Positions 1 to 45,302 of a DNA stretch of 45,302 nt are shown piece after piece (the stretch's first letter is position 1; every line of letters starts with the position of its first letter). The notes under the pieces are model-generated. The model was not told the origin of the DNA. It did no database searches and worked only from the letters and a program-made list of their open reading frames with translations. Origin of the DNA: a virus. Position numbers and translations under genes: made by a program. The stretch covers positions 1-45,302 of IMG/VR virus record IMGVR_UViG_3300021087_000023. One strand, 5' to 3'.

Positions 1-1221
1 GACTCCAATTTTAGATCCTTCAATTACCGTATTGGTAATAACATTATAGGCCATAGTGTCTATGTAAATAGCACATCTACAGTTCTGGATATAGCAGGTA
101 TCAATTTTTGTTGAGGTGTTTACCCCTGCAGCTGAACCAGCTTTAAATTTAATTCCATCTCCTACTGCCTTTTTGATAATAACCATCTCAAAGACAGAGT
201 TAATAGGCTGTTCAATCCTTAAGGCATCTTGAGGAATGTTATTCATAAAGATCCTTTTAAAAGAGTATCCAGAAACAGCTCTAGATCTACCTCCAGCAGT
301 CTTAATTCTTCTGAATCTAATACCTCCTCCATAGACTTGATCGATTCCCTGGCCGAGGAATCCCATATCTTCTATTACGGCAGCTCTAACATTATCACAA
401 TCTATAAATTGTACATTGTTTATAGGAGAACCATCTTCTAGACTAAACAAAATTATATTCGATCCTCCTCCTGTTGGAGTTGTTACAACTGTAGCACCAT
501 CTGGAGCAGACTCATTTACACCACTAGAGTTCTTGTAGCGTAGTACTTTAAGTCCATCATTGTTATCAATAGCTTCTACCAGTTCAAATGTTCCACTATT
601 GTCAGACTCTCCAGTATTATCTACTCTAATTAAATCAGCAGGTCTATTTAGCAATAGCTTTTCGCCTGCAGGTGCTGGAGTTATAATCTCCATTACTCCG
701 TTTCCTATATCAGTAATAGATGCTATTTCTGTTTCGAAATATTGTTGATCAGGCATCTGATCTCCAAACCATCTCATACCTGTATAGAAAGGAAGTGTGT
801 CTGTAATTTTGTAGTATCCTGCAGGAAAGTAAACCGGTAGGTTGTTTTCTCTAGCGTTCTCAATAGCGTTCTGTATCGGCAACGTATCATCTGCTTTACC
901 ATCTCCTGCAGCACCAAAGCTTCTGACGTTTACTCCATAAGTAATTAAATCTAAAGCAGCCTGAGTTTGAGTAATTAACGCAGTGTTAGTTTCTACTTCT
1001 TGTTTTGTGGTGTCTATAGAATTAGTATTACTATTAGCTTTACTGTCAACAGCGGTTATAGCATTTGCATTTGCAGCTACGCCCTCAGCATTCTGTATAA
1101 TGGAGTCATCATGATCATTTACAATTTGCTTAACCTGATTGGCATCTTCAGCTTTCCACTTGGTTGAGTCATCTCCAGGTATCTGCGAACCTGTCTTGTC
1201 TCCGTAATTAATTTTAGCCAT
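1..1221 (-). CDS. Tail spike with pectate-lyase-like beta-helix, C-terminus cut by window
   Basis: Partial gene: 407 codons from its ATG to the window edge, open throughout. Residues 1-85 are polar and rich in Asn, Thr and Ala, like the virion-anchoring part of many tail spikes. From about residue 88 the sequence VRSFGAAGDGKADDT, followed by AIENA and PVYFPAGYYKI, is the classic start of a pectate-lyase superfamily right-handed beta-helix. Short irregular beta-rich repeats rich in Ile, Val and Asn follow to the edge. In phages this fold binds or cleaves host surface glycans; catalytic residues cannot be assigned because the gene is truncated. It starts 10 nt after the stop of the giant adhesin and is probably co-transcribed with it. 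Fold call is firm; polysaccharide-degrading activity is inference. Confidence 0.85.
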   Translation of the reverse strand, partial: MAKINYGDKTGSQIPGDDSTKWKAEDANQVKQIVNDHDDSIIQNAEGVAANANAITAVDSKANSNTNSIDTTKQEVETNTALITQTQAALDLITYGVNVRSFGAAGDGKADDTLPIQNAIENARENNLPVYFPAGYYKITDTLPFYTGMRWFGDQMPDQQYFETEIASITDIGNGVMEIITPAPAGEKLLLNRPADLIRVDNTGESDNSGTFELVEAIDNNDGLKVLRYKNSSGVNESAPDGATVVTTPTGGGSNIILFSLEDGSPINNVQFIDCDNVRAAVIEDMGFLGQGIDQVYGGGIRFRRIKTAGGRSRAVSGYSFKRIFMNNIPQDALRIEQPINSVFEMVIIKKAVGDGIKFKAGSAAGVNTSTKIDTCYIQNCRCAIYIDTMAYNVITNTVIEGSKIGV

Positions 1222-1231
1222 TTGAATTTAT

Positions 1232-4200
1232 TTATAAGTTAAAGTCTAGATTATAATCGAATACCTCTTTACTACAAGGAGATAATATTTTGTAAGCTTC
1301 TATCCATGCTGGAGTATCTTGATCGTAGGTAATGTAGCTAGCATTTGGATCAGATGGCCAACAAGATAAATCTTGATTAAAAACCGTAGCTCCTCTGAAC
1401 ATGTTCAAATAATCTTGGTTACTAGATACATCCCAATCATCTAAAGGATGGTTGAAAGAACTACAATTAAAGAAGAAGTATGCAAGGTCAGTAACACCTT
1501 CAACGCTTATGTTTATTGGCTGGTCAAAGTTAGAACATCCGGATAAAAGTCCTCTGAGACTAGTTAGTCCTGTCAAGTTCCATCCGTCTATACTCTGGTT
1601 AAATTGAGATCCATTATCGAACATCCCCAGGTTACCATTTGCGCCTGTAAAATTCCAGTTGCTAATATCTCCTACATTACCGTGTACAGGTGCAAATAAT
1701 CCACCAAAGCACTTAGCAAAATTCCACACATTAGAAGTATCCCAGTTATTGAGATCTCCACTGAACGGACAATCATTAAACATACTAGCCATGTTCTCAA
1801 CTTTAGACACATTCCAATCATTAAGGTATTGGTCAAAAGTACTGGCTTGCCAGAACATCATAAAAGTCAAAGTAGCATTACTCATATTCCAATCTCCTAT
1901 AGGCTGATTGAACACAGAGTTGCCTTGGAACATAGAGCTGAAGTCAGATCCTTGGCCTACATCCCAATTAGTTATGTCCCAGTTATAATTACCCATAGCG
2001 AAACAAGATGTAAAATGGGTTACATTAGACACATCCCAATACTCTAATCCTGGATCTCCAAGGAACGTAAAAAAGAAGAAGGTAAACTTTAGATTGGTAA
2101 CACTTGAAGTGTCCCAAGAGCTAAGATCTATAGCTTCAGAGTACTCATTATTGTTTGGGAAAAGATTTTCAAGAGAATCTATTCCGGTTATAACCAGCTT
2201 AGACAAATCTTGCTTATTAGCTATAGCTGTATCTAAACCTGCTCTATCTACTAAAGTATAGTATACTCCATCAAGTATAGCCGTAGTTCCAACAGGAGTA
2301 TTTTCGTAAGCCTTTATTGTTACACCGTTCTCGTCATAGTAGAACCTATCTATAATACAAGTAGACTGTACTTTCCAATACCCATACCAGCTATCTGCAC
2401 CGTTGTCATAATTTACCATAGGTATAGATGGGTCGATAGCCCAGCATGACAAGTTCTGGTTAAATGATGCAGCAAACTGGAACATGTAACTCATCTGAAC
2501 TGCATTTGATACATCCCAGTTCTTAATGTCTGTATTAAAAGCTGTAGCCTGGTTAAACATGGCGTAGAAATCTGTACAGTTTGAAGTATCCCAATAGGAT
2601 AAATCACCATTAAAAGAACTTGCTCCTTGGAACATAGCCTCGAATGTAACTGCAGCTGAGGTATCCCAAGCTGATATGTCATCTACAAACCCATCATTAT
2701 TGTAGAAAATAGAACTAAAATCTTTTATACCGGTAGTACAGTATTGAGAAGCATCCCCGGAAGGGCCCTCGCCATTATTATAGATCATGTCTCTATCTGC
2801 TAGAGTAATAGTAGTTCCATTGAATACATCAGTATGTCCTACAGGAGTATCAGCAAAAGCTTTTACAGTCACTCCATTTTCATCCAGGTAAAATCCTACT
2901 CCAGGTGGATTTACAGGTTCTTCGTAATCGTCTAAAGTAAGGGTGAAGTATTCAGGATTCCATGCATAGGCTCCACTATGGTATCCACCACTATTTAGCA
3001 TACTAGGTAGCTCCCATCCACGTAAGTCAGCATTAAATTCTGTAGCTAATAAGAACATAACTGACATGTCTGTAGCAGCTAAAGGTCTCCAATTAGCTAT
3101 GTCAGTAAATCTGTAGTTGGAATTGTAGAAAGCACCTGCTATGTTTGGAGTCTCACTAACGTCCCAAGAACCTATCTTAGGATCCGTTATAAAGTTCACA
3201 TTAAAGAATGCGTTGAAAATAGTCTGAACACCTTTAACATCCCATGCACTTAGATCTGAATTAAGGTTTGCATTAGAGAACATGCTCATCATCCCTAGTG
3301 GAGAGTTCTTAACTTGTCTAACGTCCCAGTTCTCCAGTCCGGTAATTTCAAATCCGAATGGGTAAAAACTTGGTATAGGACCAAAAGCACTAAAGAATCC
3401 ATCGATTACTTTAGTTGTTACTATCTGATCAAATGTATACTCTCCTCCTACTAGTAAAGAGAACAATGAGTAAGGATCTCCAAACCCATATCCATTACTA
3501 GCTACTATCCTCATCTTACCGTCGAACATTCCAGTATCTCCACCAGAAGCCTGGTCTATGGCCGCCAAAGTAATACCATTGTCTAAGTAGTAGAATGGAG
3601 TAACATACACCACTTTATCTATAACTACTCCGTTAGGATCTATCTGTATACATTCTCCATTACTAATGGCAAAGAACCCATTATCACCATCAAAGGTAAC
3701 TGAGTCAAAGTAATTAGTGAAGATCACATCTCCTATCAAAGGTTCATCCTGTTCTCCGTCATGAGCTAGCCACGATATAGGATTAGGATTAGGTATATAA
3801 TTAGAGTCGTTTCTAGTCTGATCTATGTAGAACCCTATAAGATCAACTCCAAACTCCCCTCCCCAGTCCAGTGGTACTTCAGGCCAGTTTATAGCATTAT
3901 TAGTACCTGAAAAAGCTCCCTCTGTATTTGTTAGATTAAGAGTTAAATCTCTCCAGAACCTAGGTATAACACCCTCTATTGTTGGGATATCACTCCATGC
4001 GTATTTAACATTCTCTAGGGAGTTCATACCATCTAGATAATCTTTAGGTATACTCAAACCACCATACCTCCAGAAAGCCCTCTCCATAGTTGTCAATTCA
4101 GACAGATGATTTATAGAAGGTAAAACAGTACATTTACTGTTCTCAAAAGAGTAGAATAAACTATTTATTTTTGTATTGTTTATCAAGAAATCTTCGTCTA

Positions 4201-6418
4201 TACCGTTTACTAACCTATTAGCTCCTCTAAACAACATAGTAATATCAACTAGCTCAGTACAGTTCTCCAAAAGAGTGCTAGGAACAGTATTGATTGTAGC
4301 TTCTTGAAATGCAGAATTCATTTTAGTTACATTAACGCTATTCTTAAATATTTCTCCTGCATACTCTATCTGTTTACACCTATAGAAAAGCCTGTAAAAT
4401 GAGTCTACAAGAGGCATATCATAAAACAAATCCTCTGGAATAGTAATAATATCAGAATTACTAAAAACTCCTTCTGCTTTCGTTACTTTACTGAAGTCTT
4501 TAAATATATTTGCAGGAACTTCTGTTATTGGAGTAGTACTAAATAAGTAAGATATATTCTCCATTAAGACACTTTCTTTGAGAAAATCTACAGGAACTGT
4601 TTGTATAGAAGTTCTATTAAGTAAGAAATCAACTCTCTTTAATTTAGGCAAATCTCTAAAGAGAGTGTCTTGTATCTCAGTAATAGGAGTGTTGTATAAA
4701 GCAGTTGCAAGACTAGTTACATTTGGGAAATATCCATTAAAGAAATCAATATCTACTTCTGATACTAAGGTATCTCTAGCCAAATCCCCTAGATCTATCT
4801 CATTAGTTTGTTTAGTACCTCCAAACCAAGATGTTTTTAGCTTGGTTATCTTTGTACCTCTAAAAGCTTGCAGTCCTCTTGACTGTATCTGAAACCCTTC
4901 AAAAATACCATCGGGTATATCTGTAATTTTTATAGCCTCACAACAAAATCTCTCAATATCTATTTTACCTGTTCCTCCGTTCTGTGGACTACTTAGAGAG
5001 TTTTGTAAAATGTCTCTAGGTATTTCTGCTATATTCCATTGAGAGAACAAGTCTCCTCTACCTGGCTCAAACTCTACCTTACTAAAGAACTGATCATCTA
5101 TTTCTAAAGTGATATCATCGTAAGTTCTATAATCCCTTCCAAGAGCATTTAAAGAGTAAGTTCCCCATTTACCGGTAATAGAATGAGCATTATTTAAAAG
5201 ATTAGGTGAAATGTATTTAACTCTCCAAGCCTCATCTAAAAATGAATTTACTGATACTGCTCTTACACCATCCAACCAGTCATCCGGTATAGCTTCTATA
5301 GACCTAACTCCATTTAATGAGTAAAATATAGATAAACCTGTATCTTCATATTTTATAAACTCAGTAAATCCTGTAGGAAGAGCCTCTAAAGAGTAAGCAT
5401 CTCTCCAATTAAATAGGTATCTTGTTTTATCGTAAGTATAATCTTTTTCCCCGTTAAACTTAGTACCTCTTTTAGAGTTTAATAGACCTGTTATTGCTCC
5501 ATCGGGTATAGATTCTATGTAGTGACATTGGTAAAAATCGTAAAAGATGTTACCTAGATCTCCCCACTGAGTTATTCTTTTTACTGTATCGTTAGTAGGA
5601 CTTTGATTAAACCCTACTTGGTTAAGTCTTCCTGTGAAAGTAACTTGGTAAGAACCTGCTGTAGCATAGGTCTTTGTAAAGCTTAAACCAGGTGCATAGT
5701 TGGAATCGTTAAGAGTATCTGTAGTACCATCCCCCCAATCCGCTACTGCATTGTTACCAAATTCTAGAGGATGGTTAGACCCAATGCTGTTAGTAAGGAC
5801 AAACTCAAAATTATCTGAAGGTATATCCACTTCCATTACGAAAGAGTAATTGGCTGCTATCTGGCCTTTATCTATTATTACTCCTTGATCATTAATCTGT
5901 AACCAAGTGTACTCATCAAATCCATAAAACTTCGAGCCACCTTGGAACAGGTTCTCAGTGTATACATCAGTAAATAGCACATCATTAATCTGTGGTATAC
6001 TTACTAGGTCCTTAACGTACATAGTGACATTAGGGAATACACCTAGAACTTGCTCTTTAGTGTCATGTGGATAGTTATCCATGACAAATCTGTCTGGAAT
6101 TACTTGTTCTTCCTCAACTTCTAACTTAACCTCTTCTATTAGAGTTATTAAGTACTGCCAGCCTATGGAAGGATTTTTTCTAAGAACTGCAAATCTACCG
6201 TTTACACCAGGTCCTGCTCCACAAACTGCATATTTTTTAGATTCTTCAAAAAATAAAGAGACTATCGTCTCTACAGGAGCATTTATTTCGTCGAACTCTT
6301 GCAAAGATTCAGCCAGAGATAAAAAGTTAGCACTAGTTATAACAGGCTGACCTGCACAGGATAACATAGGATCCTGAGCCCAGTCTAGTGTAGATAAGAT
6401 AGAGTCTTGAGAGTTCAT
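1232..6418 (-). CDS. Giant PKD/BspA/DUF285 repeat adhesin, likely tail fibre
   Basis: 1728 residues from the ATG at 6418; a TTG two codons upstream is less likely. Residues 1-180 are a unique N-terminal part, perhaps the virion anchor. A PKD-like beta-sandwich follows at about 185-275 (DWGDGTTDT, then TYATAGSYQVTF). About 280-900 is an irregular BspA-type leucine-rich repeat region with the recurring pattern IPxxxF. From about 1020 to 1700 there are three blocks of DUF285 repeats (FN..l..WDvSnv..m..MF), separated by linkers of the type ENGVTxKAxxxTPVGxT. Flavobacterial surface proteins share this linker-plus-DUF285 layout. No signal peptide or sorting domain is seen, which fits a virion protein. 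Its place beside the tail spike suggests receptor binding. Repeat families are clear; the role is inferred. Confidence 0.85.
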   Translation of the reverse strand: MNSQDSILSTLDWAQDPMLSCAGQPVITSANFLSLAESLQEFDEINAPVETIVSLFFEESKKYAVCGAGPGVNGRFAVLRKNPSIGWQYLITLIEEVKLEVEEEQVIPDRFVMDNYPHDTKEQVLGVFPNVTMYVKDLVSIPQINDVLFTDVYTENLFQGGSKFYGFDEYTWLQINDQGVIIDKGQIAANYSFVMEVDIPSDNFEFVLTNSIGSNHPLEFGNNAVADWGDGTTDTLNDSNYAPGLSFTKTYATAGSYQVTFTGRLNQVGFNQSPTNDTVKRITQWGDLGNIFYDFYQCHYIESIPDGAITGLLNSKRGTKFNGEKDYTYDKTRYLFNWRDAYSLEALPTGFTEFIKYEDTGLSIFYSLNGVRSIEAIPDDWLDGVRAVSVNSFLDEAWRVKYISPNLLNNAHSITGKWGTYSLNALGRDYRTYDDITLEIDDQFFSKVEFEPGRGDLFSQWNIAEIPRDILQNSLSSPQNGGTGKIDIERFCCEAIKITDIPDGIFEGFQIQSRGLQAFRGTKITKLKTSWFGGTKQTNEIDLGDLARDTLVSEVDIDFFNGYFPNVTSLATALYNTPITEIQDTLFRDLPKLKRVDFLLNRTSIQTVPVDFLKESVLMENISYLFSTTPITEVPANIFKDFSKVTKAEGVFSNSDIITIPEDLFYDMPLVDSFYRLFYRCKQIEYAGEIFKNSVNVTKMNSAFQEATINTVPSTLLENCTELVDITMLFRGANRLVNGIDEDFLINNTKINSLFYSFENSKCTVLPSINHLSELTTMERAFWRYGGLSIPKDYLDGMNSLENVKYAWSDIPTIEGVIPRFWRDLTLNLTNTEGAFSGTNNAINWPEVPLDWGGEFGVDLIGFYIDQTRNDSNYIPNPNPISWLAHDGEQDEPLIGDVIFTNYFDSVTFDGDNGFFAISNGECIQIDPNGVVIDKVVYVTPFYYLDNGITLAAIDQASGGDTGMFDGKMRIVASNGYGFGDPYSLFSLLVGGEYTFDQIVTTKVIDGFFSAFGPIPSFYPFGFEITGLENWDVRQVKNSPLGMMSMFSNANLNSDLSAWDVKGVQTIFNAFFNVNFITDPKIGSWDVSETPNIAGAFYNSNYRFTDIANWRPLAATDMSVMFLLATEFNADLRGWELPSMLNSGGYHSGAYAWNPEYFTLTLDDYEEPVNPPGVGFYLDENGVTVKAFADTPVGHTDVFNGTTITLADRDMIYNNGEGPSGDASQYCTTGIKDFSSIFYNNDGFVDDISAWDTSAAVTFEAMFQGASSFNGDLSYWDTSNCTDFYAMFNQATAFNTDIKNWDVSNAVQMSYMFQFAASFNQNLSCWAIDPSIPMVNYDNGADSWYGYWKVQSTCIIDRFYYDENGVTIKAYENTPVGTTAILDGVYYTLVDRAGLDTAIANKQDLSKLVITGIDSLENLFPNNNEYSEAIDLSSWDTSSVTNLKFTFFFFTFLGDPGLEYWDVSNVTHFTSCFAMGNYNWDITNWDVGQGSDFSSMFQGNSVFNQPIGDWNMSNATLTFMMFWQASTFDQYLNDWNVSKVENMASMFNDCPFSGDLNNWDTSNVWNFAKCFGGLFAPVHGNVGDISNWNFTGANGNLGMFDNGSQFNQSIDGWNLTGLTSLRGLLSGCSNFDQPINISVEGVTDLAYFFFNCSSFNHPLDDWDVSSNQDYLNMFRGATVFNQDLSCWPSDPNASYITYDQDTPAWIEAYKILSPCSKEVFDYNLDFNL

Positions 6419-6431
6419 AGTCAAAATAGTT

Positions 6432-7067
6432 TTAGCTCTTTAAAGATAAGAATTTATTTATTGTTCTTACATTGTGATTTATAGTACGAGGTTTAAATGT
6501 CTTATCCGTAAAGAACATGCGCTCAGGCAGAAAAGTTTCTATAAATAAAAACATACCAGCTGTAACTCTTTTCTTAGAACTGGATGGAAGAAGGACGCAT
6601 TTGTTTACCAAAACATCGAACTTCTCCCAGACCCACTTCTGCGCGTACCTGAATCCTTCATCTGAAGCATGCAGTTTACCGTAACCCGGAGGAGCCTTGA
6701 CATCTACATAAGTAACATACCCATCGTAGAAATCCGAGTGTTGACAGTAGAAGTAAGTATCTTTAGGTTCTTTCATCAGACTACAAAATATTCCAATAGC
6801 TTTATTGTTCCACACTATTAACCTATCAGGGGAATATGTTAGTCCATTAAAAATAACCTCTTTAGATGTCTTAATTCTCTGCTCTTCTCTCTTAGTTCCT
6901 TTGTATACTGTGTAAGGATTACTTATTGTTCTGTGTAATCCGTTACTAAGAACAAAAGGATTGAAATCTCCTTGCTTGTATACAACATCGATGTAACCTT
7001 CTTTTATAAGTTCTTCTGTCCAAAGGTCAAAAATTTGTTCTTGTGTAGGGTTGTCTAGTATCTCCAT
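6432..7067 (-). CDS. Putative PD-(D/E)XK endonuclease
   Basis: 211 residues. The segment LTYSPDRLIVW (around residue 80) followed about 40 residues later by YVDVKAP matches the spacing of a PD-(D/E)XK core, with Asp in SPD and Asp and Lys in VDVK as metal and catalytic ligands. A downstream helix (FRYAQKWVWEKF) would pack on the core, as in DUF1064 and Holliday-junction-resolvase-like phage nucleases. Likely roles are resolving branched replication intermediates or cleaving host DNA; the sequence does not decide between them. It lies between the adhesin gene and the radical SAM gene, 13 nt from the latter, in the same operon. The family call rests on the motif only and could be wrong. Confidence 0.5.
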   Translation of the reverse strand: MEILDNPTQEQIFDLWTEELIKEGYIDVVYKQGDFNPFVLSNGLHRTISNPYTVYKGTKREEQRIKTSKEVIFNGLTYSPDRLIVWNNKAIGIFCSLMKEPKDTYFYCQHSDFYDGYVTYVDVKAPPGYGKLHASDEGFRYAQKWVWEKFDVLVNKCVLLPSSSKKRVTAGMFLFIETFLPERMFFTDKTFKPRTINHNVRTINKFLSLKS

Positions 7068-7080
7068 AGTTAATTTTGGG

Positions 7081-7920
7081 TTAGAATTTATACCTGATCA
7101 ATTTCTCATCAAAGTATTTACAGTAAATATTTACTAATGTACGCATTAATCCTCTTTTGTATTGTATTGGATACCTCATAACACCACTGTTATTTTTCAC
7201 TTGGTTGCTATACTTCATGACCTCTCTAGCTTTTACTGATGCTTTCATCATCTGTCTCTCATGATTAGTAAGAGCTATCATCTCACAAGGTATATTAGGA
7301 TCTACTTCTGCTGCCATCTTAAATAGCTCTTCGTAGTGATCCTCCCAACCAGGGTAAAATATTATAGGGGAAAAGTTAAGGTGTACCTGCCAACCTAATT
7401 CTTTAAGTCTAGTTATATGAGAAAGACGGCTTGTTATAAGTTCCATCTTAGGTTCTAGAACATCAGAATAAACTTGAGGCATTAATGAGATCCTTACTCT
7501 AGGAGGCTTGTTAAAATGATTTACATCTAGAGTAAGGAGTTTAGGGTATTTAGTGGCCATTGTAGAGTTTACTTCCGGGTGATCGTCGTACCTCTTCAGA
7601 TAGTCCTCCAATGGCTCTGGCATATGTTTTTGCATGAGAACTAGGTCAGTATTACATGCGACATCTACCATTTTGTATACCGGATCTTGTTGATCAGGTT
7701 TCTTCTCGTAGGTTCTAGCCCACTCTACTACAGAGTCAAAGATATCTTCTACGTTCTTGTTCACGAATACTCTATCGCCATTATATCTTGACATATAGCA
7801 ATAAGTATTTAAGCATCCTCCAAAGCAACCATGTATAACATTAGGAGCTATTGCATTTGCGCTGTTGTTATTAGGTTTGGTTACTAGAGTCTTAGTTTTT
7901 CTAGTTTTGATTGTTGCCAT
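7081..7920 (-). CDS. Spore-photoproduct-lyase-like radical SAM protein
   Basis: 279 residues. HGCFGGCLNTYCYMSRY gives cysteines 32, 36 and 41 for a [4Fe-4S] cluster, followed by the YCYM block typical of spore photoproduct lyases (SPL). The cysteine spacing is CX3CX4C rather than the usual CX3CX2C. VACNTDLVLM (Cys89) resembles the SPL block that holds the hydrogen-donor cysteine. SPIIFYPGWEDHYEELF near residue 190 is a hallmark of the SPL TIM-barrel. SPL repairs thymine dimers of the spore-photoproduct type using S-adenosylmethionine. In a phage it may repair UV-damaged genomes or act on another thymine adduct; that is inference. Residues 1-24 are a basic, likely disordered tail. It overlaps the 73-codon gene upstream by 20 nt. 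Confidence 0.75.
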   Translation of the reverse strand: MATIKTRKTKTLVTKPNNNSANAIAPNVIHGCFGGCLNTYCYMSRYNGDRVFVNKNVEDIFDSVVEWARTYEKKPDQQDPVYKMVDVACNTDLVLMQKHMPEPLEDYLKRYDDHPEVNSTMATKYPKLLTLDVNHFNKPPRVRISLMPQVYSDVLEPKMELITSRLSHITRLKELGWQVHLNFSPIIFYPGWEDHYEELFKMAAEVDPNIPCEMIALTNHERQMMKASVKAREVMKYSNQVKNNSGVMRYPIQYKRGLMRTLVNIYCKYFDEKLIRYKF

Positions 7921-8122
7921 TACCTACCTTAGAGATCTTTAAGTGTTGTATACCTTGCCCAGTTTCTGCAGTTACCTCCAGAACTACCTCATCTTCATCA
8001 TCTACTAGTATACAATAATCACCATAATCTACGTTAGTAAACACTCTTAATCCATTGACTACTGTAATCAATTTGAAACTCATGTTAGAGTATCTGATCT
8101 CTGTTGTAATTTTGTTGCTCAT
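7901..8122 (-). CDS. Small acidic protein of unknown function
   Basis: 73 residues, not recognised. It starts at an ATG preceded by an A-rich stretch, as is usual here. A predicted beta-rich core (FKLITVVNGLRVFTNV, then YCILVDDEDEVVLEV) is followed by a polar Gly/Asn tail. No membrane segment or metal motif is seen. Its last 20 nt overlap the start of the radical SAM gene, so the two are probably translationally coupled. It could be an accessory subunit of that protein, but nothing beyond position supports this. Confidence 0.6.
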   Translation of the reverse strand: MSNKITTEIRYSNMSFKLITVVNGLRVFTNVDYGDYCILVDDEDEVVLEVTAETGQGIQHLKISKVGNGNNQN

Positions 8123-8147
8123 CTTATTTGTTTTTGGTTAATAATTT

Positions 8148-8172
8148 GTGGAAGTGGGGGAGTCGAACCCCC
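8148..8172 (-). ncRNA. tRNA T-arm-like hairpin in a 224-nt non-coding gap
   Basis: On the minus strand a perfect 5-bp stem GGGGG/CCCCC closes the canonical T loop TTCGACT (fits TTCRANY) and is followed by an acceptor-like 3' strand ACTTCCAC. No matching 5' acceptor strand (TGGAAGT or wobble variants), D arm or anticodon arm could be found back to 8346. It is therefore not a complete tRNA. Possible readings are a tRNA remnant, an RNA-processing signal, or an attachment-site-like tRNA 3' fragment. There is no U tract, so it is not a standard terminator. The rest of 8123-8346 is AT-rich, with no gene I can support. Confidence 0.45.
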
Positions 8173-8346
8173 TTTTACTCTATAATGTGTTTAGTCTAAA
8201 AATTCTCAACTTACATATAATCGTAATCGTAGTCATTAGAATTATAACGTGCCGTTTAAACTATATCATATCTTACTCTAGAATAAAATATGAATTACAT
8301 TAATTAGAACTCTACCTATGTTCTTAAGTTCCTTTCTTCCGTTTAT

Positions 8347-8694
8347 CTACCCGGCGTAAAGATTACCTTCTTGCCATATTTCTTTCTCCAGGTTATCTCC
8401 TGTCATTTCCTCTAGTTTTTCTATTGGATGTAACTTTGGGAGAACATCACTGTCTTTTGTCTGAGAATGGAAGCTCCATCCCAGAGGCCCTAAATACTGG
8501 GGTCTTACTCCTGCTCTTTCACATACACAGAAGTGACATATAGAGTTCCTGGCATTGAGTTCTGGAGTACATTTGCACTCAGTTTGGCCATACGTATCTT
8601 TTCCTCTAAATCTATATAGAGTTATAGCCCATCCATCTGTTCTGGCTCTTCTACCAGCTCTAAAATGAGTTGCTGTTGAATCTTTTGCTTGCAT
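8347..8694 (-). CDS. Small Cys-rich protein, possible zinc binder
   Basis: 115 residues, not recognised. Residues about 40-60 hold five cysteines in the order CxC, then CxxCxC (ECKC then CHFCVC), which could form a zinc knuckle. The N-terminus is rich in Arg (FRAGRRARTDGW), suggesting nucleic-acid contact. The C-terminal third is acidic. It begins with an ATG 12 nt after the stop of the 94-codon gene and ends just before the T-arm-like hairpin. Zinc binding is inferred only from the cysteine pattern. Confidence 0.6.
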   Translation of the reverse strand: MQAKDSTATHFRAGRRARTDGWAITLYRFRGKDTYGQTECKCTPELNARNSICHFCVCERAGVRPQYLGPLGWSFHSQTKDSDVLPKLHPIEKLEEMTGDNLEKEIWQEGNLYAG

Positions 8695-8706
8695 GATTAT
8701 TTGGGT

Positions 8707-8991
8707 TTAGTTGATAGCTAGAATTCCTCCACACATTCCTCTATGAAAGTCCTTTAGTTCTCCTAAATTTTCAAGTCCTCTTATAGTTGGACAGTCTTCA
8801 TAAGGCAAATACGCTCTCCATTTTTCTGATCCTTTTACAGGTTCTCTATCTATGAAAGATGTTGCTCGCAACTCTAGTCGGTAAGTACCTCCATGAGCAG
8901 GAGAAGGTGCACAATAGTATTTGCAAATTGCATGTTGAGTGTATCCTAAAAGCAACAGAGCTTCGTGAGTTATAGGGTCTTTTAATTTCAT
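8707..8991 (-). CDS. Small protein of unknown function
   Basis: 94 residues, not recognised. It has scattered Cys and His (AICKYYC, YEDCP, HRGMCGG) and no membrane segment. Its ATG overlaps the TGA of the preceding gene as ATGA, a typical coupling junction, which supports both the start and the reality of the gene. It belongs to the run of four small unknown genes between the ligase and the radical SAM gene. Confidence 0.6.
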   Translation of the reverse strand: MKLKDPITHEALLLLGYTQHAICKYYCAPSPAHGGTYRLELRATSFIDREPVKGSEKWRAYLPYEDCPTIRGLENLGELKDFHRGMCGGILAIN

Positions 8992-9224
8992 CGTTTGTCT
9001 TTTTTAAATTTTCGTAAGGTATCTATGACCTGGTCTACCGTGTTACCATAGGGTCGGTCTTCTTTCCTATAGTATCCCATCCCTTTAAACTTCATGTTGT
9101 CATCATAAAGTTTAATCTCGTGGTGGTCTCTTAAGTTCTTGGGGCGTTTTTCCTCCCCTATTTCTTTCCATTCTCCTCCGTCCAATAAGAACAAAGGGAA
9201 GAATTCCGTAGTGGTGTTGGACAT
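8988..9224 (-). CDS. Small charged protein of unknown function
   Basis: 78 residues, not recognised. It is rich in Asp, Glu, Lys and Arg and ends in a strongly basic helix (DTLRKFKKDKR). The ATG is six nt past the stop of the 54-codon gene, and its TGA overlaps the next ATG. Its position in a tightly packed series supports expression; the sequence suggests no function. Confidence 0.55.
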   Translation of the reverse strand: MSNTTTEFFPLFLLDGGEWKEIGEEKRPKNLRDHHEIKLYDDNMKFKGMGYYRKEDRPYGNTVDQVIDTLRKFKKDKR

Positions 9225-9230
9225 ATTGGT

Positions 9231-9395
9231 TTATTTGAATTTACCCTGGGCAAGTCTCTCTTTCTTTCTTTCAGCAGCTGCAAGAGCTGCGCTATCTTCG
9301 CTGTAAGAGTTGAAATAAAAACCTGAAATAGGGTGTACTTTTTTCTCCCAGAATTTACCTCTGAGTCTAGGGTTGGGGTGTTCTCTATCTTCCAT
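9231..9395 (-). CDS. 54-residue basic protein of unknown function
   Basis: Short ORF of 54 codons, MEDREHPNPRLRGKF at the start and ERLAQGKFK at the end. An ATG 12 nt after a strong minus-strand terminator begins it, and it stops 6 nt before the next gene, so it fits the operon layout exactly. Composition is basic, with an amphipathic Ala/Glu/Arg helix in the second half. A longer 102-codon reading frame over the same bases would run through the terminator and is not believed. Confidence 0.6.
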   Translation of the reverse strand: MEDREHPNPRLRGKFWEKKVHPISGFYFNSYSEDSAALAAAERKKERLAQGKFK

Positions 9396-9406
9396 ATAGT
9401 ATAATT

Positions 9407-9430
9407 AAAAAAGGGGAGCATAGCCCCCCT
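9407..9430 (-). terminator. Rho-independent terminator after the ligase gene
   Basis: Minus-strand hairpin GGGGGGC-TAT-GCTCCCC (seven pairs, one wobble) followed by six T. It lies 56 nt past the ligase stop and 12 nt before the next start codon. Confidence 0.85.
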
Positions 9431-9485
9431 TAAATCATCAATCACTGTAATTATAACAAGTGCCAATTATTAACCGGCTACTAAG

Positions 9486-10511
9486 TTACAAATTTTTCTG
9501 CTTAGTATAAACTCCATTCCTAGGTGCACCTCCTTCTTTAGTAGGTTTCATACCTAAAAACACGATATTCTTATACAGGAGATCTTTTGGGGAGTTAAGT
9601 AAAGCTATCCTGTCATTAGTATCGAATCCATTTATCTGAACTTTACACATTAAACCAGAAGGTAGTTGAACTCTTAAAGAGTCAGCTTTACCACTAGGTA
9701 ATCTGTCTCCTTTCTTCTTAGATGTTCTACTAGAACCCATAGAATCAATGGTCTTAGCTACATTTGGGTCAGCAATTGTGCCTTCTACAACTTCAATAAC
9801 TGTACCTTTGTAAGCAACCATGTCTTCTTTGGCCTTAAATCCTAGAGCTTGGTTCTCAGTATACCTACCACATTTGTACGGCGCGTCTTTCTTTACTAGC
9901 ATCAGTCCTTCATAACCGTCTATCAAAGCTTGATCATAAGCTTGGTAGAATTCATCGATATGAGTGAACCCATGATGAGGTATAATCTCAACTATGTGGT
10001 CTACATCTATCTTTTCTACCATAATCTCTAGCATCTCTAGTCGATCGGTTTTTGAAAACCCTAGAGCTCCTTCTGAGTACCAGTCAAACAAGTGGAATTT
10101 CAGATCAGCATGCCAAGTAGTTGCCCACTCAACACTTCTGCCTGGGTAAGGCCATGCAGCCGTACCATACTTCTTCTCCATAGTCTTTTTATACTTAGGA
10201 TCTAGTACGTTCTCCTTCTTGAAAAAGTGAGAAAGTTCAGAGAAACCCACTCCATGTGCATAGAACTCTCCCTCAATAATACCAGCATGCATGGTCTTAT
10301 CGTAGAATTCTTTAGCCATTCTTTGGATCTCAACGTTCTTGATCACTTTCTTGGTTCTAGAGTATGCTACACCTCGGTATAGTTCTACTCTCATCCCATC
10401 TAATTTTAAAGAGTACAACCAGTCATCAGGAAATGCTAAACGCACTTCCCAATCTGGTGGGTTACTTTTACTGTTATTGGGAAATAAATTAGGTTTGAAA
10501 TCTTTAAACAT
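9486..10511 (-). CDS. ATP-dependent DNA ligase
   Basis: 341 residues, the usual size for a minimal phage ligase. Motif I is KLDGMR with nucleophile Lys36. IIEGEF near residue 80 fits motif III, EGLMLVKK near 200 motif IV and GFKAKED near 225 motif V. The C-terminal part, from about 230, is an OB-fold-like region (SLRVQLPSGLMCKVQING). It seals nicks during replication, joining Okazaki fragments after the FEN nuclease encoded one gene upstream has removed primers. A terminator follows. The ATG overlaps the end of the preceding unknown gene by 8 nt. Confidence 0.93.
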   Translation of the reverse strand: MFKDFKPNLFPNNSKSNPPDWEVRLAFPDDWLYSLKLDGMRVELYRGVAYSRTKKVIKNVEIQRMAKEFYDKTMHAGIIEGEFYAHGVGFSELSHFFKKENVLDPKYKKTMEKKYGTAAWPYPGRSVEWATTWHADLKFHLFDWYSEGALGFSKTDRLEMLEIMVEKIDVDHIVEIIPHHGFTHIDEFYQAYDQALIDGYEGLMLVKKDAPYKCGRYTENQALGFKAKEDMVAYKGTVIEVVEGTIADPNVAKTIDSMGSSRTSKKKGDRLPSGKADSLRVQLPSGLMCKVQINGFDTNDRIALLNSPKDLLYKNIVFLGMKPTKEGGAPRNGVYTKQKNL

Positions 10512-11040
10512 AGTAGTGTTCTATAAACCAGGATTCATCAGGTATGTCCATTAGCTCGTCATTCTCATTGACTTGATAGTCTAAGAAGTCTGTTATGTAC
10601 TCCCTAAGCTTTTTAGTTCTTGTGAGAGCTTGTAAAGCTGGGTGAGATACCTTGAAGCTATCCATGGTTTGGTTATAAGGCAGTCCGGAATAATTATAGA
10701 TGCATTTTTTAGCTTCTTTACTCATTCTAGAGTACTTGCCTTGTATAAATAATTTAGTGTCAGGGGTGAAATGATATGGGACACGAAAGATAAGATGTAC
10801 AGAGTCTTTTATCTTAGCTTCAGTTACATAGTTCTCGTTACTCTTGTAGGCTATTGAAAGAGGTCTTTTAATAAGTTTTACATAGATAAGTTCTCCTTTC
10901 TTATCGATATAAGAACCGGCAAAACAATTGTAAAAGGACTTCTTATTAAGGCCCAGTAATGGTAACATGTAATAAGTAACTAGTGTGTCTTTATCAGGAA
11001 TCAAAAAGGTCATTGAATAGGTCTTCGGATTGGTTAGCAT
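10504..11040 (-). CDS. Unknown protein between FEN nuclease and ligase
   Basis: 178 residues from the first ATG; an alternative ATG at 11013 (MTFLIPDKDT) would give 169 and reduce the overlap with the FEN gene from 47 to 20 nt. The first ATG has the better A-rich upstream. It has mixed alpha/beta composition and many Tyr, Phe and Lys, with no Walker, nuclease or membrane motif that I recognise. Its place between FEN and ligase suggests a role in replication or lagging-strand processing, on position alone. Confidence 0.7.
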   Translation of the reverse strand: MLTNPKTYSMTFLIPDKDTLVTYYMLPLLGLNKKSFYNCFAGSYIDKKGELIYVKLIKRPLSIAYKSNENYVTEAKIKDSVHLIFRVPYHFTPDTKLFIQGKYSRMSKEAKKCIYNYSGLPYNQTMDSFKVSHPALQALTRTKKLREYITDFLDYQVNENDELMDIPDESWFIEHYYV

Positions 11041-11815
11041 ATTTTGTTGGCTTTAAAGTTAACACTTTATTGCATTCTGATTCTACATCAGCACCAAATT
11101 TACTTACCTCATCAGGAGATAGCATCTTGACCATTCTGTAAGTAGTGGTAAACTTATTGATAGCCTCCTCTTTAGGAAACTTAGACAAATATAGTTTACT
11201 TACTGCTTTCTTGTAGTCTTCAGGTCTATAGTTATTCAAATACTTAAGAGCTTTCTTCATACCCATGCCCGGTATACCTGCGAATTCTCCCGGAATATCG
11301 GTAGGATCACCTGCTATAAGTTGACAATACAAGAAAAGATTTGCATCATCTTCTGTCACATGATTCCATCTCTGTTCTTGGTTCCAGCCTCCTTTAAATG
11401 GGTTGTAGTGCATTCCTTGAACCTGATCAGCATCTTTGTCTCCAGTCACTAATAAGAACTCATCTAGATCGTACCTTGTAGCACATAAGGCCATAGCATC
11501 ATCTGATTCTATGTACTTAAGTGGTATACATCCTAGTTCTTTAAGTTCTTCCATAATTGCTGGCTTCCACATGAGTATACCATCTGAAGGAGTTCTATGA
11601 CTCTTGTACTCAGGAAGTATTACGTTCCTAAAGTTGTCAAATCCTTTTCCTTGGTAGAACATAAGGAATTCAGTGCATTTTGAAGATGCTTGTACCTGTA
11701 ATAGAAATGAACGGACGTGATTTCTCACGCCCTGTTCATCATCTCTATTCCCTTTTGCATACTGTACATTCGCTACAATATGAACTATAGGGTCTAAATC
11801 TAAAATACCTACCAT
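10994..11815 (-). CDS. 5'-3' exonuclease / flap endonuclease (FEN family)
   Basis: 273 residues. Metal-binding acidic clusters are visible: ESDDA at 103-107, TGDKDAD at 124-130 and GDPTD at 169-173. They are followed by the helix-hairpin DNA-binding block GIPGMGMKKAL at 180-190. This is the order in T4 RNase H and the polymerase I 5'-nuclease domain, which the phage polymerase lacks. It should remove RNA primers and flaps before ligation. The C-terminus ends SEDLFNDLFDS, related to the tails of two other proteins in this block. The start overlaps the rIIB-like stop as TAATG. Confidence 0.9.
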   Translation of the reverse strand: MVGILDLDPIVHIVANVQYAKGNRDDEQGVRNHVRSFLLQVQASSKCTEFLMFYQGKGFDNFRNVILPEYKSHRTPSDGILMWKPAIMEELKELGCIPLKYIESDDAMALCATRYDLDEFLLVTGDKDADQVQGMHYNPFKGGWNQEQRWNHVTEDDANLFLYCQLIAGDPTDIPGEFAGIPGMGMKKALKYLNNYRPEDYKKAVSKLYLSKFPKEEAINKFTTTYRMVKMLSPDEVSKFGADVESECNKVLTLKPTKYANQSEDLFNDLFDS

Positions 11816-12966
11816 TAACTGTCAGAATTAGCTCTAGTTATACGCTCATGAGATTCATTAATAGCATCTTGAACTTTAGTATAGTTGCTATCTCCTAATT
11901 TCTTGATGATAGACTCGATACGATCTTCAGATGAAGCTACATAATCAGAACTATGGTAAGTACCAGAATTCTTAACATCATCGATATCAGCAATTGCATA
12001 AGGGAATAATGCATCAGTTCTTAGCGCACTACCCTGGTCTTGGAAAGATAGTACATCAGAAGGATTCACAAAACACAATAAAGTGTTGTTATTGTCCCTT
12101 CTGTAACTCTCAATGTATTGCAATCCACCTATGTAAAGACCACCACCACCAAAGGTGTTGTTTAGGTTACGTAAAGCTTTTTCAGGTAAGTACTGAACCT
12201 CACCAACTCTATAAGTATAGCCTAGTTTACTACCTGAAAAGAATAGGTCACCATTTCTACATATAGCAGGAGTGAATACTAGTTCTTCTGATACTTTAGG
12301 TAAATCTAAAGCATCTTCTACAAGAACCTCTCCAGTAACCTCATCTACAGCTCCAGGTAGAGTAGCATACTTAGGATTCTTAACCTTGATGTAATTACCT
12401 GGGTTCTCCTCGTCCTCTATGATCTCATACTTCCAATCAACTAAATCCACTACTTTGTAAGTAGCTAGAAGACCCTCTTGAGTAATAGAGATGTCTTGGA
12501 AAGTAGACATATTACGAGCTTCGTCACTCGTAAAGCCCTCATCCATCAACTTGTTTGCAGACTCCATATCTACCCAAGTATTTGTGATGTAAGTGTAGAA
12601 ATAATCTATCATCTCTGCATTAACTCTAGGATTAGATATAACTCTTATCCAGAACTTCTCCATAGGTGCAGTATCGGTACCATCATCTATAAGTTCTTCT
12701 AAAGCTTTACCCATTTCTTCAGATAAAGTGATCTCTGTACCCGTAACTCTGTATCCTTTACTAACTGGGTTGTACTCCAGAAAGTTAAGCTTAGTAGCGT
12801 TGTAGACTTTATTAGCTTTCACTAAAAACTCTTCTAATTTCTCTTTAGAAAAATCAGCATCAATTGCTGTTAATTCCTTTGAATTTTCCTCAGAATAAGG
12901 TGTATTAAATGGTGTACCATTAATAACTCCTACGATTCTGTCTTGTACTCTTCTTTTAATTAGCAT
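11815..12966 (-). CDS. rIIB: rIIB-like protein
   Basis: 383 residues. The central ITQEGLLATYKVV and the later GLYIGGLQYIES followed by NTLLCFVNPSDVLSF match the typical rIIB pattern (a self-contained ATYK/AYK block, then GLHV and a KVNPxDVVS-like strand). In T4, rIIA and rIIB act together at the membrane to block exclusion by lambda Rex; the mechanism is still unclear. Here it follows the rIIA-like gene with a 7-nt overlap, the same adjacency as in T4, which strengthens both calls. The N-terminal 90 residues are divergent. Confidence 0.8.
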   Translation of the reverse strand: MLIKRRVQDRIVGVINGTPFNTPYSEENSKELTAIDADFSKEKLEEFLVKANKVYNATKLNFLEYNPVSKGYRVTGTEITLSEEMGKALEELIDDGTDTAPMEKFWIRVISNPRVNAEMIDYFYTYITNTWVDMESANKLMDEGFTSDEARNMSTFQDISITQEGLLATYKVVDLVDWKYEIIEDEENPGNYIKVKNPKYATLPGAVDEVTGEVLVEDALDLPKVSEELVFTPAICRNGDLFFSGSKLGYTYRVGEVQYLPEKALRNLNNTFGGGGLYIGGLQYIESYRRDNNNTLLCFVNPSDVLSFQDQGSALRTDALFPYAIADIDDVKNSGTYHSSDYVASSEDRIESIIKKLGDSNYTKVQDAINESHERITRANSDS

Positions 12967-15608
12967 AATAATAAATTTGATAGTTTGTTAATTGATTCTG
13001 TAACTGAGTCACTATATATAGAGTAATCTGTCATACCTTTGTACAGCACCTCCATAGCGCTTTTGTTTTTGTTTACGTGGTCTGCCCACTTAGCTGTGTC
13101 ATCTGTAACATCTTGATCATAAGCTACAATTTGAGTTATTCCACTAATATTGAATTGTTTTAGTAATTCATTAGCAGCTTCAAAGTCGTTTGCTTTGATA
13201 AGATCTTGCGCCTCACACATAATATCTGTCATATCCATAACAAATTCTAGAGCTTCATGGAAAGCATCTCCACTGCCCCAGAATAGTCTTCCTATGAATT
13301 CCTTCATAGTCATGATATCACGAACATCAGGACTATTATCTTTTTGAACCCAAGTAAGGCATGTAGCTTCATTCGGTAATAGGAAATTAGCTAGAAAGTT
13401 TAAAGTATCTTGTTTAAGTACTTTAGTTCTTATTAGGTTCTTAAGCTTAATAGTGTAGTCTAAAGTTTTAAAGTTCTTGGCTACCTTGTAAAAAGTAGCT
13501 AGTATCCTAAACTCAGGACAAACAGTAAGTACTCCATTATCTACGTTAAATAGATAGGATTTGTACTCTCTTATTATATCAAGGTCTGCCTCTAATATAG
13601 AGTTGTAATCTGATTTACTGGCTACCATTAAGGTATCAAAATTTGTCCTAAGACCAAATCCAGCTCTAATTTCCCTAAGAACTCGTGAAAGCATTTGGTT
13701 AGAAGAGTCAAACATAATGATAGGTCTTTCAGTATTAACTCCGGAGACAGAATAGGTTATGTACTTATCTTCTAGGCCAGACACAGGAATTTCCCATCTA
13801 GTTATAGTAGGATTAGTAACTTTAACAACAGAGCTATTACTAATGTATCCTTCTGCGTATGACTTACTGTAAACTTTAGGATAAATAAGCTTATTCTGTT
13901 TACGTAAACGAGCAGCTTCCTGCGCATCATTGTAAACATCATTTTCAGTAACTTCTTGCTCATCTTCTATATCATCTGCGTCAGTTCCTAAGTTACCAAA
14001 TTCAGCGTCATCCACATTAAAGTTTGCTACTGAGTCAAAGTAGTCATACCATGGTTCTGCATCTTCCGGGTGATCTACAGCCCATCTAGATATAGTGGAC
14101 AATCTTACATAGATAAAAGTCTTCAGCTTGTAGGTTTCATACAAGTATCTTACTTTTCTCTTAGTAAGAGGCGTCTCATCAGCTATAACAACTTTCATAC
14201 CGCCAAATTCCTCAAACCTAGATATTGAAGTTTTACTTACATAAGATGTTCTACTGTTCTGAACATAAGATACAACTTGTACTCTAGCTCTATCTAAGGT
14301 TTCGAAGTAACTGCTGATAGAATTGAATTCTATAGCTATAACTTGTCCATGAGGCATTACTACAGTAGTCTTAGACTTGATCTCTGCAGAATTCAAGAAG
14401 CTAGTAAAAGCACCTAAAGGTGACATAATACTGTACTTGCTGTCCATCTTGCTTTTATAGTCAGTTGCAACAGTTATAAGATCCTTAGAAGACTCTGCAG
14501 TTTTACCTGCTGCAGTCAAGAACTTATGTGCTGATAACTTAGTCTTCTCAATAGCATCTAAGATGGTTGTCTTGGTCTTATCAGTCCACTTCAAAGATTC
14601 CCTTGATTGGTTAATGTCTACATCAGTAGCTTTAACTTTAATACCCAGGGCACCGTTTCTACCTTCCAGTTCTAGTTCATTCCAACTAATAAGTCCATAA
14701 TTAATACCGTCAACAACGATATAAGGCTTAGAATACTCAGAATTTCTCTGTATGATGACATCATTATCCTCATACAGGTTCTGGTTATCGATCAAACCTC
14801 CTCTTTGGTTGCCATATTCAGTGTAGCTAAAGTCTATCAAGTTGTTAAATGCAGAGAATTGCTTGTAAATAGCATCTATGTACTTCTTCTTGTTGTGCTT
14901 TTTAGCTTCTATGGATAAAGTAACACCATTATTTAGTGTTGTAGGCTCCCAGTGAACTTCTCTGACGCTTTCTGTACCATCAGATAGTTTGACCTTCCAT
15001 TTCTCTGTATAGCCGTTAGGGTTCTTCTGTGTTACTGATTCATAATCGTGTTTAAAGATCATGAAAGTAGTTTGGAAGCCATTGTATCTTGTTTGCATAG
15101 TGTAGTAATCTACACCTGTAGCAAGACCTGATTTGGCGCCAACACCAAACTTACCTATCAAGTTCTTAAGATTTCTCTTAGAACTGTAACCAAGTCTGAA
15201 GTAACCTCTTAATCGTTCTCCTCCTAATCCTACACCATTATCTGTGATAGTAAACAAATCTCTACCATCATCCTTATCTTCATAAGTAACATAGATAGAG
15301 TTGCTCTCACTCAGATAATTAGGGTTATAGTACTCTCTATCAAAAGATGAATCTTTCAGTAATTTACCGTCGTCTTCTCTTTGTAGAAAGTGGTCGCTCT
15401 CAGGGGCTCCAGACAATATAATATCTTTTGCAATCTCTTTCTCTCTGTTTGAATCTATACAGTTAGAAATAGTTTCTCTTACAAAACTTCGGATTGGATA
15501 AGAATAAATGTCCTCTTGCATTGCTTGAAAGATGAGGTCTTTTGCACCTTCATCGATCTCTTTTAGTATACCAGGTCTTTCATCCTGATCTATGTGTAAT
15601 TCTGCCAT
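12960..15608 (-). CDS. rIIA: rIIA-like GHKL ATPase
   Basis: 882 residues, longer than T4 rIIA (about 725). The N-terminal 250 residues carry a GHKL (Hsp90/gyrase/MutL) ATP-binding fold: N box RETISNCIDS (Glu45, Asn49, Asp52), G1 box DNGVGL at 123-128, G2 box GKFGVGAKSG at 152-161. A GHKL ATPase directly followed by an rIIB-like gene is the rII arrangement. An acidic linker rich in Asp and Glu (near residues 540-560) separates two halves. It probably defends the infection against host or prophage exclusion, by analogy with T4. It overlaps the primase gene by 19 nt. Confidence 0.85.
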   Translation of the reverse strand: MAELHIDQDERPGILKEIDEGAKDLIFQAMQEDIYSYPIRSFVRETISNCIDSNREKEIAKDIILSGAPESDHFLQREDDGKLLKDSSFDREYYNPNYLSESNSIYVTYEDKDDGRDLFTITDNGVGLGGERLRGYFRLGYSSKRNLKNLIGKFGVGAKSGLATGVDYYTMQTRYNGFQTTFMIFKHDYESVTQKNPNGYTEKWKVKLSDGTESVREVHWEPTTLNNGVTLSIEAKKHNKKKYIDAIYKQFSAFNNLIDFSYTEYGNQRGGLIDNQNLYEDNDVIIQRNSEYSKPYIVVDGINYGLISWNELELEGRNGALGIKVKATDVDINQSRESLKWTDKTKTTILDAIEKTKLSAHKFLTAAGKTAESSKDLITVATDYKSKMDSKYSIMSPLGAFTSFLNSAEIKSKTTVVMPHGQVIAIEFNSISSYFETLDRARVQVVSYVQNSRTSYVSKTSISRFEEFGGMKVVIADETPLTKRKVRYLYETYKLKTFIYVRLSTISRWAVDHPEDAEPWYDYFDSVANFNVDDAEFGNLGTDADDIEDEQEVTENDVYNDAQEAARLRKQNKLIYPKVYSKSYAEGYISNSSVVKVTNPTITRWEIPVSGLEDKYITYSVSGVNTERPIIMFDSSNQMLSRVLREIRAGFGLRTNFDTLMVASKSDYNSILEADLDIIREYKSYLFNVDNGVLTVCPEFRILATFYKVAKNFKTLDYTIKLKNLIRTKVLKQDTLNFLANFLLPNEATCLTWVQKDNSPDVRDIMTMKEFIGRLFWGSGDAFHEALEFVMDMTDIMCEAQDLIKANDFEAANELLKQFNISGITQIVAYDQDVTDDTAKWADHVNKNKSAMEVLYKGMTDYSIYSDSVTESINKLSNLLLC

Positions 15609-16636
15609 GTTGCAATTACAGTTGTTTTAATAAAATTAAGTATATACTCTTCTTTACCCTGGTTCTTGTAGTCAGTGAAAAGATCTGTTGGATCTTTAGC
15701 TTCCATCTTGTCTACGTCTACCGGAATGAGAAAAGGATATTTTTCTAAATATTTAGATGTTGCTTTTTTACCTGCATCATCGTTGTCTAGCCATATTATA
15801 ATGGTGGGAAATCGTTCTTGGAGTATTTTCATGCTATGATCAGAAATCATAATAGATTCAGAAGGCCCAGCTACTGAGTTCCAATTGAAGTTAGCTCTAA
15901 AGAAAGCTATCTCTTTGGTGGACTTAGTTATAATACACAAGTCAGCTTTACTGTCTAGTTGTAGCATCCCTTCAACATAGTTTCTCTTATAATTATTCCT
16001 GAACTTAAGCAATTTGTCTTCAAATGGTTGATAGATTTTATAAGTTCCTAGAATTTCATAGGATATACATAATGTTTTAGGATGTACTATAGAATGTTTG
16101 TTGTCTTGAATAAAATGTAGTAGATTTGGGTTGTAAATTTTATATTTTCTTCTGATATCTTCACCCACATTTAGAAAATTCCAGTAATCAACAAATTGAG
16201 CTGATTCGCACTCAGCTTTTGTTATTTGTATCACTGCTGGACTTTTCTTTAGTGGTGGTGGTTTCTTAATAAACTCAGGAGTAAACGAAGGAACATCTTC
16301 CCCGTCAAATCCGAGTTTCAAGTCAGAATTAAGTTGTAACAAAGTCTTCCTAAGTTCCCACTTATCTCCTCCTCCAAAGAACAGTCTGAGAAACAGTATA
16401 ACATCACCTGTTTCATTTATTCCATGATCTTTAAACATCAAATTACCACGCTTACCGTAGTAAAGTGAAAAGCTTGGATCAGAATCTATTCTCCTAATAG
16501 GAGAACTGTACTTAGTTCTGAGCTCTAGATCAGTCCCTATATAATGACAATACAGGGAATAATCATCAACCTCTCTAAGTACGTTCTCCTTAGATAGTAA
16601 GGATCCATTTAAATACTCTTCAAATGGGTCTTTCAT
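15590..16636 (-). CDS. DnaG-type primase without zinc cysteines
   Basis: 348 residues. The N-terminal third resembles a CHC2 primase domain (SDPSFSLYYGKRGNLMFKDH, then GDVILFLRLFFG), but the zinc-binding cysteines are absent. The TOPRIM part shows the acidic block IIIWLDNDDAGKKATSKY near residues 279-296 and KDPTDLF after it. An earlier stretch (LCIITKSTKE, near 235) sits where the first TOPRIM Glu is expected. It makes RNA primers on template unwound by the DnaB-like helicase three genes upstream. Loss of the zinc site has been seen in other phage primases. Confident on TOPRIM; template specificity unknown. Confidence 0.85.
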   Translation of the reverse strand: MKDPFEEYLNGSLLSKENVLREVDDYSLYCHYIGTDLELRTKYSSPIRRIDSDPSFSLYYGKRGNLMFKDHGINETGDVILFLRLFFGGGDKWELRKTLLQLNSDLKLGFDGEDVPSFTPEFIKKPPPLKKSPAVIQITKAECESAQFVDYWNFLNVGEDIRRKYKIYNPNLLHFIQDNKHSIVHPKTLCISYEILGTYKIYQPFEDKLLKFRNNYKRNYVEGMLQLDSKADLCIITKSTKEIAFFRANFNWNSVAGPSESIMISDHSMKILQERFPTIIIWLDNDDAGKKATSKYLEKYPFLIPVDVDKMEAKDPTDLFTDYKNQGKEEYILNFIKTTVIATWQNYT

Positions 16637-16639
16637 TGT

Positions 16640-17389
16640 TTAGCTAGAGAATAAATCTGGCTGCTCATCAGAAGCATCGTCTGCGAACATGTTCTCAGCA
16701 CTAACTGTCTCTTCTTCATCTGTATCAGATGGAGTAGCTGCTACTGGGTTAGGATCATTCTTCTTGTTCTTGATTTCCCACTCAGACCATCCAATTTTAG
16801 ATGCTTCTTTAGGGATATCCATAGACTCTAACCATAGATCGAAATCAGAGTTAGAGATAGTAGGATAATGCTTGTTAGCTGACTGTCTGATGAACTTCTG
16901 TCTGAATGGACGTGGCTCTTCAAAACCGTTAACACTCTGGATAAACATGATGAATCTTGTGTACAAGTTAGCTAGAACCTTCAACAAGAATTCCTCCTTG
17001 GTAAAGTTCTGTAAAGCTTGCTTCACAAGTTCTTTATTGTTTGTGTCAACTAGACCGTCAAACATAGCAAATCCTCCTAGTGCAGTATTTACCTGATCTT
17101 CTGTACCATACAACAAAGCATATTGCTTTAGTTTGTGAATGATTAAGAAGATGTCTTTACCAAGTTCTGCTGGAGTTTTAGCAGGGCCGTCATAAGTTTT
17201 CATGTTTGGGGGAAAGAATATAATTTTCCCTTCTATAGCCTCAACAGATTGGTTGTTCGCAAATGCATTAAACATAGAGTCTTCGTCTGGTTTTGATGCA
17301 ATGTGTAATTCTAGAGATCCTTTCTCGTTAACTTTAGTTTGTGGAGTTAGCATTAGATCTTCGTGGATGCCTACTTTTAAGTATGCCAT
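16640..17389 (-). CDS. Replication-cluster protein with acidic DLF tail, candidate SSB
   Basis: 249 residues, no family recognised. Residues 1-205 form a mixed domain; the rest is an acidic, Ser/Glu-rich disordered linker ending DEQPDLFSS. Such an acidic linker with a short hydrophobic tip is typical of single-stranded-DNA-binding proteins, and QPDLF also resembles the bacterial beta-clamp-binding motif QL(S/D)LF. It sits between the Sak4-like ATPase and the primase. Sak4 proteins are often encoded with an SSB, which makes that role plausible, but no OB-fold can be shown by eye. Confidence 0.6.
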   Translation of the reverse strand: MAYLKVGIHEDLMLTPQTKVNEKGSLELHIASKPDEDSMFNAFANNQSVEAIEGKIIFFPPNMKTYDGPAKTPAELGKDIFLIIHKLKQYALLYGTEDQVNTALGGFAMFDGLVDTNNKELVKQALQNFTKEEFLLKVLANLYTRFIMFIQSVNGFEEPRPFRQKFIRQSANKHYPTISNSDFDLWLESMDIPKEASKIGWSEWEIKNKKNDPNPVAATPSDTDEEETVSAENMFADDASDEQPDLFSS

Positions 17390-17410
17390 AATAAATAGTG
17401 GTTTTAAGGT

Positions 17411-18136
17411 TTATATAGTAATTGATTTATCTTCTACTTTGAAATTCTCGACTGTTCCATTTTTGTAGTCGCGTATACGGTCTAGCATGTATTTCATATC
17501 ATTGGGTATATACAATGGAAATAAGCCAGGAGGAGTTTTAGCATGTCTGATGCTGTCCTTGTTTGTAAGAACACCATACTTAATGCCTCCGTCTTTCTGG
17601 GTTTGAGTAAGACCGTGAAAGATGTAGGTAAAGTAGCTTGGTATATCGATAGCGCCATCTAGTAATTTACCAGAAGACTTAAAGCCGACAGTACCATCAT
17701 CTTTAGTATCTGTGTGATGGATCACGACAATGTCAAGATCATCACGGTATGTCTCACAACCTCTAATGATAGCTGAATGAACAAGTGCACCAAATTCATT
17801 CCATCTCTGGAAAGCTTCGTTACCTGAGTTCCTGTTCAAGAACTTAGCACTAAAAATATGTGAGGTAAAGTAATGCGTAAAATCTTCTACAATTATAGTA
17901 CGTACATAGTTAAATGCTTCTGCTGTAGCAATTTGCTTTATGTACGCTTTAAGATCTGCTAACTTGTCAGTAGTAAGAAGGTTCTTGTTCTCTTTACTGT
18001 AATTAGAACTTGCACCATAGATTGATATCGATTTTGCATTGGGTTTTATGATCACTGTTGTTTTAGGATCAAGGGTTCTTAGAGCATAGGATTTACCTAC
18101 ACCACTTTTACCCATGTAAAGGATTGGCTCTGCCAT
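17411..18136 (-). CDS. Sak4-like RecA-fold ATPase
   Basis: 241 residues. Walker A is GKSGVGKS at 9-16; Walker B is TIIVEDF near residue 87; VVIHHTDTK near 158 may be the sensor region. The small size, very N-terminal P-loop and IIVED strand fit the Sak4/AAA_24 phage ATPases, which promote single-strand annealing with an SSB partner. The candidate SSB lies directly downstream. A 57-nt AT-rich gap separates it from the helicase gene. Recombination rather than helicase loading is the favoured role; the latter is not excluded. Confidence 0.75.
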   Translation of the reverse strand: MAEPILYMGKSGVGKSYALRTLDPKTTVIIKPNAKSISIYGASSNYSKENKNLLTTDKLADLKAYIKQIATAEAFNYVRTIIVEDFTHYFTSHIFSAKFLNRNSGNEAFQRWNEFGALVHSAIIRGCETYRDDLDIVVIHHTDTKDDGTVGFKSSGKLLDGAIDIPSYFTYIFHGLTQTQKDGGIKYGVLTNKDSIRHAKTPPGLFPLYIPNDMKYMLDRIRDYKNGTVENFKVEDKSITI

Positions 18137-18193
18137 AATTTGTTGAAAATGAATTAATTAGGTTAATAATTGATAGTTCAAAAATAAGGAAAT

Positions 18194-19399
18194 CTACTTG
18201 TTTTTCCTAATATTTTTATACACATCATCTAGCTTCGTTGTGTCTGCTGGGTGTGGCAAAATGGAGAAATGATTACACTCCCCCAAGAATTTCATACCGA
18301 ACGCAGCCCCATCAACTCCAAAGGAATTTTTGAGTATGTGAACAGAACGAAATCTGTCATGCCCTTTAGGCGAAGTCATAACTCTTGAATCAGTTGGACT
18401 ACTTGGGATTATTTTATACCCCATGTATTCCCCCTGGTCATTGTAAGCTTTATATCGCTTTGGATCGAATAAACCGATAATTAAATCTGAGTCAAAACCC
18501 ATTTGTGAAGACTGATAAACATCCTCTATCTGAGGAGATAAGTCTGCACCATGTAGTTTTAACCTGTTTACGTCACCTAAAGCTCTATTCTGCTGGGTCA
18601 CGACAACCGGACTAAAGCCATAAATATCTCTTACTTCGGATAAATATAGACTTATTTCGTCTAGTTCTCTCTTTCCTCCTAGTAGATTTATACCATCTAG
18701 AATAATAAATACAAATGTTAAAGCTCTATGCGGAATATAAACATGATCATGCTCATAAATTTGATACTCTACTTCTCTGTAAGTAAAGTTACCATATCTA
18801 GTGGGCCCTAACTTAGTTTCTTCTACTTTGTCTATTTTACCAATAAGCATATCTCCTTTGTATATGCTGTCACCATCACTTCTAAAGAGAACACCAAGTT
18901 CATTGGCACGTTTAGTAACGATCTCTTTTATAGTTTTGATGTTGGTCTTACCGTCTCTGATTGTAACATGAGATAAAATATCAGACATCTCTTCATCAAA
19001 ACTTCTGATGAGGTTATAATGTTCTGGAGATATCTTTTTATCTGTCCAACCGAGTAGGTAATCTGCACTTAACTGCATTCCATAGTCTCTGTAGATTAAC
19101 CAAGAAAGAAATTTAGCATGTTTGAACATCTGCTTTCTCTCTAACGAAAAGTAAATCGCTTCCCAGTGTACATCCAGGTCCGGGTTACTTTTTAAGTACG
19201 TATAAGGGTATAGAATAGTAGTAAGATCTGCTAATGAGGTCTTACCAGAACCTGTAGCACCAACTATGAGAATGTATCTAGCCATCATTAGGTTAAACAC
19301 CTTTCCCATTCTTCCATAAGGGTTAGGGATATAAGTGACTTCTCCACGCAATGCAGCTTCAAGTTGTCTCAAATATCCTGAGTTGTACTTCTGATTCAT
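18194..19399 (-). CDS. DnaB-like replicative helicase
   Basis: 401 residues. The RecA-type motor has Walker A GATGSGKT at 47-54, a catalytic Glu region YFSLERKQM near 88, Walker B FIILDG near 232, and the conserved VVVTQQNR block near 272. There is no N-terminal DnaB domain, so the motor begins almost at once. It unwinds DNA at the fork ahead of the family A polymerase. The neighbouring unknown gene upstream overlaps it as ATGA and is a candidate loader. Confidence 0.88.
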   Translation of the reverse strand: MNQKYNSGYLRQLEAALRGEVTYIPNPYGRMGKVFNLMMARYILIVGATGSGKTSLADLTTILYPYTYLKSNPDLDVHWEAIYFSLERKQMFKHAKFLSWLIYRDYGMQLSADYLLGWTDKKISPEHYNLIRSFDEEMSDILSHVTIRDGKTNIKTIKEIVTKRANELGVLFRSDGDSIYKGDMLIGKIDKVEETKLGPTRYGNFTYREVEYQIYEHDHVYIPHRALTFVFIILDGINLLGGKRELDEISLYLSEVRDIYGFSPVVVTQQNRALGDVNRLKLHGADLSPQIEDVYQSSQMGFDSDLIIGLFDPKRYKAYNDQGEYMGYKIIPSSPTDSRVMTSPKGHDRFRSVHILKNSFGVDGAAFGMKFLGECNHFSILPHPADTTKLDDVYKNIRKNK

Positions 19400-20109
19400 A
19401 GTAAATTTTGATTATTTCCGTTATTATCTTGAGATCCAAAGAATCTATTATCGTTGTCTACATACTCGTTATACAAGTTTACAGCACCTTCAACTGTCTC
19501 AAATAAAGACTTGATAGATTGAGGCAATGTAACCTGAGTATAATAATCTGTAATGCACTGTATGAACACAACAGGGTCTATTTCTAGTTCTACGTAGTTC
19601 CTTACTATTTTGTTGATAGTGGATCTAGTACCAGAAGAACCATTCCGTAAACGGTAGTTCTGACCTTTAGGCGACATAGGTATATTACATACCGAGTAAA
19701 AATTAGATAATAAAGTATTTGGATTGGCTGTGATGATAGAACTAGGCCATGGTGAGTCAGTGATATCCCTAGCCTTCTTCCTAGCTTCCTTCTCAGTGAT
19801 GAAAGTAGAAGGAGACGATACCTTTACCTCTTGCAGGGACATAAATCTATCCTCTGGCTTACTTGGACTAGTTTTCTCTTTCATTAAGATCTCCTTGTAC
19901 TTGTTTGTAAGTATAAGTTGATCAGCTATAACCATTAGTATATCTTCTTTTACCAGTGTTTGTAACAGGTGTAAAACAGGTGAAGATAACTGGAATTCCT
20001 TGTGATTTATAGAGTTCTCTATATATCCTGCTGGAATGTAGTCATCTACATTCTGTTGAAGTATAACATTCTCTTTTAAGAGATAATCAAAAAGTTCTTC
20101 TTTTGTCAT
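19396..20109 (-). CDS. Unknown protein coupled to the helicase, candidate loader
   Basis: 237 residues, not recognised. The N-terminal 70 residues look like a small helical winged-helix-like module (EELFDYLLKENVI and later DILMVIADQLILTNK). A Ser/Pro/Lys-rich linker follows, then a second helical domain and an Asn/Gln-rich tail. The stop overlaps the helicase start (ATGA). Phage helicase loaders of this size and two-domain form often sit beside the helicase gene, but no sequence motif proves it. Confidence 0.65.
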   Translation of the reverse strand: MTKEELFDYLLKENVILQQNVDDYIPAGYIENSINHKEFQLSSPVLHLLQTLVKEDILMVIADQLILTNKYKEILMKEKTSPSKPEDRFMSLQEVKVSSPSTFITEKEARKKARDITDSPWPSSIITANPNTLLSNFYSVCNIPMSPKGQNYRLRNGSSGTRSTINKIVRNYVELEIDPVVFIQCITDYYTQVTLPQSIKSLFETVEGAVNLYNEYVDNDNRFFGSQDNNGNNQNLL

Positions 20110-20118
20110 TAATCAATA

Positions 20119-21381
20119 TTATTTAGTGTAGTCCCAAACTTCTGATTTGAGAACTACAGTGGAACGGATCATGTCCTTAGCCCAGTCGAGTTGGATAGTA
20201 GGCTTCACTTTAAATGAGCTGTCTGCCATCTCTCGATTGTAGTAAGGTACTAATATAAACACGTCAGCTTCTTGATCAGGTTTTAGCCTGAGCAATCTAC
20301 CGAATCTTTGTGCTGCTTTAGTATCGTTCCCGAAATAAGATTCAAAAATTCCAACGCTAAGGTGAGGTATAGTTGCTCCTCTGTCTACTTTACCGCAAAC
20401 AGTAAGTACATCTATATCACCAGTAATAAAATTGTTAAACGCCTCTGTATTGACCTTTTTCTTGTTCTTCCCATGATAACTACGACCTTCACCACCTATA
20501 GCATCTGCAACTTGAGTCCTCTTAGAGAAAACTATTATCTTCTTATCTCTCTTTTGGTTGTACTCTATAAGCTTCTGTGCAATCTCAATGTTTGCAAGGC
20601 TAGACAGTAGTACTTCACGGCGCTTTGCAGCGGCCGCATTATAAAGATAGCTAAGAGAATTCAGCTTCATATCGAGTTCTGCTCGTGTCAGTTCTCCTAT
20701 CAAGTAGCCCTGTTTAGCCATGGATTTCTTCATGGATATACGTTCTACTTCTTTTTGGTGGTATTGGTAAGCATCATTGTCTGATTGTGTAAAAGATCTA
20801 GCTTTCCCATATTTATCCATATACTTAACTACTCTGTGTCTCTCGTTAGATAGCATGAACTTAACAACTGTAACTTTAACAGTGTTAAGTAAACCATCTT
20901 TTTGAGCTTGGTAGGTAGTATATTCTTTAAATACAGGTAGGTGTGCGTTAAACCATTCCTTCTTAGTTTCTGTAATGAAACCAGTAAGGCCAAGAATACG
21001 TAAATTAGGGTATTCATAGAAGAACTTGGACAAGGAATCGGTACCACCTGCAAAGTCGACTTCATCGGCTACTACAAAATGATCAAGTTCTTTGTCCTTT
21101 TTCTTCCACTTATAAGCTAATTGGTAAGTTTCTATTTCTACTCGTTCCCATAAATCTAAGGCATCAAAATTTTCAAACTCGCTCTTCCAGGTAACGTCCC
21201 TAAGAATCTCACTATTAACTAGTATCAATATCTTAGGTGGGTTCAATCTTTTAAGTATTTCGATAGCTATTCTACTCTTTCCATAACCTGTTGAAAGTAC
21301 CATAGTACTCCGTAAAGGTAGGTCAGCGACGAATCCATCTATCGTCTCGTTTTGTTGTGATGTTCTTTGATCTAAGTTCAT
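20119..21381 (-). CDS. SF2 DEAD-like helicase
   Basis: 420 residues. Motif I STGYGKS at 30-36, motif II ADEVD at 105-109, motif III LTGF near 134, motif IV IIVFSKRTQ near 290, motif V VDRGATIPHL near 333, motif VI QRFGRLLR near 360. This is a complete two-lobed SF2 helicase of the UvsW/ComFA-like, DNA-acting type. In T4 the comparable UvsW remodels branched DNA and helps shift from origin to recombination replication. Its position between polymerase and helicase genes fits that. DNA rather than RNA as substrate is inferred from context. Confidence 0.88.
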   Translation of the reverse strand: MNLDQRTSQQNETIDGFVADLPLRSTMVLSTGYGKSRIAIEILKRLNPPKILILVNSEILRDVTWKSEFENFDALDLWERVEIETYQLAYKWKKKDKELDHFVVADEVDFAGGTDSLSKFFYEYPNLRILGLTGFITETKKEWFNAHLPVFKEYTTYQAQKDGLLNTVKVTVVKFMLSNERHRVVKYMDKYGKARSFTQSDNDAYQYHQKEVERISMKKSMAKQGYLIGELTRAELDMKLNSLSYLYNAAAAKRREVLLSSLANIEIAQKLIEYNQKRDKKIIVFSKRTQVADAIGGEGRSYHGKNKKKVNTEAFNNFITGDIDVLTVCGKVDRGATIPHLSVGIFESYFGNDTKAAQRFGRLLRLKPDQEADVFILVPYYNREMADSSFKVKPTIQLDWAKDMIRSTVVLKSEVWDYTK

Positions 21382-21399
21382 TTATAAGTATTTAATAGT

Positions 21400-23652
21400 T
21401 TAATGAGCGTCATACCAACTATTGCCATGTTCTGCACCCGCGTCGATAGCGAATCCAGCCAATCTGGCTGCTAGCTGCATATTCTTCTCTACAATTTGCT
21501 CAGATTTCTTGATTGTTTCTTCGTCATTTTTACTTTGAGCTAGTGTTTCATCGTGATAAGGTAATAACAGTTTTAGTAGTTTTTCTAGTTTTTCATGCTT
21601 GATGTTTCTACGCATAAGTACGAAAGCTATCTTCAAGATAGATGAACCTGCAGATTGAATAGGGCTGTTAAATGCCGCTCTTTCAACTCCTGCTGCTTCT
21701 TTACTATCATGTAGCTTCCACTGATCAAAATATCTAATCCGTCCTAAGACAGGTTCTATAATGTGACCATTGGTTAATGCGTAAGTACCAAATTTGTTCA
21801 TCATAACTCGTACCTCTGGTACAACTTCGAAGAACTTATCTAGTATAAATTGTGCTTCTTCTATGCTCGATTTTAACTGAGCAGCTAAGCCTGGGGGTCC
21901 AATTCCATATAATACACCAAATGTAGTAGTCTTTGATTTGTCCCTCATAAGCTGATGTCCTTTACATTTACATTTCTTATGAGCTTCATTCTCGTAGAAC
22001 TTACATCCAGGTTCTCTTGCATCTTCCCAGTCTTTACCAAATATCATAGAAGCATTCATAGAGTGAAGGTCATAACCTTGTCTCTTGTACTCCTGCCAAG
22101 ATTTTACCGAGGCAAGCTTAGTAACTATCTCTAGTTCTTGACCATCGAAATCCGCATTGATAATTACTGTCCCTTCCTCTGGTACAAGCGCCTTTCTGTG
22201 AGCATCACCTTTACGTGGGATGTTCAGAAGATTAGGCTGTACTGAGGATAAACGACCTGTCTTCAGAATCTGATTGAATCTAGTTCTGAATTTACCATCA
22301 GGACAAACATGCTTATCGTAGAAAGATCTACCAAAGTTGTTTATCTGATAAGTGTAGTCAGCTACATCAATCATCTTTTGAATTATAGGATGCTTATCTA
22401 AGTGATCAAGTAAAGTATCTGCTTTAGTGTTAGGTATTCTAGGATCTATGAGTTGTAGAAGCTCCAGTTTCTGTGCTGGGGAACCCCAGTTAAACAGAAC
22501 CTCACCTCCAGGTCTCACAATTCCTAGCTCTACCATGAAATCACGGTCCATTTGCATCAGTTGATTGTACACTGCACTTTCTATCATATCTTTAGTATCA
22601 GCTGTTGATATAGCCCATGCTTTGATAATGTTAAAGATGGCATCACTAGATTGTGTAAAAGCATACTCAGATGAAAGGAACTGACTGTTAGTAATTCCTA
22701 AATCTACAGGAAAGTCTGTATCAAGTTCTTTGAGAAGTTCTCTAAGTCCTTTTACTGAAGTACTTGATACTTCTTGCAATAAGAACCTTGAAATAATCTT
22801 CTTCTTGATGGCAGACGATGTACCAATGGTCTTTATTTGAGTATCTCGGGCGGAGTATTTTCCTTTATCGGTTATAAACTCTTCAAAATCATCTACAAGT
22901 AGCTGGTTCATTTCATCTATTGTAGATTCCATATCAGGTCTAATGCTATCCTCAATAGTATACCATTTGTCCCGGTCAAAAATAACACCCTCGAATTCCA
23001 TGTCTCCTACTACCTTAGCAAACTCATTTTCCCACCATATAGTTTTATACAAACCTCGATTACCTCTCTGGTTTATACTCTTATCTATGGCTAGCATTTC
23101 TGCTTTTTGGGTCCTGTAAAGAGAAGGAAGTTTGACAGTATCTGTTGCAGCATATATGACTTTATCATCTGTCATTAGTCCATCACCAAAAGTCAATTGC
23201 TCTGCTTTAGATATATCAAATTCGAATCTCCTTAGATAAGTAGCTTTAAGTCCGTGGTATCCTGATTCAGCACTAAACCCATTGTTTAGAACTTGTTCTG
23301 ATAACATGGTACACCATACATTCTCAAGTAAGATATCATACTTCTTAAGTATAGTGTAATCAAATACTACATTATGGATGATGCATAATCTAGATCTCAA
23401 GTAGTCTCTAAGCTTACCAATATAGGAACCATCTAGCTCCTCATATTCTATAACCCAAGACAGTTTTTCATCATAAGATGTAATGGCAATCACCTTAAGT
23501 TCTCTATCCACTATACTCTTGACAACATTGGTCTCTGTATCCAGGCCAATCGGACCCGGTTTATCGAACATTTGGTCAAGCGCCTCGGAGAAAGAAGTAG
23601 AGCTGAATTTTACCAGCCCTACATCATTACCTGTAAATAATAATTTACCCAC
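21400..23652 (-). CDS. Family A DNA polymerase with 3'-5' exonuclease
   Basis: 750 residues. The exonuclease domain has Exo I GLDTET (Asp38, Glu40), Exo II HNVVFDY near 95 and Exo III YAATD near 165. The polymerase domain has motif A NADFDGQELEI near 497, O-helix RDKSKTTTFGVLYG near 569 and motif C YHDETLA near 697. The residue equal to E. coli Phe762 is Phe. There is no 5'-nuclease domain; the FEN gene supplies that. An insertion separates the exo and pol parts. The start is a GTG overlapping the upstream TAG (TAGTG); no good ATG is nearby. No intein or frameshift. Confidence 0.95.
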   Translation of the reverse strand: MGKLLFTGNDVGLVKFSSTSFSEALDQMFDKPGPIGLDTETNVVKSIVDRELKVIAITSYDEKLSWVIEYEELDGSYIGKLRDYLRSRLCIIHNVVFDYTILKKYDILLENVWCTMLSEQVLNNGFSAESGYHGLKATYLRRFEFDISKAEQLTFGDGLMTDDKVIYAATDTVKLPSLYRTQKAEMLAIDKSINQRGNRGLYKTIWWENEFAKVVGDMEFEGVIFDRDKWYTIEDSIRPDMESTIDEMNQLLVDDFEEFITDKGKYSARDTQIKTIGTSSAIKKKIISRFLLQEVSSTSVKGLRELLKELDTDFPVDLGITNSQFLSSEYAFTQSSDAIFNIIKAWAISTADTKDMIESAVYNQLMQMDRDFMVELGIVRPGGEVLFNWGSPAQKLELLQLIDPRIPNTKADTLLDHLDKHPIIQKMIDVADYTYQINNFGRSFYDKHVCPDGKFRTRFNQILKTGRLSSVQPNLLNIPRKGDAHRKALVPEEGTVIINADFDGQELEIVTKLASVKSWQEYKRQGYDLHSMNASMIFGKDWEDAREPGCKFYENEAHKKCKCKGHQLMRDKSKTTTFGVLYGIGPPGLAAQLKSSIEEAQFILDKFFEVVPEVRVMMNKFGTYALTNGHIIEPVLGRIRYFDQWKLHDSKEAAGVERAAFNSPIQSAGSSILKIAFVLMRRNIKHEKLEKLLKLLLPYHDETLAQSKNDEETIKKSEQIVEKNMQLAARLAGFAIDAGAEHGNSWYDAH

Positions 23653-24521
23653 TATAGACTGCTAAACAGATCAGGAATATTATTCTCCTCCTCAGCTTGT
23701 GCTTCTGGCATTGGAGCTTCTCCAACTGGCTCCTCATAAGAAATTGCAGATGCATCAATTGAATCCTGCACTGGATCAATACCTTGTACAATACCTGGTA
23801 TTGGACTGTCAATAGTAGTCTCAGTAACTTGATTGGTCTTAGCACGCGTAGCTTCAGCAGCCAATTGTGATTGAGTCTTAGGTTCTACATGAACAACAGA
23901 CAAAGGCATAACTGTAATGTCCTCACGTCTTACATAAGATGCAGTACCAGCTTTAGCTCCTTTGGTAATCATCTTAGGCAAGAAATACACATTAGTTGGG
24001 TGCCCTGGTAATGCATTGTCAAACATCATCTCAAGATCAACATAGCTTGTAGTAGCCCAGTCAATGTTGAATACTTGAGTTATCATATCAAGTAACTCAT
24101 CTTTAACGAATGCTGAGGTACCTTGAGTATGTACAGAGTTAGATGGTTCTCCAGTCTCTTTGTGATATTTGGTAGAACCAAACACAGAAACTTTAGACTC
24201 ACGCTTAGGTACTACACAAGCTAAGATAAATTCCTGCTCAATCTCAGCTGGGAACATGTTCCACTTCTTAGATGAGAAGATATCTAAACCATTTCCAGAT
24301 ACTACTAATGGGCTATCAGCGTCTCCTTCAATGGCATGTTTTCTCTTAGTATATTCTAGACCACATCCATCAGATAATTCTTGTGAAGGGTAGATTTTAC
24401 CAGTATGGAATACTCTTAGTTTTCCGTTACCTACTGGTAACTTAGGGGTTGCAACTCTTGCTGCTTTTGGCTTCTTTACAGTTTGTAAAGATACGTTTCT
24501 TAATTGTGAAAAATCGATCAT
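23652..24521 (-). CDS. Replication-cluster protein with PDLFSSL tail, candidate SSB
   Basis: 289 residues, family not recognised. A basic N-terminal part (KKPKAARVATPK) precedes a beta-rich core (about 35-215). A long acidic, Pro/Glu/Ala-rich disordered tail then ends NNIPDLFSSL. The tail closely resembles that of the 249-residue protein (PDLFSS). A beta-rich core with an acidic disordered tail is the architecture of phage SSBs such as T4 gp32 and T7 gp2.5. It precedes the polymerase with a TAG/GTG overlap, so production of the two is probably linked. The SSB role is an inference. Confidence 0.6.
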   Translation of the reverse strand: MIDFSQLRNVSLQTVKKPKAARVATPKLPVGNGKLRVFHTGKIYPSQELSDGCGLEYTKRKHAIEGDADSPLVVSGNGLDIFSSKKWNMFPAEIEQEFILACVVPKRESKVSVFGSTKYHKETGEPSNSVHTQGTSAFVKDELLDMITQVFNIDWATTSYVDLEMMFDNALPGHPTNVYFLPKMITKGAKAGTASYVRREDITVMPLSVVHVEPKTQSQLAAEATRAKTNQVTETTIDSPIPGIVQGIDPVQDSIDASAISYEEPVGEAPMPEAQAEEENNIPDLFSSL

Positions 24522-24524
24522 AAT

Positions 24525-24947
24525 CTAAAGGTATTGGTTCTCGTTGAAACTCAATAATAAATCATTTAGGGCGCTGTAATCAGGCTTAGCTAGTAATGTA
24601 ATTTCTTGTAACTCTTTGATTTGCGGAATCTTATCTGCAACACCAGGAGGAATACATACTAGATGGCCTGTTCTATGTCCTAGGAAATATATTTTACTTT
24701 GTTCTTTTACAAAGTCAGAGTTTGGATCGAGATGGTTAATATTAAGTTCAATAACAATACGGTATCCTTGGTCTATCTGTTTTCTGAAAGGAGGACTAAT
24801 CTTAATTGTATCATCAGACACAATAAAATGATTATCACTCGGCTTTAGATCAGAGACAAAGTATACCATACTGCGATCAATAAATGGCTGTGTGTTTATC
24901 GCACAGGTTCTTATGGGGTATTTTACTATAGTTGAATTTTCAAACAT
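24525..24947 (-). CDS. Unknown protein upstream of the candidate SSB
   Basis: 140 residues, not recognised. The sequence is soluble, rich in Ile, Ser and Asp, with alternating beta strands and a helical C-terminus (YSALNDLLLSFNENQYL). The stop is 3 nt before the next ATG. A 69-nt AT-rich gap precedes it and could hold a weak promoter, but no clear TAnnTTTG box is present there. Confidence 0.6.
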   Translation of the reverse strand: MFENSTIVKYPIRTCAINTQPFIDRSMVYFVSDLKPSDNHFIVSDDTIKISPPFRKQIDQGYRIVIELNINHLDPNSDFVKEQSKIYFLGHRTGHLVCIPPGVADKIPQIKELQEITLLAKPDYSALNDLLLSFNENQYL

Positions 24948-25016
24948 TCAAATCTCTAATTATAGTGTAAATCCATGTCCACAAACATATTGTTGTGACA
25001 CAAATAAGTAAATATA

Positions 25017-25553
25017 CTAGGCGCGACCTGTCCATAAGAACTTAATTCGACCAATAAAAGTAAGATTATTCACAGCATCTAGTTTTCTTAGATGACGTGC
25101 GCTTTCTTTTAAGTATTGAGTAGCAAGATTGTCAGCAGATTTGTGCAGGTTCTTGTACTTGTAAGCAATCTTCTCTTGTGAATCCACATGTTCTTTTAAA
25201 GACTTGAGTCTATCTTGTAGTGATACAACATCTTTGTGAAGTCCATTAATCTTGAACTGCTTCTCATCTCTTTGCTTAGACAGCTTACTAACTTTAGCGT
25301 TACTGTGATGTAAAGATGTTTTAAGATTGAGGATCATTTCTCTAGACTCTTCTACATCTTTTTCTAGATTAGCAATGATAGGTCTTAACTGCTTTACAGA
25401 TTGTCTTGGCTTCTTCTTAGCTGGAGTAGATTTAGCTTTAGGATCTACTGGTACTGGTAATGGTTTAGCAGCTACTTTATTCTGTTCTACAGACTTAGTT
25501 GCTTGCTTAGTTGTGGCTTTGCTAGATTTTTTAGCTTTTTTAATGCTTGTCAT
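25017..25553 (-). CDS. Basic coiled-coil protein
   Basis: 178 residues. Residues 1-55 are Lys/Ala/Pro/Thr-rich and highly basic, like histone or HU tails. Residues about 55-150 form one long coiled coil with heptad Leu/Val spacing (LEKDVEESREMILNLKTSL and following). The end is short and hydrophobic-basic (IGRIKFLWTGRA). It may bind DNA or organise other proteins. There is no enzymatic motif. It starts 10 nt after the stop of the upstream gene. Function unknown. Confidence 0.65.
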   Translation of the reverse strand: MTSIKKAKKSSKATTKQATKSVEQNKVAAKPLPVPVDPKAKSTPAKKKPRQSVKQLRPIIANLEKDVEESREMILNLKTSLHHSNAKVSKLSKQRDEKQFKINGLHKDVVSLQDRLKSLKEHVDSQEKIAYKYKNLHKSADNLATQYLKESARHLRKLDAVNNLTFIGRIKFLWTGRA

Positions 25554-25563
25554 GTGTTATGAA

Positions 25564-25890
25564 TTAAGATTTTTTGGAAAATGTATTAAGGCCATTCTCC
25601 TTAGCCTTTTTAGATATTATATCACAGACATCGTACATCTGATCAATTCTTACCAACTCGACACCACTTGGTTCTTCGAGGCATTCTAGAGCTAGAGTAA
25701 TTGCCTCCACACCCGTGGAAGCAATAACTTGTAACTCTTTATCTGTACTAGTTCTAAGTAAATGACTCTGTAAAGGGTCTCGGTACTTACTACTATTCTT
25801 ATCCTTGTACGAGATTATTATCTTGTACATAGCTTTAGACTTATGGACTACTAAATAATCCTCATTGGAATTTTCTTTCTCGCTACTCAT
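25564..25890 (-). CDS. Unknown small protein
   Basis: 108 residues from the ATG at 25890, chosen because it overlaps the previous TAG in the compact string GATGAGTAG; a start eight codons earlier would overlap more. Strands near YKIIISYKD and helices later (ALECLEEPSG) suggest a small globular domain. It is not recognised. Its context is the first genes of the replication transcript. Confidence 0.55.
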   Translation of the reverse strand: MSSEKENSNEDYLVVHKSKAMYKIIISYKDKNSSKYRDPLQSHLLRTSTDKELQVIASTGVEAITLALECLEEPSGVELVRIDQMYDVCDIISKKAKENGLNTFSKKS

Positions 25891-26872
25891 CTTTTGATTT
25901 TTTAACGTCTTCAATAACAGATTTTATGAGATTCTCTATCTTTTCTCTTTTAGCATCCTCTTCTGTAGATCTTTTCTCTATACTATCTAGAATCTTTTGA
26001 AAACTCCTAGTAACATGATTTGATGTTATAGGATTAAACAGTAAATCTAACTGGAACAAGTTCTGAGGGTCAATAAGGAATGGCTCCATAGGTTGCTCTA
26101 GTACAGATTCAAGTTCTTCAGTAAGGATTATCACCTCATCAGTAGAAACATTGTCATTCAGTTCGTACTCTTTGATCTGTCTAGCTAGAACATGTAAAGC
26201 AAATGGTATTTTATCTGCACTTTGTTCGACATCTAGGAAACTAAATCCAAACTCTTTAAGATGGATTTGCATCCCGGAGAATGTAGCATTAGTCACACCA
26301 TAGAATGACATGTTATCAGCTACTTTCTTTGGGAATGTCCAAATAGGTGTAAGCCCTTCCATTCTAGAGTTCTCGAGATAAGATTTAAACTCAGAAGATT
26401 CTGAAATATCACTAGTAGTACCATCAGCACAAATATGGTAGCAGTTAGATGTTTCAGCCATAACTATATCCATACCATTTGTATCCTGTTTCTCGGATAA
26501 ATATAGTACTTCATCACAAACTATACCCATAAATAGGTCTAATCTGAATGCATTTATTTTTGATGTAGGTGCATTTAAGAAACTAGATTGTCTCTCTACT
26601 ATAATAGAAGTACCTAAAGTAGCATCTTTACTAGTTATACCAAACTTTAACTCATTGGTTATAACATTATAAGAAAATACCTCAGTAAATAGAGGTACTT
26701 CTCCTAAATTTGCAGCTTGTTCTGATTCCTCTGTCATTGTTATAACGGGACCAGTAACATCTATTACTTGTTGAATAAACACAGTACCCGCTTCAAGGGT
26801 AAATGTGTCTGATAATACTTTATTTACTTTTGTAAATAATACTTCTCTTGGATCGATTCTTTTAAAATTCAT
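25883..26872 (-). CDS. Unknown protein at the head of the replication unit
   Basis: 329 residues from the ATG at 26872. An upstream in-frame ATG at 26935 would place the start before a terminator, so the shorter form is chosen. It is acidic and beta-rich in the first 170 residues. A C-terminal helix of Glu and Lys (KREKIENLIKSVIEDVKKSKDE) follows. No motif is recognised. It is the first gene after the 26.9 kb terminator and so may be a first gene of the replication transcript if a promoter overlaps that terminator. Confidence 0.6.
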   Translation of the reverse strand: MNFKRIDPREVLFTKVNKVLSDTFTLEAGTVFIQQVIDVTGPVITMTEESEQAANLGEVPLFTEVFSYNVITNELKFGITSKDATLGTSIIVERQSSFLNAPTSKINAFRLDLFMGIVCDEVLYLSEKQDTNGMDIVMAETSNCYHICADGTTSDISESSEFKSYLENSRMEGLTPIWTFPKKVADNMSFYGVTNATFSGMQIHLKEFGFSFLDVEQSADKIPFALHVLARQIKEYELNDNVSTDEVIILTEELESVLEQPMEPFLIDPQNLFQLDLLFNPITSNHVTRSFQKILDSIEKRSTEEDAKREKIENLIKSVIEDVKKSKDE

Positions 26873-26895
26873 GATTGATTGATTAAATAATTGAT

Positions 26896-26921
26896 AAAAA
26901 AGCAGGGCCCTCCGACCCTGC
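26896..26921 (-). terminator. Rho-independent terminator
   Basis: Minus-strand stem GCAGGG/CCCTGC (six pairs, 8-nt loop) followed by six T. It ends 24 nt before the ATG of the 329-residue gene and separates the small-gene region from the replication block. Confidence 0.85.
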
Positions 26922-26969
26922 CAAACAAACCTCAAAATCTATAGTCCACAACTACTATATTTCTTTCTG

Positions 26970-27179
26970 TCATTGGAGTGTTAGCATTCTATTGAGTTCT
27001 TTCTCCATAGCTCTTAAGGTTTTAACATCGACGTTATTTACTATTATTCTGAAATCTACTGTAGGAATATTGAGCATGAAACTGTATTTAGTTATTACAA
27101 GTTCTTTGTTCTCTACACTTAGTTTATTAAATTTCTCTAACGCCAAGCCACTTAGCACTTTATGCTGTAAATGTACCAT
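26970..27179 (-). CDS. Small protein of unknown function
   Basis: 69 residues, not recognised. Helical and amphipathic (LSGLALEKFNKLSVENKELVI near the start and LRAMEKELNRML at the end). The AT-rich upstream and the terminator 49 nt beyond its stop support a real single-gene unit. No membrane segment. Confidence 0.55.
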   Translation of the reverse strand: MVHLQHKVLSGLALEKFNKLSVENKELVITKYSFMLNIPTVDFRIIVNNVDVKTLRAMEKELNRMLTLQ

Positions 27180-27224
27180 TCATTTTTAGGTTTATAATTG
27201 TCTTTTGATTTGCAATTTAGTTAA

Positions 27225-27257
27225 TTTTAAAAGAAAGAGGACAACTTAATGTCCTCT
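27225..27257 (-). terminator. Rho-independent terminator
   Basis: Minus-strand stem AGAGGACA/TGTCCTCT (eight pairs, 6-nt loop) followed by TTCTTTT. It lies 44 nt past the stop of the small membrane protein gene. Confidence 0.85.
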
Positions 27258-27300
27258 ATTCTACCCCAAAAACATCCTAATACATCAGTACCAGGTAATA

Positions 27301-27498
27301 TCATCTTCTTGTCTTTTTATCGTACAAGACTATTCTTCTGATGATGACTATAGCCACTACTACCGCTAGTATCCTAACAGCTACAGAATACTCTGTAGGT
27401 ATTGGAAATTGATCTACACTTATGATAAGCATAAAAGCAATTGTTAGTATACTTCTGCGTAGTAGCTCTTTTAGCCATCTAAATTGTTCGTAATCCAT
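27301..27498 (-). CDS. Small two-helix membrane protein
   Basis: 65 residues with two hydrophobic stretches (about 17-27, SILTIAFMLII, and about 38-58, SVAVRILAVVVAIVIIRR). Basic residues flank them on both ends, so an inner-membrane hairpin with cytoplasmic ends is likely. The last gene before a terminator, it starts 3 nt after the stop of the upstream gene. It could be a holin-like or exclusion protein, but nothing decides this. Confidence 0.6.
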   Translation of the reverse strand: MDYEQFRWLKELLRRSILTIAFMLIISVDQFPIPTEYSVAVRILAVVVAIVIIRRIVLYDKKTRR

Positions 27499-27501
27499 GG
27501 C

Positions 27502-27696
27502 CTAATCTTCATCTAGTTCAGTCCATTCTTCTTCAGTACAGCCTGTCATTATAAACTCCCTGTCTTCTGCAGGTACTTGAGGCATTGCTTCTTGTATCAG
27601 TACTCCTGATTGCCACAGATCTAGTTGCTCTTGAGTGACATTAATTTCTCTTGTTCTAGTTCTACCAGATAGCATACTTGTCTTAGTGATCTGCAT
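27502..27696 (-). CDS. Conserved small phage protein (SGRTxTREINVTxEQL type)
   Basis: 64 residues. The pattern SGRTRTREINVTQEQL, then PAEDREFIMTGCTEEEW, recalls a small acidic protein found in many unrelated phages, with DREFI.TG.T.EEW near its end. The function is not known to me. The ATG overlaps the TAA of the upstream gene (TAATG). It is soluble with no membrane segment. Confidence 0.75.
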   Translation of the reverse strand: MQITKTSMLSGRTRTREINVTQEQLDLWQSGVLIQEAMPQVPAEDREFIMTGCTEEEWTELDED

Positions 27697-28109
27697 TACT
27701 TGAAGATATTAAATCCTACACTTAATGATGCTCCTAAGTCTGTGTTGTATCCTGCACCAATGTTCATCCATGGTGTTAGATTACCATCAAAGTATACACC
27801 AACACCCATACCAGTTACAGAGTAACTACCAGTTACACTAAAGAACTTTGGTGTGTTAGAACAGTCTTTGATAGCTACTCTTGGTCCAACCTCTAGAGAG
27901 TGGAACTTGTAGTCTCCATTCCAATCTTTGATATCAGATAGTAAGACTCTTACTTTTAGGTTCTGACCATTTATCTCAACACCATGTAGGTATTGTTCTG
28001 TGTCGTTCAAGACTTCAGGGCTCAATGTGTAGTTGATACCAAGTCTTTGTGCATTACTGCTTGTAAATAATCCGATTGCTAATACTAAGGTTAATAATAC
28101 TTTTTTCAT
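27696..28109 (-). CDS. Secreted small outer-membrane-like protein
   Basis: 137 residues. A clear Sec signal peptide (MKKVLLTLVLAIGLFTSSNAQ, cleavage near residue 20) is followed by alternating Gly/Ser/Tyr/Val strands. The C-terminus ASLSVGFNIFK ends in an aromatic-Lys strand, as in small outer-membrane beta-barrels. The strand pattern (TGSYSVTGMGVGVYF, INIGAGYN-like) fits a barrel or periplasmic lipocalin-like fold. A phage-made envelope protein could block superinfecting phage or change permeability; that is inference. Confidence 0.7.
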   Translation of the reverse strand: MKKVLLTLVLAIGLFTSSNAQRLGINYTLSPEVLNDTEQYLHGVEINGQNLKVRVLLSDIKDWNGDYKFHSLEVGPRVAIKDCSNTPKFFSVTGSYSVTGMGVGVYFDGNLTPWMNIGAGYNTDLGASLSVGFNIFK

Positions 28110-28157
28110 GATTTGTGAATTGTGATTAATTATTGGTTTATTGTTTAATGTTTAATG

Positions 28158-28424
28158 TTATAAGAACCTCATGAATTGAAATTCTTCTTCTGGAATGCCT
28201 ATCATAATGGCTATTCGCTTGTTGTATTTCTTTATAGCACGTTCTAGTGTGAACAGTCTATAAATTGTCCATAATCCTAGACCACCTAGTGTAAGGTAGA
28301 ATAAGACTTGTTTGCCCATTTGTCCTAATGATCCATAACTCCATCCAAGGAGTAAGAACGTTAGCCAAATAGTTGTAGAGTCAGCTTTAGCTCCTCTGTA
28401 GATCATCATTTTAGATACTTCCAT
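28158..28424 (-). CDS. Small membrane protein
   Basis: 88 residues from the ATG at 28424. A start 26 codons upstream would run through the terminator at 28447-28480 and is rejected. Two membrane segments are visible (TTIWLTFLLLGWSYGSLG and KQVLFYLTLGGLGLWTIY). A charged cytoplasmic tail (LERAIKKYNKRI) follows. The Gly-rich short segments resemble TM2-type small membrane proteins, but no family is proven. Confidence 0.6.
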   Translation of the reverse strand: MEVSKMMIYRGAKADSTTIWLTFLLLGWSYGSLGQMGKQVLFYLTLGGLGLWTIYRLFTLERAIKKYNKRIAIMIGIPEEEFQFMRFL

Positions 28425-28446
28425 ATGTAATTGGTTTTTAAGGTTA

Positions 28447-28480
28447 CAAAAGAAAAGAGGCACTCGTATGAGCACCTCTT
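28447..28480 (-). terminator. Rho-independent terminator
   Basis: Minus-strand hairpin AAGAGGTGCTC-ATAC-GAGTGCCTCTT (11 pairs including two wobbles) followed by TTTTCTTTT. It is 23 nt before the next ATG and downstream of the tRNA-like minihelix. Confidence 0.88.
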
Positions 28481-28566
28481 GTAGATATGTTTTCAAGCGC
28501 ATTAAAACAAACTAAACAACTGTTACGCTTGGGAATACATAAAACCCGTCCTACCCCTAGAACTGC

Positions 28567-28610
28567 GAGTCAGTAAGGATTCGAACCTTACAAGCCACCA
28601 CGGCTGACTC
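28567..28610 (-). ncRNA. tRNA-like minihelix (acceptor plus T arm only)
   Basis: On the minus strand the 44-nt element reads, in order: GAGTCAG; a 13-nt linker; TAAGG; T loop TTCGAAT; CCTTA; CTGACTC. The 7-bp acceptor stem and 5-bp T stem are both perfect and can stack coaxially, as in a tRNA. The T loop fits TTCRANY. The 13-nt linker can form only a 3-bp GCC/GGC mini-hairpin, so the D and anticodon arms are missing. The 3' side continues GCAG, so CCA is not encoded. It sits in the 224-nt gap 28425-28648 between two membrane protein genes. A minimal RNase P or RNase Z substrate is a possible role. Confidence 0.6.
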
Positions 28611-28648
28611 CACCAATCAATCAAAGTTAAATATAGGGCTAATATTAA

Positions 28649-28921
28649 TTAATCTCTATTATTATTGTATGATTTATATGATTTTCCATCAATATATACC
28701 CCTGGTACTGAAGAATCGTTAGCATATTTCTCTGCTTTCTTGCGTTCTTTGTATTTCTTACGGGATACGTATTGTTTGTGTTTCTTATCTAGTAGCTGAT
28801 CATATGTTATGCCCTGTCTACTTGCTTGTTCTTTATACTGTGCCTCGATCTTGGCTGCTCTACCTACTGCTATAAGTAGAGCTACACCAATACCAAGAAA
28901 TGCAAGGAGTAAGCCTTCCAT
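28649..28921 (-). CDS. Small membrane-anchored basic protein
   Basis: 90 residues. One N-terminal membrane segment (about 3-19, GLLLAFLGIGVALLIAVG) is followed by a strongly basic helical cytoplasmic part (KKHKQYVSRKKYKERKKAEKY). An Asn/Ser-rich end follows. It could anchor a nucleic acid or protein at the membrane. The ATG overlaps the stop of the 38-codon gene by 1 nt (TAATG), so translation is probably coupled. Function unknown. Confidence 0.6.
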   Translation of the reverse strand: MEGLLLAFLGIGVALLIAVGRAAKIEAQYKEQASRQGITYDQLLDKKHKQYVSRKKYKERKKAEKYANDSSVPGVYIDGKSYKSYNNNRD

Positions 28922-29037
28922 TATAAGTACATTTTAATTACTTCTAGTAATCCTACTAAGGCTAAAGAACCTAGTACAAGAGATATCCAACCTAGTAGGA
29001 GTATCTCTAATGTTCTGTGTATTTTCTTTCGTATCAT
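28921..29037 (-). CDS. 38-residue single-span membrane peptide
   Basis: Very short ORF: MIRKKIHRTL, one hydrophobic segment (LLLGWISLVLGSLALVGLLEV), then IKMYL. Its ATG overlaps the TGA of the 174-residue gene (ATGA), and its TAA overlaps the next ATG (TAATG). Coupling on both sides in a tight operon is strong evidence for a real gene despite its size. The basic N-terminus predicts the N-terminus inside the cell. Function unknown. Confidence 0.65.
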   Translation of the reverse strand: MIRKKIHRTLEILLLGWISLVLGSLALVGLLEVIKMYL

Positions 29038-29558
29038 TGGAAATCTGATTTTGCGCTCTTAAGAGCAGTTTGTTTATCTCTTGCATCTGACATCTCTTTG
29101 TTGTAGATGCCTAGTATACCGTCTATTGGTTTGTCAAAGTATTCGTTGTAAGATATTAGGATGATAAAGTTAGATCCATGCTTATCATTTTGTGTTGTCC
29201 ATTTACCATCTGAATAGCCAGGTTTATCGTTGTCGAATTTACCTGACCATAACCATCTTATTCTGAATGCATTTGCAACGGACTCTTTCCATATTCTTAT
29301 GTCAGAGCTGTATAGTCTTGTATCATCAGCCAGTTCACCTGGTTTGAAGATGACCATGTAGCAAATACCTTTTTCGTTGAGGTATACTATTATTTCTCCT
29401 TCTATGTCGCTGATTGTTGCGCCTACAGTGAAGTTCTCTTCACCTACATGACCAGGATGATATCTTCCGGGATAAAAGCCTTTGATCTTGTACCTTTCAG
29501 GCTGAGCTGAAAGGGTTAATGTTATTAGTAATAATGCTAGTGTGAGTATTGTTCTCAT
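29034..29558 (-). CDS. Secreted or periplasmic protein of unknown function
   Basis: 174 residues. An N-terminal Sec signal peptide (LTLALLLITLTLSAQ, cleavage near residue 18) is followed by a soluble, Tyr/Trp/Gly-rich domain with strands (GEIIVYLNEKGICYMVIF) and a C-terminal Lys/Ser/Ala tail. The body has few cysteines and no lipobox. With the second signal-peptide protein nearby it suggests that the early genes act on the host envelope. It is not recognised. Confidence 0.6.
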   Translation of the reverse strand: MRTILTLALLLITLTLSAQPERYKIKGFYPGRYHPGHVGEENFTVGATISDIEGEIIVYLNEKGICYMVIFKPGELADDTRLYSSDIRIWKESVANAFRIRWLWSGKFDNDKPGYSDGKWTTQNDKHGSNFIILISYNEYFDKPIDGILGIYNKEMSDARDKQTALKSAKSDFQ

Positions 29559-29791
29559 TGTGTATCTATTTGAGGTTTATAGTTTAATGTTTGCAGATCC
29601 TGTAGGATTGCGATTACTTTGATGCCATGGTCGTAGAGTTCTTCATCTACTACAGACATAGGTTCTTCTTCTGTTTTCAGGATTGTTATCTCTGATGTTT
29701 TCTCTGCTAGTGCTTGACGTACTAATAAGCAGTGAGTGTAAGCTAGAGATGGTGACATCTCCCATTTGTTTGTGAATTGTTTCGTGTTCAT
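29555..29791 (-). CDS. Small soluble protein of unknown function
   Basis: 78 residues, not recognised. Mostly helical and acidic (LVRQALAEKTSEITILKTEEEP). The stop overlaps the start of the signal-peptide gene (ATGA), and its start is 12 nt past the previous stop. No membrane segment or metal motif. Confidence 0.55.
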   Translation of the reverse strand: MNTKQFTNKWEMSPSLAYTHCLLVRQALAEKTSEITILKTEEEPMSVVDEELYDHGIKVIAILQDLQTLNYKPQIDTQ

Positions 29792-29803
29792 AGCGTTTGT
29801 TTT

Positions 29804-30262
29804 TTAAAAGGGGCAATTTATGTTTAGTTCATTTTGTAATGCTTCTACTTGTGATTCAAGAGTAGATACTTTGTCTTTCCAGTAGTCTACGTGTTGATCG
29901 AATCTATCTACCATTGTTTGTATGTGTCTTAGTACTGGTTGTACAGCAACTTCTATTGGGTAAAGATCTTCGTTGTATAGTTTGATGGTTTTAATATCAG
30001 GGTCATACTGTGATTCTTTACATGGTTTGATAACAAGACGGTATATCTTGTTGTCGTTAGAGTTGTTAGGTACTGAGCGTAGAGATATACTTACATTTTT
30101 GTGTTCTGTGATGTAGAAATCTAAGCCTAGTATTTGTTCAGAGTGTGGTAGATCTGAAGCGAATGATAGTTGAGGATCAACACCATATGCTGATACCATG
30201 TGCTTCTGGATTTTAAACAGGAGTGATAGTCCTGTTGCTAGTTCATCATGTAGTTGTGTCAT
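29804..30262 (-). CDS. Unknown protein with C-terminal coiled coil
   Basis: 152 residues. A beta-rich middle (NVSISLRSVPN, IYRLVIKPC) and a C-terminal coiled coil from about residue 115 (VDRFDQHVDYWKDKVSTL onward) can be seen. Its ATG overlaps the stop of the gene before it (ATGA). No known family is recognised. Confidence 0.55.
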   Translation of the reverse strand: MTQLHDELATGLSLLFKIQKHMVSAYGVDPQLSFASDLPHSEQILGLDFYITEHKNVSISLRSVPNNSNDNKIYRLVIKPCKESQYDPDIKTIKLYNEDLYPIEVAVQPVLRHIQTMVDRFDQHVDYWKDKVSTLESQVEALQNELNINCPF

Positions 30263-30564
30263 GAGTTCTGAGGGTTTTTGAGGGTTAATATGTTTGTGTT
30301 ATAGTTGAATCTCCATGTTAGACCTGTTAAGGTATCACGGAGAGTTACTACTGTTGCGTTGTCTTTGTGAGATAGCTCACTAAAGCCTAGTTCTTTTAGG
30401 CGTTTTATCAGGTCTATGAATAGTTGTCCTGTTATTGGTTGCTCTGTGTGAATGTCTTTGAAAGCTTCACGTAAGAGGTAGTAGATCCTAGTTGTCATTG
30501 CATCTGATGTTAGTGCAAGGAGATAGGTGTTGTTGGTTTCTAGAAGGTCGTTTATAGTGTTCAT
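30259..30564 (-). CDS. Unknown small protein
   Basis: 101 residues, not recognised. A helical N-terminal half (YYLLREAFKDIHTEQ) and a C-terminal beta hairpin (TGLTWRFNYNTNILTLKNP) form a plausible small alpha/beta domain. The hairpin end resembles the C-terminal part of HicA-like or dsRBD-like small folds, which cannot be confirmed by eye. Its ATG overlaps the TGA of the 25-codon ORF. Confidence 0.55.
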   Translation of the reverse strand: MNTINDLLETNNTYLLALTSDAMTTRIYYLLREAFKDIHTEQPITGQLFIDLIKRLKELGFSELSHKDNATVVTLRDTLTGLTWRFNYNTNILTLKNPQNS

Positions 30565-30638
30565 AGTATGCAGTAGATTAGGAGTAATGTAGTGCTTATG
30601 AGTACTATTTTTAGGTCTGATTTAAAGTTTTTAGTCAT
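30561..30638 (-). CDS. 25-residue hydrophobic peptide
   Basis: Short ORF: MTKNFKSDLK, then a single hydrophobic segment (IVLISTTLLLIYCIL). Its TGA overlaps the next ATG in the string CTATGAACAC, so it may act as a coupled leader as well as a membrane peptide. Only the junction and the basic-then-hydrophobic order support it, so it remains tentative. Confidence 0.4.
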   Translation of the reverse strand: MTKNFKSDLKIVLISTTLLLIYCIL

Positions 30639-30708
30639 GAGTTCTAAGGTTTTGTAAGGGGTGATTATGTTATTAATTAGTTTCGTGCTTGATTTGGTTG
30701 CTAAGGGG

Positions 30709-30762
30709 AAAAAAGAAACCCGAAGGGGATTGAGGCTGATACTCAGCCCCTTACCTTCAGGT
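30709..30762 (-). terminator. Compound Rho-independent terminator
   Basis: Minus-strand outer stem ACCTGAAGG/CCTTCGGGT (nine pairs, one wobble) encloses a second hairpin GGCTGA-GTA-TCAGCC and is followed by TTTCTTTTTT. It lies 8 nt past the stop of the 142-residue gene, so that gene is probably made from its own short transcript. Confidence 0.88.
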
Positions 30763-30769
30763 TAGTGTG

Positions 30770-31198
30770 TTACAATACTTCGATTACTGCTAATCTGTAC
30801 TGTTCGTTCTCTAGGGCATCAGACCATCGTGAGATGTCTGTGCCATTCTTTTCGTGTGCTCTCATTTCTTCATCAGAAAGTTCTAAAGGGTCTTGACCCT
30901 GCATGATGATACTAACAGTATCTCCTGCGTCCAAGTCTTGGATTTCTTCATAAATCATTGAGTTTGTTGGAGACAAATACGCACCTTCGAAGTTAAGGTA
31001 GCGTTTCTCTCCGTCTTTAGAGGCTAATACCTCTACTTCAATCTCTAATTCTGGGTGACCAGAGTTAGTATCCCATAGCTTTGCTAGGGATTGTCTTACG
31101 CTAATAGCGCCTGATTTCAATGCTTTAGAATAATAGTCTAAAGGACTAATTTGAGTAGCTTTAGCTGCTTTCGTTGTTGCTTTTCTTGTTGTTGCCAT
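30770..31198 (-). CDS. First left-arm gene, unknown acidic protein
   Basis: 142 residues from the ATG at 31198 (MATTRKATTKAAKA); a start nine codons earlier lies nearer to the structured element and is less likely. A short basic Thr/Lys/Ala tail precedes an acidic domain with strands (ELEIEVEVLASKDGEKRY; DTVSIIMQG) and the end ENEQYRLAVIEVL. It is followed closely by a strong compound terminator and preceded by an 86-nt structured element. This suggests a highly expressed, separately regulated early gene. Function unknown. Confidence 0.65.
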   Translation of the reverse strand: MATTRKATTKAAKATQISPLDYYSKALKSGAISVRQSLAKLWDTNSGHPELEIEVEVLASKDGEKRYLNFEGAYLSPTNSMIYEEIQDLDAGDTVSIIMQGQDPLELSDEEMRAHEKNGTDISRWSDALENEQYRLAVIEVL

Positions 31199-31216
31199 AA
31201 TAATAGAGTTAATTTT

Positions 31217-31302
31217 GTGAAACAATAGTTAGTTGGCACCCCTCGGTGCGCGATACTTAGCGGGGGGAGTGATTACATATAGGCCCCGGAAAACTATTTC
31301 AC
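31217..31302 (-). ncRNA. Candidate structured RNA in the leader of the first left-arm gene
   Basis: An 86-nt, locally GC-rich patch in AT-rich DNA, closed by an 11-bp helix: minus strand GTGAAATAGTT pairs with AACTA-(TTG bulge)-TTTCAC. Inside are a 5-bp stem CGGGG/CCCCG (18-nt loop) and a hairpin GCACC-GAGG-GGTGC, giving a three-helix junction. It ends 19 nt before the ATG of the 142-residue gene. The symmetry means the same structure could form on the other strand or in single-stranded DNA, so a leader RNA, operator or replication origin are all possible. No known riboswitch was recognised. Confidence 0.45.
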
Positions 31303-31551
31303 ATACCGAAAATTTTTTCTAAAAATATTTTTCACCAACTCTATTCAGTTGATAGCTGTAGGAAAGTAGGTTAACAGCTCTTCTTAAGTTGTAATCTTAC
31401 TTAAGTAGTTAAATTTAAGAGTGAGAAGTTCGAGGAAAAATCTGACTTTTACAAGGGTTTTACATGTATTGCTTACACTTTTTAACCAAGTTCTTAGTAT
31501 TTAGTTTAAAATCGTAACTTAGTTATCTGTTTAATTATAAATTATAAAGTG
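31303..31551. promoter_or_regulatory. Divergent intergenic region between the two arms
   Basis: About 250 nt with no supportable ORF lie between the outward-facing arms. It holds small inverted repeats AGCTGT/ACAGCT (31354-31379) and CTTAAGT/ACTTAAG (31383-31405) and the palindrome AAAAATATTTTT near 31320. It must contain promoters for both arms, or be reached by their leaders, but no single promoter box stands out. It is also a natural place for a replication origin. Those roles are inferred from the layout. Confidence 0.5.
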
Positions 31552-31821
31552 ATGAGTAAGAAGGAAGTAAAAGATGTTAAGCCTAAAGCTAATGTAGCTT
31601 CAAAATCTAAACCAGAACCTAAGAAAGTGGTTAAAGATGTAAAGGCAAAAGTAGAAGATGAGGTAGTATTCTCAGCTGTAATAGCTGATGATAGCAACAG
31701 GAGTAAGTTTGGTGTAGCCAAAGCTGCTGTGACTAAATTATTGAAAGAAGGCAAGTTGTATTACTCTTCTAAAAGACAGAAAGACGGGAAGTACAAAGTT
31801 GATGTCAAGCTTAAGAAGTAA
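31552..31821 (+). CDS. Small Lys-rich protein, possible DNA binder
   Basis: 89 residues from the ATG at 31552; a GTG one codon upstream is also possible. Residues 1-35 are a Lys/Pro/Ala/Val-rich disordered tail. Residues 45-89 form a small basic domain (SKFGVAKAAVTKLLKEGKLYYS, ending YKVDVKLKK) that resembles a winged-helix wing. It is the first gene of the right arm and has its own terminator. A regulatory or nucleoid-type role is plausible but unproven. Confidence 0.65.
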   Translation: MSKKEVKDVKPKANVASKSKPEPKKVVKDVKAKVEDEVVFSAVIADDSNRSKFGVAKAAVTKLLKEGKLYYSSKRQKDGKYKVDVKLKK

Positions 31822-31827
31822 TTGAAG

Positions 31828-31869
31828 CAGGTGGTATAACAAGTTTTGTTGCCACCTGTATCTTTTTTT
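31828..31869 (+). terminator. Rho-independent terminator
   Basis: Stem CAGGTGG/CCACCTG encloses a second stem AACAA/TTGTT and is followed by TATC and seven T. It closes the unit of the small Lys-rich gene. Confidence 0.88.
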
Positions 31870-31879
31870 GTTATATTTG
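31849..31879 (+). promoter_or_regulatory. Bacteroidota-type promoter candidate for the head genes
   Basis: TATATTTG at 31872-31879 fits the Bacteroidota -7 box TAnnTTTG; TTG at 31849-31851 lies 20 nt upstream, as expected for the -33 element. The start codon of the winged-helix gene follows 16 nt later, so the leader would be very short. The -33 element overlaps the terminator stem, an unusual arrangement. Confidence 0.5.
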
Positions 31880-31895
31880 TCTAAACACAAGACAG

Positions 31896-32525
31896 ATGGC
31901 GAAAATAATTACTGGCGCTACCATTCAGATTGAAGGTAACCCCAAAGAACTTATGAAGGTTTTCCTCCAGGTATTCTTAGCCAGGGAGACTCTTACTAAC
32001 AAGCAGTTATATGTGACTGTGGAACTAGCTCTCAAGTACTCAGAGTATATTAATGGTGGTGTTAAGGAGCCTTACGCTTCTAAGCTCTTATTTTCTAGTG
32101 AGACTAGGAAGGAACTAGCAGATGTGATAGGTATGTCGGTAGTTCATTTGAATAATACTTTCAAAGCTCTAGCCAATAAGAACGTAATGATGCTAGAGGG
32201 TAAGACTTACATATTTAATCCTGGCATTGTTCTAAGAGAATACCTCAAATTTAACTTTAAAGTAACGGATGACCAACCAAGAAAAAGTACTACGGGAGGT
32301 GGTAAAAAGGACAGGGCTACCCAAGAAAGCAGTGAAGCAAGTTCTGGACATGCAGATGTACATGATCAGACAGGCAGTGAAAGAGAAAAGGCCAGTGACA
32401 ATATACCTCCGGAACTTAGGGTACTTCCAGTCACCCCAAGCGAGGCGTATGATGAAGTCACAAAGACAGGAGAGAAAAACGAAGATGGCCTACCTTTCCT
32501 CGACACAAGTGGAGGAACCTTCTGA
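31896..32525 (+). CDS. Winged-helix protein with disordered tail overlapping the IHF gene
   Basis: 209 residues. Residues about 30-115 look like a helix-turn-helix/winged-helix domain (TRKELADVIGMSVVHLNNTF as the recognition region, then MMLEGKTYIFNPGI as the wing), similar to phage replication or transcription regulators. From residue 125 to the end the frame continues for 257 nt inside the IHF-like gene and encodes a Ser/Gly/Glu-rich disordered tail. No stop occurs before 32525, so the overlap is either dual coding or the result of a frameshift. Its position at the head of the late operon suggests a late-gene regulator; this is inferred. Confidence 0.75.
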   Translation: MAKIITGATIQIEGNPKELMKVFLQVFLARETLTNKQLYVTVELALKYSEYINGGVKEPYASKLLFSSETRKELADVIGMSVVHLNNTFKALANKNVMMLEGKTYIFNPGIVLREYLKFNFKVTDDQPRKSTTGGGKKDRATQESSEASSGHADVHDQTGSEREKASDNIPPELRVLPVTPSEAYDEVTKTGEKNEDGLPFLDTSGGTF

Positions 32526-32550
32526 GGATGATACAATTTATGAATTTTAA
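32269..32550 (+). CDS. IHF/HU-like DNA-bending protein
   Basis: 93 residues. KVLREVVKRTGLPKKAVKQV at the start and the arm segment PVTIYLRNLGYFQ near residue 45 match the helical dimer part and beta arm of the IHF/HU fold. An acidic C-terminal extension (EEPSEDDTIYEF) is not typical. IHF-like genes near the terminase are a known feature of crAss-like phages. Likely roles are DNA bending in packaging or gene control. The gene lies entirely out of frame within the end of the winged-helix gene. The call is confident; the partner subunit is not seen. Confidence 0.82.
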   Translation: MTNQEKVLREVVKRTGLPKKAVKQVLDMQMYMIRQAVKEKRPVTIYLRNLGYFQSPQARRMMKSQRQERKTKMAYLSSTQVEEPSEDDTIYEF

Positions 32551-32561
32551 TAAGTAAAGAT

Positions 32562-33329
32562 ATGACACAATCACACAAACTTAAATTAGTTTACGACGTA
32601 ACATCAATGCCTACAGGACTAGATCCTAGTAACATGGTTAGGTTGTATGAAAGTAACAACGTAGTATTTTGGGACAGTTCTAAAGCTGGGATCAAACCTG
32701 CTTTATTCAACACAACTACTGATGAGGAAATAGAACTTGCTCTAGTAGATACCCAAGGAGCTACTGTAGATCTAGAACCGTTTCTACAAAAGTACATGGA
32801 TGAGGAGTTCTGGGATAAAGAACTTCATAAATGTAAGCAATCACCGCTATATTACTTTAATAATTATCTTACTAAGGAGTATCCGGTTAAGAATGAAAAG
32901 CAAGCGGAGTATCTTAAGAGTATTAACTTAGGTGATCTTCCTACTGATGATTCAGAGAAAGCTCAAGAAGCTTGGGATAAGAAGAAGGAGGCTAGGGTAG
33001 CTGCTACTAAGGACATCACAGTAGAGATGCTTAAGGAGTTGAGACCTAATGTAGAAGAGATGCAACAGGTGTATGAAGCTAAGATCGCTGAGCTAGAAAA
33101 GAAGTACAACTCTAGACTTTCAGACTCTGAGACTGGTGTTCTTAGATCAGAAGCAGAGAAGAGGAGAGTTCTTATCAAGGATATCAAGAAGCACGGGATC
33201 CCTGCTGAGTTCAGTGAGTACAGAAACAAGAAGAACAAGTGGGATCTACCTATGCTAGCTGCCACTGATTATACAGTTCTCCTTGAATTGTTTGATTCGT
33301 TACAGCCTACAATATTGCGTGAAGTATAA
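32562..33329 (+). CDS. Unknown packaging-region protein
   Basis: 255 residues. An N-terminal alpha/beta part contains SPLYYFNNYLTKEYP near residue 95. A long charged coiled coil follows (about 130-215, EEMQQVYEAKIAELEKKYN) and then a helical end. Position just before the large terminase is where a small terminase or accessory head protein is expected. No motif proves either. Confidence 0.65.
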   Translation: MTQSHKLKLVYDVTSMPTGLDPSNMVRLYESNNVVFWDSSKAGIKPALFNTTTDEEIELALVDTQGATVDLEPFLQKYMDEEFWDKELHKCKQSPLYYFNNYLTKEYPVKNEKQAEYLKSINLGDLPTDDSEKAQEAWDKKKEARVAATKDITVEMLKELRPNVEEMQQVYEAKIAELEKKYNSRLSDSETGVLRSEAEKRRVLIKDIKKHGIPAEFSEYRNKKNKWDLPMLAATDYTVLLELFDSLQPTILREV

Positions 33330-33483
33330 ACAAATTCTTTCCCAAGTCTGGTTAGTCGAAATAGAGACTCCAGAAGATTTGACAGAGTTTTTAGACTCTA
33401 CCAATGAGGCTGTGGTTTTAGGTGAGAAACCTGACGACCAGGCTAGGGACGAATTTGATGATCTAATGGATATGTTTAAATAA
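33319..33483 (+). CDS. Small acidic protein upstream of the terminase genes
   Basis: 54 residues from a GTG at 33319, chosen because it overlaps the previous TAA closely (GTGAAGTATAA); a TTG at 33283 is the alternative. The ending DEFDDLMDMFK is an acidic amphipathic helix with hydrophobic spacing. It is probably a short adapter or regulator and is unrecognised. It ends 1 nt before the next ATG. Confidence 0.5.
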   Translation: MKYKQILSQVWLVEIETPEDLTEFLDSTNEAVVLGEKPDDQARDEFDDLMDMFK

Positions 33484-33484
33484 T

Positions 33485-34129
33485 ATGGCAGAACTAAGTA
33501 TTAATCCTGCAAGTTCTTATGACATTAAGCTAAATTTCTGGGAAGAGTTCCCTACGTTTAAGCTTATACCGGAATTTGGAGCGATACACCGAGTAAACAA
33601 AGGGAGTAGAACTAACCTTAAAGGTAGCTCACGCTTCATGTGGGCACTGTCTTTACTGTATGATAGAAAGTCAGTTTTATTCAACCAACCTCTACACGAT
33701 AAACTAGAAGCAGCATCAGAGAACATCTTTGATGATACTTACTTTTTGACTAACTTAATAGAGGATCCAAAAAATAATCTTATTTTTATATGTCCTGAAG
33801 GCTTTGATTTTCATTTGCTAGCAGAGAGGTTCCAAAGAGCTATTGATAGCCCTTTAGGTATTTCCCTACGAGAACTTGAGACAAAACTACAGGAGAGGAC
33901 TAGGTTTATTATGTCATCTGAGTACACTTTAGATAGAGTGGAGACAGATGAAGAAGGTAACAGAACTGTGTTTAAGAGTAACGTTGAGCAGCTTGATAAG
34001 ATGCTAGAACGTACAACTAAGATCAATGATCTTATCTTAAATGCTATGAATGCCTTGAATAACTTAGACGAAGGTGAGACAAGAGGAGGATCCGAAGAAA
34101 GTTTAACAGATTCAAGTAAAGATTTTTAA
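33485..34129 (+). CDS. Unknown protein, candidate small terminase
   Basis: 214 residues, mostly helical: FMWALSLLYDRKS near 50, ELETKLQERTRFIMSS near 128, and a long helix NVEQLDKMLERTTKIND near 165. A Ser/Glu/Gly-rich tail ends it. It overlaps the terminase start as TAATG, so the two are made together. A helical protein of this size directly before the large subunit is the usual form of a small terminase. No DNA-binding motif is clear, so the function is inferred from position. Confidence 0.65.
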   Translation: MAELSINPASSYDIKLNFWEEFPTFKLIPEFGAIHRVNKGSRTNLKGSSRFMWALSLLYDRKSVLFNQPLHDKLEAASENIFDDTYFLTNLIEDPKNNLIFICPEGFDFHLLAERFQRAIDSPLGISLRELETKLQERTRFIMSSEYTLDRVETDEEGNRTVFKSNVEQLDKMLERTTKINDLILNAMNALNNLDEGETRGGSEESLTDSSKDF

Positions 34130-36432
34130 TGGTTAATTTTAGTGACGACATGTGGCTTATGTACAAGAACTATATCCCTGTGGATAGAGTCAAAGTCATT
34201 ACTGAAATTCCAAGAATGAATCCCCAGGGTGTCAAGTATAAAAGATGGTGGAAGGATCAAAAGAGAAAATGTATAGAAGGATTCTGGGTCTGTAATGACG
34301 AAGGATTATGGAAATGGGTTTCAGGCCCTTTATACTTTTACGTGAACTTTTGGCACATACTTCTTAACGAAAAAGGTACTCGATCGAAAGGGAAGAAAGT
34401 AGCTAAACCGTTCTTGAGAGATCTGGAATGGATTAGATCTTTTGTCTACACTGAGGCTAGAGGGTTCTCTGGGTTTGAGAATGACGAGAACTACAGCTGC
34501 CATTTACTTCTGGAGGAATGTCACCCGGACGAAAACCCTACAGAATTTGAACTAAGATTAATGGAGTACAATGCTCCTAACCTTATTCGTGCGTCACTTA
34601 TGAATTCTAGTGGTGAGTACAAGAAGTTCATACCCGCTAGAGATTACCTGTACGACTACAAGGATGCCAATCTTGGTAAGCCTATGTATTTCAATATGAA
34701 CTTCAATGTAGTGGATTTAGAATCTCGTGGAGGTGGTAAGTCCTATTGGAAGTCTTGTATTACCGCGCACAACTTTACATTTGATGGCGCCACTGATTAC
34801 GAAGAATACTTACACTATAAAGAAATTGACCAGCCTCTATCTTCTGAGACCCTTATTGGAGCAGGAGATTCTAAGTACTCTGGGGACCTTGTACGTAAAG
34901 TACAGCTAGGTCTTAATAACCTGGAAGGAAAAGAAAGGGTAGGCAAAAAGACATACCCTGCGCCATTTACTAGACAGTATCATGGATCGTGGGAAGCGGG
35001 TAAAACCATTACGTGCGCGTATGATAAAAAGATTGGAGGTTCTTGGGAAACCCTGGGTACTTTCACAAAGTTCCAACACCGTTCTTTTAAGGATAATCCA
35101 CAAGCTGCCAATGGTACTCGTGCCTCGCTTTCAGTTCTTGATGAGGTGGGATTCATGGGGAATCTCATAGAATCCCTAGGACAGCTTAAGGAAATTGCAG
35201 CTGATGGTACGGTAAAGTCCGGAGTTATTTGGATGACTGGAACAGGGGGAGATATGGAAGGGGGATCTACCGAAGCGGTAAAATCCGTTTTCTATGATCC
35301 AGAAGCTTTTGATTGTCTTGCCTTTCCGGACGAGTTTGAAGGATACCAATCTAAGATCGGATTATTCATTCCTACCATTATGACGTTGAACCAGTTTAAA
35401 GATGATCTGGGAAACACTAATTGGAGGGCAGCTCTTACCTACACAAATAGAACAAGAGAGAAGCTTAAGAAGAACGCGAAGACAAAGGCCGTGTACGACA
35501 ATGAGATTGTACAAAGACCTATCAAACACTCCGAAGTGTTCTTGCTTAACAACTCATCCATATTACCTACTATCGATCTAAAAGAACATATGGACAAGAT
35601 GATGTCTATGCAGGATCAGCCAGGTATAAAGCCACTGATAGGATGGATGCATATAGACGAGTCTGGCCAGTCTAGGTTCAAGATCAATAACGAATTATTC
35701 CCCGCAGATTACCCTGTAAAACCTAATCTAGATAATACCAGTGCTGTATGTGTTTGGGAAGAACCTTCTCCAGATGCAGACTACGGTTGGTACGTAGCCG
35801 GGAATGACCCGTACGACTTTGACATAGCTCCTAATTCTGTTTCGTTAGGTTCTATCATAGTTATAAGAAGAGGTACCGCGCTCAACGGCGGGTTCGATCG
35901 AATAGTAGCTGAGTACACAGGAAGACCAAAATTGGCATCTGATTTCTACGAGCAATGTAGAAGATTGCTTATGTGGTACTCCAACGCTACTTGCTTGTAC
36001 GAAAACGAGAAACAACAAATCAAAGAACACTTCAAAAAGATGCACTCGATCGGACTCTTGGCTTACACACCAGGGGTACTAAAAGCGAACGAGACATCCA
36101 AAACAGCCAAAGTTAGACAGTACGGACAGCACATGTCTACTACAATTAAAAAAGAGGCCGAGATATATTTGCGTGAATGGTTACTGACACCCATTGGAGA
36201 TGGTAAGTTGCAGTTGCATACAATAAAATCAATACCTTTGTTAAAGGAGTTGATATCATACAATCCTGACGGAAACTTTGATAGAGTTATTGCCTTGCAG
36301 TTAGCTGTAATACAACTTATACAAATGAGGGAAGTCATTGTCGAGGAGGCTCGAGATGATGCAAAATCTGAAGAAGTAGATGACTTTTTCAGCCGACAAA
36401 TATTTTATAACCAAAGACATTTTACACGATGA
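34129..36432 (+). CDS. Terminase large subunit
   Basis: 767 residues, similar in length to crAss-like terminases. The N-terminal ATPase has Walker A ESRGGGKSYWKS near 198-209, Walker B SVLDEVGF near 335 and the motif III block WMTGTGGD near 364. The C-terminal RuvC-like nuclease has the first Asp in VAGNDPYDFD near 561, a second acidic residue in CLYENEKQQ near 624 and a third in FDRVIALQ near 716. The extended N-terminal region (PLYFYVNFWHI) is typical of this group. It cleaves concatemers and drives DNA into the prohead through the portal. Confidence 0.95.
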   Translation: MVNFSDDMWLMYKNYIPVDRVKVITEIPRMNPQGVKYKRWWKDQKRKCIEGFWVCNDEGLWKWVSGPLYFYVNFWHILLNEKGTRSKGKKVAKPFLRDLEWIRSFVYTEARGFSGFENDENYSCHLLLEECHPDENPTEFELRLMEYNAPNLIRASLMNSSGEYKKFIPARDYLYDYKDANLGKPMYFNMNFNVVDLESRGGGKSYWKSCITAHNFTFDGATDYEEYLHYKEIDQPLSSETLIGAGDSKYSGDLVRKVQLGLNNLEGKERVGKKTYPAPFTRQYHGSWEAGKTITCAYDKKIGGSWETLGTFTKFQHRSFKDNPQAANGTRASLSVLDEVGFMGNLIESLGQLKEIAADGTVKSGVIWMTGTGGDMEGGSTEAVKSVFYDPEAFDCLAFPDEFEGYQSKIGLFIPTIMTLNQFKDDLGNTNWRAALTYTNRTREKLKKNAKTKAVYDNEIVQRPIKHSEVFLLNNSSILPTIDLKEHMDKMMSMQDQPGIKPLIGWMHIDESGQSRFKINNELFPADYPVKPNLDNTSAVCVWEEPSPDADYGWYVAGNDPYDFDIAPNSVSLGSIIVIRRGTALNGGFDRIVAEYTGRPKLASDFYEQCRRLLMWYSNATCLYENEKQQIKEHFKKMHSIGLLAYTPGVLKANETSKTAKVRQYGQHMSTTIKKEAEIYLREWLLTPIGDGKLQLHTIKSIPLLKELISYNPDGNFDRVIALQLAVIQLIQMREVIVEEARDDAKSEEVDDFFSRQIFYNQRHFTR

Positions 36433-38891
36433 AAGTAGATTCTACACAAAACACGGAGTATTTCAGCAACATGCCACCACAGTATGTAAGTTCTAGTCAG
36501 AAGACGGACGCATGGGCAATAAAATGTCTAAAGGGACTAAACTCAATGGCTAACAGTACCTCATCTATGAGGAGAACATCAAGAGAAAATAAGCAGGCAA
36601 ACTATGACCTGGTTAACTCCATATTTGATCCAGAAGATTTCGATTACGTTCTTAACCCGTACGGATTGAATGCATCTAAGTACGGAGGTTCTGCTACAAA
36701 AATGCAGAACTATAACATTATTCGAAGTAGATTAGAGACTCTTCGTGGGGAGGAAATGAACTCCTCTTTAGATTTCTTTGTGTATGCAGTAGGTGGTGAT
36801 GCAGTATCCGCTAAGCAGCAATTACGGAATGATGCCATCAGACAACTGATGAGAGAGCAGATCCAGGAAACTTTACAGCTGGAAGAAGCCATCACAGATC
36901 TCGAGCAGCAAATGTCTCAGATACAGAAAGAAATGCAGACGGTTCAAGACCAACAGCAGTTGATCGATATGCAGAACCAAATGCAAGAACTTCAACAACA
37001 AAGAAACAATATGCCTGACATCCAGGCAGAAATGAAAGCATTTAACTCCAAATTAGTGCACCCAGTAGAACAGACGAACAATAAAATTCTTCAGTTCTTA
37101 AAGCGTAATGACAAACTGGCTTTGAAGTTCAATCAAGGCTGGTTTCATGCGTTAGTCGCTGCAGAGGAGGTTTATTACACTGGGATTGATAAAGGTCATC
37201 CTAGTGTAAGAGCAGTTAACCCACTGCAGCTTGATTACGACAAAGGGGTAAACACTACATTTATTCACGAGGGTAACTGGGTAAGAGAGCAATATTGGCT
37301 CCCTGCATCTGAGGTTATTTCTAGATGGGGTGATAAGCTTACTACAGAACAAGTCAAGAGAATATCTAAAGGACAAGCCGGATACGTCGGGTTTGACAAA
37401 GGTATGCAAGAAGGGTTTGTATACGGATTTGATAAGGGTCAGGAAAGATCCAATTACTACCAGGGTGATATTGCATCTCACTGTTACGTAATGCAGGGAT
37501 CTTGGCGTTCTTCTAGGAAAGTAGGTATGTTATCATACATAGATCCTAGATCCGGACAGGCTATAGAGACTGAGGTAGAAGACAATTTTAAACTTACTCC
37601 AGAACTTAGAGAAGCAGGTGCTAGCATCGATTGGATGTGGGAGGACGATATCTGGGAGGGTACTATGATTGGGGATGATATTTTTGTTGATATGGGCCCT
37701 CGCGCTAATCAAACAGGGAACTTACCTTACGTAGGATATGTTTACAACAACGTAAACTCCCAAGCTACATCTATGGTAGATCTAGTAAAGTCCCACCAGT
37801 ATACTTACATTATCACTATGTGGAGACTGGAGCAAGAACTTGCAAAAGCCAAAGGTAGAAAGTTCATCATGGATATGGCTCAATTACCTAAGTCCATGGG
37901 ATGGGATGTTGACAAGTGGTTGTACTACTTTGAAGAAATGGGTGTTATCTGGATCAACTCTAGAGAAGAGGGTAGAAAAGGAGATCCATCTACAGTTGCT
38001 CAGTTCAATCAGTTTAACGCTATTGACATGACATTGTCTCAAGTAGTAGGTCAATACATGGAGATCCTACAAAAACTAGAGATGATGGTTGAAGACATTA
38101 TGGGTGTATCACCTCAGCGTATGGGGGACATTGGTAAGTCAGAGACAGCTACCGGAGCTCAAACTTCTATATCTAGAAGTACAAATGTTACTAGACCGTG
38201 GTTCTACTTCCATGACTTGGTTAAGGAGGCAGTTCTCAGCGAACTGTTAGAACTTGCCAAGATTGCTTACATTGATGGTACAGAGATAGAACTATTTTTG
38301 TCGGAGTTCGAAATAGCTACTCTCCAGGTTAATGGAGATGATCTTAACGGTTCTGATATGGGAGTATTCGTTACTAACTCATTTGAGGATCGTGTCAACA
38401 GAGAGAAGATGGAGCAATTGCTCATGTCTGCAGTTAACCAAGGTAAGGCTGAATTATCAGATGCCGCTAAGGTTCTAGAATCTCAGTCTATGAATTACAC
38501 TAAATCTACGCTAGATGCTGCAGAACAGAGACTAGTCGAGAGAGAACAAGCAGCTCAGAAAGAACAATCAAGAATCGCAGAGCAGCAGATCCAGGCAGCT
38601 AACGAGAAAGACCAGTTGGATAGAGCAGCTAAACTCGAGGAAATCGATAAGATAACTGATAGAGAATTACTCCTCAAGAAGATGGATATTGCATCTCAAG
38701 GGGAAGGTTCTGGAGAGGTTGACGCCATGGTTAAGCTTGACGAAGCTAGGCGTGATGATGAGCGACTGAATCTTGAAAGAGAGAAGGAGGCTAACAGATC
38801 TAAGGAGAAACAAGAAGAATTAGATATAAAAAGAGAGGACGTTAAGGTCAAGAGGCTTGGCATAAACAAAAAGCCTTCGGGACCTAAATAG
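36429..38891 (+). CDS. Portal protein
   Basis: 820 residues. A Gln-rich coiled coil (about 140-205, LEEAITDLEQQMSQIQKEM and following) interrupts the N-terminal wing. The stem and clip region is about 420-640, with MGVSPQRMGDIGKSETATGA near 555 typical of portal crown helices. A second long charged coiled coil closes the protein (about 690-800). It directly follows the large terminase with an ATGA overlap. It forms the dodecameric vertex for packaging and head-tail joining. Size and order support the call; sequence identity alone was not tested. Confidence 0.85.
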   Translation: MKVDSTQNTEYFSNMPPQYVSSSQKTDAWAIKCLKGLNSMANSTSSMRRTSRENKQANYDLVNSIFDPEDFDYVLNPYGLNASKYGGSATKMQNYNIIRSRLETLRGEEMNSSLDFFVYAVGGDAVSAKQQLRNDAIRQLMREQIQETLQLEEAITDLEQQMSQIQKEMQTVQDQQQLIDMQNQMQELQQQRNNMPDIQAEMKAFNSKLVHPVEQTNNKILQFLKRNDKLALKFNQGWFHALVAAEEVYYTGIDKGHPSVRAVNPLQLDYDKGVNTTFIHEGNWVREQYWLPASEVISRWGDKLTTEQVKRISKGQAGYVGFDKGMQEGFVYGFDKGQERSNYYQGDIASHCYVMQGSWRSSRKVGMLSYIDPRSGQAIETEVEDNFKLTPELREAGASIDWMWEDDIWEGTMIGDDIFVDMGPRANQTGNLPYVGYVYNNVNSQATSMVDLVKSHQYTYIITMWRLEQELAKAKGRKFIMDMAQLPKSMGWDVDKWLYYFEEMGVIWINSREEGRKGDPSTVAQFNQFNAIDMTLSQVVGQYMEILQKLEMMVEDIMGVSPQRMGDIGKSETATGAQTSISRSTNVTRPWFYFHDLVKEAVLSELLELAKIAYIDGTEIELFLSEFEIATLQVNGDDLNGSDMGVFVTNSFEDRVNREKMEQLLMSAVNQGKAELSDAAKVLESQSMNYTKSTLDAAEQRLVEREQAAQKEQSRIAEQQIQAANEKDQLDRAAKLEEIDKITDRELLLKKMDIASQGEGSGEVDAMVKLDEARRDDERLNLEREKEANRSKEKQEELDIKREDVKVKRLGINKKPSGPK

Positions 38892-38909
38892 TCTGATTAC
38901 TAACTAGTT

Positions 38910-38982
38910 ATAGTAAAATTTACTATGCATATACATAACAAATTTTGTTATGAGGTATAATTTTATAGTATCTTTACTATAA
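38910..38982 (+). repeat. Three AT-rich palindromes between portal and scaffold
   Basis: A 115-nt gap holds three adjacent dyads. They are ATAGTAAA/TTTACTAT (38910-38926), CATAACAA/TTGTTATG (38934-38952) and TTATAGTA/TACTATAA (38963-38982, loop TCTT). The first and third share the half-site ATAGTA. No ORF lies here. Operators, a promoter or RNA stability elements for the scaffold and capsid genes are possible. Confidence 0.6.
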
Positions 38983-39006
38983 CACGAAAACATATATAAG
39001 CAAGAT

Positions 39007-40113
39007 ATGGCAAAGAAAGAATTTGATTCTTTTTGGGGAGCACTTCACGTAGAGGGGGAAAACATACAAAAGGTTGATCCACCTGCAGACACTACGAAAA
39101 AAGGAGATGACTCAGGAGGAACCCCAGAAGGAGATGACCTAAAAGGTCCAGACACACCTCCAGCAGCAACTCCACCAACTCCACCTCAAGGGAATCCAGA
39201 AGGTACAGACGGAGATGATGACGAGGAGCTAACTTTTACAGAAACCGATGCTGAAAAAATGTTCGCGGTTTTAGATAGTGAAGGTGTCCTAGAGATAGGA
39301 GATGATGATGAATTTGATTCCAGTAGACAAGGAATTGCAGATATGGTAGCAACCACAGTCAGGAATAAAGTTGCAAAAGAAATGCAGAATATTCCTACTG
39401 AAGTATCAGAGTTTTACTATCACGTTAAAAAAGGAGGGAGTTATAAAGACTTCGTACCACAACACTTAGAAACTGATTGGAATGACGCGGATATGTCAGA
39501 CCCTGATACACAAGTTCTAGCCATGAAGCAATATCTAGCCTTACAGGGATTAGATAATGAAGAGATTGCAACTGAGATTGACGAGCTTGTAGAAAGTGGG
39601 AAAATCTCGGGGAGATCAGAGAAGGCTTCCGTGGCCCTGGCTAAGAAACAGACAAAAGATGCCGCTACTCAAGCTGCAGCTGACAAACAAAAGGCAGCTA
39701 AAGATGAAGAAGATAGGCAAGCAGAGATTGACGGTATCAATAAGATTATCGACGACTCTAAAGAAATTGCAGGTTTCGAATTAGACGACAAACGTCGTGC
39801 TGGGTTCAAAGACTACTTATTCAAAGTGAATAAGAGAACAGGTAAAACACAGATGCAAGAGAACATGAATGATGACGAACGTAGACTCAAGATAGCATAT
39901 CTTGATTTTGTTGAGTTCTCTAAAGATGATCTCGAAGCAGAGGTAAAGACCAAATTAACTCGTAAAAGAAAGAAAGCACTTTCCAGACATAAAGACACCA
40001 ACATGCAAGGTGGGGGAAGAAAATCTTTAGATCAGAAAACTAAAAAGAATGATGTGAAGAAGATTAACTTTCCAACTATTTTTGGAGGTGGCAATATTGA
40101 TGTAGAAGATTAA
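39007..40113 (+). CDS. Putative scaffolding protein
   Basis: 368 residues. The first 110 are acidic and Pro/Thr/Gly-rich, hence disordered. Residues 110-210 are helical, followed by an Ala/Gln/Lys coiled coil (about 210-245) and a charged helical region. The last 55 residues are basic (KLTRKRKKALSRHK), ending INFPTIFGGG. The order acidic tail, coiled coil, basic C-terminus and the place immediately before the major capsid gene are typical of scaffold proteins that shape the prohead and then leave. No protease domain is seen. Confidence 0.75.
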   Translation: MAKKEFDSFWGALHVEGENIQKVDPPADTTKKGDDSGGTPEGDDLKGPDTPPAATPPTPPQGNPEGTDGDDDEELTFTETDAEKMFAVLDSEGVLEIGDDDEFDSSRQGIADMVATTVRNKVAKEMQNIPTEVSEFYYHVKKGGSYKDFVPQHLETDWNDADMSDPDTQVLAMKQYLALQGLDNEEIATEIDELVESGKISGRSEKASVALAKKQTKDAATQAAADKQKAAKDEEDRQAEIDGINKIIDDSKEIAGFELDDKRRAGFKDYLFKVNKRTGKTQMQENMNDDERRLKIAYLDFVEFSKDDLEAEVKTKLTRKRKKALSRHKDTNMQGGGRKSLDQKTKKNDVKKINFPTIFGGGNIDVED

Positions 40114-40127
40114 AAAACTATTGAATT

Positions 40128-41576
40128 ATGTTTCAACAACAAGTATCACCATTACAATTGCACAAACTACGTGCATTGCCGTCAGGTATGACAGAGGCGG
40201 ATCACCTGTCTCAAGCTTATTTGACTGAGCCTGAGAGAATGGATTCTGTACTTGCGTACGCATTCGGAACGCAAAATGAGAATGTAATCTCCATGCTAAC
40301 AGGAGGTATCGGTAACACCCGATACGTAGAAAACAGAGAATATCAGTGGGAGCTACACGGGCAAACTGAACGCGCTATCGTTGTAACTGGAGGAGACTCT
40401 GGTGCTAACATTGGTAAGAACGGATTCCCTTTCAAGTTCCGTATGGAAGAAGGTATCTTCATGGTATCTGACAACCTTGTATCAGATGACGGAACTATGT
40501 TGCGTGTATCTAATGTACAATTTAACGGAGAGGCGTACCTGTTTACAGCCGTTCTAACCGATCCAGACCCAACTGCAACTATCGATGCATCTCAGCTAGC
40601 AGCTGGAGCTCGTATGTCTAAAGACTTCTCAACTGTAGAAGAATTCTCTAACAAAGGAGGAGGAACTGACTACGTTGCGCCGATGGTACTCAAAAACCAA
40701 TTAACAACATTGCGTAAGCACTATGCGGTATCTCGTTCTGCTGCTACTGATGTTATGGTTGTTGAGTTGTTCTCACCAGATGGTCAATCTACTAAGATGT
40801 GGACTAAGCTAGCTGAGTGGACTGCAATGTCACAATGGTACAAAGAAATTGATCGCTCTATGATCTATACAAAATACAACAAAGACCCACAGGGTGTTGT
40901 AAGATTGCAAGGAGCAAACCAAAGACCGGTATACCACGGAGCTGGTATCCGTCAACAAATCTCTCCAGCTAACAAATTGTATTACTCTAAACTTACTTAC
41001 GAAGTGCTAGACAACTTCTTATTAGACTTGTCTTACAACGCTTCTCGTTGGGGTGGAGATCACAATTTTGTGGCTCTTACAGGAAAGATGGGTATTCGCG
41101 AATTTAACAACGCAGTTCTTGAGAAACAAAAAGCTCTTGGAATTACTGTTACTGACGCTGGTACATTCATCACTGGAACTGGAGACAGTTTGACTTTAAC
41201 AGGTCACTACAAAAAAGTAGAATTCTTGAATGGTATTTCACTTACTGTAAAAGAATTCAACCCTTACGATGATATCGTACGTAACAGAACATTGCACCCA
41301 ACTTCAGGTAAGCCTATCGAATCTTATAGATTCACTATCTGTAACTTCGGTACTGTTCGTGGAACGGCAAACATCCGTAAGGTAGCTAAGAAAAATTCTG
41401 AGAACGCTATGTGGTATGTAGCAGGTTCTGTAGATCCTTTTGGAACTGTAACGAATTCTCTTAGCGCAATGAGATCATCTGGACTTGATGGGTACGAAGT
41501 ACACTTCTTGTGTGAGGTAGGAATCCAAATGCAGGATCCAACTTCTTGTGGTGAGATCATTATGAGATTGAACTAA
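40128..41576 (+). CDS. Major capsid protein (HK97 fold)
   Basis: 482 residues. Well-spaced hydrophobic and aromatic blocks, no low-complexity regions and high codon regularity suggest a highly expressed structural protein. Position after a scaffold-like gene and size match crAss-like capsid proteins. The segments YQWELHGQ near 66 and FKFRMEEGIFMVSDN near 100 look like the N-arm/E-loop beta region. VEFLNGISLTVKEFNPYDD near 365 and GYEVHFLCEVGIQMQ near 455 fit P-domain strands. The gene is followed by two hairpins. The fold was not modelled; the call is by context and size. Confidence 0.82.
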   Translation: MFQQQVSPLQLHKLRALPSGMTEADHLSQAYLTEPERMDSVLAYAFGTQNENVISMLTGGIGNTRYVENREYQWELHGQTERAIVVTGGDSGANIGKNGFPFKFRMEEGIFMVSDNLVSDDGTMLRVSNVQFNGEAYLFTAVLTDPDPTATIDASQLAAGARMSKDFSTVEEFSNKGGGTDYVAPMVLKNQLTTLRKHYAVSRSAATDVMVVELFSPDGQSTKMWTKLAEWTAMSQWYKEIDRSMIYTKYNKDPQGVVRLQGANQRPVYHGAGIRQQISPANKLYYSKLTYEVLDNFLLDLSYNASRWGGDHNFVALTGKMGIREFNNAVLEKQKALGITVTDAGTFITGTGDSLTLTGHYKKVEFLNGISLTVKEFNPYDDIVRNRTLHPTSGKPIESYRFTICNFGTVRGTANIRKVAKKNSENAMWYVAGSVDPFGTVTNSLSAMRSSGLDGYEVHFLCEVGIQMQDPTSCGEIIMRLN

Positions 41577-41579
41577 AAT

Positions 41580-41603
41580 ATTAAGTTTGTGTCAGAACTT
41601 AAT
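41580..41603 (+). other. Hairpin directly after the capsid gene
   Basis: ATTAAGTT-TGTGTCAG-AACTTAAT, eight pairs, starting 3 nt past the capsid stop. There is no U tract, so it is not a standard terminator. It may protect the 3' end of the capsid message. Confidence 0.55.
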
Positions 41604-41612
41604 GCTTATATC

Positions 41613-41655
41613 TTGTGTTGTAGGGGTCTGTAAAAGGACCCCTAATACAACACAA
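41613..41655 (+). other. Long bulged hairpin downstream of the capsid gene
   Basis: TTGTGTTGTA-GGGGTC pairs with GACCCC-(TAA bulge)-TACAACACAA, 16 pairs with an 8-nt loop. It is followed by AAACC, not a U tract. It lies between the capsid gene and the next gene and could be an RNase III site, a partial attenuator or a stabiliser that sets capsid expression above that of later genes. Confidence 0.6.
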
Positions 41656-41677
41656 AAACCTTTAAAGACAACAACAC

Positions 41678-42556
41678 ATGGAAAGAGTAATTAATTCACT
41701 AAGTGATATTGACAGATCACAAACAGTAGCATTAAAGTTGCTACGTGTAGATCCGCTGATCAAACTAAAAAAGTACAACGGAGCACACACTCTACTAGGC
41801 CCAAGTCTAGGTAAAAGAGGGTTGCCTGTAACCGGTTTAGTAGAACCTCATGAAACACTGGAAGGTGCGAAAGTTGAAGGTACTAGACCACAAATGGAAA
41901 AGATCCTACAAATGGAACCAGGGACACTGCAAAGATCGTCACCGTTCTGGGGAACTTACCAAATTAGAATAGGCTCTGACGAGCTGAGACTAGAACTTAA
42001 TGATGACCAGGACTTGTTAAAGTACCTATTCTTAAGAGCTCAGTCTAACGTTGCAATTGGATTAAAGGATGCAGGTTCTAGTGCAAAGCACGAATTTGTT
42101 CTTTACTCTGATGAAGAAGAAGCTAGCTTAGCGGCTAAAGAAGGAGGATATTTGCGTAAGGCTTATAGATTAGCAGACGATTTGGATGCTGAGACTAAAG
42201 CTGAGATTTTATCTATCTACGGTATGGTAGTAAGCACTACTAAGATTAGTACCATAGAGACTAAGATCAACGAGCAGATTGCATCTGATGCTAAGAAGTT
42301 CTTAACCATTGCTGATGATCCAGCCCTTAAACACAAAGCTTTAATTAGAAGATGTTTAGACGGAGGAGTTCTTCACCTAGAAGATGGTGTTGTTAAGCAT
42401 GGGGAAGTTGAGGTAGGAATGACAATTCCATTAGCAGCTATCGCTGTTTCTAAGAACAAGCCTCTAGAAACTATATTGAAAGCTAAATTGTCAGGAGACA
42501 TGGAGCTTATTAAAGAAGCGTTGTCCGGAGTTAAAAAGACAACAACTAAAAAGTAA
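41678..42556 (+). CDS. Unknown post-capsid structural protein
   Basis: 292 residues. The N-terminal half is beta-rich and basic (LIKLKKYNGAHTLLGPSLG). The second half has long helices (ETKAEILSIYGMVVS; KKFLTIADDPALKHKALI) and a Lys/Thr tail. It lies between the capsid protein and connector candidates, where a head-completion or auxiliary protein is expected. It is not recognised by family. Confidence 0.65.
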   Translation: MERVINSLSDIDRSQTVALKLLRVDPLIKLKKYNGAHTLLGPSLGKRGLPVTGLVEPHETLEGAKVEGTRPQMEKILQMEPGTLQRSSPFWGTYQIRIGSDELRLELNDDQDLLKYLFLRAQSNVAIGLKDAGSSAKHEFVLYSDEEEASLAAKEGGYLRKAYRLADDLDAETKAEILSIYGMVVSTTKISTIETKINEQIASDAKKFLTIADDPALKHKALIRRCLDGGVLHLEDGVVKHGEVEVGMTIPLAAIAVSKNKPLETILKAKLSGDMELIKEALSGVKKTTTKK

Positions 42557-42559
42557 TAC

Positions 42560-43177
42560 ATGACAGGGTCAGAATTTGTAGCAAGAGTTAAAGTAAGATT
42601 GAATAGATTAGATTCTAATTCATACTCAGACATCCTCCCAGAGGAGATACTGTTCTTTGGTTCTGATGCACTCAAGAAACTTACTGTACGATTGTACAGA
42701 GGGCAGATTGACGCTAAGACCCCGCCAGAAGGAATTGCTTTATATTTAGCAAGTGTGGACGCGGTAACCCCGGAGGTCCTTCTTGTAGAGAATAAAGTAG
42801 CCATACCAAGCGATTTCCTCCTTATCAAGGATATGGAGGTTTTCGTTAAGGTAGATCAGGAGTCAGGATGGGTACCCGCAAGGTACTTGACTACTAGAAC
42901 CTCTGTTAGTAAGTTGACAGATCCGTGGTCTAAGTCATTTCCAGACAACCCTGCGTATGAGTTGGTAGAAAATAATATTGTATTTCCTATCAGCAATGAG
43001 GAGTTTGTATGTGAGAAAATCAAGGTGGAATATTTAAAGAAACCTGATGAGCTTACTACAAGTTCTATTATAGAATTTCCATTCGAGGATGAGCTAGAAA
43101 GTGAGACTACCACTCTAATTCTGGAGAACCTAGAATCAAGGAGATTATCAACACAGCCAACAGTTTCTAAAAGTTAA
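42560..43177 (+). CDS. Candidate head-tail connector protein
   Basis: 205 residues. Helical N-terminus (FVARVKVRLNRLD; EILFFGSDALKKLTVRLY) followed by beta strands (VLLVENKVAIPSDFLLIKDMEVF). This is the pattern of P22 gp4-like and similar head-completion adaptors that bind under the portal. The start is 3 nt past the previous stop. Function is inferred from fold pattern and gene order. Confidence 0.55.
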   Translation: MTGSEFVARVKVRLNRLDSNSYSDILPEEILFFGSDALKKLTVRLYRGQIDAKTPPEGIALYLASVDAVTPEVLLVENKVAIPSDFLLIKDMEVFVKVDQESGWVPARYLTTRTSVSKLTDPWSKSFPDNPAYELVENNIVFPISNEEFVCEKIKVEYLKKPDELTTSSIIEFPFEDELESETTTLILENLESRRLSTQPTVSKS

Positions 43178-43205
43178 ATAAATAATTAATTAAAATCGTA
43201 TTAAC

Positions 43206-44216
43206 ATGAGAAATTATGTATCTAAAATGTTAGTAGGCCAAGGAGTAGCGAACGTTGCTACTACAGATGATCTAGATATCCATTCTGTAGCAGACGGTAA
43301 AGTAGCTATCTTTGACTGGGACGCTCCTAGCGATTCCTCAGTAACCGCAGCTACTAAACTAATAGGCGTTGTTAAAGGAGGATCAGCAGGTCAAATCATT
43401 GCTGGACCATTCCCTAAAGCAAGTTTAAAAGTATTCCGTAGAGAGTACTCAGCGGGAAGACAACAAAAAGGGACTTTACAAGTTACTTCAGTACCTGGTA
43501 CTGATGCTGTAGGTTTAGCGGTAGTATTTAAAGTTATCTATCACCAAAACTTATCTATCGTTCCAAATCAAATCAAAGCCTTTACTTGGTCTGTACCAAT
43601 CGATGATGCTGATGCAGCAGGTTCTGCTTCAGATTTCGCGGCTAAGATCAAAGCTGGATTAGACGCGGCTATTGCAGCTGACTCTGATAAAATGGTTTAT
43701 TTTACTGCTGCTATTTCTGGAGACACAATCACTTTTACAGCAAAAGAGATGGAGTCTGCAAAAGAGTACAACGAGATCGATCGTCCAGAGCAACTTATCT
43801 TTGAATTAGCAGCTACTGCTAAAGTAATCAAAGGTGGAGTTGTTTATGAAGATTCTTTCTCTCAAGGTTCTTCTTACGATAAGGGAGAGTACACTCTAGT
43901 TGATCAATCTGTTACTCCAATCATGGCGAACGGAACTGAATCTCACGTTAAGTGGATGGAAGATCAGCACATGGGTCGTTTAGGTTTCTCTGATCGTAGA
44001 ATGTGGAACGACACTAAAAAGTACAAGTATCAAGCACAAGATGGTGCTACTTATGATTACTTGATCTTAAGTGCTGACTTGCCTTCTGAAGGTGACTTGC
44101 AAGACACTATGAATTTCCCTGTAGGATGCGTTATCGCTTCTACTGAGGCGACTACAGCAGTGCTAGCAACTGACTTAGAAACCGTTTTAGGTTCTGGTGC
44201 AGTGATCACTCAATAA
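43206..44216 (+). CDS. Putative virion structural protein
   Basis: 336 residues, beta-rich with Ala/Ser/Asp segments (SDFAAKIKAGLDAAIAADSD near 140) and no enzyme motif. Gly/Thr-rich strands (KVAIFDWDAPS, TLQVTSVPGTD) resemble capsid decoration, tail-tube-like or spike proteins. A strong terminator follows, so it ends a transcript and may be abundant. Family not recognised. Confidence 0.6.
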   Translation: MRNYVSKMLVGQGVANVATTDDLDIHSVADGKVAIFDWDAPSDSSVTAATKLIGVVKGGSAGQIIAGPFPKASLKVFRREYSAGRQQKGTLQVTSVPGTDAVGLAVVFKVIYHQNLSIVPNQIKAFTWSVPIDDADAAGSASDFAAKIKAGLDAAIAADSDKMVYFTAAISGDTITFTAKEMESAKEYNEIDRPEQLIFELAATAKVIKGGVVYEDSFSQGSSYDKGEYTLVDQSVTPIMANGTESHVKWMEDQHMGRLGFSDRRMWNDTKKYKYQAQDGATYDYLILSADLPSEGDLQDTMNFPVGCVIASTEATTAVLATDLETVLGSGAVITQ

Positions 44217-44237
44217 GCTTTAAACAAGTACAATAAT

Positions 44238-44266
44238 AAAAGCCCGGCTCTATGTCGGGCTTTTTT
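44238..44266 (+). terminator. Rho-independent terminator
   Basis: Stem AAAAGCCCG/CGGGCTTTT with a 9-nt loop and a run of six T. It is 16 nt before the next ATG. Confidence 0.92.
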
Positions 44267-44281
44267 CTTATATTTATAGTT

Positions 44282-44995
44282 ATGAAAGCAATAGAGGTAA
44301 TTTACAATCTTAGGGATAATTTACAGAAAGCTGGGAGCTCTATTCAAGATGCTACTGACCAGCACCTCATGTTTATGATTGATGAAGCTAGAGCTACTCT
44401 AGCCTCTCAACAAATGACTGCATCAGGTAACTTAGTGCAAATGTCACAACTTCTAGATGTAACCCCTAAAAGAACTACCGATCTAGGTAAAGTAACTAAG
44501 AAGTCGGTGTACTCCGCTGATATAGCTTTGCCTTTATCTTCTAGAGATAAGCTGTCTATTTTTACAGTAGGCCCAACTGATGGTAGTCTTTCATACACTC
44601 AAATTTCTTTTTCCCAACTAAGAACTGCTTTCTACCGTAAGTACACTGCTAACTCCCCTAAGTGGTTACTTGTAGAAAATACAATGTACTTCTTTAACTT
44701 ACCAAGTACAGGAGGACAAAATAGAATACGTATTCGAGGAGTATTTGCTAGACCTATCGATATAGCTATAGCACAGAACGAAGTTACAAAGCTAAAGCCT
44801 TTTGATTTCGAATATCCAGTATCCCTAAAGGATCTTCCTACTATTTATCAGATAGCAATGTCATCAGATATGTCATGGGGAGACACTGCAATTTCTAGTA
44901 TAAATGCCGCTCGAAACAAAGGTAATCAACAACAAGAGCTTATAAACGCATTAAAGAATCTAGGAAATGCCCAAGTACAAGAAGAACCAAGTTAG
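44282..44995 (+). CDS. Candidate head-tail ring/connector protein
   Basis: 237 residues from the ATG at 44282; the earlier in-frame start lies inside the terminator. An N-terminal helical half (EVIYNLRDNLQKAGSSIQD, HLMFMIDEARATLA) and a beta-rich middle (NTMYFFNLPSTGGQNRIRIRG) recall connector proteins such as the crAss-like ring proteins. The end is Gln/Asn-rich and helical. Its 3' end overlaps the next gene by 29 nt. The function rests on order and pattern. Confidence 0.6.
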   Translation: MKAIEVIYNLRDNLQKAGSSIQDATDQHLMFMIDEARATLASQQMTASGNLVQMSQLLDVTPKRTTDLGKVTKKSVYSADIALPLSSRDKLSIFTVGPTDGSLSYTQISFSQLRTAFYRKYTANSPKWLLVENTMYFFNLPSTGGQNRIRIRGVFARPIDIAIAQNEVTKLKPFDFEYPVSLKDLPTIYQIAMSSDMSWGDTAISSINAARNKGNQQQELINALKNLGNAQVQEEPS

Positions 44996-45302
44996 TCTAT
45001 TAGACACTTATGCACATTATAAAAAGAACATAAGTAATCCTATAAGCTATAAAGAACACAAACAAGTTCTAGAGGCTTATGGAGATGTTATGGCAGACTT
45101 TATACTTGAGGGTAAGGACGTAAAACTTTACAGAGGTTTAGCAGTATTAGGCATCAGAAAAATCAAACAGAAATATTCTATAGACGGCCCTGCTACTATG
45201 AGGGAAAATAAACTAGTAAAGAAACTGAATACACATTCTGACTTCTTTACTTCTTTTGTATACTGGGCTAGGCACTATACCACTATCAATATGAGAGGGT
45301 GG
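44967..45302 (+). CDS. Unknown head/tail-region protein, 3' end cut by window
   Basis: 112 codons to the window end, all open, beginning MPKYKKNQVSLLDTYA. The visible part is helical and basic (EHKQVLEAYGDVMADFI; RKIKQKYS). A YWARHYTTINMRGW stretch at the edge looks like the start of a folded domain. It overlaps the previous gene by 29 nt, so it is coupled. The family cannot be assigned from the fragment. Confidence 0.65.
   Translation, partial: MPKYKKNQVSLLDTYAHYKKNISNPISYKEHKQVLEAYGDVMADFILEGKDVKLYRGLAVLGIRKIKQKYSIDGPATMRENKLVKKLNTHSDFFTSFVYWARHYTTINMRGW

Follow-up and report, generated by a model that had tools for sequence, protein, structure and literature searches.

Structures that resemble tRNA and serve as RNA-processing signals are already known from organelles and from animal long noncoding RNAs, and the stacked acceptor–T helix is recognized by both RNase P and RNase Z. 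In plant mitochondria, the t-elements mark mRNA ends or intergenic cuts, and their processing has been shown experimentally. In animal nuclei, the mascRNA and menRNA (RF01684), which derive from the 3' ends of MALAT1 and NEAT1, are freed from a long precursor through cleavage by RNase P and RNase Z. Phage T4 encodes rnaC (species 1 RNA), a stable RNA of 139 nt that carries a T arm, has no known decoding function and adjoins tRNA genes. Full-length phage tRNAs have also been drawn into host defense: the variable loop of tRNA-Tyr is cut by Septu EcB88 and retron-Eco7, and phage-encoded tRNA-Tyr has been suggested to act as a decoy or a supplement (PMC13096335).

The DNA that we analyzed, hereafter the window, is a stretch of 45,302 nt from a virus (IMG/VR record IMGVR_UViG_3300021087_000023). 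The phage families matched by its terminase and portal count Cellulophaga phage phi14:2 (Crassvirales) and Flavobacterium phages among their named relatives, and the window therefore represents a crAss-like phage of Bacteroidota. Its minus strand also encodes a 1730-aa protein with six DUF285 stretches, repeats of the Mycoplasma type (1232–6424), a spore-photoproduct-lyase-like protein (PF20903; 7081–7920) and an RIIA-like protein (12960–15608). Between two minus-strand ORFs, the strand reads GAGTCAG-CCGTGGTGGCTTG-TAAGG-TTCGAAT-CCTTA-CTGACTC from 28610 to 28567, 44 nt that are followed by a G. The parts of this element are as follows.

28567–28610, minus strand: tRNA-like minihelix consisting of acceptor, short linker and T arm (sequence, shuffles, covariance model R1)
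28604–28610, minus strand: 5' strand of the acceptor, GAGTCAG, pairing 7/7 with 28573–28567
28591–28603, minus strand: 13-nt linker that contains TGGT, with a possible mini-arm (sequence and folding)
28574–28590, minus strand: T arm, with a stem of 6 bp if G48–C66 is counted (pairing and folding)
28567–28573, minus strand: 3' strand of the acceptor, CTGACTC, with G28566 at the discriminator position and no encoded CCA (sequence)

All seven pairs of the acceptor and all five of the T stem are Watson–Crick, and the T loop is canonical. We assign the element to the minus strand because TTCGAAT is a canonical T loop only there; a plus-strand reading was rejected, as its loop would be ATTCGAA, which is non-canonical. 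The first-pass annotation had the coordinates, the letters, both perfect stems and the 13-nt linker right, and the strand was missing from it. Its phrase "early-region gap" holds for the gap, with "early" resting on gene order.

A perfect 7-bp acceptor combined with a perfect 5-bp T stem and a TTCRANY loop occurs once in the real window and in none of 400 dinucleotide shuffles. With a looser definition of the minihelix, Markov surrogates of phage loci totaling 2.26 Mb gave no match, as against 20 distinct short-linker elements in the real loci, five of which lie inside tRNAs called by ARAGORN. As far as such composition models go, these counts refute chance as the source of the inverted repeats, and we give that explanation practically no weight. 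The element was also not recognized as a tRNA, in agreement with the earlier view that it lacks the D and anticodon arms: ARAGORN called 0 tRNA genes in the window, Rfam at its gathering cutoff returned nothing at the element, and the Rfam tRNA model RF00005 did not match it at E ≤ 10. Of the parts that define a canonical tRNA, the element has the acceptor and a T arm with a TTCRANY loop, and the cloverleaf with D arm, anticodon arm and anticodon is absent. The best Rfam family at E ≤ 10 is mascRNA-menRNA (RF01684; E = 0.009), whose score of 23.9 bits is far under the gathering value of 42.5 and implies neither membership in the family nor a common origin. Covariance model R1 scores the element at 67.5 bits, the window being one of the three training sequences of that model. 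A tmRNA (RF00023) was considered and rejected, the window having neither an Rfam tmRNA match nor an ARAGORN tag ORF. When the gap was read by eye for a permuted tRNA, in which the 3' half precedes the 5' half, no second GAGTCAG was seen 3' of the element.

The surroundings of the element in the window are co-directional with it.

28649–28921, minus strand: upstream ORF of 90 aa, with no family (ORF list)
28622–28629, minus strand: TAACTTTG, a weak match to the Bacteroidota −7 box TAnnTTTG (motif)
28548–28563, minus strand: weak hairpin GTTCTAGGGGTAGGAC, 3 nt past the acceptor, 5 bp including one G–U (read from the sequence)
28455–28480, minus strand: strong hairpin resembling an intrinsic terminator, AAGAGGTGCTCATACGAGTGCCTCTT then TTCTTTTG (sequence)
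28158–28424, minus strand: downstream ORF, 88 aa from its preferred start (the listed ORF begins at 28502)

The likely order along a transcript would be the 90-aa ORF, the minihelix, the hairpin and the terminator. We rejected TAACTTTG as a promoter: it is not significant by itself, no TTG −33 box was seen with it, and the window contains many such octamers. Among the explanations weighed here, we find it most likely, though still tentatively, that this tRNA-derived, anticodon-less minihelix is a processing signal for host RNase P and RNase Z, one of the two roles that the first-pass annotation had suggested, the other being a decoy for tRNA enzymes. The minihelix, a 6–7-bp acceptor stacked on a 5–6-bp T stem, would be built into a minus-strand transcript between the 90-aa ORF and the terminator-like hairpin. 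The 5' cut, before G28610, would be made by host RNase P, and the 3' cut, after 28567/28566, by RNase Z or another nuclease that trims tRNA 3' ends. The upstream message would thereby gain a fixed 3' terminus, and the excised piece would be a small and stable tRNA-like RNA, an outcome that may benefit the phage; in several of the lineages described below, the downstream message would keep a hairpin at its new 5' end. We count against a processing signal that the window's own 3' hairpin is weak and that no close relative has the element. The hairpin at 28548–28563 fails a test that admits Watson–Crick pairs only, and is the counterpart of stronger hairpins in other lineages.

The computed fold also counts against a processing signal. 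The linker segment GCC-GTGGT-GGC is able to form a mini-arm, (A)GCC-GTGGT-GGC(U), and the lowest-energy fold, at −15.3 kcal/mol, combines an outer 5-bp acceptor, a 4-bp mini-arm (AGCC-GUGGU-GGCU) and a 6-bp T stem closed by G48–C66. The strict 7 + 5 minihelix folded alone reaches −10.8 kcal/mol, so it is not the computed minimum. Directly before the T arm, the linker ends in GGCTTG, which resembles the end of the variable arm of tRNA-Tyr. Ten IMG/VR contigs carry GGCTTGNNAGGTTCGANTCCT; ARAGORN calls a tRNA there in five of them, in every case tRNA-Tyr (5/5), and the remaining contigs are non-canonical, one being the Enterococcus phage element described below. The window element can be read from its letters as an acceptor, a Tyr-like variable arm and a T arm from which the D and anticodon arms are gone.

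This reading suits the main rival explanation, in which deletion removed the D and anticodon arms of a tRNA gene, probably of the tRNA-Tyr kind, and what is left has no present function. A single recent deletion would spare both stems, and GGCTTG at the linker end points to tRNA-Tyr, a mark that holds among the ARAGORN-called tRNAs with the pattern. We think such a relic somewhat improbable, and it is the main rival because the window copy is without a close homolog and because broken tRNA-like genes abound in the tRNA regions of phages. The genes adjoining the element (27696–28109 and 28649–28921) have no homologs in IMG/VR, blastn of the 2 kb around it gave no match among named phages, and an exact 25-mer from it is absent from IMG/VR. 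The nearest relative with a long contig (94.8 kb, 67% terminase identity) has no such element and no T arm there, and a contig with an identical terminase stops before the site. The absence of the element from the nearest relatives therefore indicates fast turnover, which we count in favor of a relic. A full tRNA at this site in related phages, which the first-pass annotation would have taken as a sign of decay, was not found in the nearest searchable relatives; decay keeps some likelihood for the window locus, which has no close homolog.

Odd or broken tRNA-like genes are also numerous in related and unrelated phages, again in keeping with a relic. More distant crAss-like relatives carry canonical tRNAs and, elsewhere, several odd tRNA-like genes whose anticodon arms are expanded or missing, and one of them has a tmRNA. 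Covariance model R1, run on 48 phage records that include crAss-like relatives, returned one odd element and otherwise tRNAs or partial matches to the T arm. We list separately a set of tRNA-like genes at L059/L074, L060, L077, L071, L078 and L068, mostly from crAss-like relatives (L078 came from the pattern scan), in which the acceptor and T arm are paired and the anticodon arm is expanded, replaced or missing; several keep a tRNA-Leu-like D arm (TGGCGGAATTGGTAGACGC). The tmRNA lies on a crAss-like phage contig (L063, 1149–1525, plus strand; Rfam 61 bits), with an ARAGORN tag ending in ELELAA.

A short blastn query with the element returned a 23-nt identical block in Enterococcus phages of the Schiekvirus type (EFDG1, EFP01 and others). 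The unannotated element there reads AGGTAAG CAGTAAGGGCTTG TAAGG TTCGAAT CCTTA ATTACCT A. Like the window element, it is 44 nt long, has the layout 7-13-5-7-5-7 and carries the same block of GGCTTG and T arm, and an ungapped comparison of the two gives 32 identical positions out of 45. Both partners differ at acceptor pairs 1, 2 and 5 (three compensatory changes), and the one pair that Schiekvirus fails to keep is pair 7, with 7:66 mismatched. Both the phage and its host are unrelated to those of the window, and, unlike the window element, the Schiekvirus element lies inside a tRNA cluster with its own sigma70-like promoter just upstream (TTGACT...TACTAT). This setting, which is not between protein genes, counts against a processing signal. 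Present in 31 records, the Schiekvirus element has a 63-nt core that is identical in at least 26 of them while the promoter spacer varies, which speaks against a functionless relic; its conservation is modest evidence of constraint, and only modest because the flanks are also very similar. In EFP01, the 3' part of a ROOL RNA (L155, 1–272, plus strand; 97.7 bits, gathering 99.1) lies upstream of the minihelix.

To follow the T arm further, we searched IMG/VR with pattern TTGTAAGGTTCRANTCCTTA, in which the T arm is fixed and the acceptor is unconstrained. It gave 28 matches in 27 contigs, of which ARAGORN recognizes one as a tRNA (tRNA-Leu), leaving 27/28 that are not recognized tRNAs. Six lineages among these matches combine a linker of 9–26 nt with a matching acceptor: Schiekvirus, L224/L226, L217/L228, L221a, L221b/L214 and the L203 group. 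Together with L229/L173, reached through the GGCTTG pattern, and the window, they form a set of eight. Across this set, 46 of 48 acceptor cells are Watson–Crick, with the qualification that the shared T arm is in part a product of the search and that we picked the acceptor register for best pairing; permuting the 3' strands among lineages gave a mean of 23 and a maximum of 44, and 0 of 20,000 permutations reached 46. The paired stem substitutions that the first-pass annotation had named as a test in related phages were thus found, but between unrelated ones, both in these cells and in the three acceptor pairs that differ from Schiekvirus. C66 stands opposite G48 in seven of the eight lineages and extends the T stem to 6 bp, and the usual partition is 6 acceptor and 6 T-stem pairs, 12 in total as in a normal tRNA. 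This common partition with G48–C66 is not expected of a simply deleted tRNA, and intact acceptor pairing in short-linker minihelices of about eight lineages likewise argues against a relic.

We define the class as an acceptor of at least five Watson–Crick pairs, a linker of at most 30 nt and a T arm in an element that is not a recognized tRNA, and the window element falls within it. Despite the 45-nt ungapped similarity between the window and Schiekvirus, its members were found through a shared T arm and may have arisen separately from tRNAs. The window element is real and tRNA-derived, and is one case of a recurrent, unannotated feature of unrelated phages that probably has a function. Further short-linker candidates from the 2.26-Mb scan lie on the plus strand at L224 7706, L165 6036 and L171 9893, with linkers of 29, 27 and 16 nt, respectively. 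As a separate observation, Seunavirus phages and Klebsiella phage Marfa carry unannotated tRNA-like RNAs (L157, L158, L160 and L163, ~530–625; L159, ~545–625) with GCTTAA...GTGAGGAAT and a T arm of TAAGG in common.

Placement between genes in several lineages fits a processing signal. The minihelix of L228 directly abuts the stop codon that closes an 88-aa ORF, beginning at the very next base, and is followed by the next ORF; that of L224 starts 8 nt past the stop of a 117-codon frame, and that of L214 starts 31 nt past a 214-aa ORF. The next ATG past the acceptor is at +43 in L224, +47 in L217/L228, +50 in L214/L221b and +54 in L221a. A Watson–Crick hairpin of 5–8 bp follows the acceptor after 2–3 nt in Schiekvirus, L224, L221a and L221b/L214 (chance 6.9% per site); the same test gave no hairpin 3' of the acceptor in L217 and L229. 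The hairpins, too, agree with the processing-signal proposal, in which cleavage is predicted.

Conservation of the acceptor also fits a role in trans, which we count against a processing signal. In this third-ranked explanation, which we hold to be unlikely, the element would mimic a tRNA in minimal form and so titrate or mislead host factors that bind tRNA, for example a defense nuclease that cuts the variable arm of tRNA-Tyr; a decoy of this kind suggests itself because the parts retained are the acceptor, a Tyr-like variable arm and the T arm. The linkers of the window and Schiekvirus both end like tRNA-Tyr variable arms, and this likeness, together with the published defenses that cleave tRNA-Tyr, is the best mechanistic support for a decoy (PMC13096335). 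The sigma70-like promoter just upstream of the Schiekvirus element, and, in the window, the TAACTTTG that ends 11 nt before the element and the terminator that follows it, would suit a free RNA. The GGCTTG arm is absent from other lineages, however, and several of them are intercistronic without an evident promoter of their own, both of which speak against a decoy.

Integrating elements often carry the 3' half of a tRNA, which would be consistent with an attP site that captured the 3' end of a host tRNA. The 3'-end sequences TAAGGTTCRANTCCTTACTGACTC and GGCTTGTAAGGTTCGAATCCTTA, however, are both absent from the genomes of 84,980 species, the 5' acceptor strand is present although an attP has no need of it, and the phage is crAss-like, with no integrase among the searched subset of its proteins; we consider an attP highly improbable.

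Elsewhere in the window, in the gap 8123–8346 and on the same strand as the minihelix, we observed another element.

8149–8340, minus strand: second tRNA-like RNA, ~190 nt, with a 5-bp acceptor (GGAAG/CTTCC), a D-like hairpin, a long arm and a T arm GGGGG-TTCGACT-CCCCC (sequence and folding)

Of 200 shuffles, 199 fold less well than this RNA (z = −2.98), and neither ARAGORN nor Rfam at gathering detected it (8340–8149). Two tRNA-like RNAs thus stand in the window, which lacks any canonical tRNA. In Tenacibaculum phage Larrie, an odd unannotated tRNA-like element (L202, ~625–730, plus strand) has a 3' end like that of this second RNA.

More generally, we consider it possible, if short of probable, that unrelated phage families share minimal tRNA mimics, each a 12-bp acceptor–T stack, typically 6 + 6, without an anticodon, that punctuate polycistronic transcripts by means of host tRNA-processing enzymes and in some phages also act as free decoy RNAs against tRNA-targeting defenses. 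We found no report of an anticodon-less minihelix class of phages in the literature searched. If the proposal is true, it would give phages a new way to set mRNA ends with host enzymes, account for some of the gaps that annotation leaves in the tRNA regions of phages and offer minimal substrates of natural origin for both RNase P and RNase Z. A decoy role, if true, would link these elements to current work on phage defenses that cut tRNAs.

Among the known systems, the phage tRNA-Tyr genes that counter Septu and retron-Eco7 are, like the window element, phage-encoded with a Tyr-type variable arm joined to the T arm, but are full tRNAs with an anticodon (PMC13096335). T4 rnaC shares with it a phage origin and a T arm, but is much longer and has no short linker. 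The mascRNA and menRNA, the best Rfam match, are likewise tRNA-like, an acceptor and a T arm being combined with a degenerate remainder; they are animal nuclear RNAs, however, and a small D-like hairpin and a longer arm persist in mascRNA, and the release by RNase P and RNase Z that is established for them would be predicted for the window element. The t-elements are likened to it by description: they are organellar, and in the window, too, a tRNA-like fold lies between co-directional genes, which would share a single transcript in which the minihelix would be processed.
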